Source: Flaviramulus basaltis (GTDB lineage: Bacteria > Bacteroidota > Bacteroidia > Flavobacteriales > Flavobacteriaceae). Taken from it: a stretch of DNA of 64,000 nt. Both the position numbers and the translations under genes were made by a program. This document shows positions 1-64,000 of this stretch, piece by piece. Under the pieces are notes generated by a model, which had not been told where the DNA came from, searched no databases, and saw only the letters and a program-made list of their open reading frames with translations. The stretch spans positions 372,001 through 436,000 of the forward strand of contig NZ_FPKV01000003.1 of NCBI RefSeq assembly GCF_900114265.1, in the 5' to 3' direction. Positions within the stretch are counted from its first letter, which is position 1, and every line of letters starts with the position of its first letter.

Positions 1-1
1 T

Positions 2-346
2 TTTAATCAAGTTACTGCATCAGGATGGATAACAGAAAGTAGTAAATTCTACGGATTAATGAGTGCGCCTTTTTGGGAACATTTAGTTATTGGAGGTTTT
101 GCTTTTGGTACCGTATTTATGGCTACCGATCCTGTTACTGCTTCTCAAACTAATAAAGGAAAATGGATTTACGGTTTCTTAATAGGTTTTGTTTCTATTA
201 TGATTCGCGTATTTAATCCAGCATATCCAGAAGGTGTTATGCTTGCTATTTTATTAATGAATGTATTTGCACCAACCATTGATCATTATGTGGTACAAGG
301 TAATGTGAAGAAAAGAATGAAACGTTTAAAAGCTAAAGTTGCATAA
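2..346 (+). CDS. nqrB: Na+-translocating NADH:quinone reductase subunit B, C-terminal fragment
   Basis: The reading frame is open from base 2, so the window cuts off the 5' part; about 114 C-terminal residues remain. They include two hydrophobic segments and the ATDPVTAS and NPAYPEG motifs typical of the end of NqrB. NqrB is the large membrane subunit that carries a covalent FMN and takes part in Na+ translocation and quinone reduction; its flavinylation site lies outside the window. The stop is two bases before the start of nqrC, so it is the upstream member of the nqr operon. The identification is firm because of both sequence and gene order. Confidence 0.93.
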
Positions 347-348
347 CG

Positions 349-1098
349 ATGGAAAATAGAACAGACAAAAACTCATATACAATTCTATTCGCTATAGGTA
401 TGGTGTTAGTTGTAGGTGCATTATTAGCATTTGCTGCATCTTCATTAAAACCTAATATTGATGAAAATAAGCGATTAGAAAAGCAACAAAACATTTTATA
501 CGCTATGGGCGTAAATGAAAATGATGATAGTAGCGCGAACTTTGTTTCTACTACAGATGCTCCAGAATTGTTTAAAAAATACATTACTAAACAATTGGTT
601 ATCGAAGGTGATAAAGTTACTGAAGATCCTGAAGCCTATTTAATTGATGTTAAAAAAGAACAAGCTAAGGCAAAAGCAGGTTTAGAAAGAAAGTTACCTC
701 TTTTTGTTGGAGAAAAGGATGGTAAAACATTTTATATAGTACCTATTTATGGTAAAGGACTTTGGGATGCTATTTGGGCTTATGTATCAATAGACGAAAA
801 TATGGTAGTGCAAGGTGCTTATTTTGATCATAAAGGTGAAACACCTGGTTTAGGGGCAAACATTAAACAACGTTTCTTTATGGATGATTTTATAGGAGAA
901 CATTTATTAAATGAATCGGGTGTGTTTAAAGGAATTGATGTAGCAAAAGGAAACGCAGATCCAAAAAACGAAAATAAAACAGACAATGAGGTTGATGCTA
1001 TTGCTGGAGCAACTATTACAGGAAATGGTGTTACCGCAATGATTAAAGCAGATTTAAAGCTTTACAAACCTTATATAGATAATCTTAAAACAAATTAA
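349..1098 (+). CDS. nqrC: Na+-translocating NADH:quinone reductase subunit C
   Basis: This 249-residue protein has one N-terminal membrane helix (about residues 12-32) and a periplasmic FMN-binding domain. NqrC carries FMN bound covalently to a threonine and passes electrons from NqrF towards NqrB. The attachment motif is visible near the C-terminus as VDAIAGAT, which makes Thr222 the acceptor; the usual Ser or Thr before GAT is Ala here. The gene starts 2 bases after nqrB and ends 3 bases before nqrD. The transferase that would load FMN, apbE, lies at 7825-8799. Confidence 0.96.
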   Translation: MENRTDKNSYTILFAIGMVLVVGALLAFAASSLKPNIDENKRLEKQQNILYAMGVNENDDSSANFVSTTDAPELFKKYITKQLVIEGDKVTEDPEAYLIDVKKEQAKAKAGLERKLPLFVGEKDGKTFYIVPIYGKGLWDAIWAYVSIDENMVVQGAYFDHKGETPGLGANIKQRFFMDDFIGEHLLNESGVFKGIDVAKGNADPKNENKTDNEVDAIAGATITGNGVTAMIKADLKLYKPYIDNLKTN

Positions 1099-1101
1099 TT
1101 T

Positions 1102-1746
1102 ATGGGACTTTTATCAAAAAAAGACGCAAAGTTAATCACAGATCCATTAGCAGATAATAACCCAATTACAATTCAAGTACTTGGTATTTGTTCTGCTTTA
1201 GCAATTACTGCAGAATTAAAAGCTTCAATTGTAATGGCGCTTTCTGTAATGGCAGTTCTAGCAATAGGAAATGTGGTTATTTCATTAATGAGAAATATAA
1301 TCCCTTCTAAAATTAGAATTATCGTTCAATTGGTAGTTGTAGCGGCTTTAGTAATTATAGTAGATCAAGTATTAAAAGCCTTTGCTTACGAGTTAAGTAA
1401 AACACTTTCTGTATTTGTTGGATTAATTATTACTAACTGTATTATTATGGGACGTTTTGAAGCTTTTGCTTTAGGAAACAAACCTTGGCGTTCATTTTTA
1501 GACGGTATTGGTAATGCAGCAGGTTATGGACTTATACTAATTATAGTTGGTTTTTTTAGAGAATTATTAGGTTCTGGTACATTATTAGGATTTAAAGTTT
1601 TAGGAGACCCAATAGAGAAAACAGGATTATATGCTATAGGATATGAAAATAACGGATTTATGTTATTATCGCCAATGGCATTAATTGTGGTTGGTATCAT
1701 TATTTGGGTACAACGTAGTAGAAATCAAGCATTAATAGAAGATTAA
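1102..1746 (+). CDS. nqrD: Na+-translocating NADH:quinone reductase subunit D
   Basis: This is a 214-residue polytopic membrane protein with about six helices and the NqrD hallmark GICSALAIT near the N-terminus. Cys30 and Cys113 match the paired membrane cysteines that, with those of NqrE, bind an intramembrane iron centre in the characterised enzyme. The conserved FRELLGSGTLLGF segment is present. It sits inside the nqr operon, 3 bases after nqrC and 21 bases before nqrE. NqrD is a paralogue of NqrE; order and length distinguish them. Confidence 0.96.
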   Translation: MGLLSKKDAKLITDPLADNNPITIQVLGICSALAITAELKASIVMALSVMAVLAIGNVVISLMRNIIPSKIRIIVQLVVVAALVIIVDQVLKAFAYELSKTLSVFVGLIITNCIIMGRFEAFALGNKPWRSFLDGIGNAAGYGLILIIVGFFRELLGSGTLLGFKVLGDPIEKTGLYAIGYENNGFMLLSPMALIVVGIIIWVQRSRNQALIED

Positions 1747-1767
1747 AAATCTGTAGATTAAAAGAAT

Positions 1768-2493
1768 ATGGAACATATAGAATTATTTTTCAAATCAATA
1801 TTTATAGATAACATGGTATTTGCTACATTCTTGGGAATGTGTTCTTACCTAGCGGTATCTAAAAAAGTAAGTACAGCAGTTGGTCTTGGTGCAGCGGTTA
1901 TTTTTGTATTAGCTATTACAGTACCATTAAACTGGTTATTGGATCAATATCTTTTACAACCAGGAGCATTAAAATGGCTAGGAGCAGAGTATGCAGATTA
2001 CGATTTAAGTTTCTTATCATTTATCATGTTTATTGCAACTATTGCAACCATGGTACAATTGGTAGAAATTGTAGTTGAGAAATTCTCACCATCATTATAT
2101 AATTCACTTGGTATTTTCTTGCCACTTATTGCTGTAAACTGTGCTATTTTAGGAGGTTCTTTATTTATGCAATCTCGTGAAATTCCAACATTAGGATTAG
2201 CAACAACTTATGGAGTTGGTTCTGGAATTGGATGGTTTTTAGCTATTTTAGCTATTGCGGCAATTCGTGAAAAAATTAGATATTCAAATGTGCCACCAGC
2301 ATTAAGAGGCTTAGGAATAACCTTTATTATTACTGGTTTAATGGCTATAGGTTTTATGAGTTTTGGAGGTATGTTAACTGGTGGTGATGAAGAAGAAGCT
2401 CCTAAAGAAGTAAAGACTGTGAAAGTAGAAAAGTCTAAAGAAGATTTAGAAAAGGATAAAGTGGTAGCTAACAACATAAAAGTAAATGAATAA
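1768..2493 (+). CDS. nqrE: Na+-translocating NADH:quinone reductase subunit E
   Basis: This is the second RnfA/NqrE-type membrane subunit, with about six helices. Cys25 (GMCSYLAV) and Cys125 (VNCAILG) are the expected iron-centre ligands. At 241 residues it is longer than most NqrE proteins (about 200). The extra length is largely a charged, Lys/Glu-rich C-terminal tail from about residue 205, which should be exposed and flexible. Its end overlaps the nqrF start by 8 bases, suggesting translational coupling. The function is established for the family; the role of the tail is unknown. Confidence 0.95.
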
Positions 2494-3802
2494 TATGATT
2501 TTGGCAGCAGGAACATTAGGAACCGTAATTGCAACTGTAACAGCATTTTTAATTATAACGTTGTTGTTAGTGGCATTACTATTAATTGTAAAACAAAAAT
2601 TATCACCATCTGGTCCCGTAAAAATTACGATTAATGGTGAAAAAGAAATTGAAGTTGCTTCAGGAGGTACATTGTTATCTACTTTAGGAAATCAAAAAAT
2701 ATTCTTACCATCAGCTTGTGGTGGAGGAGGAACTTGTATTCAGTGCGAGTGTCACGTTTTAGAAGGTGGAGGAGAAGCTTTACCTACTGAAACTCCTCAT
2801 TTTACAAGAAAAGAATTAAAGCACGGTGCTCGTTTGGCATGTCAAGTTAAAGTAAAGCAAGACATGAACATTACCATTCCTGAAGAAGTATTTGGGATTA
2901 AAAAATGGGAAGCGACTGTGGTGCGTAATTATAATGTGGCATCATTTATTAAGGAGTTTGTTGTTGAAATTCCAGAAGATATGGGTTACAAAGCTGGTGG
3001 GTATATTCAAATTGAAATTCCTCCATGTGAAGTAAAATATTCTGATATGGATATTACAGCGCATCCTGAAGAACATGAAACACCAGATAAGTTTCAAACA
3101 GAATGGGATAAGTTTGGTCTTTGGCCATTAGTAATGAAGAACACAGAAACTATTGAAAGAGCATATTCTATGGCTTCTTATCCAGCAGAAGGGCGTGAAG
3201 TTATGTTGAATGTTCGTGTAGCATGTCCACCATGGGATAGAGCTAAAAATGGATGGATGGATGTTAATCCAGGTATCGCATCATCTTATATTTTTAATCA
3301 AAAACCAGGAGATAAAGTAACAATTTCTGGACCTTATGGTGAATTCTTCATTAATGAGTCTGAAGCTGAAATGTTGTACGTAGGTGGAGGAGCAGGAATG
3401 GCACCAATGCGTTCTCACTTATATCATTTATTTAGAACTTTAAAAACAGGAAGAAAAGTTACTTATTGGTATGGAGGTCGTTCTAAAAGAGAATTATTTT
3501 ATTTAGATCATTTTTATAAATTAGAAAAAGATTTTCCTAATTTTAAATTCTATTTAGCATTATCTGAACCTTTACCAGAAGATAACTGGAAAGTAAAAGA
3601 AAATATTGATGCACCAGGAGATGGTTTCGTAGGATTCATTCATAACTGTGTTATTGATAATTATTTAAGTCATCATGAATCACCAGAGGATATTGAACTA
3701 TATTTCTGTGGACCACCATTAATGAACAAAGCTGTTCAAAAAATGGGTGAAGATTTTGGTATACCAGATGAGCATATTAGATTTGATGACTTTGGAGGAT
3801 AA
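2486..3802 (+). CDS. nqrF: Na+-translocating NADH:quinone reductase subunit F
   Basis: This 438-residue protein is the NADH-oxidising entry point of Na+-NQR. An N-terminal membrane anchor (about residues 9-35) is followed by a plant-type 2Fe-2S domain with ligands Cys78, Cys84, Cys87 and Cys119. The FAD domain carries [10 protein letters not shown], and the NADH domain carries [14 protein letters not shown] and FCGPPLMNK. The protein ends with the family signature RFDDFGG. It is the last gene of the nqr operon, and a strong terminator follows 51 bases later. No lesion is seen. Confidence 0.97.
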
Positions 3803-3853
3803 AAAGTTATTTTATTCTTGCAAATAAATAGCAGGAGTTTATATAAATCAAAT

Positions 3854-3888
3854 AAAAAAACCAACTCGTTTCGAGTTGGTTTTTTTTA
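3854..3888 (+). terminator. Intrinsic terminator of the nqr operon
   Basis: An 8-bp perfect stem (CCAACTCG / CGAGTTGG, 3861-3879) with a TTT loop is preceded by an A tract and followed by a run of T. It sits between nqrF and the convergent response-regulator gene. The A and T tracts on both sides mean it could stop transcription in both directions. Confidence 0.92.
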
Positions 3889-3919
3889 TTATCATCAATT
3901 TAATTGGTTGTCTATATTA

Positions 3920-4321
3920 TTAATTATTCAATAATTCTTTAGAAATATTTTTTAAAGATTCTATTGATATTGGTTTTACAATAAAATTAGAAACATTTTC
4001 ATAATTCTTTACACGGTCTTTATCTCTTGGATCAATAGATGAACTTACAATATAGACTGTGATTAACTTATGTGATTCAATTTTTATAAATTCATCTAAA
4101 AACTGCCATCCATCCATAACAGGCATATTAATATCCAATAAAATAACATCTGGAATGTTTTTTCCAGAATCTATAATAGCTTTTAAATTATTTAAGGCTT
4201 CTTCACCGTTTTTAAAAATCATAAACGATTCACAAAAGTTTGCAAATTGCATCATTTTTTTTATCCCAAATACAAATATTGGGTCGTCATCAATAATACA
4301 AGCAATATCAATTTTTTTCAT
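3920..4321 (-). CDS. Single-domain response regulator
   Basis: This 133-residue protein is a stand-alone receiver domain with no output domain. The acidic pocket is Asp11-Asp13, the phosphoacceptor is Asp63 in LLDINMPVMDGW, the switch residue lies in YIVSSSID, and the conserved Lys is in FIVKPIS. Its start overlaps the end of the histidine-kinase gene by 14 bases, so the two are almost certainly co-expressed partners. Without a DNA-binding domain it probably acts by protein contact or in a phosphorelay. The downstream target is not evident from this window. Confidence 0.93.
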   Translation of the reverse strand: MKKIDIACIIDDDPIFVFGIKKMMQFANFCESFMIFKNGEEALNNLKAIIDSGKNIPDVILLDINMPVMDGWQFLDEFIKIESHKLITVYIVSSSIDPRDKDRVKNYENVSNFIVKPISIESLKNISKELLNN

Positions 4322-5807
4322 AATTCTTTAAATATATATTAAATGTTGTGCCAACATTAACTTCGCTTTCAACTTCAATTTCACCTCCAATTGCTTCTAC
4401 TTGATTTTTTGTTATAAATAAGCCAATACCACGAGAATCCTCATGTTTATGAAATGTTTTATACATTCCAAATAGTTTGTCACCATATTTTTCTAAATCA
4501 ATACCTAAACCGTGATCTTGTATTTTTAGAACAATATAATCGTTTTTAATTGAGGCATGTAATTCAATTTTGGGAGTTTCATTTAGTTTTTTATATTTTA
4601 TCGCATTCGTAAGAAAATTTAATAAAATACTATCTAAATATGCTGGTATCGCTTCAACGTAAATGTCTTTGTTAATATCAACACATAATTTTGTTTTAGA
4701 TTCAATAATCAAGGCTGCTATACTTGCAGATATTTTATCAAAACTTTCTAATAAATTTATAGGCTCTTTCTTTAAATCCTTTTTAATATTAATAGAAGCA
4801 ACTTCATTTAAATTTTCAACCGTTTCACCTAAATGGCTTACAGCTTGTTCCATTAAAGGAAAAATTTCATTATTAGTTGTTTCTGGCATATCCATTTTTG
4901 TGATATCTAATAGCATGTCTAGATTACTGTAATGAGACCTTAAATTATGTGATACAATATGTGCAAAATTTAATAGACGCTTGTTTTGATTTTCGGTTGT
5001 GTCTAATAATTTTACTATTCTATTTGTGCTTTCTTTTATTTGCGTAAGGTCATTAGTCTGTGCGACAAAATGCAATGGTACTCCAGATTTATCTTTAATA
5101 ATAGTTGCAGATAATGAAGCCCAAATAGTTCGACCATTTTTGTGCATATAACTTATTTCTGTTTTAAAATGATTAATTTTTCCATTAATCATATCAAACA
5201 CAGCTTGTCGTGCCATACTTACATCTTTAGGATGTGTAATATCCATAAAAGTAAGTTTTAAGAACTCTTTTTTCGTATAACCAAATGTTTCACACAGACT
5301 TTTATTTACAGAGATCCAATTACCTCTTAAGTCTATAGTTGCCATACCTATTAAAGCATTTTCGAAAGTTTTTCTAAGCTGGTCTTCTTTATCAGCTAAA
5401 GCTTTAGCATTTTTTGTCTTTTCATCAATATCTTGAAATAGTCCAATAATTTTTACACATTCATTATTTTCAATAAGTGGTTTTCCAATAGCTCTTACCC
5501 ATTTTTCCTTCCCGGTGGATGTTATAATTTGAACCTCAATATCATAATCTTCAAATTTTTCTATACAGTCTGTAAAGGCTTTGTCAATTTTGTTTAGGCT
5601 ATCTCCTTGTTTGTAAAAACTAAGAGCTGTTTTAACATCTGGTTCAAAATTTTGTGGGACTTCATGTATTTTTTTTGTTTCAGAACTCCAATAAAGCGAC
5701 GTTGATCTTAGGTCAAATTCCCAAGTACCAATTGAAGCATTTTTTTCAATAAAATCAAGATAAATACTATTTTTGGTAGGTTTTAAATTTTGAACAGGAT
5801 TTAACAT
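4308..5807 (-). CDS. PAS-domain sensor histidine kinase
   Basis: This 499-residue protein has no clear membrane segment and is probably cytoplasmic. Two PAS-like domains occupy about residues 20-130 and 145-255; the second holds FGYTKKEFLKLTFMDITHP. The phosphoacceptor is His287 in IVSHNLRSH, a form of the H box common in Bacteroidota kinases. The ATPase domain shows the N box (LTNAIKYK) and glycine boxes DHGLGID and SRGIGLFI. It is translated ahead of, and overlaps, the response regulator at 3920-4321. The signal it senses cannot be read from the sequence. Confidence 0.93.
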   Translation of the reverse strand: MLNPVQNLKPTKNSIYLDFIEKNASIGTWEFDLRSTSLYWSSETKKIHEVPQNFEPDVKTALSFYKQGDSLNKIDKAFTDCIEKFEDYDIEVQIITSTGKEKWVRAIGKPLIENNECVKIIGLFQDIDEKTKNAKALADKEDQLRKTFENALIGMATIDLRGNWISVNKSLCETFGYTKKEFLKLTFMDITHPKDVSMARQAVFDMINGKINHFKTEISYMHKNGRTIWASLSATIIKDKSGVPLHFVAQTNDLTQIKESTNRIVKLLDTTENQNKRLLNFAHIVSHNLRSHYSNLDMLLDITKMDMPETTNNEIFPLMEQAVSHLGETVENLNEVASINIKKDLKKEPINLLESFDKISASIAALIIESKTKLCVDINKDIYVEAIPAYLDSILLNFLTNAIKYKKLNETPKIELHASIKNDYIVLKIQDHGLGIDLEKYGDKLFGMYKTFHKHEDSRGIGLFITKNQVEAIGGEIEVESEVNVGTTFNIYLKNYEKN

Positions 5808-5959
5808 AAATAGATTAATTAGTAGGGATTAAGGCTGGCAATTTAAGTAAATTTTTACATTTATAATGGTTTAAATGCAATTTTTATCGATTAAATGCTT
5901 TTTGTGTAGGGGTAGTTTTTATTTTTTATTTTGTAAGAAGCTTATTTTCAACATTTTTG

Positions 5960-6415
5960 TTAAATGAATTGGTTTAACTCCATATATTGATTTTTTTTAA
6001 ATTTAAAGAGTTTAGTATAATCCATAACATTATCTATACCATCTAAAGTGCATAAAAACTTAATAACTTCTGATAAACCTTTAAATAGATTTTCCTTATT
6101 TGATAGAATTTTTGGCTTTTCATTTTTATAATGAAGTGGTAATTTATACCCACAAGCCTTCAAAAATATGGATTCAATTTGTAATAACTCTAAAGGAGAA
6201 TAACCATTAAACTTCCTGCCTAATGTTTGATGGACTTTTCCAATATAATTCAATGTGGTAGAACCATGATGGTCTGAAAGGTGTTTCCAACTATCTGTAT
6301 TATTTAATATGTTGCCAACAGCACATTGTTTGCAACATTCTGGATATAACTCATCATTGTGAAAAGCAATATATAGTTTACTTAAGGCCTCTTCTAAACG
6401 AATTGAAGTTTTCAT
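5960..6415 (-). CDS. Conserved hypothetical protein with CCKQC cysteine cluster
   Basis: This is a 151-residue soluble protein with no signal peptide or membrane helix. A Cys-Cys-x-x-Cys cluster sits at about residues 27-31 (PECCKQCAVGN), followed by SWKHLSDHHGS; together these could bind a metal. I recognise the sequence type as conserved in flavobacteria but know no demonstrated function. Homologues may carry an NqrF label in databases; it has neither the 2Fe-2S ligand spacing nor the FAD/NADH domains of NqrF, so such a label would be wrong. It stands alone between the PAS kinase and a TPR protein. Confidence 0.75.
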   Translation of the reverse strand: MKTSIRLEEALSKLYIAFHNDELYPECCKQCAVGNILNNTDSWKHLSDHHGSTTLNYIGKVHQTLGRKFNGYSPLELLQIESIFLKACGYKLPLHYKNEKPKILSNKENLFKGLSEVIKFLCTLDGIDNVMDYTKLFKFKKNQYMELNQFI

Positions 6416-6467
6416 GTTTTTTTATTTCTAAGATAATTAAAAAAATAAATGAATCCAATGATATCAA

Positions 6468-7202
6468 TTATCGAATTTTGAGAAGAATTTCTTCACTTAC
6501 ATCGTTTTTGCTTAAACTGATATATTTCTTAGCTAATTCAATATTTCCCTCGTTTAAATAGGCAAGTCCTAAATAAAAGTAAGCATTATTTAATAGTGAA
6601 AAAGAATTTTTTGCAACACATCTCTCTAAAAAAGGAATAGCATCTGGCACATTGTTATTAGCCATTTTTGCAATACCTAAAAAGTAATTTAATGTATCGT
6701 TATTTATTTTTTGTTCATTTAAAATTTGCCATTCTTTTATAGCTTTACTGTAATTACCATTTTTGTAATTTTTCATGGCATCATATTCATATAAGTAAGA
6801 ACTATTTTTGATATTAATTTCAGGCAATTCTGTAGCGGGTTTAAAATATTTAGAATAGAGTTTTTGATTTGGGGAATTACTAAAATACCAAATACTACCC
6901 AAAGCAATAATAATTGCAGCAACTAAAGCTATTTTACTGGATTTTAAAAGCCTAACTTTTGCAGGAGTCTTAGTGGTTTTTGTTTTGGTTAGATCTTTGG
7001 TTGAGGGTTTAGAATCTTCTTTTAATGATTTGGTTTCTTTGGCTAAAAGCATAGTTTTAATATCTTCAACCTGCTTTTTAAATTCAGAGTCAATTTTTAG
7101 GTAATCATTGAAATCTTTTAATTCATCTGGTTTCATAGTGCCGTTAATGTAACGTTCTATAGCCTCAAATAATTCTTTTGGTATGTCATTATTATTTTCC
7201 AA
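6468..7202 (-). CDS. Membrane-anchored TPR protein with anti-sigma-like N-terminus
   Basis: This 244-residue protein has an N-terminal acidic helical part (residues 1-60) resembling the cytoplasmic part of Bacteroidota anti-sigma factors. A Lys/Thr-rich linker, one membrane helix (about 91-107, ALVAAIIIALGSIWYF) and a periplasmic region with TPR-like repeats (about 140-240) follow. Similar proteins usually accompany an ECF sigma gene, but none is adjacent here. It may scaffold a periplasmic complex or act as an orphan regulator; this is inference. It is divergent from the gene starting near 7447. Confidence 0.7.
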   Translation of the reverse strand: MENNNDIPKELFEAIERYINGTMKPDELKDFNDYLKIDSEFKKQVEDIKTMLLAKETKSLKEDSKPSTKDLTKTKTTKTPAKVRLLKSSKIALVAAIIIALGSIWYFSNSPNQKLYSKYFKPATELPEINIKNSSYLYEYDAMKNYKNGNYSKAIKEWQILNEQKINNDTLNYFLGIAKMANNNVPDAIPFLERCVAKNSFSLLNNAYFYLGLAYLNEGNIELAKKYISLSKNDVSEEILLKIR

Positions 7203-7446
7203 TTCTTAATTATATAATATATAAATGATAAGGTAAAATGATTATTGTTTTTATAACTTATAGATGGTTTTGATATTCCTTTTTATGAGTTTTTTCTATG
7301 TTCATGACTAATTATAAGAAAGGTACAATTATTACAATTTAATACAAACACTTAACTATTAAAGGATTAATAATTCGTTTATCTACTTTTAGAAACGTTT
7401 TTTCATCTTTAATAAATTCTTGAAAATTATATATTATTTTAGCAGC

Positions 7447-7824
7447 ATGAGTAAACCACTATCAGAACAAGAATTACATAATTTAGCAATGAATTATGTA
7501 GGAAAAGATTTAGAGCAACGTGGTTTTGAGTTTATAGCTGTTAATAGTAAACTTAAAAAGCATCCTCAATTTGTTTGTATTGATAAAAACAAACAGTATT
7601 ATTTTGTTATTGTTAGAGCTGTTATTTTACCGGAAAACCCTAATAATTATGATGTAGTCTGGATGGAATCTTTTAAAAAACATGCAAGAGAAAAAGATGC
7701 AAAAGTGCTATATGCTGGTGTTGGTTTAGGAAATATTAATAATAAAAAAGAACCTATTTGCTTAAATGAAGAATATTTATTGGAATATAATGGTATTCAA
7801 GTTTTAGAAACTAATTTAAATTAA
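7447..7824 (+). CDS. Conserved hypothetical protein upstream of apbE
   Basis: From the ATG at 7447 this is a 125-residue soluble protein. An in-frame upstream ATG at 7420 would add nine hydrophobic, poorly conserved-looking residues, and I prefer 7447. The N-terminus SKPLSEQELHNLAMNYVGKD and the core KKHPQFVCIDKNKQYYFVIV are distinctive. It ends directly against the apbE start with no gap, so the two are translationally coupled. That suggests a role linked to flavinylation or NQR maturation, but no catalytic motif is visible. It lacks the NqrF cysteines, so any NqrF annotation on homologues would be wrong. Confidence 0.8.
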   Translation: MSKPLSEQELHNLAMNYVGKDLEQRGFEFIAVNSKLKKHPQFVCIDKNKQYYFVIVRAVILPENPNNYDVVWMESFKKHAREKDAKVLYAGVGLGNINNKKEPICLNEEYLLEYNGIQVLETNLN

Positions 7825-8799
7825 ATGAAAAATATAATAATATTACTTATTTGTCTATTTGTATTTAGTTGTGGTAAAGCCCCAAAAAACACAGCACTAA
7901 AGGGACCAGTTTTTGGAACTACTTATTCCATTATTTATGATTCTGAGATAGATTATGAAAAACAATTTGATAGCCTGTTCTATGAGATTAATAAGTCATT
8001 ATCAACTTATCAAGCTAATTCTATAATTTCAAAAATAAATAGAGGTGAAGTAGTAGATACAGATGTGCATTTTGAAAATGTTTTTAAGGCTTCAAAAAAA
8101 ATATTTTATGATACCGAAGGTGCTTTTGATCCTACAATTGGAGCTGTTGTTAATGCATGGGATTTTGGACCTGAAGGTAAAATAATGAACCTTGATAGTC
8201 TTAAAATTGATAGTTTAATGGTTTCAGTCGGATTTGATAAAATCCTTAGAATTGATAGTCATCTTATGAAGCCAAAAGATGCTTTTATAGATTTTAATGC
8301 TATTGCAAAGGGATATGGTGTTGATGTTGTTGGAGAGTTTTTAGAATCTAAAAACATAGCCAATTACCTAGTTGAAATTGGAGGAGAAATTAGAGTAAAA
8401 GGAATAAATGCTGAAAAAGAAAATAAATGGAAAGTTGGTGTTGAGAAACCTAATTTTGATGGTGAACAATCAATTTTAAAGTCAATAAGTTTAAAAGATG
8501 AAGCTATGGCAACTTCAGGAACTTATAGAAAGTATAAGATAGACGATAATGGTAATAAGTATGCACATATAATTGATACTAAAACGGGATATCCAAGCAA
8601 AACGAATGTTTTAAGTGTTTCAGTTATTGCAAAACAATGTATGATGGCTGATGCTTATGCTACTGCTTTTAAAGCCATGGGAATCGAAAAAGTAAAAGCT
8701 TTTTTAAAATTTCATCAAGAACTTAAAGTGTTTTTGATTTTTGAAAATGATAAAAAGGAATTTGAAACAGTTTCACTAAATGATTTTCCAGAAAATTAA
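7825..8799 (+). CDS. apbE: FAD:protein FMN transferase ApbE (lipoprotein)
   Basis: This 324-residue protein starts with a lipoprotein signal peptide (lipobox FSCG, Cys16), placing it on the periplasmic side of a membrane. ApbE cuts FAD and attaches FMN to a threonine of target proteins, including NqrC and NqrB. Family features visible are GPVFGTTYSIIY, the DFNAIAKGYGVD segment, LVEIGGEIRVKG, the AMATSGTYRKY region and the metal-binding MADAYATAF. It follows the small unknown gene with no spacer and lies about 4 kb from nqrCDEF, whose products are its likely substrates. Confidence 0.95.
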   Translation: MKNIIILLICLFVFSCGKAPKNTALKGPVFGTTYSIIYDSEIDYEKQFDSLFYEINKSLSTYQANSIISKINRGEVVDTDVHFENVFKASKKIFYDTEGAFDPTIGAVVNAWDFGPEGKIMNLDSLKIDSLMVSVGFDKILRIDSHLMKPKDAFIDFNAIAKGYGVDVVGEFLESKNIANYLVEIGGEIRVKGINAEKENKWKVGVEKPNFDGEQSILKSISLKDEAMATSGTYRKYKIDDNGNKYAHIIDTKTGYPSKTNVLSVSVIAKQCMMADAYATAFKAMGIEKVKAFLKFHQELKVFLIFENDKKEFETVSLNDFPEN

Positions 8800-8854
8800 T
8801 TATGTCATTATAAGGATTAATTGGTAATCTCTTAGATAGAGTTTCGAAATAAAT

Positions 8855-9619
8855 TTATTTATAAACTACAGGAATAATTTCACCTTTTGCAAGGCAGTAT
8901 TTATTAATATCTTCATTAGAAAGTTTTGCAGTATAATTTACTTCATCAACCTTAAAACCAACAGAGCGTAATTTGTTAAAATAATCACGACCATAAACTC
9001 TAACATGGTCATATTGACCAAATATTTTTGCGCGTTCTTTTTTATCTGTTATTGTATCGTCTTCAAAAGTAGTAGCTTTATTTAAATCTTGAGGAATTTG
9101 AAGAATCGCCATTCCATTTGGTTTTAAAACACGATATAATTCTTGCATCGCTTTTGTGTCATCTGGAATATGCTCTAAAACATGGTTGCAAAAAATAATA
9201 TCAAATTCTTTATTAGCAAAAGGAAGTTTACAAATATCGGCTTTTACATCAGCAAGCGGAGAATTTAAATCTGTAGTTGTGTAATCAAGATTTTTCATGG
9301 TTTTAAACCTTTTGTAAAAAGCTTGTTCTGGTGCAAAATGAAGTAGTTTTTTTTTAGCTGTAAAAAAGTCAGTTTCATTTTTAAGGTATAACCACAATAA
9401 TCGATGACGTTCTAAGCTTAGTGTTGAAGGCGATAAGACATTATTTCGTTGCTTACCATAACCATAAGGCAAAAAAGTTTTAAAACTTTTACCATCAATA
9501 GGATCGGTAAACTTATTACCTTTTAAGAAGAGTGCTAAAAGAGGTCTAATAAGGTAACTTAACCTTATTAATAAAGGTCTAGGAATTACGTTTAATATAA
9601 ACTTAAAGATTTTTTTCAA
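8855..9619 (-). CDS. Class I SAM-dependent methyltransferase
   Basis: This 254-residue protein has a basic N-terminal stretch and then a methyltransferase fold. The first motif (ILHFAPEQAF) is a variant of the usual glycine loop; the acidic strand end is YTTTDLNSP, motif II is ADICKLPFANKEFDIIFCNHVLEHI, and motif III is ELYRVLKPNGMAILQIP. It resembles flavobacterial methyltransferases near glycosyltransferase or cell-surface genes, but the substrate is unknown. It is the last gene of a run map-cupin-methyltransferase with 6 bases between it and the cupin gene. Confidence 0.85.
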   Translation of the reverse strand: MKKIFKFILNVIPRPLLIRLSYLIRPLLALFLKGNKFTDPIDGKSFKTFLPYGYGKQRNNVLSPSTLSLERHRLLWLYLKNETDFFTAKKKLLHFAPEQAFYKRFKTMKNLDYTTTDLNSPLADVKADICKLPFANKEFDIIFCNHVLEHIPDDTKAMQELYRVLKPNGMAILQIPQDLNKATTFEDDTITDKKERAKIFGQYDHVRVYGRDYFNKLRSVGFKVDEVNYTAKLSNEDINKYCLAKGEIIPVVYK

Positions 9620-9625
9620 TGTAGA

Positions 9626-9946
9626 TTATTTGTAATCTTCTCTAACAGGATAGAAGGTATCGGTAACAACACAATCTGTTAATGCAACAGCGCCATGAAC
9701 TACATTTGATGGAATAATAGTTATTTCTCCTGGTTCTAAAACTTTAGTAACATTTCCAATAGTCATTTCTAATTTACCAGAAATTATTTGTGTAGCTTGC
9801 TCATGAATGTGAGAGTGAGGTGGTAAAACAGAACCTTTAATAATATTAACAAAACCAATGGTCATGTTTTCAGAATGTGCATACTTACCAGTAATACCTT
9901 TTGCTAATTCTTTTTCAGGTATTTTAGAAATGTTTAAATTCTTCAT
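9626..9946 (-). CDS. Small cupin-domain protein
   Basis: This is a 106-residue single-domain cupin. The metal-binding cupin motif 1 is seen as PPHSHIHEQATQIISGKLEMTIG, cut here to its key residues: two His, one Glu-like position and the glycine. Motif 2 is PGEITIIPSNVVHGA. Small cupins of this type bind metals or small ligands; the substrate cannot be read. The start codon overlaps the map stop codon by one base (TAATG), showing translational coupling with methionine aminopeptidase. Confidence 0.85.
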   Translation of the reverse strand: MKNLNISKIPEKELAKGITGKYAHSENMTIGFVNIIKGSVLPPHSHIHEQATQIISGKLEMTIGNVTKVLEPGEITIIPSNVVHGAVALTDCVVTDTFYPVREDYK

Positions 9947-10764
9947 TATATAATTAGTGCTTCTTTTCTAAACTCATTTTCCTCATCACTTTCAATTTCT
10001 AAAGCATCATATATATAAGCAAAGGTTGAAAGTAATTCTGGTTTACCATCAACTAGAGCAACATCATGTTCAAAATGTGCGCTAGGTTTATTGTCTAAAG
10101 TAGTAATAGTCCAGCCATCACGATGTTGTTTTATACGATGTGTTCCTAAGTTTATCATTGGTTCAATAGCGACAACCATACCGTCAACAAACTTTTTGCC
10201 TCTACCCCGTTTTCCATAATTTGGCATTTCTGGATCTTCGTGCATTTTCTTACCTAAACCATGGCCTACCAATTCTCTAACAACACCATAACCATGATCT
10301 TCGCAATATTTTTGAATAGCATAACCAACATCTCCAACTCGGTTGTTTGCTTTAAATTCTCTTATACCAACGTATAAAGATTCTTTGGTTACTTGAAGAA
10401 GTTTTTCCGTTTCAGGAGCAATTTCACCAATAGCAAATGTGTAAGCATGATCTCCATAAAAACCATTTTTAAGAGCACCACAATCTATAGAAATAATATC
10501 ACCTTCAACTAAAGGTGTATCATTAGGAATGCCATGAACTACTTGAGTGTTAGGGCTCATGCAAAGCGTATTAGGGAAATCATAAAGGCCTAAAAACCCA
10601 GGTATTGCTCCATGATCTCTAATATGTTCTTCGGCAATTTTGTCTAATTGAAGAGTTGTGACTCCCGGTTTTATGGCTTTTGCAACCTCACCTAAAGTTT
10701 TTGACACAATTAGAGCACTCTCGCGCATTAATTCAATTTCTTCTCTAGTTTTAATTATAATCAT
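9946..10764 (-). CDS. map: Type I methionine aminopeptidase
   Basis: This 272-residue enzyme removes the initiator methionine from nascent proteins. The pita-bread fold ligands are all present: Asp94, Asp105, His168, Glu201 and Glu232, with His78 as the substrate-facing histidine. The length is normal for a type I enzyme without N-terminal extension. It leads a short minus-strand run with the cupin and methyltransferase genes. A TATCTTTG box at 10781-10788, 17-24 bases before the start, fits a Bacteroidota promoter. Confidence 0.96.
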   Translation of the reverse strand: MIIIKTREEIELMRESALIVSKTLGEVAKAIKPGVTTLQLDKIAEEHIRDHGAIPGFLGLYDFPNTLCMSPNTQVVHGIPNDTPLVEGDIISIDCGALKNGFYGDHAYTFAIGEIAPETEKLLQVTKESLYVGIREFKANNRVGDVGYAIQKYCEDHGYGVVRELVGHGLGKKMHEDPEMPNYGKRGRGKKFVDGMVVAIEPMINLGTHRIKQHRDGWTITTLDNKPSAHFEHDVALVDGKPELLSTFAYIYDALEIESDEENEFRKEALII

Positions 10765-10780
10765 ACTTCAAAAATATTGG

Positions 10781-10788
10781 CAAAGATA
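10781..10788 (-). promoter_or_regulatory. Candidate -7 box for map operon
   Basis: On the minus strand the sequence reads TATCTTTG, a full match to the Bacteroidota -7 consensus TAnnTTTG, 17 bases upstream of the map ATG. Only a weak ATTG sits at the -33 position (18-base spacing). Chance matches are possible in AT-rich DNA. Confidence 0.45.
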
Positions 10789-10858
10789 CTCAAAATAATA
10801 TTTTAACAATTTTTATTGATATATGACTTTTGACAGTTTTTTTTAGAATACTAATAGA

Positions 10859-10866
10859 TAATTTTG
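10859..10866 (+). promoter_or_regulatory. Candidate -7 box for the CoA-transferase gene
   Basis: TAATTTTG matches TAnnTTTG and lies 18 bases upstream of the ATG at 10885. A TTTT at 10837-10840 is a poor -33 box with 18-base spacing. Weak support. Confidence 0.35.
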
Positions 10867-10884
10867 CTTTATAAATAATTAATT

Positions 10885-12150
10885 ATGTATAAGATTGTAA
10901 GTGCGGCAGAAGCTGTGAAAGTTATAAAATCAAATAATAGAGTTTACGTTCAAGCAGCAGCAGCAGCACCTCAGTTATTAATGAAAGCCATGTCTGATAG
11001 ATATGAAGAATTGAGAAATGTAGAGGTTTGCCATTTACATGTAGAGGGAGAAACACCATATGCAAACCCAGATTTAAAAGATAGTTTTCATGTAAACTCA
11101 TTTTTTATTGGAAATAATGTCCGCCATACTTTAACAGCTGGAAATGGCTCTTATACACCTGTTTTTTTAAGTGAATTACCATTATTGTTTAAAAGAAATA
11201 TACTTCCATTAGATGTTGCATTAATTCACGTTTCAATACCAGATAAACATGGATACTGCTCTTTAGGTGTTTCTGTTGAAGCTACATTAGCAGCAATAGA
11301 CAATGCTAAAATAGTTATTGCACAAGTAAATGAGCAAATGCCTAGAACACATGGTGATGGAATTATACATCATACAGAAATAGATTTATTTGTTCAATGC
11401 AATGAACCTATTCCTACACATTTTTTGGGTGAACCAACTGTTATTGAAAACAAAATTGGAGATTATGTTGCCAGCTTAATTGAAGATAGAAGCACCTTGC
11501 AAATGGGAATAGGTACTATTCCCAACGCTGTTTTATCGCGTCTTACAAATCATAAAAATTTAGGATTGCATACCGAAATGTTTTCTGATGGTGTAATAGA
11601 TTTAATTTTAAAAGACGTTGTTAATGGAAATTTTAAAGGCGTTAATCCAGGTCGCGCTTTAGCCACTTTTTTGGTAGGCTCAAAACGTTTGTATGATTAT
11701 GTTGATGATAATCCGTTTGTAGAAATGAAGGCTTCAGATTATGTAAATGATGCGGCTATTATTAAACAAAACCCCAAAATGGTAGCTATAAATTCTGCCA
11801 TAGAAGTAGATGTTACAGGACAGGTTTGTGCAGATTCTATTGGCGCAAAAATGTATTCGGGTGTTGGCGGTCAAATGGATTACATTAGAGGAGCATCATT
11901 AAGTGAAGGTGGAAAAGCTATTATAGCCTTACCTTCAATAACAAAAAAGGGTATTAGCAGAATTGTGCCATCATTAAAACCAGGTGCAGGTGTGGTTACT
12001 ACAAGATCGCATGTGCATTATGTTGTTACAGAATATGGTATTGCAAATTTATATGGAAAAACCATTAAAGATAGAGTGAAAGCACTAGTGAATATAGCTC
12101 ATCCAGATCATAGAGAGTTTATTGATAAAGCTTATTATGAACTGATATAA
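10885..12150 (+). CDS. Acetyl-CoA hydrolase/transferase family protein (4-hydroxybutyrate CoA-transferase-like)
   Basis: This 421-residue protein belongs to the two-domain CoA-transferase family I. The glutamate that forms the CoA thioester intermediate lies in LHTEMFSDGVIDL, and the glycine-rich CoA loops QMGIGTIPNAV and YSGVGGQMDYIRGA are present. The protein moves CoA between acetyl-CoA and short carboxylic acids, or hydrolyses acetyl-CoA; which is not clear from sequence. It is a single transcription unit facing a HAD gene across an 8-base gap. No lesion is seen. Confidence 0.92.
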   Translation: MYKIVSAAEAVKVIKSNNRVYVQAAAAAPQLLMKAMSDRYEELRNVEVCHLHVEGETPYANPDLKDSFHVNSFFIGNNVRHTLTAGNGSYTPVFLSELPLLFKRNILPLDVALIHVSIPDKHGYCSLGVSVEATLAAIDNAKIVIAQVNEQMPRTHGDGIIHHTEIDLFVQCNEPIPTHFLGEPTVIENKIGDYVASLIEDRSTLQMGIGTIPNAVLSRLTNHKNLGLHTEMFSDGVIDLILKDVVNGNFKGVNPGRALATFLVGSKRLYDYVDDNPFVEMKASDYVNDAAIIKQNPKMVAINSAIEVDVTGQVCADSIGAKMYSGVGGQMDYIRGASLSEGGKAIIALPSITKKGISRIVPSLKPGAGVVTTRSHVHYVVTEYGIANLYGKTIKDRVKALVNIAHPDHREFIDKAYYELI

Positions 12151-12158
12151 AATGTAGC

Positions 12159-12563
12159 TTACTTAAATAAGTCAAAAAAACCTTTTTTCTTTTCAGGAAT
12201 TTGTGGCGTTTCGTTGGTTAGCATTTGGTAAATCTCTCCCCAACCTAAAAAACCACCAACATTTCTATCGTCAATAAATAAATCGGCATGAATTTTTCTG
12301 CTGACATCATTTTTAAATTCTTCTTCAGGAAAACTTTTATTAACTGCATAGAAAAAAATGCCATTTTCTTTACAAAATCTTACAGCTTCATTTAATCTAT
12401 CACCACTTCTGTAAGTCCATAAAATAAGTCTATGGCCTTCAGCTTGCAATTTTTTTAATGTATCAAAAGCAAAAATCATAGGCTTTCCTATTCTTGGATA
12501 AGCATCTTCCACAATTGTACCATCAAAATCGACAGCAATGATTAAATGTTGTTCAAAATTCAT
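12159..12563 (-). CDS. HAD-like hydrolase, BT0820 type
   Basis: This 134-residue protein has a compact HAD fold without a cap domain. Motif I is VDFDGTIVED, with the nucleophile and acid Asp pair; motif II is ILWTYRSGD; motif IV is LFIDDRNVGG. It matches the small Bacteroidota phosphatase-like family whose structural example is BT0820 from Bacteroides. The substrate is unknown. It lies downstream of gpmI on the same strand with a 54-base gap and may be co-transcribed. Confidence 0.87.
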   Translation of the reverse strand: MNFEQHLIIAVDFDGTIVEDAYPRIGKPMIFAFDTLKKLQAEGHRLILWTYRSGDRLNEAVRFCKENGIFFYAVNKSFPEEEFKNDVSRKIHADLFIDDRNVGGFLGWGEIYQMLTNETPQIPEKKKGFFDLFK

Positions 12564-12617
12564 TTAAGTAAGAGATTCGGGTTTATAAACAAAAATACAA
12601 AAATTAATTTTTTGCAA

Positions 12618-14135
12618 TTAAATTAATGAATGTTGCGTCATAGCCTCGGGTTGTGGAACGCCCATAAGTTTTAATATTGTTGGTGCCATATCTCCTAAAA
12701 CACCATCATTAATCTCAGTGAGTTCATTATCAATTAAAATAACAGGAACAGGATTAGTAGTATGTGCTGTATTTGGCGAACCATCAGGATTTATCATAGT
12801 TTCACAATTCCCATGATCTGCTATAAGAAGTGTTGTATAGCCGTTTTCTAATGCTGTTGTAACAACATCTTTTACGCATTCGTCAACAAACTCACAAGCT
12901 TTAATAGCCGCTTCCATAACGCCTGTATGTCCAACCATATCTCCATTTGCGAAATTTAAACACACAAAATCTACATCTCCTTTTTGTAATTCTGGAATTA
13001 GAGCGTCACGTAATTCATAAGCACTCATTTCCGGTTTTAAATCATAAGTTGCTACTTTAGGTGAGTTTCGTAAAATTCTAGTTTCTCCAATAAAAGGAGC
13101 TTCTCTTCCACCAGAGAAAAAGAAAGTAACATGTGGATATTTTTCTGTTTCTGCAATTCGAATTTGTTTTTTATTATGCTTTTCTAAAACTTCACCTAGA
13201 GTCTCAGTTAAGTTATCTTTATTGAAAATAACATTAACGTTTTTATAGGTGTCATCATAATTTGTAAGTGTTACATAATGCAAATTCAACTTATGCATAT
13301 TTTGCTCGTGAAAATCTGTTTGAGACAAGGCTTCAGTTAATTCACGTCCACGATCTGTTCTAAAATTGAAAAAGATAACAACATCACCATCTTTAATTTT
13401 AGTTACAGGCTCATTAGAATCGTCAACCATAATAATTGGTTTTATAAACTCGTCTGTAATATCGTTATTGTAACTTTTTTGAATAGTATCGGTAACATTT
13501 GTAGATTTCTCACCAACACCATTAACCATAGCATCATAAGCTATTTTTACACGTTCCCAACGTTTATCACGGTCCATGGCATAATATCTACCAGTAACTG
13601 AAGCTAATTTACTATTAGTTTTTTCTAAATGGTCTTCTAATTCCGTAAGAAACCCGTATCCAGATTTAGGATCTACATCACGTCCATCAGTAAATGCATG
13701 AACATATGTATTTGTTAAGCCAAAATCATTAGCAGCATCCAATAGCCCAAAAAGGTGATTAATATGAGAATGCACGCCGCCATCACTTAATAATCCTAAG
13801 AAATGAACATCCTTATTATTAGTTTTAGCATAATTAAAAGCATCAACTAAAACTTTTTCTGTATGGAGTGTTTTGTTTTTAACAGCTAAATTTACTTTTA
13901 CTAAATCCTGATAAACAATTCTACCTGCACCTAAATTCATGTGTCCAACTTCGCTATTACCCATTTGTCCTTCGGGTAAGCCAACATGTAATCCATCTGT
14001 ACGTAATGTCGCGTAAGGATATTTTGTGTAAAGTGAATCTATAAAAGGTGTGTTTGCATGATCGATAGCAGAAACTTTTGGGTCTGGAGAATTTCCCCAG
14101 CCATCAAGTATCATTAGGATAACTTTTTTGTTCAT
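12618..14135 (-). CDS. gpmI: 2,3-bisphosphoglycerate-independent phosphoglycerate mutase
   Basis: This 505-residue enzyme interconverts 3- and 2-phosphoglycerate in glycolysis and gluconeogenesis. The phosphatase-domain metal ligand Asp11 (ILDGWG) and the phosphoserine nucleophile Ser61 (MGNSEVGH) are present, along with NFANGDMVGHTG and LLIADHGNCE at the second metal site and NTAHTTNPVP near the end. The length is typical. A TATCTTTG box lies 24 bases upstream of the start. The gene is complete. Confidence 0.97.
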   Translation of the reverse strand: MNKKVILMILDGWGNSPDPKVSAIDHANTPFIDSLYTKYPYATLRTDGLHVGLPEGQMGNSEVGHMNLGAGRIVYQDLVKVNLAVKNKTLHTEKVLVDAFNYAKTNNKDVHFLGLLSDGGVHSHINHLFGLLDAANDFGLTNTYVHAFTDGRDVDPKSGYGFLTELEDHLEKTNSKLASVTGRYYAMDRDKRWERVKIAYDAMVNGVGEKSTNVTDTIQKSYNNDITDEFIKPIIMVDDSNEPVTKIKDGDVVIFFNFRTDRGRELTEALSQTDFHEQNMHKLNLHYVTLTNYDDTYKNVNVIFNKDNLTETLGEVLEKHNKKQIRIAETEKYPHVTFFFSGGREAPFIGETRILRNSPKVATYDLKPEMSAYELRDALIPELQKGDVDFVCLNFANGDMVGHTGVMEAAIKACEFVDECVKDVVTTALENGYTTLLIADHGNCETMINPDGSPNTAHTTNPVPVILIDNELTEINDGVLGDMAPTILKLMGVPQPEAMTQHSLI

Positions 14136-14158
14136 TCTTATAAAATTATAATACTACA

Positions 14159-14166
14159 CAAAGATA
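14159..14166 (-). promoter_or_regulatory. Candidate -7 box for gpmI
   Basis: The minus strand reads TATCTTTG, a full TAnnTTTG match, 24 bases before the gpmI ATG. No clear TTTG is seen at the -33 position. The rest of the 248-base divergent spacer (14136-14383) shows only AT-rich sequence. Confidence 0.4.
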
Positions 14167-14383
14167 GTTAAGTTTAATAAAAAAATGAATTAAGTATGCT
14201 TGAAATAGTAGCGTATTCTAGGCTTTTATGATTGTTTTTAAAAAATAGACATTCCGTTAATTATATGTGAATTAAAAGTTAAAAATGTGTTATTAATCGT
14301 TTTTTATGTAACAAATTGATTTTTTTTTCGTCTTTATAGTAAATCAAAAAACAAATCATTTAATCAAATTAAAATCTTTCATC

Positions 14384-14779
14384 ATGAAAAAAACAATCAT
14401 TATTTCCGCAATCGCATTATGTTTTTCTATTGCAAATGTTAATGCTACACCAATCACAGAAAAAATTGAAACTAACACTTATGAATACTTTTTTAAAGTA
14501 AATTCATTTTGTGTATCTATTGCTAAAGGCGATTTAGAAACTGTACAAAAGCTTATTGCGAGAGGAGCAGACATTAATGAAAAATCTAACGGTATGACAC
14601 CTGTTATGTATGCAGCAAAATTTAACAGAACAGACATTTTAAAACTTTTAATTGCACAAGGAGCCAATTTAAAAGCTAAATCTGATAAAAAAATGACTGC
14701 TTTAGAATATGCAGAGTTACATGGAGCTAAAGATGCTGTGATAATTTTAAAAGAAGAATTATCTAAAAAGAAAAAATAA
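14384..14779 (+). CDS. Secreted ankyrin-repeat protein
   Basis: This 131-residue protein has an N-terminal signal peptide ending near NVNA and two to three ankyrin repeats (about residues 42-125), for example GDLETVQKLIARGADINEK and NRTDILKLLIAQGANLKAK. It is probably periplasmic and a protein-binding scaffold; the partner is unknown. It ends with a Lys-rich tail. It stands alone and is followed by a bidirectional terminator. Confidence 0.88.
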   Translation: MKKTIIISAIALCFSIANVNATPITEKIETNTYEYFFKVNSFCVSIAKGDLETVQKLIARGADINEKSNGMTPVMYAAKFNRTDILKLLIAQGANLKAKSDKKMTALEYAELHGAKDAVIILKEELSKKKK

Positions 14780-14819
14780 TTATAAAATATCGTAATTATT
14801 TGAGCTAGTCACTCGTAAA

Positions 14820-14847
14820 AAAAAGCCTTGTTTTACAAGGCTTTTTC
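14820..14847. terminator. Bidirectional terminator between ankyrin gene and M48 protease gene
   Basis: An 11-bp stem AAAAAGCCTTG / CAAGGCTTTTT with loop TTTTA lies between two convergent genes. A tracts on the left and T tracts on the right allow function on both strands. Confidence 0.88.
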
Positions 14848-14849
14848 TT

Positions 14850-15617
14850 TTATAGGTTTTTATATTTTTCTATAGCTTCTTGAATTTTTTCAATTCTATT
14901 ATCTGGGTCTGGATGTGTACTTTTAAATTCTGGTAGACGATTTGGTCCAGCAGAAGCTTTTAAAATTTCCATAACTCCAATCATTTCTTCGGGTTGGTAT
15001 CCAGCTTTAATCATAAATTTAACTCCAAGATCATCACTTTCTAGTTCATCATCTCTTCCATTTGTTAGTAAAGTGTTTTGACCAATCCCACTGACTAAAC
15101 CACCCATATCGGCACCAACAGAACCAGCAGTTGCTAATCCTTGCCAGTATTCACTTTCTGCGATACGTTCAGCGCTATGTCTTCCTAATACATGTCCAAT
15201 TTCATGTCCTAAAACACCAGCTAATTGATCTTCATTTTCTAATTTTGAAAACAGAGCATAGGTTATAAAAACCTGACCGCCCGGTAATGCGAAAGCATTA
15301 ATTGTGTTAGGATCTGCCAGTAAATGAAATTCATATTTATAGGGTGTTTCTCTTGCAATACTATTATTTATTAATTTATTTCCTACATTATCAACTAATG
15401 CCTGGTATTGGTTATTAGGATGTAAACCTCCGTATTGTTGAGTCATTTGTGGTGCACTTTGAAGGCCAATTGCTATTTCTTCATTGGCATTCATAGAAAT
15501 AGTTTGCATTCTATGTGTATAAGGGTTTTCCTCACGTTGACTACATCTTTTAAAAACAAAAAATAATGCAATGGCAACACCTATTAATAGTCTAATTTTT
15601 AGATTTCTTCCTCTCAT
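14850..15617 (-). CDS. M48-family zinc metalloprotease
   Basis: This 255-residue protein has an N-terminal membrane or export segment (about residues 8-24) and a periplasmic M48 protease domain. The zinc site HEIGH is at residues 138-142 (LGHEIGHVLGRHSAE), and the third ligand is the Glu in DELESDDLG. The NAFALPGGQVF strand is typical of the YcaL/LoiP-type group, which degrade misfolded envelope proteins. A Cys near residue 25 (FKRCSQ) is not a convincing lipobox. The gene is complete. Confidence 0.92.
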   Translation of the reverse strand: MRGRNLKIRLLIGVAIALFFVFKRCSQREENPYTHRMQTISMNANEEIAIGLQSAPQMTQQYGGLHPNNQYQALVDNVGNKLINNSIARETPYKYEFHLLADPNTINAFALPGGQVFITYALFSKLENEDQLAGVLGHEIGHVLGRHSAERIAESEYWQGLATAGSVGADMGGLVSGIGQNTLLTNGRDDELESDDLGVKFMIKAGYQPEEMIGVMEILKASAGPNRLPEFKSTHPDPDNRIEKIQEAIEKYKNL

Positions 15618-15705
15618 TTTGATGATTTATAAGTAATAAATTTACGAAATTTTAGCTTATAATTTATAGACACATTTTTTTTAATAATTCACTTAAATTT
15701 ATGTA

Positions 15706-16134
15706 CTATTTTTTTAATGTTTTATACATAACATAATGCAAGCCAATATCTTTTATAGGGAAAGCTTTGCCAATAGTTTGGTAATTGTTTTTTTTGTAAA
15801 AATCTACAGCAATTTCTCTTGCATTACACCAAATAATATCTGTATTCTTTTTCTTTATAAATTCTTCTGTGTAATTTAGAATGATGTTTCCAATCCCTTT
15901 ACCTTGATATTCTTTCAAAATTGCCATACCTCTTAATTGATATTGGTTCTCTTCAGAAAAATTCGAGTGACTATTTTTAAAAAAAGAACAAATACCTACT
16001 AGATTTTTTTTGGTAAAAATGCCAAAATGTAAAGTCGTATTAAGGTCATCTCCATCAAAAACACAAGTTTCAATAGGTTTTCCTGCTCTTAAAACAGGAA
16101 GCCTGACTTTATAAGTTTCTTTAGAACTTATAAT
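15706..16134 (-). CDS. GNAT-family N-acetyltransferase without a normal start codon
   Basis: The obvious ATG at 15927 gives only 73 residues and begins at the acetyl-CoA loop (EYQGKGIG). The same frame stays open upstream to a stop at 16180-16182 and encodes a convincing GNAT N-terminus (ETYKVRLPVLRAGKPIET, then DGDDLNTTLHFGIF). No ATG, GTG or TTG occurs in that extension; the end given here assumes an ATT codon at 16134. Either a rare initiation codon is used or the start codon has been lost. The substrate is unknown. It is divergent from another GNAT gene at 16240. Confidence 0.6.
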   Translation of the reverse strand: MISSKETYKVRLPVLRAGKPIETCVFDGDDLNTTLHFGIFTKKNLVGICSFFKNSHSNFSEENQYQLRGMAILKEYQGKGIGNIILNYTEEFIKKKNTDIIWCNAREIAVDFYKKNNYQTIGKAFPIKDIGLHYVMYKTLKK

Positions 16135-16239
16135 CTTAGTATTATAATCTAAATTTTTAATGTCTAATTTTTTAAAATTTTAATATTTCAAACATATAAA
16201 ATATTTTGTGTAATTATTACCTTCACATAAAACTTGTTT

Positions 16240-16665
16240 ATGGCTTTTGTGTTTAAAATTATAGAAAAGGAAAATATAAATTTAGTGATTCCTTTAGTGC
16301 AAAAGCTAAATGGTAATAAAATTTCATTTGAGGTTTTAGAACAACGATTTTCTGAAATGGTTAATCAAAACTACGAATGTGCAGTAATCTTAGATGAAGA
16401 AAAATTAATAGGAGCCTGTGGTTTATGGTTTTGTACAAGGCATTATTCAGGTAAAAGTGTGGAGCCAGATCATGTTTTTATTGAAGACGATTACAGAGGA
16501 CAAGGTTTAGGAAAGAAATTTTTTAAATGGATATATAGTTATGCACTAAGTAAAGGCTGTGAAGCAGTAGAGCTAAATACTTATGTAAGTAACTCAGCAT
16601 CACATAAATTTTACTTTAATGAGGACTTTAAAATTTTAGGATTTCATTTTTTGAAAAAGTTATGA
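16240..16665 (+). CDS. GNAT-family N-acetyltransferase
   Basis: This 141-residue single-domain acetyltransferase starts at the ATG at 16240; a TTG two codons earlier is less likely. The acetyl-CoA binding loop is DYRGQGLGKKFF (about residues 87-98), and the C-terminal motif NTYVSNSASHKFYFNEDF is typical of GNAT fold strand 5. The substrate is unknown. It precedes tRNA-Gly by 51 bases on the same strand, but the tRNA has its own promoter-like boxes. Confidence 0.88.
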   Translation: MAFVFKIIEKENINLVIPLVQKLNGNKISFEVLEQRFSEMVNQNYECAVILDEEKLIGACGLWFCTRHYSGKSVEPDHVFIEDDYRGQGLGKKFFKWIYSYALSKGCEAVELNTYVSNSASHKFYFNEDFKILGFHFLKKL

Positions 16666-16672
16666 TTTTTTC

Positions 16673-16704
16673 TTGCAAATAATTAAACAGTTTATCTATA
16701 TTTG
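16673..16704 (+). promoter_or_regulatory. Promoter of tRNA-Gly
   Basis: TTG at 16673-16675 and TATATTTG at 16697-16704, spaced by 21 bases, fit the Bacteroidota -33/-7 pattern. The tRNA begins 13 bases after the -7 box. Confidence 0.65.
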
Positions 16705-16716
16705 CAGCCGATTATT

Positions 16717-16789
16717 GCGAGAGTAGCTCAGTTGGTAGAGCGTCAGCCTTCCAAGCTGAATGTCGCCGGTTCGAACCCGGTCTCTCGCT
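16717..16789 (+). tRNA. tRNA-Gly(UCC)
   Basis: This 73-nt cloverleaf has a 7-bp acceptor stem GCGAGAG / CTCTCGC, a D arm with AGTTGGTA, an anticodon stem TCAGC / GCTGA, and loop CTTCCAA giving anticodon UCC. The T arm is GCCGG TTCGAAC CCGGT, and U73 is the discriminator. CCA is not encoded. It decodes GGA (and GGG) glycine codons. Confidence 0.97.
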
Positions 16790-16790
16790 C

Positions 16791-16823
16791 AAAAAGCTTC
16801 ATCATAAAGATGGAGCTTTTTTA
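16791..16823 (+). terminator. Terminator after tRNA-Gly
   Basis: The stem AAAAAGCTTCATC / GATGGAGCTTTTT (16791-16803 and 16809-16821, one T-G pair) with loop ATAAA starts one base after the tRNA. Its 3' end overlaps the stop codon of the convergent pepE gene, so it may serve both. Confidence 0.82.
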
Positions 16824-17528
16824 TTTTAGGGTATTTAGTTCTGTTCCCGATTCTACTTCATAAGGTGTTTTATTGTATTCGAAAATCCTTGCGGTTAATG
16901 TGCCTTTCAAAACAATAGAACCACTTTTTACTTTTAACCAACTGCCTTCGCGTAAACCAATAACGGGTTGTGTATTAAAGTTATGAAATTCTTTTATTCT
17001 TGTTTCTCTAGTTTCTCCCATGTGTTTGGTGCCTGAAACAGGATCTAAATAATGCGGATTAATATTAAACGGCACTAATGCCAAAGCATTAAAGCTTGGA
17101 GGGTAAACAATAGGCATATCATTAGTGGTTTTAATGGTCAATCCACAAATGTTGCTCCCTGCACTGGTTCCTAAATATGGAGTTCCATTGTTAATTGCAG
17201 TTTTTAAAGCATCAATTAAGTTGTTTTTATATAGTTGATAAGTTAATACAAATGTGTTGCCGCCACCTACAAAAATAGCATCAGCATTTTTTATAGCTTC
17301 AATAGGATTTTCGAATTCATGAACACCTTTTATTTTTTTATCAATTTCAGAAAAAGCTTCACTTACTATTTTTGTATAATCATCATGCGATATACCGCTT
17401 GGTCTTGCATAAGGAATAAATAAAATGGTATTAGCGTTTTTAAAAAACGTTTTTAAATCATCTAAAATATAGTCTAAATAACCACTTCCATGTATTGTAG
17501 AGGTGCTAGCAATTATAATGTTTTTCAT
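16821..17528 (-). CDS. pepE: Alpha-aspartyl dipeptidase, peptidase E (S51)
   Basis: This 235-residue cytoplasmic serine peptidase hydrolyses Asp-X dipeptides. The nucleophile elbow GTSAGSN and the upstream FVGGGNTF loop are the family signatures, and INPHYLDP carries the catalytic-region His. Start and length agree with PepE. The stop codon lies within the tRNA terminator. It is a single-gene unit. Confidence 0.92.
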   Translation of the reverse strand: MKNIIIASTSTIHGSGYLDYILDDLKTFFKNANTILFIPYARPSGISHDDYTKIVSEAFSEIDKKIKGVHEFENPIEAIKNADAIFVGGGNTFVLTYQLYKNNLIDALKTAINNGTPYLGTSAGSNICGLTIKTTNDMPIVYPPSFNALALVPFNINPHYLDPVSGTKHMGETRETRIKEFHNFNTQPVIGLREGSWLKVKSGSIVLKGTLTARIFEYNKTPYEVESGTELNTLK

Positions 17529-17637
17529 AATAATATTGTTTCAGCGTAAATCTAATCAAAAATTGATTTTAGCAAAAATTTCATGTGTTTTAGTTCATAA
17601 ATAGAAATTAAAATGGTAATTTGAAGATAAAAATATC

Positions 17638-18438
17638 ATGAAAAAAATAATTTTCTTTTTAGCATTTATAACTTCTTTTTATTCAGTTTCACAAAACATT
17701 AATAGAATTCAAGTGTCTGGGAAAATTATTGTTGAAGGGAATGATATTTCTGGTATAACTATTTTTAATACATCGTCTAACTCAGGAACAATTACTGATG
17801 ATAAAGGTGAATTCACATTACAAGTTGCATTAAATGATGTTATTGAAGTTAGTGCTTTGCAATATCAAAATATAAGATTTGTAATAAACGAAGAGATTAT
17901 TAAATCTAAAAAAATGAAACTTTTTTTAATTGAAGAAATTAATAAGTTAGATGAAGTTGTGGTGTTTAAAAAAGGATTGACAGGAAATTTAAATACAGAT
18001 GTAGAAACCACAAAACCTTTTAAACCCAAATTAGATGCTTTATATTTTGGCGTTAAGCATAGTGCAGAATATGATTTTGAAAAGGATTATAAATCTGAAG
18101 TAAAAAATATTACTATGAATTCACAGCGGCAAAGGATGGTTAATGGTCTTAATATCATTAACGTTGTAGACCAATTATTACTACCTGTATTTAGGGCTAG
18201 AGTTAAAGATAAGAAGAAGTCTGGCATTCCAGAAGTTCCTATAGAATCTATTAAATATTATTTTGGTTCAGAGTTTTTAGTAGATAATTTTAATATTCCA
18301 GAGCATCGTGTAGAAGAGTTTATTAGATACGTACAAAGCGACGATTTTGATTATTCGCTACTTAATTATGGAAAAGAAATGGAGTTTCTAGAACTTCTAA
18401 ATACAAAAAGCATTGACTTTTTAAATTCCAACAAGTAA
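17638..18438 (+). CDS. Carboxypeptidase-regulatory-like domain protein, paralogue 1
   Basis: This 266-residue exported protein has a signal peptide ending at about SVSQ. It then carries a CarboxypepD_reg-like beta-sandwich (residues about 22-105: VSGKIIVEGNDISGITIFN through DDKGEFTLQVALNDVIEVSA). The C-terminal half is charged and specific to this protein group. The domain usually forms the N-terminal extension of TonB-dependent receptors, but no barrel is present, so this is a stand-alone periplasmic or outer-membrane protein. It heads a run of three paralogues. Function unknown. Confidence 0.82.
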   Translation: MKKIIFFLAFITSFYSVSQNINRIQVSGKIIVEGNDISGITIFNTSSNSGTITDDKGEFTLQVALNDVIEVSALQYQNIRFVINEEIIKSKKMKLFLIEEINKLDEVVVFKKGLTGNLNTDVETTKPFKPKLDALYFGVKHSAEYDFEKDYKSEVKNITMNSQRQRMVNGLNIINVVDQLLLPVFRARVKDKKKSGIPEVPIESIKYYFGSEFLVDNFNIPEHRVEEFIRYVQSDDFDYSLLNYGKEMEFLELLNTKSIDFLNSNK

Positions 18439-18525
18439 AACAATTGGTTTTAACAAAACATTAAAAGGTATTTACGTTTTCTTTAAGATTTGAAATACGT
18501 TCTTTATACTTTTAAATACAATAAT

Positions 18526-19338
18526 TTGAAACTAATTTTACTCATTTTATCATTTACTTTTTTACCCTCTATAATTAATAGTCAATCTATTAATAGGGTT
18601 GAAGTGAGTGGTATTATCCTTTCTAATACAAATGATGTTGAAGCCGTCACGGTTTTTAATAAATCTTCAAACAGAGGTGTTATTACCAATATTAAAGGTG
18701 AGTTTACAATTAATGTAGCATTAAATGATGTTATTGAAATTTCTGCATTACAGTTTCAAACCGTATCCATTACTATTGATGACGATGTTATTAAATCAAA
18801 ACAATTAAAAATACAATTAGTAGATCAAGTAAATCAACTTGATGCAGTAACATTATCGTCTGGTCTTTCAGGAAACATAGAAACAGATATTCAAAACGTG
18901 AAAATAGTTAAGCTCAAAAGCTTAGATATGGGAAATATGGATGTGGATTTTGAGTATAATGATGATAAAGCAATTGATAATACGACAGTTCAAAATGATT
19001 TAATTGCCACAATAAATCCAGAAGCCCGTAATTATTTGCCAGATGTGGTTAAAATTTTCAAATTATTTATAAAGTCTAAAAGAAATAAATCTCCTAATAA
19101 AGATTTGTTTCTTGATAAGGAAAAAGATAAACTAAAAGATTTATCAGATGTTTATACTCATAAATTTATAAGTGAAGCTTTTAATATATCATTGGAAAAT
19201 GTTGAAGCATTTATTGCTTTTGTTGAAAAAGAAGGGGTTAATCCTGAGTTTTTTAACCCTGAAAATGAAATGGAGCTTTTAGAGTTTTTACATGAGCAAA
19301 GTCAAATGTTTTTAAAACTCAAGAATGTTAAAAATTAA
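18526..19338 (+). CDS. Carboxypeptidase-regulatory-like domain protein, paralogue 2
   Basis: This is the second tandem paralogue. No ATG is available near the N-terminus. TTG at 18526 gives a normal signal peptide (KLILLILSFTFLPSIINSQS), whereas the further TTG at 18490 would add 12 residues in front of it. The regulatory-like domain repeats the paralogue 1 pattern: VEVSG, TVFNKSSNRGVITN, KGEFTINVALNDVIEISALQ. The C-terminal half is diverged. It overlaps the next paralogue by 14 bases, indicating co-translation. Confidence 0.8.
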   Translation: MKLILLILSFTFLPSIINSQSINRVEVSGIILSNTNDVEAVTVFNKSSNRGVITNIKGEFTINVALNDVIEISALQFQTVSITIDDDVIKSKQLKIQLVDQVNQLDAVTLSSGLSGNIETDIQNVKIVKLKSLDMGNMDVDFEYNDDKAIDNTTVQNDLIATINPEARNYLPDVVKIFKLFIKSKRNKSPNKDLFLDKEKDKLKDLSDVYTHKFISEAFNISLENVEAFIAFVEKEGVNPEFFNPENEMELLEFLHEQSQMFLKLKNVKN

Positions 19339-20125
19339 AAGTTTTGTAATATTAGTTGGTTTTTTTGGCTTTGAAAAAATTCATAGTCAATCCATTGAAA
19401 TATCTGGAAAAGTTGAAAGTAAAACAGATGTTGAAAATATTCATGTTATAAATAAAACATCTCAAGTATTTACAATAACTAATGTATCTGGAAACTTTAA
19501 TATTACAGGGAAACTAAATGATACTATTGTTTTTTCATCCCTTCAGCATAAACCAAAAGAAGTTGTAATCACAAAAGAAATTATTGAGAACAAAGTTGTT
19601 TATGTTGTATTACAAGAGCAAATAAATGAGTTGGATGAAGTGCTAGTTGGCAAGGTGTTAACAGGGAATTTAATGTCTGATATCAAGAATATAGAAGGCG
19701 ATCCCCCAATTAATTTTTATGATGTTGGCATTCCTGGTTATACTGGTAAACCTGCAACGCAAAGTGAACGCCGTTTAGCCGAAGCAGGCGAATTTAAACC
19801 AAAAATGCTTTTAGGTCTTTTAGGTGGAGGTTTACCCTTAAATCCAATTTTAAACGGACTTTCTGGCAGAACTAAAATGCTAAAAAATAGAGTGAATATA
19901 GAGTCAAGAGAAGAATTAATGCAGAGTATAAAATCCAGACTTTCAAAAGATTTTTTTGCGTCAAATCCTTTGGATGACCATTTAAAAATGGACTTTTTTT
20001 ATTTTACTGCAGATGATGAAAATTTTATTAAACATTGTAAAAACCAAACAGATTTTAAAATTTTAATATTTCTCAGAATGAAGTATAGGCAATATTTAGA
20101 GAATATTGATTTAACTAAAAACTAA
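19325..20125 (+). CDS. Carboxypeptidase-regulatory-like domain protein, paralogue 3
   Basis: This third paralogue has 266 residues and a signal peptide ending near EKIHS. The same domain follows (IEISGKVESKTDVENIHVIN, then SGNFNITGKLNDTIVFSSLQ) with the shared connector INELDEVLVGKVLTGNL. The C-terminal part contains a Gly-rich stretch, LLGLLGGGLP. It starts inside the end of paralogue 2. It lies upstream of the DUF6702-like gene and the M1 peptidase, which may be functionally linked. Confidence 0.8.
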   Translation: MLKIKSFVILVGFFGFEKIHSQSIEISGKVESKTDVENIHVINKTSQVFTITNVSGNFNITGKLNDTIVFSSLQHKPKEVVITKEIIENKVVYVVLQEQINELDEVLVGKVLTGNLMSDIKNIEGDPPINFYDVGIPGYTGKPATQSERRLAEAGEFKPKMLLGLLGGGLPLNPILNGLSGRTKMLKNRVNIESREELMQSIKSRLSKDFFASNPLDDHLKMDFFYFTADDENFIKHCKNQTDFKILIFLRMKYRQYLENIDLTKN

Positions 20126-20181
20126 TATGTTTTGGAATGCTTTTTGAACTATCAAAATAATTACATTAGCAAAAAAAATAC

Positions 20182-20685
20182 ATGAAATTATCCAAGTTAC
20201 TTCTTTTATTACTTGTTATTCCACTTTTTGCATTCACAAGTTTTCATAAATACTACATAAGTGTCACTCAAGTAAATTACATAAAGGAAAAGCAATCATT
20301 ACAAATAACATCTAGAATTTTTATTGATGACTTTGAAAATGTTTTAAAAAACAAGTATGATAAGAATTTGGTTTTAGCAGGAGATGATGAACCAAAAATT
20401 GTAGATTCTTATATTGAAAAGTATTTAAAAGAGAAACTAACAATTAAAATTAATAAAGAAAACGTTAAAATTATTTATATAGGTAAAGAATATGATGGTG
20501 ATATTATGCGTTGCTATTTAGAGGTGGAAAATGTAAATAACATAAAATCTATTGAAATTAGTAATCAAGTTTTATTCGATATGTATAAAGCTCAGCAAAA
20601 TATTGTGAAAACCAAAATTAACTCTCAACAAAAAAGCGCCATTCTATCTACTCAAGACAAAAATGTGGTGTTAAATTTTAATTAA
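20182..20685 (+). CDS. DUF6702-like secreted protein
   Basis: This 167-residue protein has a signal peptide (LLLLLLVIPLFAFTSFH) and an early HKYYISVTQVNY motif, followed by beta-rich sequence with RIFIDDFENVL. The pattern matches the DUF6702 family of Bacteroidota, which is commonly found beside M1 peptidase genes; I rely on recollection for that name. Its role is unknown. It lies between three paralogous exported proteins and an M1 peptidase on the same strand. Confidence 0.75.
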   Translation: MKLSKLLLLLLVIPLFAFTSFHKYYISVTQVNYIKEKQSLQITSRIFIDDFENVLKNKYDKNLVLAGDDEPKIVDSYIEKYLKEKLTIKINKENVKIIYIGKEYDGDIMRCYLEVENVNNIKSIEISNQVLFDMYKAQQNIVKTKINSQQKSAILSTQDKNVVLNFN

Positions 20686-20793
20686 AAAAAATAAAAAATC
20701 TTAAAAATTTATTAATTTCGACCGCTTTTAGTTGTGAAAAATTAACTTTTTTTAACTAAAATCAAAAATCTTTTAAATAAATCATAAATAATA

Positions 20794-23049
20794 ATGAAAA
20801 AACTAACTTATTTTATTTTATCAATTGTTTTTGTTTCTACAAGTGTATTTGCCCAAAAGCAAGAGCAAACGAAACCACAAGGTCATACAGACCAAAATAA
20901 ATTTAAGCAAATGAAAGATGTTTTAGCTACTCCAAATGAGTCTAGAACAGCTTCAGGAGCACCTGGTCATGCATATACTCAACAAAAAGTTGACTATGTT
21001 ATGAATATTCGTTTAGATGAAAATAAAAGTCAATTATTTGGTGATGAAAAAATAACTTATCATAATAACTCTAAAGATTATTTAGAGTATTTATGGGTTC
21101 AATTAGACCAAAATATGCGTGCAAAAAATTCTAAAACACCAGATATTGATTCTGAGAGTTTTAATGCCGCTTTTAACGGACCACAATCATTTACAAAAGC
21201 AAATTTAAAAGATAAATTTGATGGTGGGTTTAATATAGAATATGTTAAGAATGAAGATGGTTCAGATTTGTCATACATGATAAACCAAACCATGATGCGC
21301 ATAAATTTAGCAAAACCATTAGCGCCAGGAGAAGTTTTTAAATTTCAAATGAAGTGGTGGTATAATATTAATAATCATATTGAAGACGGCGGACGATCTG
21401 GCTATGAAGCTTTCCCTGATGGAAATAATACATATGTTATAGCGCAGTTCTATCCAAGACTTTGTGTTTATGATAACGTTGAAGGTTGGCAAAATATGCA
21501 ATTCTGGGGCAGGAGTGAGTTTGCTTTAGAATTTGGCGATTTTGATGTTAAACTAACAGTACCTGCAGATCATAAATTAGAAGCTACTGGAGTTTTACAA
21601 AACGAAAAAGAAGTTTTAACTAAAGAACAACTTAAACGTTTTGAAATTGCTAAGAATTCATTTAAAAACCCAGTTTTTATTGTTACTCAAGCAGAAGCAG
21701 AAGCAGCTGAGAAAGAAAGAAGCACTAAATTAAAGACATGGCATTTTAAAGCAGATAAAGTTAGAGATTTTGCATTTGCAACTTCTAGAAAATTTTTGTG
21801 GGATGCTATGGCTGTTAAAATTAATGGAAGATCTGTAATGGCGATTTCATTATATTCTAAAGAAGGAAACCCATTATGGGAAGAGCATTCTACAAGAGTT
21901 GTTGCTAATACTTTAGAAGAATACTCAAAACTTACTTTTGATTATCCATATAATAAAGCAGTATCGGTTCATGCTCAAATGGGTATGGAATATCCAATGA
22001 TTTGTTTTAACTACGGGCGACCTAATCCTGATGGAACGTATTCAGAAAGACTTAAAAGAGGTATGATTGGCGTAATTACTCACGAGGTTGGGCATAATTT
22101 CTTCCCAATGATTGTAAATAGTGATGAGCGCCAATGGACATGGATGGATGAAGGTTTAAACTCTTTTGTTGAAACTTTAGCAGAATTAGATTACGATCCA
22201 AATTACATTACAGGAAATTTACCAAAAGATATTGTGCCTTATATGGGCGGAGATCAAAGCAATATATCACCTATAATGTCTCAAGGAGATTACGTATATC
22301 AATTTGGTCCAAACGCTTATACAAAGCCAGCAGCTGGATTATATATGTTAAGACAAACAATTATGGGACCAGAGTTGTTTGATTATGCTTTTAGAACATA
22401 CTCACAACGTTGGATGTTTAAGCACCCAACACCAGCAGATTTTTTTAGATCTATGGAAGATGCCTCAGCTATGGATTTAGATTGGTTCTGGAGAGGATGG
22501 TTTTATACAACAGATTATACCGATATAGGAGTAAAAGATGTTAAAGAGTATTACTTAACAGATAAGCCAACTGAAAAAGCAATAGAACAAGCGAAACGAT
22601 ACAATATGAATCTTGATGAGTATAAAGATAAATTAGTGTATTATGCTGAAGTAGAAGAAGGTGTTGCACCGACTGACGCTAAAAGTACTAAGGATTTTTC
22701 GTTTCTAAATGACTATATCGATAGCTTATCTGATGATGAAAAATCAAAACTAAAAGAAGCGCCAAAACATTTTTATGAAGTAACTTTTGAAAAACCAGGT
22801 GGATTAGTAATGCCTATAATTTTAGAAATTACTTACGAAGATGGTACTAAAGAAAGAAAAACATATCCTGCTCAAATATGGAGATATAATGAAAATGAAG
22901 TGAAAAAGGTTTTTAAAACTGATAAAGCGATTACAGGTTTTGTTGTTGATCCAGATTTAGAAACAGCAGATGTAGATATATCAAACAACTCTTGGCCAAA
23001 ACAGGATACAAGTAATTTTGATCAATTTAAAGAAAAAGTTAAAGGATAA
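20794..23049 (+). CDS. Secreted M1-family metallopeptidase
   Basis: This 751-residue protein has a signal peptide ending at about VFAQ. The gluzincin zinc site HEVGH is at residues 430-434, and the third ligand Glu453 follows after 18 residues (WMDEG). The aminopeptidase-specific GAMEN exopeptidase motif is not clear; MGMEYP occurs in the equivalent place. The C-terminal part contains an RGWFYTTDYTDIGVKDV segment. It is probably periplasmic and acts on peptides. It is the last gene of a plus-strand run and is followed by a strong terminator. Confidence 0.92.
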   Translation: MKKLTYFILSIVFVSTSVFAQKQEQTKPQGHTDQNKFKQMKDVLATPNESRTASGAPGHAYTQQKVDYVMNIRLDENKSQLFGDEKITYHNNSKDYLEYLWVQLDQNMRAKNSKTPDIDSESFNAAFNGPQSFTKANLKDKFDGGFNIEYVKNEDGSDLSYMINQTMMRINLAKPLAPGEVFKFQMKWWYNINNHIEDGGRSGYEAFPDGNNTYVIAQFYPRLCVYDNVEGWQNMQFWGRSEFALEFGDFDVKLTVPADHKLEATGVLQNEKEVLTKEQLKRFEIAKNSFKNPVFIVTQAEAEAAEKERSTKLKTWHFKADKVRDFAFATSRKFLWDAMAVKINGRSVMAISLYSKEGNPLWEEHSTRVVANTLEEYSKLTFDYPYNKAVSVHAQMGMEYPMICFNYGRPNPDGTYSERLKRGMIGVITHEVGHNFFPMIVNSDERQWTWMDEGLNSFVETLAELDYDPNYITGNLPKDIVPYMGGDQSNISPIMSQGDYVYQFGPNAYTKPAAGLYMLRQTIMGPELFDYAFRTYSQRWMFKHPTPADFFRSMEDASAMDLDWFWRGWFYTTDYTDIGVKDVKEYYLTDKPTEKAIEQAKRYNMNLDEYKDKLVYYAEVEEGVAPTDAKSTKDFSFLNDYIDSLSDDEKSKLKEAPKHFYEVTFEKPGGLVMPIILEITYEDGTKERKTYPAQIWRYNENEVKKVFKTDKAITGFVVDPDLETADVDISNNSWPKQDTSNFDQFKEKVKG

Positions 23050-23071
23050 TTAATTCTTATTTAATTTTTTG

Positions 23072-23106
23072 AAAAAAAGCCGATTTTTTATAATCGGCTT
23101 TTTTTT
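23072..23106 (+). terminator. Terminator after M1 peptidase gene
   Basis: The 7-bp stem GCCGATT / AATCGGC (23079-23085, 23092-23098) is extended by A/T tracts on both sides and followed by eight T residues. Confidence 0.9.
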
Positions 23107-23126
23107 ATTCTAACAAAACAACTTAC

Positions 23127-23134
23127 TATATTTG
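23127..23134 (+). promoter_or_regulatory. Possible -7 box very close to the tatA start
   Basis: TATATTTG is a full consensus match but ends only 4 bases before the tatA ATG at 23139, and no TTTG is present at the -33 position. If real, the transcript would be leaderless or would start inside the gene. Confidence 0.3.
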
Positions 23135-23138
23135 TAAT

Positions 23139-23426
23139 ATGATACATCATGCTACATTTTTATTTATTAGTGGTGCCGAAATAGGCTTTATTATGTTTAT
23201 TGCCATTATGGTATTTGGTGCCGATAAATTACCGGAAATCGCTCGTGGTTTAGGTAAAGGCATGCGTACACTTAAAGATGCAACTAACGATATTAAGAAT
23301 GAAATAACCAAAACTGCTGAAAAAAGCGGTATTGATACTAGCATTACTTCAGATGTGAAAAAAGAATTAGATAAAGTGAAAGACGATCTTGAAGATTTCA
23401 CCGGTTCTGTAAAACGTAAATTTTAG
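23139..23426 (+). CDS. tatA: Sec-independent translocase protein TatA/TatE
   Basis: This 95-residue protein forms the pore component of the twin-arginine export system. The single membrane helix (about residues 14-28) is followed by the conserved FGADKLPEIARGLGKGMR hinge and amphipathic helix, then a charged tail. TatB is distinguished by a longer tail and Gly-Pro hinge, so TatA/E is preferred. No tatC or tatB is adjacent. The start at 23139 keeps the usual N-terminal residues. Confidence 0.93.
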   Translation: MIHHATFLFISGAEIGFIMFIAIMVFGADKLPEIARGLGKGMRTLKDATNDIKNEITKTAEKSGIDTSITSDVKKELDKVKDDLEDFTGSVKRKF

Positions 23427-23555
23427 GTATTCACAGGTTTAATGGCTTGTATTTTGTCTATTAATCAATTACTTACTGCATTTTAACGATTTTATTGATT
23501 TACCATTATTTTAAAAAAATATATTGGTAATCCCAAATCAATAAACTTAAATATT

Positions 23556-25820
23556 TTGAAAACTAGCCTATTAGTCTATTTTCTATTCTTTTCTATAGTT
23601 ACTTTCGGAAAAGAGGATAGAGAAATTATCAAACAAATTGATAATATAAATTCTTCAGCATTAGAGTCGTATAAAAATAATGAAATAGTAAAATCTTTTA
23701 AAGCATTTATTAATGCTAAGATATTGTCTGATTCTATTCAAGATAATTATGGTAGCGCCATAGCCAATTATAATTTAGGCAACATTTATAATTTAATGCA
23801 AAATGACATATCTGCAGAAGAACAATATCAACTATCATTAGAAGCTTCCAAAATAATAAATGATAATTACTTGATTTCTAGTAGTTATCTTAGTCTAGCT
23901 AAAATATATAAAAAAAGGAAAAATTATTTTAAGAGTATTGAATATTTTCAGAAAGCAAATGAATATTCTTTAATTAATGATGACTTAGATATTTTTGAAA
24001 AGCAACAAATAGAAAATGTTTTTTTAGATGCCAGAATCGGTTTAAGTGAGTTATATATTGAATATAATTATTTAGATGATGCTTTGCTTAGCCTTTTAAA
24101 AATAAGTGATTATTTAAAAAATAATGCTGTAAATTCATATTCTGAAGGATATTTTAAATATATATACGGCATATATTACGTTCGTACTGAACTGTACAAC
24201 AATGCAAATTCTAAATTTAGAGAAGCTATTCTTTTATTAGAAAATACTAATGAAGAAGTAGATTTAACTTTATTAACTAAAGTTTATATGCAATTTTCTA
24301 TTTCTTTAGCAAAATCTGGAAAAAGTACTGAAGCATATCTTACTTTACTTGAGCATAACAGTTATAAAGATAAGCTTTTAAACAAAGATGAAAACAAACA
24401 AGATTTAATTACAAAATCTAAATTTCTTATAGAAGATTATAAAAACAATGCGGAAATAGCTAATGCTGAAAGACTTCAACAATTAGATATAGCAAATAGA
24501 TTTAAAAAAATTAATATTGTAATTTTTATAACTTTATTATTATTAGTAGTTTCAGTTATAATAATATATATAAGTTACGCCTCTAAAAGAAAACTAAGTA
24601 AAAGATTAGAAGTAAAAAATAGCGAATTAGAAATTGCTAAAAATCAGGCTTTAAAAATGTCTGAGTTAAAAACTAAGTTTATATCTAATGTGTCGCACGA
24701 GTTAAGAACACCTCTTTATGGAGTTGTAGGGATAACATCTTTATTACTTGATAATAATAATTTAAATAGTCGAGATAAGAAGTATTTAAAATCTTTAAAA
24801 TATTCTGGAGATTACTTGTTAAATTTAATTAATGATATTCTTCAAGTAGGCAAAATTGAAGCCAATAAAATTGAATTAAAGAATGTATCAGTCAATCTGA
24901 AAGATTTGTTAGAAGATATTGTTAATTCATTTAGTTTTAGACTTGAAGAAACCAATAATAAGATAAATATATCCATAGATAATTATACTCCAGAAAACAT
25001 TAAATGTGATAAAGTAAGATTGTCTCAAATCTTAATTAACTTAATTGGAAATAGTATAAAGTTTACAACTAATGGTGTAATTAATTTAAGAGTGGGCTTG
25101 TTGAGCTTGGATACCAATAATGTTGGTTTGCGTTTTGAAGTAGAAGATAACGGAATAGGTATTCCTAAAGAGAAATTTGAAACTATATTTGATAATTTTT
25201 CTCAGTTAGAAGATAGTAATGTTAATTATCAAGGTACTGGATTAGGTCTTTCGATTACTAAAAATTTAATAGAGTTATTTAAAAGTGAAATAAAATTAGA
25301 AAGTGAAGTAGGTATTGGTACCAAAATTAGTTTTGAAGTAGATTTTGAATTGGATAATAACAATACTAAAATAATTCCAGGCTTTGATTCATTTACAAAA
25401 AAAGTTGAAAAAACTAAAAATAAGTATAGGATTTTAGTAGCTGAAGACAATAAAATAAATCAAATTGTGACTAAAAATCTTCTAAAGAAACAAGACTATT
25501 TGTGTACGATGGTTCAAAACGGAAAGGAAGCTCTTGAAGAAATTAAAAATAATCATTACGATCTCATTTTAATGGATATTAATATGCCAATTATGAATGG
25601 TAATGAAGCCACGGAAGCTATAAGGAAATTTAATAAATCATTACCAATAATAGCATTAACAGCTGCCGATATTGATGAGGTAAGACAGAACTGTAAAAAA
25701 ATAGGTTACAATGATATAATTATAAAACCATTTGATAATTATGAATTTTTTCAAGTAATTAATGAAAATATACAAAATTCAAGAAAAGGAAATAATGTTA
25801 GGTTAGTTATAGCTTCATAG
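23556..25820 (+). CDS. TPR-containing hybrid histidine kinase
   Basis: This 754-residue protein begins at a TTG codon; no ATG is near, and the TTG gives a complete signal peptide (KTSLLVYFLFFSIVTFG). A periplasmic TPR region (about 35-300) is followed by a membrane helix (320-342) and a HisKA domain with His381 (NVSHELRTPL). The ATPase domain has LIGNSIKFT, EDNGIGIP and GTGLGLSI. The receiver domain has phosphoacceptor Asp674 in ILMDINMP. Architecture and sequence are very close to the kinase at 40602-42839. The target is unknown. Confidence 0.92.
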   Translation: MKTSLLVYFLFFSIVTFGKEDREIIKQIDNINSSALESYKNNEIVKSFKAFINAKILSDSIQDNYGSAIANYNLGNIYNLMQNDISAEEQYQLSLEASKIINDNYLISSSYLSLAKIYKKRKNYFKSIEYFQKANEYSLINDDLDIFEKQQIENVFLDARIGLSELYIEYNYLDDALLSLLKISDYLKNNAVNSYSEGYFKYIYGIYYVRTELYNNANSKFREAILLLENTNEEVDLTLLTKVYMQFSISLAKSGKSTEAYLTLLEHNSYKDKLLNKDENKQDLITKSKFLIEDYKNNAEIANAERLQQLDIANRFKKINIVIFITLLLLVVSVIIIYISYASKRKLSKRLEVKNSELEIAKNQALKMSELKTKFISNVSHELRTPLYGVVGITSLLLDNNNLNSRDKKYLKSLKYSGDYLLNLINDILQVGKIEANKIELKNVSVNLKDLLEDIVNSFSFRLEETNNKINISIDNYTPENIKCDKVRLSQILINLIGNSIKFTTNGVINLRVGLLSLDTNNVGLRFEVEDNGIGIPKEKFETIFDNFSQLEDSNVNYQGTGLGLSITKNLIELFKSEIKLESEVGIGTKISFEVDFELDNNNTKIIPGFDSFTKKVEKTKNKYRILVAEDNKINQIVTKNLLKKQDYLCTMVQNGKEALEEIKNNHYDLILMDINMPIMNGNEATEAIRKFNKSLPIIALTAADIDEVRQNCKKIGYNDIIIKPFDNYEFFQVINENIQNSRKGNNVRLVIAS

Positions 25821-25823
25821 AAA

Positions 25824-26471
25824 TTAAAGGATTTTTCTACTTATTGTCAATCCATCACGAATGGGCAATAAAACAGTTTCAATCCTTTTGTCTTCTTTTA
25901 AAAGTTTATTATACTCAATAAGTACAGGTGTTGAAGTATCGTCTTTTTTGAAGGTAGTTTCTAAAACTTTTCCATTCCAAAGCACGTTATCAGATAAAAT
26001 AATGCCACCTACATTTAATTTATCGATAATGATATTAAAATAGTTTAGGTAATTGTCTTTATCGGCGTCAATAAAAATTAAATCAAAAGTTTTATTAAGC
26101 TTTGGTATAATATCCAAAGCATTACCTAAATGTTGAAAGATTTGATGCCCATAACTAGATTTGTCAAAATATTTTCGCTGAAAATCTTCTAACTCTTCAT
26201 TCACATCAATGGTGTGTAATTCCCCATTAGTTTGTATGCCTTCTGCTAAACATAATGCCGAATATCCTGTATAAGTTCCAATTTCTAAAATATTTTTTGG
26301 ATTAACTATTTTGGAAATCATACTTAAAATACGACCTTGATAATGTCCGCTCAACATTCTTGGTTGTAATATTTTTTGGTAAGTTTCTCGGGTTAATTCT
26401 TGTAATAATTCTGGTTCGTCCTCAGAATGTTTTACAACATAATCATCAAGTTTTTCTGGTATAAAGTGCAT
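25824..26471 (-). CDS. SAM-dependent O-methyltransferase (catechol OMT-like)
   Basis: This 215-residue methyltransferase has the family signature NILEIGTYTGYSALCLAEG, the acidic strand HTIDVNEELE and the metal-site region DLIFIDADKDNYLNYF. Members methylate catechol-like hydroxyls using a divalent metal. It is the most downstream gene of the kynurenine gene run, with its start sharing one base with the preceding gene, so it is co-transcribed. Methylation of a hydroxylated kynurenine metabolite is possible but unproven. It converges with the hybrid kinase gene, with 3 bases between the two. Confidence 0.88.
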   Translation of the reverse strand: MHFIPEKLDDYVVKHSEDEPELLQELTRETYQKILQPRMLSGHYQGRILSMISKIVNPKNILEIGTYTGYSALCLAEGIQTNGELHTIDVNEELEDFQRKYFDKSSYGHQIFQHLGNALDIIPKLNKTFDLIFIDADKDNYLNYFNIIIDKLNVGGIILSDNVLWNGKVLETTFKKDDTSTPVLIEYNKLLKEDKRIETVLLPIRDGLTISRKIL

Positions 26472-27556
26472 TAATTTAAAATTCTATCAATTAATTTTTC
26501 TTTAGCTTTTTCATCATCACCACAAAGCCATTGTATAACATTGTTTTCCCAAATAGCATGATGTTCATCTTGATTAATTATTTTTCTATCTAAAGCCAAA
26601 TCTAAAATTTTACCTGGGTAAGAGGATTGTTTTGCACTTTCCATTTCACCTAAAGGATATGGATCATCAAGTCCCATAATGACTTGTTTAGAACCATGAT
26701 TTCGTATTAATAATTCTAAACCTCCAGTATCATGAACCAAAGTATCAAAGAAAATATTTTTATGTCCTACAGCTTTACGAGGGTGATGTTTTCCTTCAAA
26801 TAAATCGGGTCTTCCATCAAAACCTTGTATACGTCTTCCTAAATTAATTTGAGCTAATTGACCGCCATGAGCAAAGCAAGTACGCATATTTGGATACTTT
26901 TCTTGATAACCATTTAGCGTTAAAAAATGATACGCATCAGCACATTGAGCAAGCATCCAAATAAGATGAAAACGCCAAGATATATTTTCTAATTTTATAA
27001 ATTTCTCACCATCATAAGGGTGAATTTCAACTGCCAAGTTATATTTATTTGCCAATTCAAAAATAGGTTCATTTTCCTCGTCAAAAATACAACGCCATGT
27101 ACCAATAGTATCCATATAATGTGTTGGCAAACATAGTAATTGCAAACCGTGAGTTTCTACACAACGCTCAATTTCCCAACAAGCGCTTCTTACAAATCCA
27201 GGGTGAACTACAAATCCACAGGTGAATTTACTAGGATTTTCATGTTGAATTTTAGCATTAAAGTCATTTTGAAAACGCAACGCTTTTTTCATTTCTTCAA
27301 CGCGTAATCCGTTACCATATAACTGAGATAGGTTTAAAACTACAGCATGGTCAATTTTGTTTCGCTCCATCCATTCTAGCTTTTCATGTAAAAAGAAACT
27401 AGAGTCGGTAACAGGTCTGCTCCAATCTTTTTGAAGCATAAATTTCCGGTCTTTGTCCACCCAAAAAATACCTTTTTCTTGCATGTAATCAGGTATTTCT
27501 TCAGGGTAAGGTAATAAGTGAGAGTGACCGTTAATACGAAGTTTACGTTTTTCCAT
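26471..27556 (-). CDS. 2-amino-3-carboxymuconate-6-semialdehyde decarboxylase-like amidohydrolase
   Basis: This 361-residue amidohydrolase-fold enzyme has metal ligands His11 and His13 (NGHSH), a His in VEIHP, a His in CFAHGG and an Asp in GLDDPYPLG. This is the ACMSD set, which removes the carboxylate from the product of 3-hydroxyanthranilate cleavage to give 2-aminomuconate semialdehyde. The adjacent 3-HAO and semialdehyde dehydrogenase genes support the assignment. It shares one base with the O-methyltransferase gene downstream. Confidence 0.88.
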   Translation of the reverse strand: MEKRKLRINGHSHLLPYPEEIPDYMQEKGIFWVDKDRKFMLQKDWSRPVTDSSFFLHEKLEWMERNKIDHAVVLNLSQLYGNGLRVEEMKKALRFQNDFNAKIQHENPSKFTCGFVVHPGFVRSACWEIERCVETHGLQLLCLPTHYMDTIGTWRCIFDEENEPIFELANKYNLAVEIHPYDGEKFIKLENISWRFHLIWMLAQCADAYHFLTLNGYQEKYPNMRTCFAHGGQLAQINLGRRIQGFDGRPDLFEGKHHPRKAVGHKNIFFDTLVHDTGGLELLIRNHGSKQVIMGLDDPYPLGEMESAKQSSYPGKILDLALDRKIINQDEHHAIWENNVIQWLCGDDEKAKEKLIDRILN

Positions 27557-27562
27557 TTAGTT

Positions 27563-27636
27563 GTCATTGCTAGGCTTTTTGCCTATATCAATCATTTTTT
27601 TTAAGAGATGATTTCGCCATAGTTCCTATTAATGAC
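27563..27636. repeat. Decayed inverted-repeat element (GTCATT type)
   Basis: The left arm starts GTCATTGCTAGG at 27563, and the complement of the right arm starts GTCATTAATAGG ending at 27636. The arms match only partly. It resembles the short intergenic repeats that begin GTCATTGCGAGG in many genomes. It fills the spacer between the decarboxylase and 3-HAO genes. Confidence 0.45.
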
Positions 27637-27654
27637 GAACGTTTTATGTTTAAT

Positions 27655-28188
27655 TTAATCTATTTGTACTTTCTTTGGTGGTTGCATTATTTCGCCACAA
27701 TTAGGACAGCTACGTTTATCTTTATCGCTGTAATAGTTGTCAAATATTTTAGGCATATCTGTCTCAATATTTTCTACAGTAAAATCTTCTTCGTATAACT
27801 TGGTGGTACAATTTTCACAAAACCAAAGTAAGGCATCTTGAACACCTTTTTCTCTAGGATATTCAATAACCAAACCAACTGTGTTTGCACCTCGTTGTGG
27901 TGAATGTGGTACTTTAGGTGGCAATAGAAATATCTCACCTTCTTTTATGTGAATATCTTTAGGAGTGCCTTTATCAATAACTTTTAGCACAATATCACCC
28001 TCAACTTGATAGAAAAACTCTGGTGTTTCGTTATAGTGATAATCTTTTCTGTTGTTTGGACCGCCAACTACCATCACAATAAAATCACCATCTTTCCATA
28101 CCACTTTGTTGCCAACAGGAGGTTTTAAAAGATGCCTGTTTTCTTCAATCCATGCTTTAAAATTAATAGGAGGAAATAATTTACTCAT
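27655..28188 (-). CDS. nbaC: 3-hydroxyanthranilate 3,4-dioxygenase
   Basis: This 177-residue cupin enzyme opens the ring of 3-hydroxyanthranilate to 2-amino-3-carboxymuconate semialdehyde. Iron ligands His51, Glu57 and His95 are in place. The C-terminal rubredoxin-like metal site typical of bacterial enzymes is present: Cys124, Cys127, Cys161 and Cys164. The substrate-binding arginines are plausibly in GGPNNRKDY and SPQRGAN. It belongs to the kynurenine operon between the SDR and decarboxylase genes. Confidence 0.96.
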   Translation of the reverse strand: MSKLFPPINFKAWIEENRHLLKPPVGNKVVWKDGDFIVMVVGGPNNRKDYHYNETPEFFYQVEGDIVLKVIDKGTPKDIHIKEGEIFLLPPKVPHSPQRGANTVGLVIEYPREKGVQDALLWFCENCTTKLYEEDFTVENIETDMPKIFDNYYSDKDKRSCPNCGEIMQPPKKVQID

Positions 28189-28202
28189 GTTCTTGTTTTT
28201 TT

Positions 28203-28277
28203 GGCGTGCCCTTTCAGGTCAGGCTTTTCGCTAAATCTTTTGCAAAAGCAAAAGGATATCGCTACAATCCTTCACGC
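28203..28277. repeat. Palindromic intergenic repeat in the kynurenine operon
   Basis: The element starts with GGCGTGCCC and ends with CACGC, so its ends are complementary. It contains an inner hairpin ATCTTTTGC-AAAA-GCAAAAGGAT (28235-28257) and CGCTA repeated on both flanks. It lies just upstream of the 3-HAO start. I recognise this type of sequence from intergenic repeats of flavobacterial genomes but cannot confirm copy number here. Confidence 0.6.
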
Positions 28278-28298
28278 AATTATATTTCAACTATAAAG

Positions 28299-29081
28299 TT
28301 ACAAACTTTTTGTACGACCACCATCAACAGGAACGTTAATTCCGTTAACATAACTAGCAGCTTCACTAGCTAAAAAAGTAATAATATTTGCCGTTTCTTC
28401 AGGTCTTGCAAAACGATTAGCTGGTGCATAGTTTTTCATAATTTCTTCCATCTCTTCTATAGAATTTCCAACAGAATTAGCTTTTATTTTAATAATTTCG
28501 GTTAAACGCTCTGTGTCTGTAAAACCAGGTAATACATTGTTTACGGTTATACCAAAAGCACCAACTTCAGTAGCTAATGTTTTGCTCCAATTACCAACTG
28601 CACCTCTAATGGTATTACTTACACCAAGTCCGGGAATTGGTTCTTTAACCGATGTGGAAATAATATTTACAATTCTTCCAAAACCTTCGCCTTTCATAAA
28701 CGGAATAGTAGCTTGCGCTAATATGTGGTTACATTTTAAGTGTAATGTAAAAGCATTGTCAAACTCGTCTAAACTTGCGGTTAAAATTTCACCGCTTCTT
28801 GGGCCGCCAGTATTATTTATTAGAATATGAAACCCATGATTCTTTTCAATAAACTTAATAACTTGTTCTTGTAAATCTCTAGGATTAGAAAAATCGGCAA
28901 CAATATAACTATGGTTTCCTTGTTCTGGTAATTCGGATAAAACTTCTTTTAGTTTTTCTCTGTTTCTAGCTACCAAAGTAACATTTACACCTTCATTTGC
29001 TAGTGCAATAGCGGTAGCTTTTCCTATACCTTGTGTGCTTCCGCAGACTAAGGCATTTTTGTTGTTTATGTTTAAGTCCAT
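28299..29081 (-). CDS. SDR-family oxidoreductase with altered active site
   Basis: This 260-residue Rossmann protein has cofactor motif GSTQGIGKA (about residues 14-22), NNTGG (the usual NNAG) and the C-terminal SYVNGINVPVDGG. The catalytic Ser is probably in IISTSV, but the usual YxxxK is replaced: the aligned segment reads VSNTIRGAV, giving Ser for Tyr and Arg for Lys. It is embedded in the kynurenine operon between the semialdehyde dehydrogenase and 3-HAO genes. Its reaction is unknown; a reductase acting on a pathway intermediate is one possibility. Confidence 0.85.
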   Translation of the reverse strand: MDLNINNKNALVCGSTQGIGKATAIALANEGVNVTLVARNREKLKEVLSELPEQGNHSYIVADFSNPRDLQEQVIKFIEKNHGFHILINNTGGPRSGEILTASLDEFDNAFTLHLKCNHILAQATIPFMKGEGFGRIVNIISTSVKEPIPGLGVSNTIRGAVGNWSKTLATEVGAFGITVNNVLPGFTDTERLTEIIKIKANSVGNSIEEMEEIMKNYAPANRFARPEETANIITFLASEAASYVNGINVPVDGGRTKSL

Positions 29082-29087
29082 ATTCTT

Positions 29088-29167
29088 GTCATCCTGAACA
29101 TGATTCAGAATCTTTTAATTATTTGGTTAGTTTTCTTTATGAGATACTGAAACAAGTTCAGCATGAC
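29088..29167. repeat. Inverted repeat element (GTCATCCTGAAC type)
   Basis: The left arm at 29088-29114 begins GTCATCCTGAACATG. The complement of the right arm (29141-29167) begins GTCATGCTGAACTTG. The 27-base arms agree at 22 or so positions around a 26-base AT-rich centre. This is the pattern of a dispersed intergenic repeat rather than a terminator, since no T tract follows. It separates the SDR gene from the dehydrogenase gene. Confidence 0.7.
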
Positions 29168-29234
29168 GTTTAATTGATAATTCTACTTTTATTTTATAAG
29201 ATTATCATATCATTTTATTGCTAGCAATGATGTT

Positions 29235-30674
29235 TCAATATTTTATACAAACATTTTTAGCTTCTGTAAAAAAACGTAAAGCTTCAAAACCACCTTCTCT
29301 ACCAACACCAGAAGCTTTTATGCCTCCAAAGGGAGTTCGTAAATCGCGCATCATCCAAGTGTTTACCCAAACAATACCTGTTTGTAATTGATTACTTATT
29401 CTCATAGTACGTTTTAAATCGTTAGTCCATAATGTTGCCGATAATCCATACTTTACTTTGTTTGCCATTTGCAACACTTCGTCTTCTGTGTTAAACGGCA
29501 TAATAGTTACTACTGGACCAAAAATTTCTTCTTGATTTACCCTGCATTCATCACTTTCTACTTCTATAATTGTTGGTTCTAAATAATAACCGTTTTCGTA
29601 ACCTTCGACTTTGACTTTATTTCCACCATAAAGAATTTTGCCGTTTTCTTCTTTTGCAATTTCAATATAATCCAAAACTTTTTCTAAATGAGATTTAGAA
29701 ACTAATGCTCCAATATTTGTTGTTTTTTCCGAAGGATGCCCAATTTTAAGTTGTTTTACTTTTTCAACAAAATCTGTTTTAAACTTGTTGTAAATTGAAG
29801 CTTCCACGAAAATACGACTTCCGCATAAACAAATCTGACCTTGATTAGCAAATGACGAACGAATTGTAGTGTCTAACATAACATTATAATCACAATCTGA
29901 AAAAATGATATTTGGATTTTTTCCACCAAGTTCTAACGATAGCTTTTTAAACATAGGAGCTGCTATTTTAGCTATATGTGCACCAGTTTCTGTACCTCCA
30001 GTAAATGATATGGCTTTAATATCTGGGTGTTCAATAATGGCTTGTCCTGCTATAGTTCCCAAACCGTGAACTATATTTAAAACACCTTTTGGGAGGCCAG
30101 CCTCTTTAAGTATCTCACTCAATAAATACGCTGTCATTGGTGTAACTTCACTTGGTTTGGCAACTACACAATTTCCCGCGGCAATTGCTGGAGCGATTTT
30201 CCAAGTAAAAAGATAGAGTGGAAGGTTCCAAGGTGAAATACAACCAACAACTCCAATAGGTTGGCGTAAAGTGTAGTTTATTGCGTCTTGTCCAACACTT
30301 TCATGACTTTCGCTAGCAAACTGTGTTATGGCGTTTCCAAAAAAACGAAAATTACTTGCCGCTCTTGGTATATCGATTGACTTTGCTAAACTAATGGGTT
30401 TACCATTGTCTATACTTTCGGCTTCTGCAAAGCGTTGTAAATTGGTTTCTAGTAATTCTGAAATCTTAATTAAAATTCTACTACGCTCTTCTAAAGTGGT
30501 TTGTGACCAACTTGGAAAAGCAGACTTTGCTGCTATGTATGCATTTTCTACATCCTCATTTGATGAGTTTGGTATTTGTCCATAAACCTCACCATTGGCT
30601 GGACAATAGTTATTTATCCATTCATTGGAAGAAGGATTTTCATATTGACCGTTTATGTAGTTTTGAATGTTCAC
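29235..30674 (-). CDS. 2-aminomuconate-6-semialdehyde dehydrogenase (aldehyde dehydrogenase family)
   Basis: This 479-residue NAD-dependent aldehyde dehydrogenase has the general base Glu in LSLELGGKNPN, the catalytic Cys in NQGQICLCGSR and the cofactor loop SFTGGTETG. The family also includes hydroxymuconic-semialdehyde dehydrogenases. The position between ACMSD, 3-HAO and RidA-type deaminase genes points to oxidation of 2-aminomuconate semialdehyde to 2-aminomuconate. Its start shares one base with the stop of the RidA-like gene. Confidence 0.92.
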   Translation of the reverse strand: MNIQNYINGQYENPSSNEWINNYCPANGEVYGQIPNSSNEDVENAYIAAKSAFPSWSQTTLEERSRILIKISELLETNLQRFAEAESIDNGKPISLAKSIDIPRAASNFRFFGNAITQFASESHESVGQDAINYTLRQPIGVVGCISPWNLPLYLFTWKIAPAIAAGNCVVAKPSEVTPMTAYLLSEILKEAGLPKGVLNIVHGLGTIAGQAIIEHPDIKAISFTGGTETGAHIAKIAAPMFKKLSLELGGKNPNIIFSDCDYNVMLDTTIRSSFANQGQICLCGSRIFVEASIYNKFKTDFVEKVKQLKIGHPSEKTTNIGALVSKSHLEKVLDYIEIAKEENGKILYGGNKVKVEGYENGYYLEPTIIEVESDECRVNQEEIFGPVVTIMPFNTEDEVLQMANKVKYGLSATLWTNDLKRTMRISNQLQTGIVWVNTWMMRDLRTPFGGIKASGVGREGGFEALRFFTEAKNVCIKY

Positions 30675-31078
30675 TATAATTTTTTATAAGCCATAACCTT
30701 TATCTCAACCACCAAATCTGGATGCGGTAATTGATGTACCGCAACGGTTGTTCGTGTTGGTCCAGTTTCTTTATCAAAGAATTCTGCATAAGCTATATTA
30801 TAACCTGAAAAGTCATTCATATTTACTAAAAATGATGTGACATCAACCACATCTTTTAAAGTAGCTCCAATTTTAGCTAAGTTCTTTTCTATATTTTTTA
30901 AAACTTCACGTGTTTGTACTTCTATATTTAAGTGCTTGGTTCCCATCTCATCAATAATATCTACACCAGCAATAGTATTGTCGGGTCTTCTTGAACTTGT
31001 TCCAGAAACAAATATAAAATCGCCAACTCGTTTGGTGTGCGGATAAGCACCTCTTGGGGTTACAGTTTTTTCACTCAT
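30674..31078 (-). CDS. RidA-family protein, probable 2-aminomuconate deaminase
   Basis: This 134-residue RidA/YjgF fold protein has the substrate-binding Arg109 in [13 protein letters not shown] and a Glu in [11 protein letters not shown]. Family members hydrolyse enamines and imines. The 2-aminomuconate deaminases described in aromatic degradation operons belong to this family, and the location in a kynurenine operon next to the semialdehyde dehydrogenase supports that role. General imine deaminase activity is the alternative. It lies 6 bases after kmo. Confidence 0.88.
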
Positions 31079-31084
31079 AGCTAT

Positions 31085-32482
31085 TTATTTTAAGCCTGCA
31101 ATTTCATCGTCTTCTAAAATGGCTTCGGTTTCTTGTTTTACTTTTTGTAAAGTATGTTTTAAATCATCATCTAATGCTATCACGCCATCGGTTAATAGAT
31201 TTAAAATAGCTTTGTCTTGCGCTCTTCCTTTTAACATAGCTTCTCTGTAACCAATATTTTCATTAAAAGTTACTAATGAATATTTTGATGAATATTCATC
31301 TGGAAACTCTTTTTCTAAAGCCATTTCTAATTTACGCTTTTCTTGAAAGATTTCTTGATTTACATGGCCTTTCATTTCATGAAAATTATCAATAGCTAAA
31401 TCGGCAATGGCATCTGTATCTTTTTTTCTTGTTTTTTCATAGGCTTTAAAAACACTTTCCCAATCGTTTTTATGATAATCTAAAACGGTATCGAATTCTA
31501 CGACATCTTCAAAAGAGGCGTTCATACCTTGCCCATAAAAGGGTACAATAGCATGAGCCGAATCTCCCATTAAAAGCGTGTTGCCTTTATAATGCCAAGG
31601 CGAACATTTTACAGTGCCTAAAGGCGATGTTGGGTTCTCAAAAAAGTCGTCTAAAAGATTAGGCATTATTGTTAGAGCATCTGGGAATTCTTTTTGAAAA
31701 AACTCTAAAACCTTAACCTCAGTTTTTAAATTATTAAAATTGTATTCACCTTCATCATAACTTAAAAATAGTGTTACAGTAAAACTACCATCTAAATTTG
31801 GTAAAGCAATAAGCATAAAATCGCCACGTGGCCAAATATGAAGTGCATTTTTATAAGCTTTATAATCGCCATTTTCTGTTGGTAAAATACTAAGTTCTTT
31901 ATAGCCGTGAGTTAAGTATTCTTGGGAAAAACTGAATAAGAATTTCTTGCCCAAATAATAGCTTTTTCGCATAGCAGAACCTGCACCATCAGTCGCAATT
32001 ATAACATCGGCATCTTCTATAAATTGGGTTTTTGTACTGTAATCTTCAAATAAAGCTGTAGTTTTTTCAAAATCTACCGATTTACATTTTTTATTGAAAT
32101 AGATGTTTACGTTTTCATGTTTTTCGGCCTCATTTAAAAGTAAAGTATTTAAGTCTCCACGAGAAATAGAATTTATATACTCATAATCACGACCACTATA
32201 ATTTGATTGAAATGTGTTACCATGTTCATCATGAATCATACGTCCGTTCATAGGAATACAAAGTGCTTTTACTTTATCTTCTAAACCAACTAATTTCATG
32301 GCTTTATTACCACGATCTGAAAAAGCAAGATTTATAGAACGACCTGCACTAATATCTACTTTACGTAAATCTGGGCGCATTTCGTAAACGGATACATTAT
32401 AACCTCTTTGACCTAATCGTAACGCTAAAAGGCTTCCACAAAGTCCTGCGCCTATAATTAATATGTTTTGTTGTTTATTCAT
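31085..32482 (-). CDS. kmo: Kynurenine 3-monooxygenase
   Basis: This 465-residue FAD monooxygenase hydroxylates L-kynurenine to 3-hydroxykynurenine with NADPH. The dinucleotide-binding motif IGAGLCGSLLALRLGQRG (residues about 8-25) is followed by the Arg-rich SAGRSINLAFSDRG region and the second FAD motif LMGDSAHAIVPFYGQGMN. These are characteristic of KMO. It overlaps kynU by 8 bases. It is complete. Confidence 0.96.
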   Translation of the reverse strand: MNKQQNILIIGAGLCGSLLALRLGQRGYNVSVYEMRPDLRKVDISAGRSINLAFSDRGNKAMKLVGLEDKVKALCIPMNGRMIHDEHGNTFQSNYSGRDYEYINSISRGDLNTLLLNEAEKHENVNIYFNKKCKSVDFEKTTALFEDYSTKTQFIEDADVIIATDGAGSAMRKSYYLGKKFLFSFSQEYLTHGYKELSILPTENGDYKAYKNALHIWPRGDFMLIALPNLDGSFTVTLFLSYDEGEYNFNNLKTEVKVLEFFQKEFPDALTIMPNLLDDFFENPTSPLGTVKCSPWHYKGNTLLMGDSAHAIVPFYGQGMNASFEDVVEFDTVLDYHKNDWESVFKAYEKTRKKDTDAIADLAIDNFHEMKGHVNQEIFQEKRKLEMALEKEFPDEYSSKYSLVTFNENIGYREAMLKGRAQDKAILNLLTDGVIALDDDLKHTLQKVKQETEAILEDDEIAGLK

Positions 32483-33746
32483 TTAAAATAGCCTTTAATT
32501 TTTCAACCAAACCATATACATCTTCAAACGAATTGTATAGAGGTGTTGGTGCACAACGAATAACATCAGGTTCTCGCCAATCGCTAATAACTCCGGCTTC
32601 TGTTAATTTATTATGTAATGTTTTATTAGCATTTTTTACTTGTATGGACAATTGGCAACCGCGCTCTTTTGGGTTTTTAGGCGTGATAATGCTAATAACA
32701 TTTTCACCCAATTGGTTTAATAAAAACTCAAAATATACAGTAAGTTTTTTAGATTTTTCGATTAGTTTTTCAATACCTACTTCATTAAACATATCTAAAG
32801 AAGCTTTTATTGCAGCCATAGATAAAATTGGAGGATTGCTTAATTGCCAACCTTCAGCACCTGGAAGTTGATCAAACTCATCACGCATATTAAATCGTGT
32901 TTGTTTGTTATGACTCCACCAACCAGTAAAGCGGTTTAAATTTTTGTTATATGCATGGCGTTCGTGTACAAAACAACCTGCTAAACTTCCTGGTCCAGAG
33001 TTTAAGTATTTATATGTGCACCAAACCGCGAAATCTGCTCCAGAATCATGTAAGTTCAAGGCGACGTTTCCAGCACCATGAGCACAATCAAAACCAACTT
33101 TACAACCATATTGGTGTCCTAGTTTTGTGATGCGTTTTAAATCGAAAAACTGCCCTGTATAATAGTTTACACCGCCAATCATAATTAGTGCTATTTCATC
33201 ACCATGAGTTTCTAAAATAGCTTCTAAATCTTCGTAATTAAGTAATTCTTCTCCTTTTCTCGGTTTCCATAAAATTAAACCTTCCTTATCATCAATTCCA
33301 TGATGCCTTAGTTGTGATTCAACAGCATATTTATCTGAAGGAAAAGCATCACTTTCAATAAGTATTTTATAACGTGTTTTAGTGGGTTGGTAAAACGATA
33401 CCATCATAAAATGAAGGTTTGCAGTAAGCGTATTCATTACTATGACTTCAATAGGTTTTGCACCAACCACTTTAGCCATACTTTCGGTTAAAAATTCATG
33501 ATATGGTAACCAAGGGTTTTTAGCTTCAAGATGTCCTTCAACACCTAAATTTGCCCAATCTTCTAATTCTTGATTTATGTAAGACTTGGTAGCTTTTGGT
33601 TGAAGTCCAAGTGAATTACCTGTCATGTAAATTAATTCATTTCCACCAGCATCTTTAGGGATATGAAATTGATTTCGGTATGATTTTAATTCGTCATTTC
33701 GGTCTTGTTCTAAAGCGTATTCTAGACCTAGTTTATATGTAGACAA
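32475..33746 (-). CDS. kynU: Kynureninase
   Basis: This PLP enzyme cleaves 3-hydroxykynurenine (or kynurenine) to 3-hydroxyanthranilate and alanine. The PLP-lysine region is WCTYKYLNSGPGS, and GFDCAHGAGN holds the cofactor-binding Asp. No ATG lies near the N-terminus. TTG at 33773 would give 432 residues, but it is the last part of a TATTTTTG promoter-like box, so I prefer the in-frame TTG at 33746 (about 423 residues). It is the first gene of the kynurenine operon and overlaps kmo by 8 bases. Confidence 0.92.
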   Translation of the reverse strand: MSTYKLGLEYALEQDRNDELKSYRNQFHIPKDAGGNELIYMTGNSLGLQPKATKSYINQELEDWANLGVEGHLEAKNPWLPYHEFLTESMAKVVGAKPIEVIVMNTLTANLHFMMVSFYQPTKTRYKILIESDAFPSDKYAVESQLRHHGIDDKEGLILWKPRKGEELLNYEDLEAILETHGDEIALIMIGGVNYYTGQFFDLKRITKLGHQYGCKVGFDCAHGAGNVALNLHDSGADFAVWCTYKYLNSGPGSLAGCFVHERHAYNKNLNRFTGWWSHNKQTRFNMRDEFDQLPGAEGWQLSNPPILSMAAIKASLDMFNEVGIEKLIEKSKKLTVYFEFLLNQLGENVISIITPKNPKERGCQLSIQVKNANKTLHNKLTEAGVISDWREPDVIRCAPTPLYNSFEDVYGLVEKLKAILNE

Positions 33747-33770
33747 AGTGTTTTTGTTTTCGGTTTCAAA

Positions 33771-33801
33771 CAAAAATAAGAATTATAAAGTTAGTAACGA
33801 A
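33771..33801 (-). promoter_or_regulatory. Candidate promoter of the kynurenine operon
   Basis: On the minus strand, TTCG (33798-33801) and TATTTTTG (33771-33778) are separated by 19 bases, one mismatch from the Bacteroidota consensus TTTG-N19-TAnnTTTG. The box overlaps the upstream candidate TTG start of kynU, so box and start cannot both be used. Confidence 0.5.
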
Positions 33802-33862
33802 CACAAAAAAATGAAGATTAAAACGCTGTAATTTTTCGTATATTTAATAAAAATTTTTAGTT

Positions 33863-34282
33863 ATGGGTAAGACTAAAGAATATACAAATGGTGAAGTTAC
33901 CATTGTATGGAAGCCAGAATCTTGTATACATTCAGGAATTTGCATTAAAGGCTTGCCGGATGTATTTCGTCCTAAAGTAAGACCATGGATTAGAATTGAT
34001 AAGGCTATTACTGAAGATTTAATTAAACAAGTAAAACAGTGTCCTTCTGGTGCGCTAAGTTATTACATGAATGCAAATGATGATAAAACTTCTGAAGTTT
34101 TAGAAACTAAAATTGAGGTTTTGGAAAACGGACCATTGCTAGTTTATGGTACACTTAAAGTCATTAAAAAAGACGGTTCTTCTGAAATTAAAAATAAAAC
34201 CACTGCTTTTTGTAGATGTGGATCATCAAACAATAAACCATATTGTGATGGTACACATGTGAAATCTGAATTTGAAGGATAG
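33863..34282 (+). CDS. YjdI-like 4Fe-4S / CDGSH iron-sulfur protein
   Basis: This 139-residue protein fuses two small domains. The N-terminal part is a YjdI-type divergent ferredoxin with Cys21, Cys27 and Cys60 (SCIHSGICIKG, QCPSGAL). The C-terminal part is a CDGSH 2Fe-2S domain with Cys117, Cys119, Cys128 and His132 (CRCGSSNNKPYCDGTH). It is probably a soluble electron-transfer or redox-sensing protein. It is a single gene divergent from kynU. Confidence 0.92.
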   Translation: MGKTKEYTNGEVTIVWKPESCIHSGICIKGLPDVFRPKVRPWIRIDKAITEDLIKQVKQCPSGALSYYMNANDDKTSEVLETKIEVLENGPLLVYGTLKVIKKDGSSEIKNKTTAFCRCGSSNNKPYCDGTHVKSEFEG

Positions 34283-34424
34283 TTTTATAAAAAGACAAAG
34301 CGCTTAAACCATTGATTTAAACGCTTTGATATATATAGACGCATAAAGCGGAATATTAAAACTATACCTTATATACGTGAATTACTCCATCGTTGGATGT
34401 TTTAATTACAAAAAATAATTAAAA

Positions 34425-35090
34425 TTATTCTAAAGTAACTTTTATATCACTAAATTTAAGATTCCAGTCTCCAGCAGCATTTTTATGTTCTAAAGCAATT
34501 TTAATACCATTAAAATCTTGATAGTTTTCAAATGTTGTAGCTAAAGATGGTTCTGCTTGGTTACTTCTTCTAAAAATCCATTCTTTAATTAAAAAATCAT
34601 CATTATAATAAATATCATAAGCATCACCAGGTGTATAACCTCCGCTTTCATTGGAGTAGGTTAACGTAATTTTATTTAATTGAGATTTATTTATTGGAGA
34701 TTCTTCAATTACAGGATTAGAAATAGTTGCGCCTTTATCCCAAACTAATTGAAACGGAACTAATAACCAAAATTTGTCGTTTATAAATCCGCCATCTGTT
34801 TTGGCAAGTAGAGAATCAACTTTACTTCTATTATATTGTATAGTATCAGTTTTACCAAGAAGCATCACATCATTGGTTTTTGGTTTCCATATCCAACTTC
34901 TGCTACCATTAAATGTAAACGCAGCTTCCGATACATTTTTCCAATTTTCAAAACCATGAGCATTGGCTATTTTTTGTGCAGTAGAAATTTCAGTTTTAAC
35001 AATTTCTGGTTCTACTAATTTTGTCTCTGCTTTTTGCTTGCAACTAATAAAAACAAAAGCAATTAAAGTAATATAAATAAGGTTTTTCAT
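34425..35090 (-). CDS. Putative lipoprotein, DUF6503-like
   Basis: This 221-residue protein starts with a lipoprotein signal peptide with lipobox FISC (Cys17). The mature part is beta-rich with a HGFENWKNVSEAAFTFNGSR segment and repeated aromatic strands. It resembles the outer-membrane-attached DUF6503 proteins of flavobacteria, a family without known function. A hairpin at 34296-34328 without a T run lies downstream. The gene is divergent from a methyltransferase gene. Confidence 0.75.
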   Translation of the reverse strand: MKNLIYITLIAFVFISCKQKAETKLVEPEIVKTEISTAQKIANAHGFENWKNVSEAAFTFNGSRSWIWKPKTNDVMLLGKTDTIQYNRSKVDSLLAKTDGGFINDKFWLLVPFQLVWDKGATISNPVIEESPINKSQLNKITLTYSNESGGYTPGDAYDIYYNDDFLIKEWIFRRSNQAEPSLATTFENYQDFNGIKIALEHKNAAGDWNLKFSDIKVTLE

Positions 35091-35123
35091 AATTTAGTTT
35101 TTTTATAAAGATATGACTTGAAG

Positions 35124-35927
35124 ATGAATACTAACGAAAATTATTTTAAAGTTAATAAAGAAACTTGGAACAATAAAGTAAAAGTGCATGCTAAAAGCAA
35201 TATGTACGATTTAGATGCTTTTAAAAAAGGAAAATCTTCATTAATGCTTTATGAAATAGAGGCTTTAGGCGATGTAAAAGGTAAGTCGTTACTCCATTTG
35301 CAATGTCATTTTGGGCAAGATACTTTAAGTTGGAGTAGGTTAGGAGCCAAATGTATGGGTATTGATTTAAGTGATGAAGGTATAAAACTAGCAAAAAACT
35401 TAAACGATGAATTAGGTTTAGATGCTGAATTTGTTTGCTGTAATGTTTTAAATACTTCTGAATTTATAAAGGATACATTTGATATTGTTTTTACAAGTTA
35501 CGGCGTGATTGGTTGGTTGCCCGATTTAAAGCCTTGGGGGAAAATGATAGCAGAACGATTGAAAAATGGAGGCACTTTTTTTATAGCTGAATTTCATCCC
35601 ATTGTTTGGATGTTTGATTATCAGGAAGACAAACCTGTTATGAAATATGGTTATATGCAAGATGCTGTTATTTATGAAGAATATGAAGGTACTTATGCCA
35701 ATCAAGAATCAAAAATGGTTAGTAAAGAATATGGTTGGAATCATGGATTGAGCGAAGTTGTTTCTGCTTTATCAGAAGCTGGGTTACATATTGAGTTTTT
35801 AAAAGAATATGATGAAAGCCCATATAACGTTTTGCCAGATTTAATTGAAACCGAATCTGGTATGTTTGTGACTAAAAAAAATAAATTATACCCTTTAATT
35901 TTTACTTTGAAGGCTATAAAAATATAG
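35124..35927 (+). CDS. Class I SAM-dependent methyltransferase
   Basis: From the ATG at 35124 this is 267 residues; a TTG two codons upstream is less likely. The glycine-loop motif is SLLHLQCHFGQDTL, the acidic strand end is KCMGIDLSDEGI, and DTFDIVFTSYGVIGWL and RLKNGGTFFIAEFHP follow. This variant with a QCHFGQDT loop is common in Bacteroidota; the substrate is unknown. It borders the first accessory module on its 3' side. Confidence 0.87.
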   Translation: MNTNENYFKVNKETWNNKVKVHAKSNMYDLDAFKKGKSSLMLYEIEALGDVKGKSLLHLQCHFGQDTLSWSRLGAKCMGIDLSDEGIKLAKNLNDELGLDAEFVCCNVLNTSEFIKDTFDIVFTSYGVIGWLPDLKPWGKMIAERLKNGGTFFIAEFHPIVWMFDYQEDKPVMKYGYMQDAVIYEEYEGTYANQESKMVSKEYGWNHGLSEVVSALSEAGLHIEFLKEYDESPYNVLPDLIETESGMFVTKKNKLYPLIFTLKAIKI

Positions 35928-35957
35928 ATTGAAAAGGAACTTGAATAAGTGGTGTTC

Positions 35958-36134
35958 GTTTAACGACTTGATATAAAATCGTTTTAATGTTTATATCGGT
36001 TTTGTATAAGAATAGCAGCGGGTTTAAGTGCGAGGATTTTCCACAGGAAAATCAGCTGAAACATAATGGCAACGATTTTTTGGCTAAAGACTAATTCAGC
36101 AATTATTTTTATATGTCTTTGTTAGCTTTAGTTA
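35958..36134. repeat. Left boundary element of accessory module 1 (attC-like)
   Basis: The element starts with GTTTAAC and runs through a core (TTGATATAAAATCGTTTTAAT, 35969-35988) also present at 36803-36822. It continues with CGGTTTTGTATA at 35997-36008, GCGAGGATTTTC at 36030-36041 inside a hairpin (GATTTTCC-ACA-GGAAAATC), and GTTAGCT at 36121-36127. It ends at TAGTTAT, which supplies the stop codon of the accessory gene. The marker strings recur in the same order at 56651-56799. Confidence 0.7.
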
Positions 36135-36788
36135 TATTTTATCCCAATTTGTTTTGTTTGCTCTAAATTCATAATCTCTATTGTGTTTCTTCTTTAATTC
36201 ATTTGCTTTCATTAGCAAATCAACAGTAATAGAACTCACATCTTCTTTTGTCAAAATAATAGACTGGTTTGAAATTTTATTATCGTACTCTAACTGAATA
36301 GATTTCAGTTCAGAGTCAAATTCAGAGTTTATAGTTGTGGTGGCAAATTGTATTAAGTTAGATAATAGAAATAAGTCATAGATTGTTCTAGGAGCATCAT
36401 AATCAGCAACGTTTTCTCCAAAAACGAACTCTCCATTTTTACCAATTCTGAGATTATGAGCTAATAACTCATTTCGCATATCTTTTAGGTTTTTCCACTC
36501 CCTGATTTTTGATATTAGAGGTTTGTTTATTGATTTTACAATTATTATTCTATCCTTAAACTCCGTTTCTGTTTTTATTCCAAAGAACTGGTCGTATTCA
36601 TCTAAGAATGAAACAGAATCTATAAGAGTCATATAAAAAAGTGAATTGAGAAGAGAAACATTCTTAGCAGATAATTCAGAAATTTTATACTTACTAAAAC
36701 CGAAATCAGTTATAAGTTCTGATCTATAATCAATATCTCTTGCAAATTTGGTAAGTATTTTGATACTTTCAATAGTCTTGATTTCTAA
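36132..36788 (-). pseudogene. HEPN-like accessory protein, start codon missing
   Basis: From the first ATG (36632) the gene encodes 166 residues, but the frame is open and protein-like upstream to a stop at 36789-36791 with no ATG, GTG or TTG. So the gene is 5'-damaged, uses a rare start, or truly begins at 36632. The sequence NLKDMRNELLAHN gives an RNxxxxH motif (Arg53, His59 from the ATG), as in HEPN ribonuclease-type domains. The rest is helical and I do not recognise a family. It lies between the boundary elements of module 1, with the stop codon inside the left element. Confidence 0.55.
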
Positions 36789-36792
36789 TTAC

Positions 36793-36873
36793 AGCCAACG
36801 ATTTGATATAAAATCGTTTTAATGTTTTATATAACGTTAAACGAAGTTAACTGAAAATTTTTATAAAGTCAAA
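36793..36873. repeat. Right boundary element of accessory module 1
   Basis: The element begins AGCCAAC (near complement of GTTAGCT at 36121) and contains the palindrome AACGATTTGATATAAAATCGTT (36797-36818, key halves AACGATTT and AAATCGTT). GTTAAACGAAGTTAAC at 36836-36851 and AAAGTCAA at 36865-36872 follow. It aligns over about 75 bases with 58644-58724. Confidence 0.72.
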
Positions 36874-36890
36874 TAAGATTTTTGATTAGA

Positions 36891-37550
36891 TTAATGCATA
36901 TTGTCCTTTAAAACCTCAGGCATTTTAGACTTAAACCTATTTAATCTTGGTATAGAAACATTTTGAATGTAAGAATTGTTTGGATGCAGTTTTTCATAAT
37001 CTTGATGGTAATCTTCAGCTACCCAAAATTTTTGAAAAGGATATACTTCGGCTGCAATTTCAGTATTAAGTTTTTTTGCTAATGCTTCTTTTTTCTTTAA
37101 AATGATTTGTTTTTGCTCCTCATTTTGATAAAAAATAATAGAACGGTATTGAGAACCTCTATCATTTCCTTGTCCGTTAACTTGTGTTACATTTTGGGAA
37201 GCAAAATATACATCAACTAAAGTTTCAAAACTTACCACTTTAGGATCGTATATAATTTCTACAGATTCAGCATGTCCTGTTCTGCCTGTATTATTAGCCT
37301 CATAAGTTGGATTTTTTGTATGACCACCAGAATATCCTGAAATAGATTCTTCAACACCTTTAACACTTTCATAAATAGCTTCAACACACCAAAAGCAACC
37401 ACTTGCGAAGTAGGCTCGTGCTTTTCCATTTTTTAGAGGCACTTCAACAGGCTCTGCATTTTCAACAGTTTGCAGACCATTATTGTTTTGCGCTTCATTT
37501 TTACAATTAAAAAGTAATGTTATAAGTAAAAGTGGAATGATTTTTTTCAT
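36891..37550 (-). CDS. msrA: Peptide methionine-S-sulfoxide reductase MsrA (lipoprotein)
   Basis: This 219-residue protein has a lipoprotein-type signal (LLFNC, Cys16) and so acts outside the cytoplasm. The catalytic motif GCFWC is at about residues 52-56, and GYSGGHTKNPTYE and GHAESVEIIYDP are the conserved MsrA blocks. It reduces methionine-S-sulfoxide in oxidised envelope proteins. It lies directly beside the right end of accessory module 1 and is intact. Confidence 0.95.
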   Translation of the reverse strand: MKKIIPLLLITLLFNCKNEAQNNNGLQTVENAEPVEVPLKNGKARAYFASGCFWCVEAIYESVKGVEESISGYSGGHTKNPTYEANNTGRTGHAESVEIIYDPKVVSFETLVDVYFASQNVTQVNGQGNDRGSQYRSIIFYQNEEQKQIILKKKEALAKKLNTEIAAEVYPFQKFWVAEDYHQDYEKLHPNNSYIQNVSIPRLNRFKSKMPEVLKDNMH

Positions 37551-37621
37551 CAGATTTTTATTTTTTAAGTAAGACGTATTAAAATAAGAAACCTTAATAG
37601 TAAATATGTGAAAATTTTCAT

Positions 37622-37655
37622 AAAAAAAAAAGCCTTCATTAACTTGAAGGCTTTT
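37622..37655 (-). terminator. Terminator after the zinc-ribbon-like gene
   Basis: A 7-bp stem GCCTTCA / TGAAGGC is extended by A and T tracts. On the minus strand it ends in a long T run, 22 bases after the gene at 37677. Confidence 0.85.
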
Positions 37656-37676
37656 AAATATATGTTTTAAAATGAA

Positions 37677-38456
37677 TTAAATTTTTGAAAACATTTTATC
37701 CATTTTTGCTTTTTGTTCTTCTGCTAAAGCAGCATCAACTAAAATTCTACCACTATGCTCATCAGTAATAACTTTTTTGCGAGATGCAATTTCTACTTGC
37801 ACTTGAGGAGGAATAGTAAAGAAAGATCCACCAGCGGCACCTCTTTCAATTGCTACAACAGCTAAACCGTTTTTAACGTTTCTTCTAATTCTGCTATATG
37901 CAGCAACTAAACGTTCTTCGATTTGCTCTTTGTATTCTTCAGATTTATTAATTAAAGCTTGCTCTTCTTTTTCAGTTTCAGCTAAAATTGCATCAAGTTC
38001 ACTTTTTTTGTGTTTTAGGTGATTCTCACGCTCTTTTAAACGCTCTTTAGTTTCAGAAATCACTTCTTTTTTCTGCTCTATTTGAACTTTAAATTCCTTA
38101 ATGTGCTTTTCAGCTAGCTCAATTTCAAGCTCTTGAAATTCAACTTCTTTAGTTAAAGAATTGTATTCTCTGTTATTTCTAACATTTTTTTGTTGCTCGC
38201 TATACTTTTTAATTAAAGCTTTAGATTCTTCAATTAAATTTTTCTTTCCGGTAATATCGTCATCTATTACTCCTAGATTTGCAACAAGTTTTTCTAGTCT
38301 AATGCTTAATCCAGCAACTTCATCTTCTAAATCACGCACTTCTAGAGGAAGTTCTCCACGAACATTTCTTATTTCATCAATACGAGAATCGATGAGTTGT
38401 AAATCGTAAAGCGCTCTTAAACGTTCTTCTACAGTTGCTTCTTTCTTTTTAGCCAT
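37677..38456 (-). CDS. Coiled-coil CdsZ/zinc-ribbon family protein lacking the zinc cysteines
   Basis: This 259-residue protein is mostly a long coiled coil (about 20-195), followed by the C-terminal block of the C4-type zinc-ribbon family: GGSFFTIPPQVQVEIASRK and DEHSGRILVD. In that family these positions normally hold two CxxC pairs; here all four Cys are replaced, so zinc binding is not expected. The protein is otherwise well formed, which suggests the loss is tolerated. It lies 3 bases after the Nif3-like gene, a pairing common in bacteria. Function unknown, possibly linked to RNA or nucleotide binding. Confidence 0.87.
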   Translation of the reverse strand: MAKKKEATVEERLRALYDLQLIDSRIDEIRNVRGELPLEVRDLEDEVAGLSIRLEKLVANLGVIDDDITGKKNLIEESKALIKKYSEQQKNVRNNREYNSLTKEVEFQELEIELAEKHIKEFKVQIEQKKEVISETKERLKERENHLKHKKSELDAILAETEKEEQALINKSEEYKEQIEERLVAAYSRIRRNVKNGLAVVAIERGAAGGSFFTIPPQVQVEIASRKKVITDEHSGRILVDAALAEEQKAKMDKMFSKI

Positions 38457-38459
38457 ATT

Positions 38460-39554
38460 TTAAAAATACTTAACAGGATTGGTATTTATCTTTGATAAAA
38501 TGATTGCAAAATTAGTAATTTTTTTTGTAAGATATGCTACTAAAAGATTTTTTGTGAACTGCTCACTTTCATAATGTCCAATATCAGCTAAAAGTATGCT
38601 GTTTTCAGCAGTAAAAAAATCATGATATTTTAAATCTGCAGTTATATAAGCATCAGCACCAGATGATTTAGCAGCTTGAATTGCAAAACTACCAGAACCT
38701 CCTAAAACAGCAACTTTTTTTATTTTCTTGTTTAAAAAAGACGAATGCCTAATGCATTCTGTGTTCATTTTGGATTTTATGTGACTTAGGAAACGAGATT
38801 CGTCCATTGGTTTTTCTAATTCGCCAACCATTCCCATTCCAATATTTTGATTTTTATTCTCTAAAGTAGTTATTTCATAAGCAACTTCTTCATAAGAGTG
38901 TGTTTTAAAAAGTGTTTGTAATACTTGAGTCTCTATATGTTTTGCGTAAGTAATAGTGATTTTTGTTTCTTCTTCTGTATGAATAGTACCTTTTTTTCCT
39001 TTTGTAGGGTTAGAATTTTCATTGCCATTAAAAGTGCCTAAGCCTTCTACATTAAAACTACAATCGTTATAATTTCCAATGCTACCAGCGCCTACTTTGA
39101 ACAATGAGTTTCTCAATGCTTCAGCTTCATTTGTTGGTACATAAGTAGTTAGTTTTTTTATAGTTTGACTTTGTGGGATTAAAATACGGTTATTTGTTAA
39201 TTCTAACTGATTACAAATCATGCTATTTACACCTTGAAAAGCATTATCTAGAGCAGTATGTATGCTATAAATAGCTATGTCGTGTTTTATAGCTTTTGTA
39301 ACAACACGTTCTACATAATTTTTACCGGTAATTTTTTTTAAACCTTTAAAAATAATAGGGTGGAAGCTAACAATAAGATTGCAATTTGTAGAAATGGCCT
39401 CGTCTACAACAGCTTCAAGCGTATCTAAAGTGACTAGGATACCAGTGATTTTGATGTTTTTATCTCCAACTAAAAGCCCAACATTATCAAAATCTTCGGC
39501 ATAGTCTAGTGGTGCAAGTTCTTCTAAATGATTTATGACGTCTTGAACAATCAT
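38460..39554 (-). CDS. Nif3-like dinuclear metal centre protein
   Basis: This 364-residue protein belongs to the NIF3/YbgI family. The two conserved halves flank an inserted domain of about 120 residues typical of the long Bacteroidota and Firmicutes form. Metal ligands are visible in VSFHPIIF, SIHTALDNA and the C-terminal DIGHYESE. Members have been annotated as GTP cyclohydrolase I type 2, but the true activity is unclear. It is translated just before the coiled-coil gene. Confidence 0.92.
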   Translation of the reverse strand: MIVQDVINHLEELAPLDYAEDFDNVGLLVGDKNIKITGILVTLDTLEAVVDEAISTNCNLIVSFHPIIFKGLKKITGKNYVERVVTKAIKHDIAIYSIHTALDNAFQGVNSMICNQLELTNNRILIPQSQTIKKLTTYVPTNEAEALRNSLFKVGAGSIGNYNDCSFNVEGLGTFNGNENSNPTKGKKGTIHTEEETKITITYAKHIETQVLQTLFKTHSYEEVAYEITTLENKNQNIGMGMVGELEKPMDESRFLSHIKSKMNTECIRHSSFLNKKIKKVAVLGGSGSFAIQAAKSSGADAYITADLKYHDFFTAENSILLADIGHYESEQFTKNLLVAYLTKKITNFAIILSKINTNPVKYF

Positions 39555-39607
39555 TTTATTTTTATCTATAGGTTTAAAACAAATATAAATATTATATTTT
39601 CGTTGTA

Positions 39608-40612
39608 ATGAAAATATTGAGATACATATTATTTCCTGTAATGCCTATTTATTTTCTAGTCACTTGGTTGAGAAATAAATTATATGATTTAGATATTAAA
39701 AAATCTGTTTCATATAATTTCCCAGTTATTTGTGTTGGCAATTTAAGTGCTGGAGGAACAGGTAAAACGCCAATGATAGAATATTTAATTAGTCTTTTAA
39801 AAGATGATTATAAGGTGGCGACATTAAGTAGAGGTTATAAAAGAAAAACCCAGGGTTTCCAACTAGCAAATGAAACTTCCACATCAGAATCTATAGGTGA
39901 TGAACCCTTTCAATTTTATAATAAGTATAAGAAGGATATTGATGTTGCTGTAGATGCAGATAGACAAAACGGAATTGAAGAGTTAGTAAGCTTAGAGCAA
40001 GTACCAGATGTTATATTACTCGATGATGCATTTCAGCATAGAAAAGTTAAAGCTGGATTTAATATTTTACTAACAACTTATAGTAATCCATATTTTAATG
40101 ATATGGTTTTGCCTACAGGTAATTTAAGAGAACCTAAAATTGGTGCAAAAAGGGCAAATATTATTATTGTTACAAAATGTCCTGAAGGTTTAAGTGAAGC
40201 AGAAAAGAAAGCTATTTTAAATAAAATAAATCCTGAAAACTATCAGCATGTTTTTTTTAGTACAATAGCTTATTCTGATACTATAATTTCAGATGATTTA
40301 ATAAAAAGTATTGATAATTTAAAAACGTTCACTTTGGTTACAGGTATTGCTAATGCAAGTCCATTAGTTACGTTTTTAAAGAGTAAAAATTTGAAATTTG
40401 AACATTTAAATTTTAAAGATCATTATAATTTTTCGACTAAAGATTTAGCAGAGCTTGATAAAAAAGAGTTAATAATAACAACCGAAAAAGATTTTATGCG
40501 ATTAAAACAGTATGAATCATTAAAAAAGAAGTTATTTTATTTGCCTATAACAGTTAAAATAAATGATAAAAATAAGTTTGATAAACTCATTAAAGCTTTT
40601 ATTAAGCACTAG
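39608..40612 (+). CDS. lpxK: Tetraacyldisaccharide 4'-kinase
   Basis: This 334-residue inner-membrane enzyme phosphorylates the lipid A disaccharide precursor. An N-terminal membrane helix (about 1-22) precedes the P-loop VGNLSAGGTGKTPM. DVILLDDAFQHRKVK is the conserved catalytic block. The presence of lpxK shows the cell makes lipid A. It converges with the hybrid kinase gene, overlapping by 11 bases. Confidence 0.96.
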   Translation: MKILRYILFPVMPIYFLVTWLRNKLYDLDIKKSVSYNFPVICVGNLSAGGTGKTPMIEYLISLLKDDYKVATLSRGYKRKTQGFQLANETSTSESIGDEPFQFYNKYKKDIDVAVDADRQNGIEELVSLEQVPDVILLDDAFQHRKVKAGFNILLTTYSNPYFNDMVLPTGNLREPKIGAKRANIIIVTKCPEGLSEAEKKAILNKINPENYQHVFFSTIAYSDTIISDDLIKSIDNLKTFTLVTGIANASPLVTFLKSKNLKFEHLNFKDHYNFSTKDLAELDKKELIITTEKDFMRLKQYESLKKKLFYLPITVKINDKNKFDKLIKAFIKH

Positions 40613-42839
40613 CAGTAGAGCCTTTTTTCCCTGCTAAAGCATTGTAAAGTTTTTTCTCAAACTCTTCTTGTTTAAAGGGCTTTGGTATAATATCTGTAAA
40701 ACCAGCTTCTTCAAATTCATGCATTTTATCTTCAATAGTTACAGCTGTAAGCGCAAAAATGGTAAGTTCTTTATCAAATGATCTAACAATTTTTGTAGCT
40801 TCAATACCGCTAATTCCCGGCATATGTATATCCATTAAAATAATATCGTATTTATTATTTTTTATCATATCTACAGCATCTTCACCGTTATCAACTATAT
40901 CGCATTGAAGATCCATTTTAGTTAAAATCTTTTTGGTAATCATTTGGTTGATTTTATTATCTTCAACAACCAAAATTTTAACATTGGTTAAATCAACTTC
41001 GCTAGTGTTACCCTCAAAATATGTGACCTTATTTTCTGTGGTCTCTTTAACCGAAGTGTATTCTAATGGTATTTCAAAATAAAAAGTTGTTCCTTTTCCT
41101 AATTCGCTTTTCACGTAAATTTTTCCATTTAAAATTTCAATTAAACCTTTAACAATAGAGAGTCCTAAACCTGTGCCACCATATTTACGGTTAATTTGTA
41201 TAGAGCCTTGTGAAAAACTTTCAAACATATGATCTTGTTTTTCTTGGCTAATACCAATACCATTATCTTCTACTTCAAAGCGTAATGTATATATTCTATC
41301 TTTTTCTTCAATTTTATAAATACGAATCCAAATATCACCATCTTTAGTAAACTTAATAGAGTTCCCTATAAGGTTAATAAGAATTTGAGAAATTTTTAAC
41401 TGATCTGCAATATAGTTCTCAGGCAAATCTTTGTCGTATTCAAAATGAATATTAATATTATTGTCTTGCGCAGAGTTGTTTAATGCTAAAACAATGTTGT
41501 TGATTTTCTTTTTTAAGTTAAATGATTCTGGTTCAACATCTACCTTATTAGCTTCAATTTTATTTATTTGAAGAATATCGTTTATGAATGTTAAAAGATA
41601 GTCTCCAGAAAATTTTAGTGATTTTAAGTGTTGAATTTGTTCAGGTTTTGGGTTTTCATCCAACAACATATTACTTAAACCGGTAACCGCATATAATGGT
41701 GTTCGTAGCTCATGTGTTACTGTTGATAAGAAATTAGCCTTTGTTTTTGATGCTAGCTCAGCTTTCTCTTTGGCAATTATGAGTTCAGAATTTTTCTTGT
41801 GAAGCATATTGTTTGTCTTCAACCTTATATTGTTGTTTTTGTAAAGAGATAATGTTAAAAGAGACAGAATAGTAATTAATGCAACACTTAAAATTGATAT
41901 TAAAGTGCCTAAACTGTTATCAGATTCAGATTGCTTTAATTTTTCAGAAACTTCTTCTAGCTCATGATGAACATCTGCTAACTTGCTTTGTGTTTCTTGT
42001 TCTTTTGAAGAGTTAAATTGAGTTAAATTTCTAATAGAATCTGAAAGTTTTACATGCTCACTTAAAAAATTTCTTGATAGCTTATAGTTTTCAACTTCAT
42101 TATATAAATCACTTAAAATTAAATATCCTTCGTTAAGAATATTAGTGAATTTATTTTCTTTAGCCATTTGTAAACCTTCAATAGTATAAGCTATTGCTTT
42201 TTCATTATCACCTAATTTATTGTAAACAATACCATGATTAATAAGGGCTTCACTATGTGTTTTTGTTAAATCTATTTTTTTGGATAATGCCAAAGCTTGT
42301 TCAATAATAGTCCTAGCTTTTCTATAGTTTTTTAAAAGCATATAGGTTTTTCCTTCACTTAAAAGTGTTTCAGCTAAATCCTCATCTAAATCTTCTTCCT
42401 CAAATTTTGTTTTTGCTGCTGTGTAAGAATCGAGCGCTTGATAATAATCTTTTTTAACAAAGTAAACATCTCCAAAAATTTTATAAGATTTACCTAAGTT
42501 AGCGTTATCGTTTGTAATGCGTTGAACTTCTATGGCTTTGTTGAGCGATTTTATAGCTTTATCTTCTTCTCCAATGACAAGCTGTAATCGTCCTTTTATA
42601 GCATAAATAAGACCTATACTTTTTTTGTTATCTGCTTTTTCAGCTAAAACGAGTGCTTCATCTAGGTTTAATTGAGCTTTGTAGTAATTGTAATTATCTA
42701 AATGTTCTTTAGCTTGTTGAATTCTATAACTAATATTATTTTGTGCTAATTCAGGGTCGTTTTCGATTGTTTTTTGCGAATACACACCAATGCTGAAAAG
42801 CATTATTATTATATATATGTAGTTTTTAACTTGGGACAT
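40602..42839 (-). CDS. TPR-containing hybrid histidine kinase
   Basis: The ATG at 42839 gives about 745 residues with a signal peptide (NYIYIIIMLFSIGVYSQ). A TTG seven codons upstream is part of a TATATTTG box and is rejected. TPR repeats (about 40-270) are followed by a coiled coil, a membrane helix (about 312-333) and HisKA with His376 (TVTHELRTPL). The ATPase domain has LIGNSIKFT and GTGLGLSI, and the receiver domain has ILMDIHMP. It is a close paralogue of the kinase at 23556. The downstream target is unknown. Confidence 0.92.
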   Translation of the reverse strand: MSQVKNYIYIIIMLFSIGVYSQKTIENDPELAQNNISYRIQQAKEHLDNYNYYKAQLNLDEALVLAEKADNKKSIGLIYAIKGRLQLVIGEEDKAIKSLNKAIEVQRITNDNANLGKSYKIFGDVYFVKKDYYQALDSYTAAKTKFEEEDLDEDLAETLLSEGKTYMLLKNYRKARTIIEQALALSKKIDLTKTHSEALINHGIVYNKLGDNEKAIAYTIEGLQMAKENKFTNILNEGYLILSDLYNEVENYKLSRNFLSEHVKLSDSIRNLTQFNSSKEQETQSKLADVHHELEEVSEKLKQSESDNSLGTLISILSVALITILSLLTLSLYKNNNIRLKTNNMLHKKNSELIIAKEKAELASKTKANFLSTVTHELRTPLYAVTGLSNMLLDENPKPEQIQHLKSLKFSGDYLLTFINDILQINKIEANKVDVEPESFNLKKKINNIVLALNNSAQDNNINIHFEYDKDLPENYIADQLKISQILINLIGNSIKFTKDGDIWIRIYKIEEKDRIYTLRFEVEDNGIGISQEKQDHMFESFSQGSIQINRKYGGTGLGLSIVKGLIEILNGKIYVKSELGKGTTFYFEIPLEYTSVKETTENKVTYFEGNTSEVDLTNVKILVVEDNKINQMITKKILTKMDLQCDIVDNGEDAVDMIKNNKYDIILMDIHMPGISGIEATKIVRSFDKELTIFALTAVTIEDKMHEFEEAGFTDIIPKPFKQEEFEKKLYNALAGKKGSTASA

Positions 42840-42857
42840 AATATTTAATATTACAGA

Positions 42858-42865
42858 CAAATATA
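42858..42865 (-). promoter_or_regulatory. Candidate -7 box for the hybrid kinase gene
   Basis: TATATTTG on the minus strand ends 18 bases before the ATG at 42839. No clear -33 box is seen, and the box lies at the 3' end of gap. Confidence 0.4.
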
Positions 42866-42866
42866 A

Positions 42867-43883
42867 TTATTTTATCGATAAAACGCTTTTTTTTCTCGAT
42901 AAATTACATATTAGATCAATTATTCTTTTAGAATAGCCTGTTTCATTATCATACCAACCAATTATTTTTACCATATTTCCTATTACAGAGGTCATTTGTG
43001 AGTCAAAAATACAAGAATGTGGGTTTCCAACAATGTCAATAGACACAATGGGATCTTCAGTATATTCAAGAATACTTTTATAGTTATTATTTGAAGCTTC
43101 TTTAAATGCATTATTAATATCATTAATAGAAACTGTTCTTTTTACATTAAAAGTAATATCTGTTAATGAGCCGTTTATAACAGGTACTCTAATACCGCAA
43201 CCACCAATAACATCAGATAATTCTGGGAAAATTTTAGTTAGTGCTTTTGCTGCACCAGTTGTTGTTGGCACAATAGATTGACTTGCAGCTCTTGATCGTC
43301 TTAAATCTCTGTGAGGTTGATCGTGCAAACTTTGATCTGTGGTATAAGAATGCACAGTTGTAATGTAAGCTTGGTTAATACCACAAAGTTTATTTATAAT
43401 ATCAATCATCGGTGCTGCATTATTTGTAGTACACGATGCGTTTGAAATAATGGTTTCTGTTCCATCAATAGAATCATCATTTACTCCTAAAACAATGGTT
43501 TTTATATCATCTTCTAAAGGAGGAACACTTAAAACAACTTGTTTTGCTCCATTTATGATATGATATTGTAATTCTGAACTTGTTTTAAATTTTCCTGTAG
43601 ACTCTATGACAAAATCAACATTATATGGATTCCAATTAATGTCTTTTGGGTGTTTTTTATTTGATAGAGGTATATTTTGATTATTTATTATAATATGATT
43701 TGCATCATGCGATATATCTCCTTGAAAAACACCATGAACACTATCATATTTTAATAAATGACTAAGGGTTTTAGTATCTGCTAAATCATTAATGGCAACA
43801 ACACGAATATCTTTATAGTCTTGTAGTAACCTAAAAACACGTCTGCCAATTCTACCAAAACCATTGATAGCAATATTAATCAT
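42867..43883 (-). CDS. gap: Type I glyceraldehyde-3-phosphate dehydrogenase
   Basis: This 338-residue NAD-dependent enzyme interconverts glyceraldehyde-3-phosphate and 1,3-bisphosphoglycerate. INGFGRIGRR binds NAD, Cys151 (NASCTTNN) is the nucleophile, and the His is in TTVHSYTTDQ. The second cysteine of the common SCTTNC motif is Asn here. The sequence is more divergent than a typical glycolytic Gap, so it may be a second isoform. It lies 2 bases after lipA, an unusual pairing. Confidence 0.92.
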   Translation of the reverse strand: MINIAINGFGRIGRRVFRLLQDYKDIRVVAINDLADTKTLSHLLKYDSVHGVFQGDISHDANHIIINNQNIPLSNKKHPKDINWNPYNVDFVIESTGKFKTSSELQYHIINGAKQVVLSVPPLEDDIKTIVLGVNDDSIDGTETIISNASCTTNNAAPMIDIINKLCGINQAYITTVHSYTTDQSLHDQPHRDLRRSRAASQSIVPTTTGAAKALTKIFPELSDVIGGCGIRVPVINGSLTDITFNVKRTVSINDINNAFKEASNNNYKSILEYTEDPIVSIDIVGNPHSCIFDSQMTSVIGNMVKIIGWYDNETGYSKRIIDLICNLSRKKSVLSIK

Positions 43884-43885
43884 AA

Positions 43886-44770
43886 TTAATTAATATGTTT
43901 TTGAGCACGATAAGAAGATCTTACTAAAGCACTACTTTCTACATGACGAAAACCTAAATCTAAACCAATTTCTTCGTACTCTTTAAATTGATCTGGATTT
44001 ATAAATTGCTTAACTGGTAAGTGTTTTTTACTAGGTTGTAAGTATTGACCAATGGTAACAACATCTACATTATTAGCTTTCAAATCATGAAGTGTTTCAA
44101 TAACTTCTTCTCGGGTTTCACCTAAACCAAGCATAATTCCAGATTTTGTTCTACGCTGCCCTTGTTGTTTTAAATATTTTAAAACACCCATACTTCTGTC
44201 ATATTGAGCTTGAATACGAACTTCACGTGTTAAACGACGTACGGTTTCAATATTATGTGAGACAACCTCAGGAGCAACATCAATAATTCTATCTATATGT
44301 TGCTCTATACCTTGAAAATCTGGAATTAAGGTTTCAAGTGTGGTTTCAGGATTCATTCTTCTAACTGATTTTACAGTTTCAGACCACATAATGCTTCCCA
44401 TATCTTTTAAATCATCTCTATCAACACTTGTTAAAACCGCGTGTTTAATTTTCATGATTTTTATAGAACGCGCTACTTTTTCTGGTTCATCCCAATCTAC
44501 AGTTTCAGGCCTTCCGGTTTTTACGCCACAAAATCCACAAGAACGTGTACAAACATTCCCTAAAATCATAAAGGTCGCAGTTCCTTCTCCCCAACATTCG
44601 CCCATATTAGGGCAGCTTCCAGAAGTACAAATGGTATTCAGTTTATATTTATCAACTAAACCTCTAAGTTCAGTATATTTTTTACCTGTTGGAAGTTTAA
44701 CTCGAAGCCATTTTGGTTTTGGTAAACGTTCTGGTAAAATATTTGAAGCAGTTTCGGTGTTCATGTTCAT
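43886..44770 (-). CDS. lipA: Lipoyl synthase
   Basis: This 294-residue radical SAM enzyme inserts two sulfurs into octanoyl groups to make lipoate. The auxiliary cluster ligands are Cys48, Cys53 and Cys59; the radical SAM cluster ligands are Cys74, Cys78 and Cys81. The C-terminal RSSYRA motif that completes the auxiliary cluster is present. A second ATG two codons in is possible. It heads a short run with gap. Confidence 0.97.
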
Positions 44771-44783
44771 TTAAATAAGGTTA

Positions 44784-44791
44784 CAAAGATA
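44784..44791 (-). promoter_or_regulatory. Candidate -7 box for lipA
   Basis: TATCTTTG on the minus strand ends 13 bases before the lipA ATG. The -33 position holds only TTAT-like sequence. Confidence 0.4.
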
Positions 44792-44814
44792 CAAAGTATT
44801 CTTTTAAATAATCT

Positions 44815-46029
44815 TTATAAAGTAGTGAGATACCAAATGCTAAATCCTATTAAAAAAGCAATTCCGAGCCAGCTTAAAATATGAAGTTGTTTTGACGGAT
44901 GCCACGCCTTGGGAGTGTGTTTACTACAAATTAGTTTATAGTTAATGATAGCGTAAAAAGGAGCGGTTATAAATGATAAAATAGTAGCAATTTTAATTAA
45001 TAAACCCATTTCTGAAGCTAAAAAGAAAAAGATAGCAATAGTTCCTATAAAAAGTAATACAATCCATAGCATATAATTAAATTTTGTTGGCTTGTTAAAA
45101 AGTAATTCGGTTGTTTTTGCCATAGCTCTGGGAGAGGCATCTAAAGTTGTTAACGTCGTGCTAAACATAGTTGTAAATGCAGCAATGCCTATTGTAATAT
45201 GTGCCCATTCACCTAAATTAGTAGTGTACATATTTATTAATTGAGCTGAAAAAATACCAGCAGAACTACTAAATGTTTCTCCACTATGAAACATGACTAA
45301 CGTTCCTAAAAGCACAAAACCCACACCTAAAACAATAGTGCCTAAATATCCAATATTAAAATCAAATAGGGCAGATTTTGTATTGTATTGGTTCGTTTCT
45401 TTATTTTTTTCAATAGCCCATAAAGATTGCCATACGGCAACATCTAAAGGAGCAGGCATCCAACCCATAAATGCAATTAAAAAAGCTATTTCTATTGCGT
45501 TTTCTGGTAATACTTGTTTAAAAGATACGGTATTAGTGCTGTTGAATAATGCAATGCTAACCGCAGCTATAGTGCTAATGGTTAGTGTAATGATAATGAT
45601 TTTCATTAATCTATCTAATAACTTATACTTTCCTATAATTAATAAGCTTAGGCAGATTAAAAGAATGATAATAGTCCAAATTTTCACACTTATAAAATCA
45701 CCAAATAAGACTGATGCTATTCCAGCTGTAACGATGGTTACTGCTGTTTGAATGGTAAACATTGTGGCTAAATTCAATATAAAATAAGTTTCTAAAACAC
45801 CTTTTCCTAGTTTTTTATAGCCATCTAATAAGCTTTCTCCCGTAGCTGTAGCGTAACGAGGACCAAATTGAAAAAAAGGATATTTAAATAAATGTATTAA
45901 TAGTAAAGCCCAAAGTAAACCCAAACCAAAATCTGCACCAGCTCTAGTAGATTGTACTAAATGGGATACACCTATTGCTGCACCAGCAAACAATAATCCT
46001 GGACCAAGATTTTTGATTTTAACAAGCAT
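44815..46029 (-). CDS. Nramp-family transporter with non-canonical motifs
   Basis: This 404-residue membrane protein has about 11 helices and an overall Nramp/LeuT-like pattern. The first helix reads GPGLLFAGAAIGVSHLVQST, which lacks the DPGN metal-binding motif, and helix 6 reads MGWMPAPLDVAVWQS, where the metal-binding MPH methionine is not clearly retained. The substrate may therefore differ from Mn2+ or Fe2+. It follows an ECF sigma gene, its start abutting the sigma stop, so the two are coupled. Confidence 0.82.
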   Translation of the reverse strand: MLVKIKNLGPGLLFAGAAIGVSHLVQSTRAGADFGLGLLWALLLIHLFKYPFFQFGPRYATATGESLLDGYKKLGKGVLETYFILNLATMFTIQTAVTIVTAGIASVLFGDFISVKIWTIIILLICLSLLIIGKYKLLDRLMKIIIITLTISTIAAVSIALFNSTNTVSFKQVLPENAIEIAFLIAFMGWMPAPLDVAVWQSLWAIEKNKETNQYNTKSALFDFNIGYLGTIVLGVGFVLLGTLVMFHSGETFSSSAGIFSAQLINMYTTNLGEWAHITIGIAAFTTMFSTTLTTLDASPRAMAKTTELLFNKPTKFNYMLWIVLLFIGTIAIFFFLASEMGLLIKIATILSFITAPFYAIINYKLICSKHTPKAWHPSKQLHILSWLGIAFLIGFSIWYLTTL

Positions 46030-46575
46030 TTATTCTTGTCTAATAATTTCTGCTAGTAGCTTTTTTGCGCGAAGTAATTTAACTTTTACATTATTCATAG
46101 GCTCTTTAAGCTCTTTTGAAATCTCTTTATAGCTAAGTTCTTGAAAGTAGCGCAAGTTTATAACTTCTTGATAATGAGGTTTTAGTTTTTTAATATCTCG
46201 AAGTAGTTTAGCTAAATGTTGTTCTGTAATAAGCTCATCTTCAGGAGACGGAGATTCGTCTAAAATTTGAAAAGCTTCTTTGTCATTATTCAATATTACT
46301 TGAGAAATAGAATTTTTCTCCTTTCTCAATAAATCAATATGAATGTTCTTTGAGATAGTAATTAACCACGTTTTAAACTTATAAGCATCATCGTAAGTTT
46401 CAATTTTATCGAATGCTTTAGAGAATGTTTGGATAGTTATATCCTCTGCATCGTTCTCATTTTGAGTTCGTTTTAACTGAAAACCAAACACATTATCCCA
46501 AAATGTATCTAATAAATAATTAAATGCTTTTTGGTCGTTTAATTTTGCACGTTTAATGGCTTCCTCTATTTCCAA
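46030..46575 (-). CDS. ECF-type RNA polymerase sigma factor
   Basis: This 181-residue protein has sigma region 2 (NDAEDITIQTFSKAFDKIE, then FKTWLITISKNIHIDLLRK) and region 4 (YFQELSYKEISKELKEPMNNVKVKLLRAKK). No anti-sigma gene is next to it. It overlaps the GT2 gene upstream by 10 bases and abuts the transporter gene downstream. Its regulon is unknown. Confidence 0.92.
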   Translation of the reverse strand: MEIEEAIKRAKLNDQKAFNYLLDTFWDNVFGFQLKRTQNENDAEDITIQTFSKAFDKIETYDDAYKFKTWLITISKNIHIDLLRKEKNSISQVILNNDKEAFQILDESPSPEDELITEQHLAKLLRDIKKLKPHYQEVINLRYFQELSYKEISKELKEPMNNVKVKLLRAKKLLAEIIRQE

Positions 46576-47678
46576 TAGTTAGGTTTTGAAATAAGATTAT
46601 TTATAAAGATAGTTAATTGTGTAATAATTAAAAATATTTCTAAAAAGGGAAGTAAAGCCAAAAGATCTTTTTCTTCTAATTTTTTTGATGAAGCTCCTAA
46701 TATGATATATTGTAAAATAATTCTGAATAAAAACAAGCTACAAACTATCAGCCATTTATAAGTAGATACGAGTAAAATTATTGATAATAACCAAAATAAC
46801 AGTTGTAAGCTATAAATTAAAGCTAATAATATTTTGTGTTGTTTTTTATAATGAATAGCTGTTGAAACATGACGTCTTTTCTGTTTAAACCATTCTTTAA
46901 AAGTTTGTTTTGGAATAGATTCTGTGAAACTTTCTTTAGAAAAACAGATTGAAGTATTTTTATTATTTGCTACTTGATTGATAAATAAATCATCATCACC
47001 AGAGCGTACTTTTATATGGTTAATAAAACCGTTAGCATTAAAAAACTCCTTTTTGGTATAAGCTAAATTTCTACCAACGCCCATATAAGGCATTCCTATT
47101 TTTGCAAACGAAAAATAGTAAACGGCAGTAATTAAGGTTTCAAAACGAATGAGTTTATTTAAAAACGATTTTTTGATTTTTGAATATCCGCCATAACCTA
47201 AAACAACTGTTTTTTCGTTATCAAAATACGAGGTCATTTCTTTTATCCAGTTTTTTGATAAAGGTTTGCAATCGGCATCTGTAAATAAAAGGTAGTCGTG
47301 TGTTGAAGCTTTTATCCCTAATGTTAAAGCATACTTTTTATTTCCCCAAAAGGCTTCAATGCTTTTTACATCTACAATTTTGATGTTTTGATGTTGTTTT
47401 TCAAAACGCTTCATAACCTTTAATGTGTTATCATTTGAAGCATCATTAATTAAAACAATTTCAAAATTGGGATAATCTTGATCTATAATTGAAGGTAAAA
47501 AAGTTTTTAGATTTTCAGCTTCATTTTTAGCACAAACAATAACAGAAATGGCAATATTTTTTGAAGAATTTCCTTTCTCTTTGAGAAAAGCAAACCTTCC
47601 GAAGAAAAAAATATAAAAAACAGCTTGAAAAAAAACTACAACAATAAATGTGTAGAAAATAAAATCAAGAAACCCCAT
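46566..47678 (-). CDS. Membrane glycosyltransferase, family 2
   Basis: This 370-residue protein has an N-terminal membrane helix, a cytoplasmic GT-A domain and three to four C-terminal helices. SVIVCAKNEAENL is the nucleotide-sugar strand, FTDADCKP is the metal-binding DxD, RSGDDDLFI is the acceptor-side acidic motif, and QKRRH is the QxxRW-like motif of processive or membrane GT2s. Probable role: transfer of a sugar to a lipid or cell-surface polymer. The start follows a small Cys-containing protein gene by 6 bases. Confidence 0.9.
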   Translation of the reverse strand: MGFLDFIFYTFIVVVFFQAVFYIFFFGRFAFLKEKGNSSKNIAISVIVCAKNEAENLKTFLPSIIDQDYPNFEIVLINDASNDNTLKVMKRFEKQHQNIKIVDVKSIEAFWGNKKYALTLGIKASTHDYLLFTDADCKPLSKNWIKEMTSYFDNEKTVVLGYGGYSKIKKSFLNKLIRFETLITAVYYFSFAKIGMPYMGVGRNLAYTKKEFFNANGFINHIKVRSGDDDLFINQVANNKNTSICFSKESFTESIPKQTFKEWFKQKRRHVSTAIHYKKQHKILLALIYSLQLLFWLLSIILLVSTYKWLIVCSLFLFRIILQYIILGASSKKLEEKDLLALLPFLEIFLIITQLTIFINNLISKPNYWK

Positions 47679-47684
47679 AAAAAA

Positions 47685-47888
47685 TTATGAATGTTGAGGT
47701 TCGTTGCAATTGTTAAATTGATCTGGTGTTTTACCGCAAAAGCCACAGGCTTCACCATCTTTATTTAGCATTGGATTTTGACTTGCGCAAGTACCAGCAA
47801 ATTTACCGTCTTTTTTAGCCCAAATTTTAATAGCAATTCCAGCTACTCCTAAACCCAATAAAATTAAAGTTATTAAAAGAAGTTTCAT
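47685..47888 (-). CDS. Small membrane-anchored Cys-containing protein
   Basis: This 67-residue protein has one N-terminal hydrophobic helix (residues 2-21) and a soluble part with four Cys (GTCAS, ACGFCGK, NNCNEP) that could form a metal site or disulfides. I recognise it as a recurring small flavobacterial protein with no known function. It is the first gene of a run with GT2, sigma factor and transporter. Confidence 0.78.
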   Translation of the reverse strand: MKLLLITLILLGLGVAGIAIKIWAKKDGKFAGTCASQNPMLNKDGEACGFCGKTPDQFNNCNEPQHS

Positions 47889-47904
47889 TATTAAATATTT
47901 TTTG

Positions 47905-47912
47905 CAAAGGTA
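47905..47912 (-). promoter_or_regulatory. Candidate promoter for the small protein-GT2-sigma run
   Basis: TACCTTTG on the minus strand, 16 bases before the start at 47888, matches TAnnTTTG. TTTA lies 20 bases further upstream (47933-47936) as a one-mismatch -33 box. Confidence 0.5.
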
Positions 47913-48098
47913 CTATTTTATCAATCATTTATTAAATAATGAATAAAAGAAAATAAAAATGTGACTAATTAAATAAAGGTGTGTCTTAAGATTGTAAGGT
48001 TGAGATTAGAAAAACAAAAACTTAAAACGCGAGAACAATTAATAGCAAATTTTTCATGACCGTTTTGTTTAGAGAGCGATACTTTTTTTTGCTCCATT

Positions 48099-48132
48099 AA
48101 AAAAGCCTCATTTTTAATTAAATGAGGCTTTT
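48099..48132 (-). terminator. Terminator after the anti-sigma gene
   Basis: The stem AAAAGCCTCATTT / AAATGAGGCTTTT lies 32 bases beyond the gene at 48164 and shows a T run on the minus strand. The stretch from 47913 to 48098 upstream of it holds no gene that I can support. Confidence 0.88.
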
Positions 48133-48163
48133 GCTTTTTTGTTAGGATTGATAATGTAATATT

Positions 48164-48952
48164 TTATTGTAAGCTAATTTGTGCTACAGAATTTTTTAAA
48201 GAAGCCACACTATTACCGCCTTTAGGTTCAATAGTTATACTTAAAGCTAAAGCATCCTCTAAGTAAGGAATGTTTTTAAGCTTTCTATCTGCTTCATTTA
48301 AAATACCCAAACTCACCATTTTACCTTGTAATTCTGCCCAAATTTGGTAGCATTGTTCTTCTGGTAATTGTGGTAGAGAAACCACATCAATCATAGATGT
48401 TTTTTCTTTTGGGTTAATGTATGCAACAGTTTTTAAGTCTTTAGCCCTTTCATTTCCTGTAATGATATACTTTTCAGTTTCAGGATTGTTAAGCTTTAAA
48501 AGCTGACGCATCACATTGTCTAACATTTTATTGTTTTTAGCAATATCACCACGTAAATCAAAAATTTCATCAACTACTACCTGGTTTTCTTTAGATAGTT
48601 TCTGTTTTTGGGCATAAAAATAAAAAGACGATCCAGCGAAAATTAATGCTGCTACACTAGCCGCAACGCTAAGTTTATACCACTTTCTGTATTTTTTAGG
48701 TCTATTTAATTTAATTACTGGTTTTTCATCAAGCTCATCTAAAATATTATTTAAGATGTCTTTAGGGGCTTCAACAGCATTACTCTTAGCAACCACCTCT
48801 AGGTTGTATTGTAATGTGTTGTAAGTATTCTGTACTTCTGGGGATTTTGAAATATAAGACTCCACCATTTCTGTTTCAGCAGAAGTAGTTTCACCTAGTA
48901 GATATTTTTCTAATAGGCCAGAATTTAGAAAAGTATTTATTTTCTCATTCAT
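48164..48952 (-). CDS. Anti-sigma factor, RskA-like
   Basis: This 262-residue protein has an N-terminal helical sigma-binding part (residues 10-80, LLEKYLLGETTSAETEMVES), one membrane helix (about 91-110) and a periplasmic coiled coil. The C-terminal RskA domain (YIITGNERAKDLKTVAYIN, LPQLPEEQCYQIWAE, IEPKGGNS) follows. It should hold the sigma factor encoded 11 bases upstream at the membrane until a signal arrives. The signal is unknown. Confidence 0.9.
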   Translation of the reverse strand: MNEKINTFLNSGLLEKYLLGETTSAETEMVESYISKSPEVQNTYNTLQYNLEVVAKSNAVEAPKDILNNILDELDEKPVIKLNRPKKYRKWYKLSVAASVAALIFAGSSFYFYAQKQKLSKENQVVVDEIFDLRGDIAKNNKMLDNVMRQLLKLNNPETEKYIITGNERAKDLKTVAYINPKEKTSMIDVVSLPQLPEEQCYQIWAELQGKMVSLGILNEADRKLKNIPYLEDALALSITIEPKGGNSVASLKNSVAQISLQ

Positions 48953-48963
48953 GACTTTGTTTA

Positions 48964-49494
48964 TTAAGGATTGTAGATTTTTTTCAATTCTCTTAATCCA
49001 ATTTTTAATCTCGATTTTATTGTTCCTAACGGAATATCTAATTCATCACTAGCTTCTTGCTGTGTCATGCCCTCAAAAAAGAGTGCATTTATTACTATTT
49101 GATATTTTTCATCTAAGCTACTTAGATGCTTTCTTATATCTATGACATCCTGATTCAATTCATTGGATGTTATTTTATATACGGAAGAAGTTTCGATTTG
49201 GACTTCTTTTCCTGTTTTATTCTTTAAAGATCTAACTTTATCAATTGCAGTATTATATGCAATTCTATAAAGCCAAGTAAAAAGTTTAGCTTTACTAGAA
49301 TCGTATTTTTTTGCATATCGCCATATTTTTACAAAACTTTCCTGTAAAACATCTTGCGCAGTGTCATCGTCGGTTATTATTTTTTTAATAACACCATATA
49401 AAGAATCTGCATAGTTTTCATAAAGTAAACTAATAGCTTTTTTATCGCCTTTTTGCAATAATGAAACGATTTCTTTTTCTATTGATGAAATCAA
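48964..49494 (-). CDS. ECF RNA polymerase sigma factor, SigK-like
   Basis: This 176-residue protein has region 2 (DDTAQDVLQESFVKIWRYAKKYD, shown by AQDVLQESF and FTWLYRIAYNTAID) and region 4 (FFEGMTQQEASDELDIPLG, then KSRLKIGLREL). It precedes and is paired with the RskA-type anti-sigma factor gene. The pair is typical for envelope or oxidative stress control, but the regulon is not visible here. Confidence 0.93.
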   Translation of the reverse strand: MISSIEKEIVSLLQKGDKKAISLLYENYADSLYGVIKKIITDDDTAQDVLQESFVKIWRYAKKYDSSKAKLFTWLYRIAYNTAIDKVRSLKNKTGKEVQIETSSVYKITSNELNQDVIDIRKHLSSLDEKYQIVINALFFEGMTQQEASDELDIPLGTIKSRLKIGLRELKKIYNP

Positions 49495-49562
49495 TTTTAG
49501 TTGGTTTAGTTTGTTCGGTTAATATACAATTGTTAAAATCAAATTTAGAAATTTCTTTTAAA

Positions 49563-50576
49563 TTATAAGATATTTACTTCAGCTTCTATTGAAATATCAA
49601 AAAGGCGCTTAATTGTTTTTTGAATTAATTTTGAAAGATTTAGAATATCTAAACCTTTTGCATTACCATAATTAACAAGGACTAAGGCTTGATTTTTATG
49701 GACACCATAATCTCCAAAACGTTTACCTTTAAAACCTGCTTTTTCAATAAGCCAACCCGCAGGAACTTTTACTTCATCATCATTTACGGGATAACTAGGA
49801 ATATCTTTAAAGTTTTCGACTAAATTATTAAAGTGCGCTTTTGAAATTACGGGGTTTTTAAAAAAACTACCACTATTACCAATTTCTTTAGGGTTTGGTA
49901 ATTTACTTTCTCGAATAGCAATTACGGCTTTTGAAATATCTTGAATGGTTGCATTTGTGATTTTCATAGCTTCAAGCTGAGAAGCAATAGTGCCATAATT
50001 AATATTTAATTTATGGTTACGTTTAGTAAGTTTAAAAACCACACTGGTAATTACAAATTTCCCTTTAGCTTGTTGTTTAAAAATAGAATTTCTATAACCA
50101 AAATCACACTCTGTTTTGGTGAAAGTTTGCAATTCGTTATTTTCTAAAGAAATGGCTTCGCAAGATTTAAAAGTATCTTTTAGTTCAATACCATAGGCAC
50201 CTATATTTTGAATAGGAGCAGTACCAACATTTCCAGGGATTAAGGATAAATTTTCTACTCCACCAAAATCATTATTAATGCACCAAATTACAAATTGATG
50301 CCAGTTTTCACCAGCATTCGCTTTTACATAAACAAAATCTTCGTCATCAGAAACAATTTCAATGCCTTTTAAATTAATATGAATAACTAAACCATTAAAA
50401 TCTTTAGTTAATAACATGTTACTGCCACCGCCTAGTATAAGTTTATTTGGGTATTCTTTTAACTTTAAAATATGTTTTAAATCATCAATATTAGTAACAG
50501 ATACAAAGTACTCTGCTTTAGCATCAATGCCAAAAGTATTGTAAGGTTTTAAAGATATGTTTTTAAGAATTTGCAC
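49563..50576 (-). CDS. murB: UDP-N-acetylenolpyruvoylglucosamine reductase
   Basis: This 337-residue FAD enzyme makes UDP-N-acetylmuramate in peptidoglycan synthesis. FAD-binding blocks LGGGSNMLLT and GNVGTAPIQNIGAYG, the substrate-binding YRNSIF, the catalytic Ser in GNSGSFFKNP and the C-terminal Glu in SIEAEV are present. It is a type I MurB, co-translated with the aminotransferase gene (one-base overlap). Confidence 0.96.
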   Translation of the reverse strand: MQILKNISLKPYNTFGIDAKAEYFVSVTNIDDLKHILKLKEYPNKLILGGGSNMLLTKDFNGLVIHINLKGIEIVSDDEDFVYVKANAGENWHQFVIWCINNDFGGVENLSLIPGNVGTAPIQNIGAYGIELKDTFKSCEAISLENNELQTFTKTECDFGYRNSIFKQQAKGKFVITSVVFKLTKRNHKLNINYGTIASQLEAMKITNATIQDISKAVIAIRESKLPNPKEIGNSGSFFKNPVISKAHFNNLVENFKDIPSYPVNDDEVKVPAGWLIEKAGFKGKRFGDYGVHKNQALVLVNYGNAKGLDILNLSKLIQKTIKRLFDISIEAEVNIL

Positions 50577-51766
50577 TAGTCTTTATAAACTTTTAAAGCT
50601 TCTTTTAAAATATGTACAGCTTTTATTAAGCTTTCTTTTTTAAGTACGTAAGCAATTCTTATTTGGTTTAATCCAACACCTGTAGTTGAGTAAAATCCAC
50701 CAGCAGGAGCAACCATAATGGTTTCGCCATCAACATCAAAACTTTCTAAAAGCCATTGTGCAAAATCATCAGAATTTTTTACAGGCAATTCCGCAATGCA
50801 ATAAAAAGCGCCTTTAGGTTTTCCTACTTTAACACCTTCTATTTTTAACAATTCCGCAATTAAAGTATTTCTGCGTTCTACATATTCTTCAATAACATCA
50901 TCAAAATAACTTTGAGGCGTTTCAAGAGCAGCTTCACTAGCAATTTGAGCTAGAGTAGGTGGGCTTAAACGAGCCTGTGCAAACTTTAAAACGGTTTGCA
51001 TCACACTTTTATTTCTTGAAACTAAGCAGCCAATTCTTGCGCCACACATACTATAACGTTTTGAAACAGAATCAATCATAATAGTATTGTCATCCAATCC
51101 AGATTCTTCCATGATAGAATAATGTGTGTTTCCATCGTAGGCGAATTCTCTGTAAACTTCATCTGCAATTAAAAACAAATCATGTTTTTTTACAATAGCA
51201 GCAAGTTTTTGTATTTCTTCTTTTGAGTATAAGTAACCTGTTGGATTTCCTGGATTACAAATTAGTATAGCTTTTGTTTTTGGAGTAATTAATTTTTCGA
51301 ATTCCTCAATAGGAGGCAATGCAAAATTGTCTTCAATTTTAGAAATTACCGGAACAACTTTTACGCCAGATGCCGTTGAAAAACCATTATAATTAGCGTA
51401 AAAAGGCTCAGGAATAATAATTTCATCATCAACATCCATAACACTTCCAAAGGCAAAAAGTAATGCTTCGCTACCTCCTGTAGTTACTATAATATCTTCA
51501 TGAGTAACTTCAATATTATTTTTTTTGTAGTAATTAGCTATCTTTTTTCTGTAATCTTCAGAGCCTTCAGATCTTGTGTAAGCTAAAATTTCAAGTGAAT
51601 TAAATTTAACTGCTTCTAAAGCTATTTTAGGTGTTTTTATATCGGGTTGTCCAATATTTAAGTAGTAAATAGATTTCCCGTCTTTTACAGCTTGTTCAGC
51701 AAAAGGAGCTAATTTGCGTATGGGAGATTGAGGCATTAATTGCCCTTTTTTAGATATTGATGGCAT
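50576..51766 (-). CDS. PLP-dependent class I/II aminotransferase
   Basis: This 396-residue fold-type I aminotransferase is similar to aspartate aminotransferases. The PLP lysine is in DSVSKRYSMCGARIG, the cofactor Asp is in ADEVYREF, and the substrate Arg is near the C-terminus in NQIRIAYV. Amino-acid specificity cannot be fixed from sequence. It is translationally coupled to murB and starts the pair. Confidence 0.92.
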   Translation of the reverse strand: MPSISKKGQLMPQSPIRKLAPFAEQAVKDGKSIYYLNIGQPDIKTPKIALEAVKFNSLEILAYTRSEGSEDYRKKIANYYKKNNIEVTHEDIIVTTGGSEALLFAFGSVMDVDDEIIIPEPFYANYNGFSTASGVKVVPVISKIEDNFALPPIEEFEKLITPKTKAILICNPGNPTGYLYSKEEIQKLAAIVKKHDLFLIADEVYREFAYDGNTHYSIMEESGLDDNTIMIDSVSKRYSMCGARIGCLVSRNKSVMQTVLKFAQARLSPPTLAQIASEAALETPQSYFDDVIEEYVERRNTLIAELLKIEGVKVGKPKGAFYCIAELPVKNSDDFAQWLLESFDVDGETIMVAPAGGFYSTTGVGLNQIRIAYVLKKESLIKAVHILKEALKVYKD

Positions 51767-51887
51767 GTATTATTAATTAAGAAACAAAGTTGAGAAAATT
51801 ATCTTAAAGTTTTTTTAAAAATAGGCTTTAAATAAACAACTTAATCTAAAGATTAGTAAATTGATGTACCAAACTAAACTTTCTTTC

Positions 51888-53228
51888 ATGAATAAGTATT
51901 TATGCTTTATAGTATTACTTTTTTGTGTGAACAATATAGGCTTTTCTCAAAGTGAATTTATTGTTCAAAATAAGAAACAATCAGATAAGGTTAACTTTAA
52001 ATTATTAAACAATTTAATAGTTATTCCTGTGGAAATTAATGGTGTTATTTTATCTTTTATATTAGACACTGGTGTTAGTAAACCAATCATCTTTAATTTT
52101 TTAAATGTATCTGATACGCTAAAGATTAAAAATACTGAAACTATTTATTTAAGAGGTTTGGGAGAAGGAGAATCGGTAAAAGCACTAAAGTCTACAAGTA
52201 ATATTTTTAAAGTTGGTGATGCTATTAAATTAAATCAAGAATTATACGCAGTTTATGATTTTAATTTAAATTTTGCTCCGAGATTAGGAACACCTGTGCA
52301 TGGTATTATTGGATATGATTTATTTAAGGACTTGATTGTTGAAATAAATTATTCGAATAGCTATCTAAAATTGACAAACCCTAATAAATACAGATATAAG
52401 AATTGCAGAAAATGTGAAGTAATTAACCTGGAGTTTTATAATAATAAACCATATATAGATGCTGAAGTTAAAATTCACAATAAAAAAATTCCAATAAAAC
52501 TTTTAATAGATTCTGGTGGTAGTGATTCTTTATGGCTTTTTGAAGATGATTCATTAGGAATTATATCTGAGAATAAATCTTTTGATGATTTTCTTGGACA
52601 TGGCTTAAGTGGAAGTGTTTTTGGTAAAAGATCCAGAATAGATGCTTTTTACTTAAAAAGTTTCGAGTTGATTAATGCTAATGTTGCCTATCCAGATTCT
52701 AGTTCTATTTCAGTTGCGAGAAATTTTAAAGACCGAAACGGAAGTTTAGCAGGAAATATTTTAAAACGATTTAATATGATTTTTGATTACCAAAAAGCAA
52801 TAGTTACTCTTAAAAAAAATGAACACTTCAAAGAAAAGTTTAGTTATAATAGAAGTGGTATTGAATTGGCTCATGAAGGTGTTAGACTTGTGAAAGAAAT
52901 TGATAATGCTATTTTATTAGGTAAAGATGAAGGACCACAAAATAGTCAAACAACTAATAGTAGTAGAATTGTTATAGATACTCAATATAAATTATCGTTA
53001 AAACCAGCATATGCAATTGTAGAGTTGCGTGAAGGTTCTCCGGCAGAAAGAGCAGGATTACGAATACATGATATTATTTTAAGTATTAACAATAAACCAT
53101 CATATAATTTTACTTTACAACAATTAACTCAAAAATTTTATGGAGATGTAGGCACGAGAATAAAGTTAAAAGTAGAAAGAAATGGGCATGTTGTAACCTT
53201 TAGTTTTGATTTAGAGAAACCCTTTTAA
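51888..53228 (+). CDS. Retropepsin-like aspartic protease with PDZ domain
   Basis: The ATG at 51888 gives a clean signal peptide (NKYLCFIVLLFCVNNIGFSQ) and 446 residues; upstream ATG 51864 would add eight residues. Two aspartyl-protease lobes are visible, with catalytic Asp60 (FILDTGVSKP) and Asp208 (LLIDSGGSDS). A PDZ domain (about 360-440, ELREGSPAERAGLRIHDII) follows. It is probably periplasmic and single-chain rather than dimeric. The substrate is unknown. Confidence 0.9.
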   Translation: MNKYLCFIVLLFCVNNIGFSQSEFIVQNKKQSDKVNFKLLNNLIVIPVEINGVILSFILDTGVSKPIIFNFLNVSDTLKIKNTETIYLRGLGEGESVKALKSTSNIFKVGDAIKLNQELYAVYDFNLNFAPRLGTPVHGIIGYDLFKDLIVEINYSNSYLKLTNPNKYRYKNCRKCEVINLEFYNNKPYIDAEVKIHNKKIPIKLLIDSGGSDSLWLFEDDSLGIISENKSFDDFLGHGLSGSVFGKRSRIDAFYLKSFELINANVAYPDSSSISVARNFKDRNGSLAGNILKRFNMIFDYQKAIVTLKKNEHFKEKFSYNRSGIELAHEGVRLVKEIDNAILLGKDEGPQNSQTTNSSRIVIDTQYKLSLKPAYAIVELREGSPAERAGLRIHDIILSINNKPSYNFTLQQLTQKFYGDVGTRIKLKVERNGHVVTFSFDLEKPF

Positions 53229-53233
53229 AAACA

Positions 53234-53257
53234 AAACCCAAGCATATGCTTGGGTTT
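53234..53257. terminator. Bidirectional terminator
   Basis: A perfect 24-base palindrome (AAACCCAAGCAT and its complement) lies between two convergent genes. Confidence 0.82.
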
Positions 53258-53280
53258 ATAATATTATTTAATTTGCGTTC

Positions 53281-53697
53281 TTATTGTTGAACAATACTTT
53301 TTTCTTTCTTTTCAAGTAAACTAACTTTATTAGAGTCTATAACTTCACCTTTAATTTTTAAGGCAATAGTTGGTGTTTCAGCATTAGATATAACAGTAAT
53401 AGTTTTTCTAATTGGGTTTACTCTATTAGTGTCATATTTCACTTCAATTTGTCCAGTTTTACCAGGTAAAATTGGGTCTTCTGGTTTTTTAGGGATAGTA
53501 CAGCCACAACTAGAACTTACTTTAGATATTACTAAAGGCTCATTGCCTGTATTTGTAAATTCAAAAACTCTTACACCGTTAGAGCCTTTTTCAATAGTTC
53601 CATAATCAATAGTGTCAGATTTAAACTCAATTTTTGCCTGAGCGTTTACTGAAAAACTGATTAATCCGATAAATAAAATAGTAATTAATTGTTTCAT
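53281..53697 (-). CDS. DUF1573 secreted protein
   Basis: This 138-residue protein has a signal peptide (ending near SVNAQ) and a DUF1573 immunoglobulin-like domain: DYGTIEKGSNGVRVFEFTN and VSSSCGCTIP. The paired cysteines in SCGC are family-typical. It is exported; the function is unknown, possibly an envelope-binding module. Single gene. Confidence 0.9.
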   Translation of the reverse strand: MKQLITILFIGLISFSVNAQAKIEFKSDTIDYGTIEKGSNGVRVFEFTNTGNEPLVISKVSSSCGCTIPKKPEDPILPGKTGQIEVKYDTNRVNPIRKTITVISNAETPTIALKIKGEVIDSNKVSLLEKKEKSIVQQ

Positions 53698-54004
53698 GGT
53701 TTTGTTTTTTATTAATCATTATAACGCCTTAAAAACCTTTAAGTTAGCAGGTGTTTTTTTGTTTTTTTAATCTTTATTTTAGTTCAAACATACTTACTTT
53801 TTCCACAATCTGCAAAAATAATAGACGTAATGCATGTATATTAACATAATTAACTTAGTTAAAAGTACGTACAACTTTTTTGTTATTCAGTTTAAAAATT
53901 GTTAAAATTAGCTAAATTCATTTACATCTATAGTTATTATAGCTTTCACAGAAAAAGAAATATAAGTACTTTTGCACATCAATATTCAAAAACCATTCCA
54001 AAGC
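53698..54004. other. Intergenic region between DUF1573 gene and valS
   Basis: This 307-base AT-rich spacer separates divergent genes. Apart from the valS promoter at 53944-53974 I see no coding frame, RNA fold or repeat. It is long enough to hold a leader or a T-box-like control, but no matching structure was recognised. Confidence 0.5.
53944..53974 (+). promoter_or_regulatory. Promoter of valS
   Basis: TTTC at 53944-53947 and TACTTTTG at 53967-53974, spaced by exactly 19 bases, match the Bacteroidota consensus with one mismatch. The box ends 30 bases before the ATG at 54005 and overlaps an upstream in-frame TTG (53972), which rules out that TTG as the start. Confidence 0.65.
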
Positions 54005-56641
54005 ATGCAAATTCCAGCAAAATATGATGCAAGTCAGGTAGAAAATAAGTGGTACAACTACTGGATGAAACATAATTATTTTCATTCAGAGCCAGATGAA
54101 AGAGAACCTTACACCATTGTAATACCTCCTCCAAACGTAACGGGAGTACTGCATATGGGGCATATGCTTAATAATACAATACAAGATGTATTAATACGTC
54201 GTGCACGTTTATTAGGAAAAAATGCTTGTTGGGTACCTGGTACAGACCATGCTTCTATTGCTACAGAAGCAAAGGTTGTTGCTAAGTTAAAGGAACAAGG
54301 AATTGATAAAAACGATTTAACTCGTGATGAATTTTTAGCGCACGCATGGGATTGGACACATGAATATGGAGGCGTTATTCTTCAACAACTTAAAAAATTA
54401 GGTTGTTCATGTGATTGGGATAGAACCAAATTCACCATGGATGATGATATGAGTGAAGCGGTAATTAAAGTTTTTGTTGATTTATACGAAAAAGGCTTAA
54501 TTTATCGTGGTTACCGTATGGTGAACTGGGATCCTGAGGCAAAAACAACGCTTTCTGATGAAGAAGTAATTCATGAAGAACGTCAAGGAAACCTTTATTA
54601 TTTACAATATAAAATAGAAGGAAGCAATGATACTTTAACCATTGCAACCACACGTCCTGAAACTATTTTTGGTGATACTGCAATATGTATAAATCCTAAT
54701 GATGAACGTTTTTCTAACTTACGTGGAAAAAAAGCCATCGTTCCAATTTGTAACCGAGTAATTCCAATAATTGAAGACGAATATGTAGATATGGAATTTG
54801 GTACAGGTTGTTTAAAAGTTACACCTGCACACGATGAGAATGATAAAAATCTTGGCGATAAGCACAAGCTAGAAGTTATCGATATATTTAATGAAGATGC
54901 TTCTTTAAATAGTTTTGGCTTGCATTATCAAGGTAAAGACCGTTTTGTTGTACGTAAAGAGATTACCAAAGAATTAGAAGAAAAAGGGTTTTTGGTTAAA
55001 ACTGAAACGCATATTAATAAAGTAGGAACTTCTGAAAGAACAAAAGCAGTTATAGAACCACGATTAAGTGATCAATGGTTTTTAAAAATGGAAGATCTTG
55101 TAAAACCAGCTATTAAATCGGTTTTAGGTGATAACCCGGAAATTAACTTATTCCCTAAAAAGTTTGAGAATACATACAGACATTGGATGGAGAATATTCG
55201 CGATTGGAATATTTCGCGTCAATTGATGTGGGGACAGCAAATTCCAGCTTATTATTATGGTGATGGAAAAGAAGATTTTGTAGTTGCAGAAAGTATAGAG
55301 GAAGCTTTAGAAAAGGCGAAATCAAAAACAAAAAACTCACAATTAACAACTAGTGATTTAACTCAAGATAAAGACGCACTAGATACGTGGTTTTCATCTT
55401 GGTTATGGCCAATGAGTGTTTTTGATGGTATTAGAAACCCTGAAAACGAAGAAATAAAATACTATTATCCAACCAACGATTTGGTAACAGGACCAGATAT
55501 TTTATTCTTTTGGGTAGCACGTATGATTATTGCAGGTTACGAATACAAAGACGAAAAACCGTTTAATAATGTGTACTTAACAGGTTTGGTGCGCGACAAA
55601 CAACGTCGTAAAATGAGTAAATCTCTAGGGAATTCTCCAGATGCTTTAAAACTTATTGATGATTATAGCGCCGATGGTGTTCGTGTTGGTTTACTTTTAA
55701 GTTCTGCTGCCGGAAACGATTTAATGTTTGACGAAGCGCTTTGCCAACAAGGAAAAGGTTTTAGTAACAAAATTTGGAATGCTTATCGTTTAATAGATGG
55801 TTGGGAAATTGATGACACTATTAATCAACCAAAAGCAAGTAAAATTGCCATTGAGTGGTATGAATCTAAGTTTCAAAAAGCTTTAATTGAAATTGAAGAC
55901 CATTTTAGTAAATACCGTTTAAGTGATGCTTTAATGGCAACTTACAAGCTAATTATGGATGATTTTTCGTCTTGGTTACTAGAAATTGTAAAACCAGCAT
56001 ATCAAAAACCTGTAGATGTTAAAACTTACAAGTCTTTAATTGAAGCTTTTGAAAATAACTTAAAGATTTTACATCCGTTTATGCCATTTTTAACAGAGGA
56101 TATTTGGCATTACATAAAAGATAGAACTCCAGAAGAAGCTTTAATTGTTTCAAAATGGCCAGAAAATAAGGCGATTAATGAGAACTTAATTTTAGAGTTT
56201 GATTTTGCTTCAGAAGTTGTTTCAGGAATTCGAACTATTAGGAAAGAAAAGAATATTGCTTTTAAAGATGCTATTTCATTTTCAATAATTAACAATGAAA
56301 AAGCTAATACCACTTTTGATGCTGTTATTGCTAAACTAGGGAATTTAGAGAATTTAGAATATGTTACAGAAGCTATTGATGGCGCTTTAACTTTTAGAGT
56401 AAAATCTAATGAATACTTTATTCCAATGGCAGGAAGTATTGACATTGAAGCTGAAATTATAAAGCTAACCGAAGAGTTAAATTATACCGAAGGCTTTTTA
56501 AAATCTGTGCAAAAGAAGCTGTCTAACGAACGTTTTGTTGCTGGTGCTCCAGAACAAGTGGTAGCAAGCGAAAAGAAAAAAGAAGCAGATGCTTTAGCAA
56601 AAATTGAAACGCTTAAAGCTAGTTTGGCTAGTTTGGGTTAG
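54005..56641 (+). CDS. valS: Valyl-tRNA synthetase
   Basis: This 878-residue class Ia synthetase charges tRNA-Val. The HIGH motif is HMGH in [10 protein letters not shown], the KMSKS motif is [10 protein letters not shown], and the editing domain contains [13 protein letters not shown]. The C-terminal coiled coil of about 60 residues that clamps tRNA ([19 protein letters not shown]) is present, and the WVPGTDHA block follows HIGH. The start at 54005 is chosen because the upstream TTG lies in the -7 box. Module 2 begins just after its stop. Confidence 0.98.
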
Positions 56642-56650
56642 TATTTTGAG

Positions 56651-56799
56651 TTATTGTTTACGGTTTTGTATATAATTAGTGGCGTGTTTAAGCAACTAAT
56701 TTAGTAAACAAAAACGGAATAGAAAATCCGCGAGGATTTTCGTAAGCAAGCTAGAACAGAGCAAGAGCAATTAATTATACACGGTGTTAGGCATAGTTA
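56651..56799. repeat. Left boundary element of accessory module 2 (attC-like)
   Basis: The element contains CGGTTTTGTATA (56661-56672), a GAAAATCC-GCGA-GGATTTTC hairpin with GCGAGGATTTTC at 56730-56741, and TAATTATACACGG near its end. GTTAGGC (56786-56792, an exact GTTRRRY core) and TAGTTAT follow. The two ends can pair (GTATATAATTAG with the complement of TAATTATACAC). The final TTA is the stop codon of the HEPN gene. The same strings recur in order at 35997-36134. Confidence 0.75.
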
Positions 56800-57399
56800 T
56801 TTTAAACTTTTAATCAATAAATCTAAATCAGAGATTGGTGGAAGTATGTTAAGATTTATATTATTCCTTTGTGTAACTAAATCGATTTGATTTTGGGCAC
56901 TTATTGTTGAATGGGCTATTGAGCCACGTTGAGCTCCAAAACTATCCATTGTGCTCAACCAAGCATTATCCAAATCACTTTCTTCGACACCAACCGGAAG
57001 TAACATTTTATATAAATGCTCTGATTTTATTCCGTGATTTGACCCTAGCTTATTAATAAAATGTCTTACTACTTTATTTACACGAAAGTCAAATTTTAAT
57101 TTATCAACTTTTTGAATACGGTCCCAATTAATTTCGTCAGCACAAAAAGACATTACAGCTAAAAGGCAGTTACTTTTCTTTCTTCCAATTATCCAATCAT
57201 CAAACGCTTTTTCAATTTTTTGCAATGCAACATCCTCAAAATATGACTCAATTTCAGCGTGTACCAAAAGCACATAACTCCTAATTAAATCAGATTCTTT
57301 CTTTGTATAGTTACCAGAAATCTTTACAATTGGTAGTAGATTTGTTTCAAGAGAATTTATCCTAGATACCAAACGAATATATCTTTTAGAATTTGCCAT
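56797..57399 (-). CDS. HEPN-domain protein, MAE_28990-like
   Basis: This 200-residue all-helical protein has the HEPN ribonuclease motif RGSIAH (Arg158-x4-His163) after helices that include SYVLLVHAEIESYFEDVAL. It resembles the RiboL-PSP/MAE_28990-type HEPN proteins found in defence and toxin loci. Its ATG follows the TAG stop of the DUF262 gene with no spacer, so the two are co-translated. An RNA-cutting effector controlled by the DUF262 partner is the likely role, but this is inference. Its stop lies in the boundary element. Confidence 0.78.
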   Translation of the reverse strand: MANSKRYIRLVSRINSLETNLLPIVKISGNYTKKESDLIRSYVLLVHAEIESYFEDVALQKIEKAFDDWIIGRKKSNCLLAVMSFCADEINWDRIQKVDKLKFDFRVNKVVRHFINKLGSNHGIKSEHLYKMLLPVGVEESDLDNAWLSTMDSFGAQRGSIAHSTISAQNQIDLVTQRNNINLNILPPISDLDLLIKSLK

Positions 57400-58626
57400 C
57401 TACATTTCTTCAATCAAAAACAAACCATTTTCATATAATGGAACATCAATTGTAACATCTAAAATATTCGATAAAGCTTGACCCCAAGTAGTAAGTCTTT
57501 TGAACGTGTTCTCCATACTTTTAGTTGTATGTTCAAATGATTCTAAAAAATCTGAATCATTTTCACATAAGTTTTTAAATGAAGTCAATATTTCATCACC
57601 TTTATTTTTAGCTTCATTTAATATATCTTCATTACTAAAGTAATAAACCATAATATCGAATACTGCTCTGTTGAAATTGCCTTGAAAGGAATTTCCATTC
57701 CATTTACTAAAAGCCTTTTTTGAATCACCATACATAGTTATAACAAAGTCAATTGCGTCATTTAATAATTGTGCATCTTTTCTTATGACCTCCTCTTTTT
57801 TATGCCATAAATCATTTAATTGTTTAACAGTGTTATCAAAGTGTTTTTTAAGATTTCCATCATAAAATGGCAAAAAATATTTGTTTGCAAAATATCGAAT
57901 AACAATCTCGACATCCCTCATTCTATAGTCAGGTTTCTTCAGGTTTAACATTAATTTTATTTGCTCACTTTCTATTGAGAACTCATCTGCAAAATCAATA
58001 AATGGGCCAGGATGAAGTGCTTGTCTTAATTCTTGAGGACTTAATTTGATACTTCCAGTATTTAATCGAAGAAAGACAGTAAAGAGAAACTCTTCATTTG
58101 GCCAATTTTTCAAAACTACTGTCCGGATACTTTGGTTCTCAATTTGTATTAATTCTTCAGAAAATTGAGACTCATCTCTCAAATTTTTGTAAGTCTTGCC
58201 ATTTAAATGTGTTAGAATTTCTAAACCAGAAAGTTTTAATGGGACAAATTCATCGTCCTTTTTTATTGAGAAGAATCTTCGAATAGTTAATAATCTTTGT
58301 TTACCGTCTATGACAATATATTTCCCTCTTGAATTCGTTTTTTCAGCTAAAATAATTTGGGGAATAGGTAATCCTAAAATCAAAGATTCTATAAACTTAC
58401 TTTTAGCTTGATTAGACCAAGCGTCCCTCCTCTGGAATTTAGGGAATAAATCAATATTATTTTTTAACAATTGAGAGTTAATAGTTTCAGCAGTCCAATC
58501 TGTTCCCCAAATTACGGCTTGACTAAAAGTTGATACATCTTGTAATATATCATCCTCATTTTCTGTACCTACGTCTTCAATATTTTCGAAGAGTGATTCG
58601 TTTATTTCTTCTTTACTTTCTATCAT
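57400..58626 (-). CDS. DUF262 (GmrSD N-terminal/ParB-like) protein
   Basis: This 408-residue protein has the DUF262 hallmarks: FPKFQRRDAWSNQAKSKFIE, SLILGLPIPQI and the nucleotide/nuclease motif IDGKQRLLTI (Asp107-Gly-Lys-Gln-Arg111; most members have DGQQR). FLRLNTGSIKLSPQELR follows. No DUF1524 HNH nuclease domain is seen in the C-terminal half, so it is not a complete GmrSD. It is coupled to the HEPN gene with no spacer. A restriction-like or toxin-control function is likely; the ligand is unknown. Confidence 0.85.
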   Translation of the reverse strand: MIESKEEINESLFENIEDVGTENEDDILQDVSTFSQAVIWGTDWTAETINSQLLKNNIDLFPKFQRRDAWSNQAKSKFIESLILGLPIPQIILAEKTNSRGKYIVIDGKQRLLTIRRFFSIKKDDEFVPLKLSGLEILTHLNGKTYKNLRDESQFSEELIQIENQSIRTVVLKNWPNEEFLFTVFLRLNTGSIKLSPQELRQALHPGPFIDFADEFSIESEQIKLMLNLKKPDYRMRDVEIVIRYFANKYFLPFYDGNLKKHFDNTVKQLNDLWHKKEEVIRKDAQLLNDAIDFVITMYGDSKKAFSKWNGNSFQGNFNRAVFDIMVYYFSNEDILNEAKNKGDEILTSFKNLCENDSDFLESFEHTTKSMENTFKRLTTWGQALSNILDVTIDVPLYENGLFLIEEM

Positions 58627-58640
58627 TTTATTTTTTTAAT

Positions 58641-58724
58641 TATGCCTAAATACTTGACATGAAATCGTTTTATTGTTTTATATCTAATGTAAACGAAGTT
58701 ATCATTTTTTTCTGACAAAGTCAA
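58641..58724. repeat. Right boundary element of accessory module 2
   Basis: The element begins TATGCCTAA, the exact complement of TTAGGCATA at 56787-56795. It continues with TTGACATGAAATCGTTTTATTG, GTAAACGAAGTTATC (58689-58703) and AAAGTCAA (58717-58724). It aligns base by base with 36795-36873 at most positions. Confidence 0.74.
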
Positions 58725-58729
58725 TTCAT

Positions 58730-58766
58730 AAAAAAAAACCACCTTGTTTTTACAAAGTGGTTTTTT
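58730..58766 (-). terminator. Terminator after the FKBP gene
   Basis: The stem AACCAC-C-TTG / CAA-A-GTGGTT (one mismatch) with loop TTTTTA is flanked by long A and T tracts. It lies 20 bases beyond the stop of the FKBP gene on its strand. Confidence 0.85.
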
Positions 58767-58785
58767 ATGATAATTAATTTTTAAA

Positions 58786-59235
58786 CTAGTTTACCGAAAT
58801 AAGATTTATATCAAAAATTAAAACAGACCCTCCTGGTATTCCGTTATAATTATTGTTTCCGTAGGCTAGATGCGCTGGAATTAAAAGCATACCGCTTCCA
58901 CCTTCATTAAAATAGGTGATACCTTCTGTCCAACCCGTAATAACTTGTTGCAAATTAAATGATATGCCTTCTGCATCACTTTGGTCGAATACAGAACCAT
59001 TAGTGAAATAGCCTTTGTAAGCAACAGTAACATTACTATTTATATTTGGTTGTGCACCACTACCTTGGTTTTCTATAATATAGTATAATCCAGAATCACT
59101 TTTTTCTGCATTTAAGTTATTATCAGTAATATATTCCTGAATATCTTCATCATTTTTATTGACATAATCAATAGAATCATCTTTACCACAAGATGTAAAA
59201 AGAATTAAAGCCATTGCTAATAGTGTGTATTTCAT
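58786..59235 (-). CDS. FKBP-type peptidyl-prolyl isomerase (lipoprotein)
   Basis: This 149-residue lipoprotein (lipobox FTSC, Cys16) has one FKBP domain: VTVAYKGYFTNGSVFDQS, VITGWTEGITYFNEGG and LLIPAHLAYGN. It speeds cis-trans isomerisation of prolyl bonds in envelope proteins. The sequence NNYNGIPGGSVLIFDINLI is the end of the domain. It lies between two near-identical terminators. A TATATTTG box is 18 bases upstream. Confidence 0.94.
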   Translation of the reverse strand: MKYTLLAMALILFTSCGKDDSIDYVNKNDEDIQEYITDNNLNAEKSDSGLYYIIENQGSGAQPNINSNVTVAYKGYFTNGSVFDQSDAEGISFNLQQVITGWTEGITYFNEGGSGMLLIPAHLAYGNNNYNGIPGGSVLIFDINLISVN

Positions 59236-59253
59236 AGTTTGATTTTAAGCTGA

Positions 59254-59261
59254 CAAATATA
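59254..59261 (-). promoter_or_regulatory. Candidate -7 box for the FKBP gene
   Basis: TATATTTG on the minus strand is a full match, 18 bases before the start at 59235. No clear -33 box is found. Confidence 0.4.
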
Positions 59262-59307
59262 ATAACATGGTTTTGCTGATATCCTTTTTTATTGTTAAAA
59301 TCACGCA

Positions 59308-59342
59308 TAAAAAAACCACCTTGTTTTCACAAAGTGGTTTAA
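59308..59342 (-). terminator. Terminator after the ABC/M1 gene
   Basis: The hairpin is nearly the same sequence as that at 58730-58766 (loop base C instead of T), with a T run on the minus strand, 16 bases after the stop at 59358. Confidence 0.85.
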
Positions 59343-59357
59343 TTAAAATATAAAGCA

Positions 59358-62300
59358 TTAGTCTATAACTTCTTCTAAATTGATGAGGTTATCATCTGGT
59401 ATACGATCAATCATTTTGTTATAAGGGTCTATACCTGCTTTAGCTGGTATTTTTGTTGTTATGAAAGTATGAGTTGATTTACCTGGTTTTATCCATAGTT
59501 TTTCCAGTAGTAAAGGCGATTTAATGGTCATGCCATTAGCGTTTTTAGTATCGTTATCAAAAATTCCAATTTCTAATAAATTAGGCTGTTTACCAGTATT
59601 TAAAAGTTTTCCATTACCATCAAAATAGTTTTTAGAACTTTCAACAGTAATAGTGACTTCATATTTATCTTCAGCTAATTTTTTATAAGTGGCTTCAGTT
59701 ACTTTATTTGAGTATAATGTTATTTTTTCAAAACTATCTTCTAAATAATATTTTAAAGAATCTGGTGTTACAGATTTTATATAATCATACCATTCTGTTG
59801 TGGTTGTAAACGGTGCTTCTGGTCTAAATTTCGCAGTTTCAGCATAATTTTTAAATCCTTTATTTAAATTAGATTCACCTATTAAATCTTGTAAACCATA
59901 TAATATAAGACCACCTTTTCTATACCAAACATAGGCTTGATTATCGTTCTCTAATAACGTCTTTTCAAATTTACTCTCATTAGCTCTACTTCTTAAATAC
60001 CTATCTAATTCTTCTTTCAAGAATTTTTGCATGGCATCAACGCCATATTCTTTTTTCATTACCATTAAAGAAGAATATTCTGCCATTGATTCTGATATCT
60101 GATTGGCACCTCGAGTTGCAGATGGTGTTATTTGATGTCCCCACCATTGATGTGCTACTTCGTGAGCTGTAACAGTATAAACATAATCTAAATCATTTGG
60201 ATCACTAAAATCGCCTACCCAACCAAAGCTCTCCGCAAAAGGTACTGTATTAGGAAATGATTGTGCAAATGTTGAATATCTTGGAAATTCTAAAATACGC
60301 ATTTGACGGTATTGATAAGGACCATAATTCTCAGAGAAATAATCCATTGAATGTTTCACGCCTTTTACAAATCGATCTAAATTAATGGTATGTGTTGGAT
60401 GATGAAAAATTTCAATATTAACTTTTTCTCCAGATTTTCCTGTCCATACTTCTCGATGCACTTCATATTCAGCCGATGAGATATTATAGAAGAAATCGAG
60501 TTCGCCTTCCATTTTGTAGGTATAGTATTTTCTACCATTTTCTTCCCATTCTTTTTGTAAATATCCAGGCATTACTGCAATTTGATTTGGAGCAGTACTT
60601 ACTGTTCCTTCAAAAGTGATATAATCTGCATCATCATTAAAGAGTAAATTGCTTAATCCCCAAGAATCTGTTTGCACTGGTAATTGATAATCTTTTATAG
60701 GTAAGTCGTACTTTTTACGGTCTTGATCACTGGTTAATTCACCTTGTGAATTATAGCCAAAAGATGGAAAAAAATCATTATTTAAAAATGTGCCATTATA
60801 AACAATTGTCGAACCCGTACCTTCATTAGGAAAGCCTTTGTAAGAAGCTGCAACTTCCATTTCTAGTATAATGGTGTCTCTTGGCTTTAATGGGGTATCA
60901 AAAGCATAAATTTCATAGCCATAATCATCATAGCGTTTACCAAGTTTAGGTGATTTTCTACCTAAAGTAAAGGATTTTAATTCTTTTTTCAATAACCCTT
61001 CTGCTCCCCAACTTAGATGTAATGAATCTATTGCTTTGTCTGTTTTATTAACCATAACATATATGGTTTTAATGGTTGCAGAACGCTCTTCTGGAACTAA
61101 ATCAGCAAATACTTTAACATCAATTACTTTTGGTTGAGCTATTTTATCATAATTACTAATTTGTTTTTCATAGTCCGCAGAACCTATTTTTCCAGCTTTT
61201 ACAGTTCGATATTTATTTATTGTTTTTGTGTTATAATTGATAAATGCACCAGAACTAATAAATACGACTAGTAAAATAACAAGTGTGCTTATCGTTCTAA
61301 TATTCAATCGTTCTTTTACCAATTGCCATCTTGCTTTTATACCAGAATCTGTTCCTCTTTTCCAGAATAAATAGCCAATTACTGTTAATACAGCACCACA
61401 GGCCAACCAGTAAGTTCTAAACCAAAAAAGACCTTTTCCAAAATGTCCAAATCCGTTCATGTCAGAAACCGTATAGCTTGGTGCATAACTATATAGGTAG
61501 AGGTTGTTGTCAACATCGGCTAAACTATTTAATCCAAAAAGTAACACCCAAAAAGCAATAGCAATGACATGACCTAGAAATTTTTTTGTAACTAAGGAAT
61601 GTACAAAGAAAGCAAGCATTATAAAGGTGATGTATTTTGGGAATTCAATTAAATATAAATCGGTAAAATACATGTCAAATTCAAAATTAAAATAACCTTT
61701 AATAACTTGGTTAAATACACCACTTATTAAAATCATGTTAACCAAAATGAAACTTACTATAACTAGTGCCAAAAATTTGGATCCATAAACAATTCGATTA
61801 GGTAAAGGGAGCGATCCAAATATCTGATTGTAATTAACATTACGTTCTCTATGTAAAACTTCGCCAGTCATAAAGACTATAAGGATAAATATGAGAATAA
61901 TAAAGGTGAAATCTTTAACCTCTAACATATAATAGGTAAGAGGTAACGATGGGGTTCCATAAATTGGAAATCCATACCACGCATCATAGATCAAAAATGC
62001 AACCGCGGCTATAAGAATCGCTTTAAAAAAATTATCTCTAATGATGTTCTTTAATTCCATAAACGCTAGCGAGAACAATAGCTTTATATTTATGCTATTA
62101 GAAAACACCTGTGTTACCTTTGGTAATTTTGTTAATGCAGCAGAAGGATTAGCTTTATCTAAGTTGTCATTTTTCTTTTTTGAAGTATAATTCTTGTTTA
62201 GGAATTTTGAAAAATCAAATCTAAATAAAGAATAAAGGAACACTAAAAGACCTAGTCCAACCCATAATAAGCGATTCCATATTAACATACCCGCAAAAGG

Positions 62301-63002
62301 AATAGTGAGACTGTTTTGCTCCTCTGGAGTCCAATATCTTATAACATTTTGATATGTACCTAAGCCAAATGGGTCTAAGAGGCTTACTAAATTTTTGTTT
62401 TCTATATCTTGAGTTAAAGTTAAGGTGATTAAATAGGTTATAAATAATAAGGCACCACCAGCATAAGCTAACATTACTTTTTTTGTTAAACTTACTAAGG
62501 CAAAGAAAATACAACCTGAAAAGAAAAAATTAGTCCAATACAGCATGAGTGTTGGTTGGATGTAATGCCATAAATTAAAAGACGTAAAACGTTCTGCTTC
62601 TATGTATCCAGCAATGGGGCCTATAGCAAACCCTATAATCATTCCTAAATGCAAACCAAGGCTAATTAAAAAAAGTATGAACATAGAACCAAAAAACCGA
62701 CCTAAAATGTAACCTTTTTCACTTATTGGATAAGAGAAATAATAGTTTTCAGTTTTGTGTTCAATATCTCTATAAACAGGTACGCCCATAATGGCGCTTG
62801 CCATCATGACACCAAAAATGCTAATAATAGATAACATTCTTGCAATAGCAACAGGCGAGTTAACAAAAACTTTTTCTGATGCAGGTCCGTTTCCGCCAAT
62901 ACAAATTATAAGTCCAAAAATTAGAAGAATACCAAAATACGCCCAAGTTGCAGGTCGTTTTAGTCTGTATTTTATTTCGAATAAGAAAATTTCTTTAAAC
63001 AT
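59358..63002 (-). CDS. ABC-2 permease fused to M1-family aminopeptidase
   Basis: This 1214-residue protein has an N-terminal half with about 12 membrane helices in two ABC-2-type sets (about 15-265 and 315-575). A C-terminal gluzincin domain is on the outer face: HEVAH at residues 947-951, then a Glu after 19 residues (NQISESMAEY). The 19-residue spacing fits this fused subfamily rather than classic M1. The ATPase gene immediately upstream completes the transporter. It may couple export with peptide cleavage; the substrate is unknown. The gene is intact. Confidence 0.92.
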   Translation of the reverse strand: MFKEIFLFEIKYRLKRPATWAYFGILLIFGLIICIGGNGPASEKVFVNSPVAIARMLSIISIFGVMMASAIMGVPVYRDIEHKTENYYFSYPISEKGYILGRFFGSMFILFLISLGLHLGMIIGFAIGPIAGYIEAERFTSFNLWHYIQPTLMLYWTNFFFSGCIFFALVSLTKKVMLAYAGGALLFITYLITLTLTQDIENKNLVSLLDPFGLGTYQNVIRYWTPEEQNSLTIPFAGMLIWNRLLWVGLGLLVFLYSLFRFDFSKFLNKNYTSKKKNDNLDKANPSAALTKLPKVTQVFSNSINIKLLFSLAFMELKNIIRDNFFKAILIAAVAFLIYDAWYGFPIYGTPSLPLTYYMLEVKDFTFIILIFILIVFMTGEVLHRERNVNYNQIFGSLPLPNRIVYGSKFLALVIVSFILVNMILISGVFNQVIKGYFNFEFDMYFTDLYLIEFPKYITFIMLAFFVHSLVTKKFLGHVIAIAFWVLLFGLNSLADVDNNLYLYSYAPSYTVSDMNGFGHFGKGLFWFRTYWLACGAVLTVIGYLFWKRGTDSGIKARWQLVKERLNIRTISTLVILLVVFISSGAFINYNTKTINKYRTVKAGKIGSADYEKQISNYDKIAQPKVIDVKVFADLVPEERSATIKTIYVMVNKTDKAIDSLHLSWGAEGLLKKELKSFTLGRKSPKLGKRYDDYGYEIYAFDTPLKPRDTIILEMEVAASYKGFPNEGTGSTIVYNGTFLNNDFFPSFGYNSQGELTSDQDRKKYDLPIKDYQLPVQTDSWGLSNLLFNDDADYITFEGTVSTAPNQIAVMPGYLQKEWEENGRKYYTYKMEGELDFFYNISSAEYEVHREVWTGKSGEKVNIEIFHHPTHTINLDRFVKGVKHSMDYFSENYGPYQYRQMRILEFPRYSTFAQSFPNTVPFAESFGWVGDFSDPNDLDYVYTVTAHEVAHQWWGHQITPSATRGANQISESMAEYSSLMVMKKEYGVDAMQKFLKEELDRYLRSRANESKFEKTLLENDNQAYVWYRKGGLILYGLQDLIGESNLNKGFKNYAETAKFRPEAPFTTTTEWYDYIKSVTPDSLKYYLEDSFEKITLYSNKVTEATYKKLAEDKYEVTITVESSKNYFDGNGKLLNTGKQPNLLEIGIFDNDTKNANGMTIKSPLLLEKLWIKPGKSTHTFITTKIPAKAGIDPYNKMIDRIPDDNLINLEEVID

Positions 63003-63035
63003 AATTGAATGATTTTAAGTAAAAGAATAAAACAA

Positions 63036-63923
63036 TTATGCAGAAATTGAATTCATACGAGATGTGATTTCAGCAAAATAAACGTCTTCTAAATTAGCTG
63101 TACTAGCCTCAAAAGAAGCATCTGGTTGGTTGTCGCTTAAAACATGTATAACCGTTTGGCCACTTTTAAGTTGTGTAGAAATTACTTGCATTTCAGTTTG
63201 ATAATTTTCTAACTGAGATTTTTCAATTGCTTTTTTCCAAACACGACCTTGAATTTCCTCTGTTATAATACTAGGATTTCCTTTGGCCACAACTTCACCT
63301 AAACAAATAATAGCCATGTTATTGCATAAGTTAGAAATGTCTTCAACAATATGGGTAGAAAGTATTACAATAGTGTTTTCTCCAATTTCACTTAATAAAT
63401 TATGAAAACGCACACGTTCGGCAGGGTCTAATCCGGCAGTTGGTTCATCTACAATAATTAATCTAGGGTCACCAATTAAGGCTTGAGCAATACCAAAGCG
63501 TTGTTTCATTCCTCCAGAATAGGTTCCTAAACTTTTATTTCGAACCTGCCACAAGTTTGTTTTGTTTAATAAAGATTCTACTAAATCTTTACGTTCTCCT
63601 TTATTAGATACACCCTTTAAAGAAGCAATATGATTTAGCATATTATAAGAACTTACTTTAGGATATACACCAAACTCTTGTGGTAAGTAACCAAGAATTT
63701 TTCGCACTTTATCTTTTTCATTTAAAATGTCTATGTCTCCTAACATTACAGATCCAGAATCTGCTTGTTGAAGTGTTGACAGGGTTCTCATTAACGAAGA
63801 TTTACCAGCACCATTTGGTCCTAAAAGACCAAACATTCCTTGAGGAATGTTTAAAGTGACATCTTTTAAAGCTTGAACACCGTTTGAATAGGTCTTGCTT
63901 AAGTTTTTGATTTGTAATTCCAT
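63036..63923 (-). CDS. ABC transporter ATP-binding protein
   Basis: This 295-residue ATPase has a Walker A GPNGAGKSS (residues 35-43), signature YSGGMKQR, Walker B LIIVDEPT and the H-loop ILSTHIVED. The C-terminal extension resembles ATPases of ABC-2 transporters. It lies 33 bases before the permease/M1 fusion gene and surely works with it. Confidence 0.94.
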   Translation of the reverse strand: MELQIKNLSKTYSNGVQALKDVTLNIPQGMFGLLGPNGAGKSSLMRTLSTLQQADSGSVMLGDIDILNEKDKVRKILGYLPQEFGVYPKVSSYNMLNHIASLKGVSNKGERKDLVESLLNKTNLWQVRNKSLGTYSGGMKQRFGIAQALIGDPRLIIVDEPTAGLDPAERVRFHNLLSEIGENTIVILSTHIVEDISNLCNNMAIICLGEVVAKGNPSIITEEIQGRVWKKAIEKSQLENYQTEMQVISTQLKSGQTVIHVLSDNQPDASFEASTANLEDVYFAEITSRMNSISA

Positions 63924-64000
63924 GTATTGAACTATTTTTTGGTTGGTTAATTATTAAAGATAGTAAAATAATATTATGATATTGGTTTTAAGTTGTTTAG

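Follow-up and report, generated by a model that had tools for sequence, protein, structure and literature searches.

A HEPN-like gene with ATC in its start-codon slot on a putative cassette of an integron-like system in Flavobacteriaceae

Results

A HEPN-like gene probably translated weakly from AUC

In a 64,000-nucleotide stretch of the Flaviramulus basaltis genome (contig NZ_FPKV01000003.1, positions 372,001 to 436,000; hereafter the window, in whose numbering positions are given), a HEPN-like gene without any usual start codon at its 5′-end was found on the minus strand, which we read as probably a complete gene on one cassette of an integron-like system, translated weakly from AUC. The features concerned are listed below.

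36842 to 36873, minus strand: predicted promoter, i.e. TTTG (36873-36870), 20 bases and TAACTTCG (36849-36842), based on aligned copies and the consensus
36797 to 36842, minus strand: docking sequence with a GTTTAACG arm and a ATATAAAA...TTTTATAT palindrome, ending in the cassette-start GTT; read as attI-like, recurring before three other lone cassettes
36794 to 36799, minus strand: cassette-type 5′ core GTTGGC with predicted crossover G^TT, in the form that array cassettes show at their GTT starts
36789 to 36791, minus strand: in-frame TAA three codons upstream of ATC, from translation
36780 to 36782, minus strand: ATC codon in the start-codon slot, opposite the ATG of homologue L038 (genome G036)
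36135 to 36782, minus strand: HEPN-like coding frame from ATC, 216 residues, with the homologue's ATG aligned and a PF18734 match below cutoff
35997 to 36126, minus strand: attC-like boundary element 3′ of the HEPN-like gene (profile 71.8 bits, model positions 7-124)
35954 to 35996, minus strand: second copy of the docking interior with right arm CGTTAAACGAAC (31-base direct repeat 35962-35992, 97% identical)

Behind the TAA at 36791-36789 the frame stays open for 218 codons up to its closing TAA at 36134-36132 (translation of 36132-36791), and the earliest ATG, GTG or TTG is the ATG at 36632, preceded by 52 start-free codons, confirming the open upstream frame reported for 36788-36132 by the first-pass annotation. 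The gene also ends at a boundary element as annotated, its stop lying just before the core GCTAAC (36126-36121). The 52-codon run alone is weak evidence, because such runs are not rare inside long frames of the AT-rich window (2925/16207 stretches of 52 codons, 18%); at the 5′-end of a frame, directly behind the upstream stop, such runs are unusual, and at least 52 start-free codons occurred there in 2 of the 55 window frames of at least 150 codons, the other being the GNAT gene 15706-16179.

Homologues were detected in three other genomes, the same three in both searches (4/149 relatives and 4/397 family genomes, own genome included), and only one close homologue was present among the 3/396 other genomes with a match. 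This closest homologue, L038, is 54% identical, aligns with the window frame without an internal stop in the latter, and has its ATG exactly opposite the window ATC 36782-36780; in the two distant ones (30% and 28% identity), the first ATG comes 3 residues and 1 residue earlier, as placed from a conserved lysine. Since the homologue starts align at or near the ATC slot, the 5′-end of the gene is judged complete, and initiation further up than ATC is impossible because of the in-frame TAA three codons upstream. The idea that a cassette had been captured without its start is not supported, as the homologue's ATG faces an existing codon, upstream residues are shared and the 5′ core GTTGGC lies just upstream. 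Rare initiation and decay, the other two possibilities raised at first pass, both stand, since a single base separates the slot from a correctly placed ATG and the frame is otherwise intact.

On sequence alone, the ATC slot may reflect either weak initiation or the loss of a start codon that happened very recently. In the latter case the cassette had an ATG, and a recent ATG-to-ATC change silenced a gene whose frame has not yet decayed; the homologue does carry ATG at the slot, and both the cassette ends and attC have already degenerated, as those of a copy no longer in use would. In other bacteria, AUC initiates translation very poorly. Such a loss is nevertheless rather unlikely in our view, as the 216-codon frame is intact with the active-site motif kept, and two independent recent losses would be needed, given that the GNAT gene is likewise start-less where its homologues begin. 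We favour weak use of AUC over silence, since neither frame nor motif is damaged and the window contains another gene in the start-less condition.

An assembly or sequencing error at 36780, the true base giving ATG, would need one base only in a draft assembly of 32 contigs. Single-base errors are rare in such assemblies, and the base lies outside any homopolymer, making an error improbable. Very improbable is translation from ATG 36632, the first usual start codon in frame, with a noncoding upstream frame: all three homologues have their first ATG upstream of that position, contrary to the refutation that the annotation had foreseen, i.e. homologues starting at this ATG with an unconserved upstream frame; 23 of the 48 aligned upstream codons (48%) encode the residue of the closest homologue; and the short form would lack the first 50 of 216 residues. 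Identical residues made up 94/166 aligned codons (57%) in the remainder of the frame, and the second codon position was the least changing one in both the upstream part (13) and the rest (37), so the N-terminal part is taken as coding sequence from its kept residues and its least-changing second positions.

The GNAT frame 15706-16179 (minus strand, 157 codons) contains no ATG, GTG or TTG in its first 84 codons, and its Pfam match already sets in 36 codons ahead of the first ATG. Its homologues have an ATG at window residues 9-12 in 15/29 loci (ungapped count); in the three closest, TTG or GTG are the only start codons nearby. Two start-less genes in one window are suggestive of tolerated AUH starts, a little over two recent losses. 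Elsewhere in the window, a Flavo-1 RNA (Rfam RF01705, 49.9 bits) was located at 28213-28285 on the minus strand.

The protein is HEPN-like

The HEPN active site is given as Rx4-6H with a supporting acidic residue, and AbiU2 is counted among the abortive-infection HEPN families, in the available text of PMC3710099. The Rx4-6H motif is present in all four aligned sequences (RNELLAH, RNHFLAH, RNQLIAH and RNNVLAH), and 26 columns are identical throughout, including R103, N104, H109 and E62. The HEPN function suggested at first pass is backed by this motif and by a weak match to Pfam HEPN_AbiU2 (PF18734, E 2.3e-4), which falls short of proof with 21.1 bits against a gathering cutoff of 26.8; L038 scored 20.0 bits, and the two distant homologues gave no match at E 0.001. 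PADLOC and NCBIfam models did not match the protein. The single-sequence structure model (pLDDT 39.9) was too poor for use or for a fold search, and the four-sequence profile yielded three PDB matches at E up to 10, the best at E 0.072 and none named HEPN. Thus, with the AbiU2 family the window protein shares the R-N-x4-H motif, a conserved acidic residue and the weak PF18734 match, and differs in lying below the Pfam cutoff and lacking a PADLOC match; we call it HEPN-like and no more than a candidate AbiU2 member. A HEPN protein from an integron cassette exists as PDB 3jrt, and RNase-mediated dormancy has been proposed for such genes in the same source (PMC3710099); the likeness is a HEPN gene on a cassette, and the difference is that the four-sequence profile matches no PDB entry of that name. 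Searches of plasmids, phages, viral contigs and named genome contigs, where records near the own genome may be absent, reported no homologues.

Boundary elements have a predicted attC-like fold and delimit putative cassettes with matched ends

The boundary element belongs to a family found by BLAST at 46 places in the pieces fetched (47 matches minus one covering the docking repeat only), and its central hairpin pattern, allowing up to 3 mismatches, had 48 matches in the genome versus 0 for the reversed-pattern control. Most elements belong to arrays that occupy short contigs or contig ends, regions in which the assembly may contain duplicates, and some are solitary; a profile search added further divergent elements, some of which carry the central hairpin in their opposite half. 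Alignment of 40 elements (39 distinct rows) gave a fold of outer stem, inner stem and hairpin with 26 pairs and 96.9% of cells paired, so that the elements are predicted to fold by outer and inner stems as integron attC sites do. Two-sided changes were present in 11 pairs, and 0/500 shuffles equalled these three values, with the structure predicted on the same alignment; the pair-type count was reached by 9/500 shuffles, and sliding the alignment destroyed the pairing. A second subfamily (L021:1303-1429, L023:3848-3974 and similar ones) has its hairpin in the other half and the same outer ends, and two attC shapes thus coexist within one array.

With cassette ends placed by the profile, 49 intervals between elements had a length of 100 to 4000 bases, and 48 of them were usable. 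The 6 bases after GTT and the reverse complement of the 6 before AAC agreed at 5 or more positions in 35/48 intervals, as in integrons, where a cassette start is complementary to its own end, compared with a mean of 4.2 and a maximum of 13 in 20000 shuffles; across the same site, i.e. between the end of one cassette and the start of the next, only 4/60 matched. Such matched ends are, as far as sequence can tell, the signature of cassettes moving as units. The ends of the window HEPN cassette itself match at 4/6, a level that 256/1190 mispaired combinations also reached and so not significant, and its attC is without the usual outer ends; for both reasons the window copy may be an old relic.

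These patterns also bear on whether the elements, instead of being recombination sites, are a repeat scattered through the genome, for example a transcription terminator or a REP-like element. Their inner part does form a strong hairpin and some copies are solitary, but the ends match within cassettes and not across a site, the outer stems covary, and recombinase genes precede cassette starts, making such a repeat improbable.

Integron core sites have the consensus RYYYAAC / GTTRRRY. The cassette starts here, such as GTTGTG, GTTACC and GTTGCC, do not follow it, and only the docking-sequence arms GTTTAAC/GTTAAAC fit.

A general absence of start codons in cassettes was ruled out. From the 35 matched-end cassettes of the same genome, 5 with a forward frame below 60 codons were dropped, one of which has a longer frame on the opposite strand; the remaining 30/30 carry ATG, GTG or TTG within the first 14 codons of their longest forward frame, several apparently TTG. 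Apparent TTG starts stand close behind the cassette core in L021:5121-5642, L023:3976-4497, L021:3971-4987 and L017:2384-3580, with the first ATG 65 to 195 codons in.

XerC-like recombinase genes are mostly followed by a palindrome and a cassette start

Two recombinase genes, of 378 and 375 codons, are situated at opposite ends of contig C19. In the first (C19:1246-2382), the stop codon points towards an attC-like element (C19:89-211), and cassette-type ends lie in the space that separates them; behind the second, at the 3′-end, come a palindrome and a GTT start, and the contig stops after 164 bases with the array beyond the assembly. The best PDB match of both is the XerC-like 4a8e, IntI4 (2a3v) coming second or third in two pieces, with 26 residues between the aligned pieces versus 69 in IntI4. 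The integron integrase model TIGR02249 matched the first gene at positions 2-180 and 243-315, not 181-242, and the second at 8-180 and 245-309, both below cutoff; below-cutoff matches of this kind also occurred in other recombinases of the genome and in 14/14 control genomes. About 105 residues precede the first Pfam domain. The recombinases do not have the IntI-specific additional domain around patch III, and because the accessible part of PMC9668308 names this domain as defining for integron integrases, the array recombinases are not classed as IntI.

The 30 loci with the highest similarity to the second C19 gene (own included) were scored by script: a palindrome with a cassette start 4-8 bases behind it stood in 20/30 recombinase tails versus 1/30 msrA tails used as controls, and thus an attI-like site stands between recombinase and first cassette as in integrons. 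By eye, most of the other ten tails showed a GTT-type start behind a less perfect palindrome, with L230 lacking one. The palindrome sequence varies between genomes while its position is kept. Within the fetched flanks, an attC-like element was present downstream in 7 loci and upstream in 0, five of the downstream flanks being shorter than 250 bases.

A divergent neighbour gene of 125-126 codons with Cys pairs stands beside both array-type recombinases (L049:1246-2848, L050:4916-6515); it looks zinc-ribbon-like by eye, and the one scanned had no Pfam match. Related genes are present in L084, L115 and L123, which also carry recombinases.

A docking sequence with a predicted promoter precedes lone cassettes

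Upstream of the HEPN cassette, the docking palindrome ends 7 bases before the crossover G, within the 4-8 range of the recombinase tails; among the ORFs at 31000-42000 no recombinase was recognised by eye. The predicted promoter is close to the Bacteroidetes consensus TTTG and TAnnTTTG, and the accessible text reporting this consensus notes that F. johnsoniae did not show the -33 motif (PMC7366714).

Leaving aside its own partial second copy, the stretch 36873-36797 (minus strand) has eight further matches in the genome with E no higher than 0.01. Behind three of these, C14:492120, C14:483437 and C19:657226 (C14 being the contig of the window), an attC-like element follows at a distance of about 500 to 700 bases, the match at C19:657226 being weak (E 0.0025); the other five have none after them (C14:430654, C19:897544, C19:1087841 and two covering the promoter half only). 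Solitary elements also stand near C19:772 kb and 774 kb, and no docking match goes with these. Among the lone cassettes, the cleanest is the one at C14:492120, with 6/6 matched ends and the right arm GTTAAACGAAC (by eye), which was also seen by eye at the right end of the window insertion; those at C14:483437 and C19:657226 have degenerate ends. The second docking copy of the window stands after attC on the far side of the cassette, and C14:492120 has no such copy.

The match C14:430654 corresponds to window 58654-58701, before a GmrSD gene: on the minus strand of 56797-58750, a docking-like promoter element precedes a GmrSD_N (DUF262) gene and a RiboL-PSP-HEPN gene, which are likely a defence pair.

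Distribution and cassette contents

Across the family, the boundary element was detected in 202/397 genomes with E at most 0.001, on the basis of two scored candidates per genome and with no control for chance matches, and 156 of these 202 reached E 1e-10 or better by hand count, while the weakest may be chance. An exact-pattern scan returned at least 115 stretches, with at least 25 named genera among the 80 loci listed, presumably nearly all Flavobacteriaceae, and it is from these named records that the family of the searched genomes is taken to be Flavobacteriaceae; 10 of these 80 loci had a recombinase match, 8 of them strong. A recombinase count of 199/397 at E 1e-60 was rejected as a prevalence, since it mixes general tyrosine recombinases with the array type. 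Cassette contents are diverse: among the 30 proteins scanned there were matches to 26 Pfam families, and of the 25 families shown, DUF6090 was the only one with two proteins, each of the others having a single one; 13 PADLOC models each matched one cassette protein.

Discussion

We propose that the transcript of the HEPN-like gene begins at the predicted promoter, about 55 bases upstream of the ATC slot, and that the gene would be translated weakly from AUC there. The product may be a HEPN-type RNase of the abortive-infection kind, and weak expression through a poor start codon would be fitting for an enzyme with toxic activity. Its cassette would belong to a Flavobacteriaceae integron-like system, in which a Xer-like tyrosine recombinase gene is followed shortly by a palindromic attI-like site and by arrays, whose cassettes start with GTT plus 6 bases, end with the reverse complement of these plus AAC, and carry, behind the gene, a folded site about 125 bases long. 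The HEPN cassette sits outside the arrays, behind the docking sequence, which would act as an att site and supply the promoter, with recombination presumably performed by these recombinases.

More broadly, and more tentatively, Flavobacteriaceae may possess a widespread second integron-like capture system. Its recombinase would be of Xer type, without the IntI domain, and would have a palindromic attI directly behind its stop codon; the arrays would share a long attC fold peculiar to them, and solitary docking sites with a promoter would each express one cassette. Genes such as the HEPN RNase may be held low in this system by a near-cognate AUC. Our confidence falls somewhat short of even, because 5/8 docking matches precede no attC-like element and the array of the second recombinase lies outside the assembly.

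The likeness to integrons comprises a recombinase gene beside an attI-like site with cassettes starting after it, arrays with a folding site per cassette, complementary cassette ends, and single cassettes also outside arrays. The differences are that the recombinase is without the IntI-specific additional domain, cassette starts are GTTRNNNNN, often GTTGTG, and not GTTRRRY, the end complementarity spans 9 bases, and a palindrome behind the stop codon of the recombinase serves as the attI-like site; because the tests of IntI domain and core consensus both fail, the system is classed as integron-like and not as an integron. Loot et al. (2024) reportedly described cassettes at non-classical attG genomic sites, including a lone cassette outside an integron; the lone cassette is alike, and the difference is that here several share one sequence with a predicted promoter. 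The infC gene of Escherichia coli starts with AUU, a conserved autoregulatory feature, resembling the present case by an AUH codon in start position and differing in that the homologue of the window gene has ATG.

In the available text of the IntegronFinder 2.0 survey (PMC9024848), a complete integron is reported in Salinibacter, with only In0 in Bacteroidetes earlier, and one complete integron is counted in Bacteroidetes beyond Chlorobi and Ignavibacteriae; Bacteroidota are named among the phyla with integrons (PMC8618304, as far as its text was accessible). A full-text literature search on integrons and integron-like arrays in Bacteroidetes, Bacteroidota and Flavobacteria, with preprints and most subscription journals outside its scope, returned, among the matches listed, no paper whose title or opening lines of the abstract describe such a system.

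The phylum starts translation largely without Shine-Dalgarno sequences, and the ATC slot is a clean test case for AUH initiation in it. If the arrays are mobile, two in five to half of the sampled family genomes would carry a pool of overlooked exchangeable accessory genes, some of them matching PADLOC defence models, and integron-style gene capture would need no IntI-specific domain.
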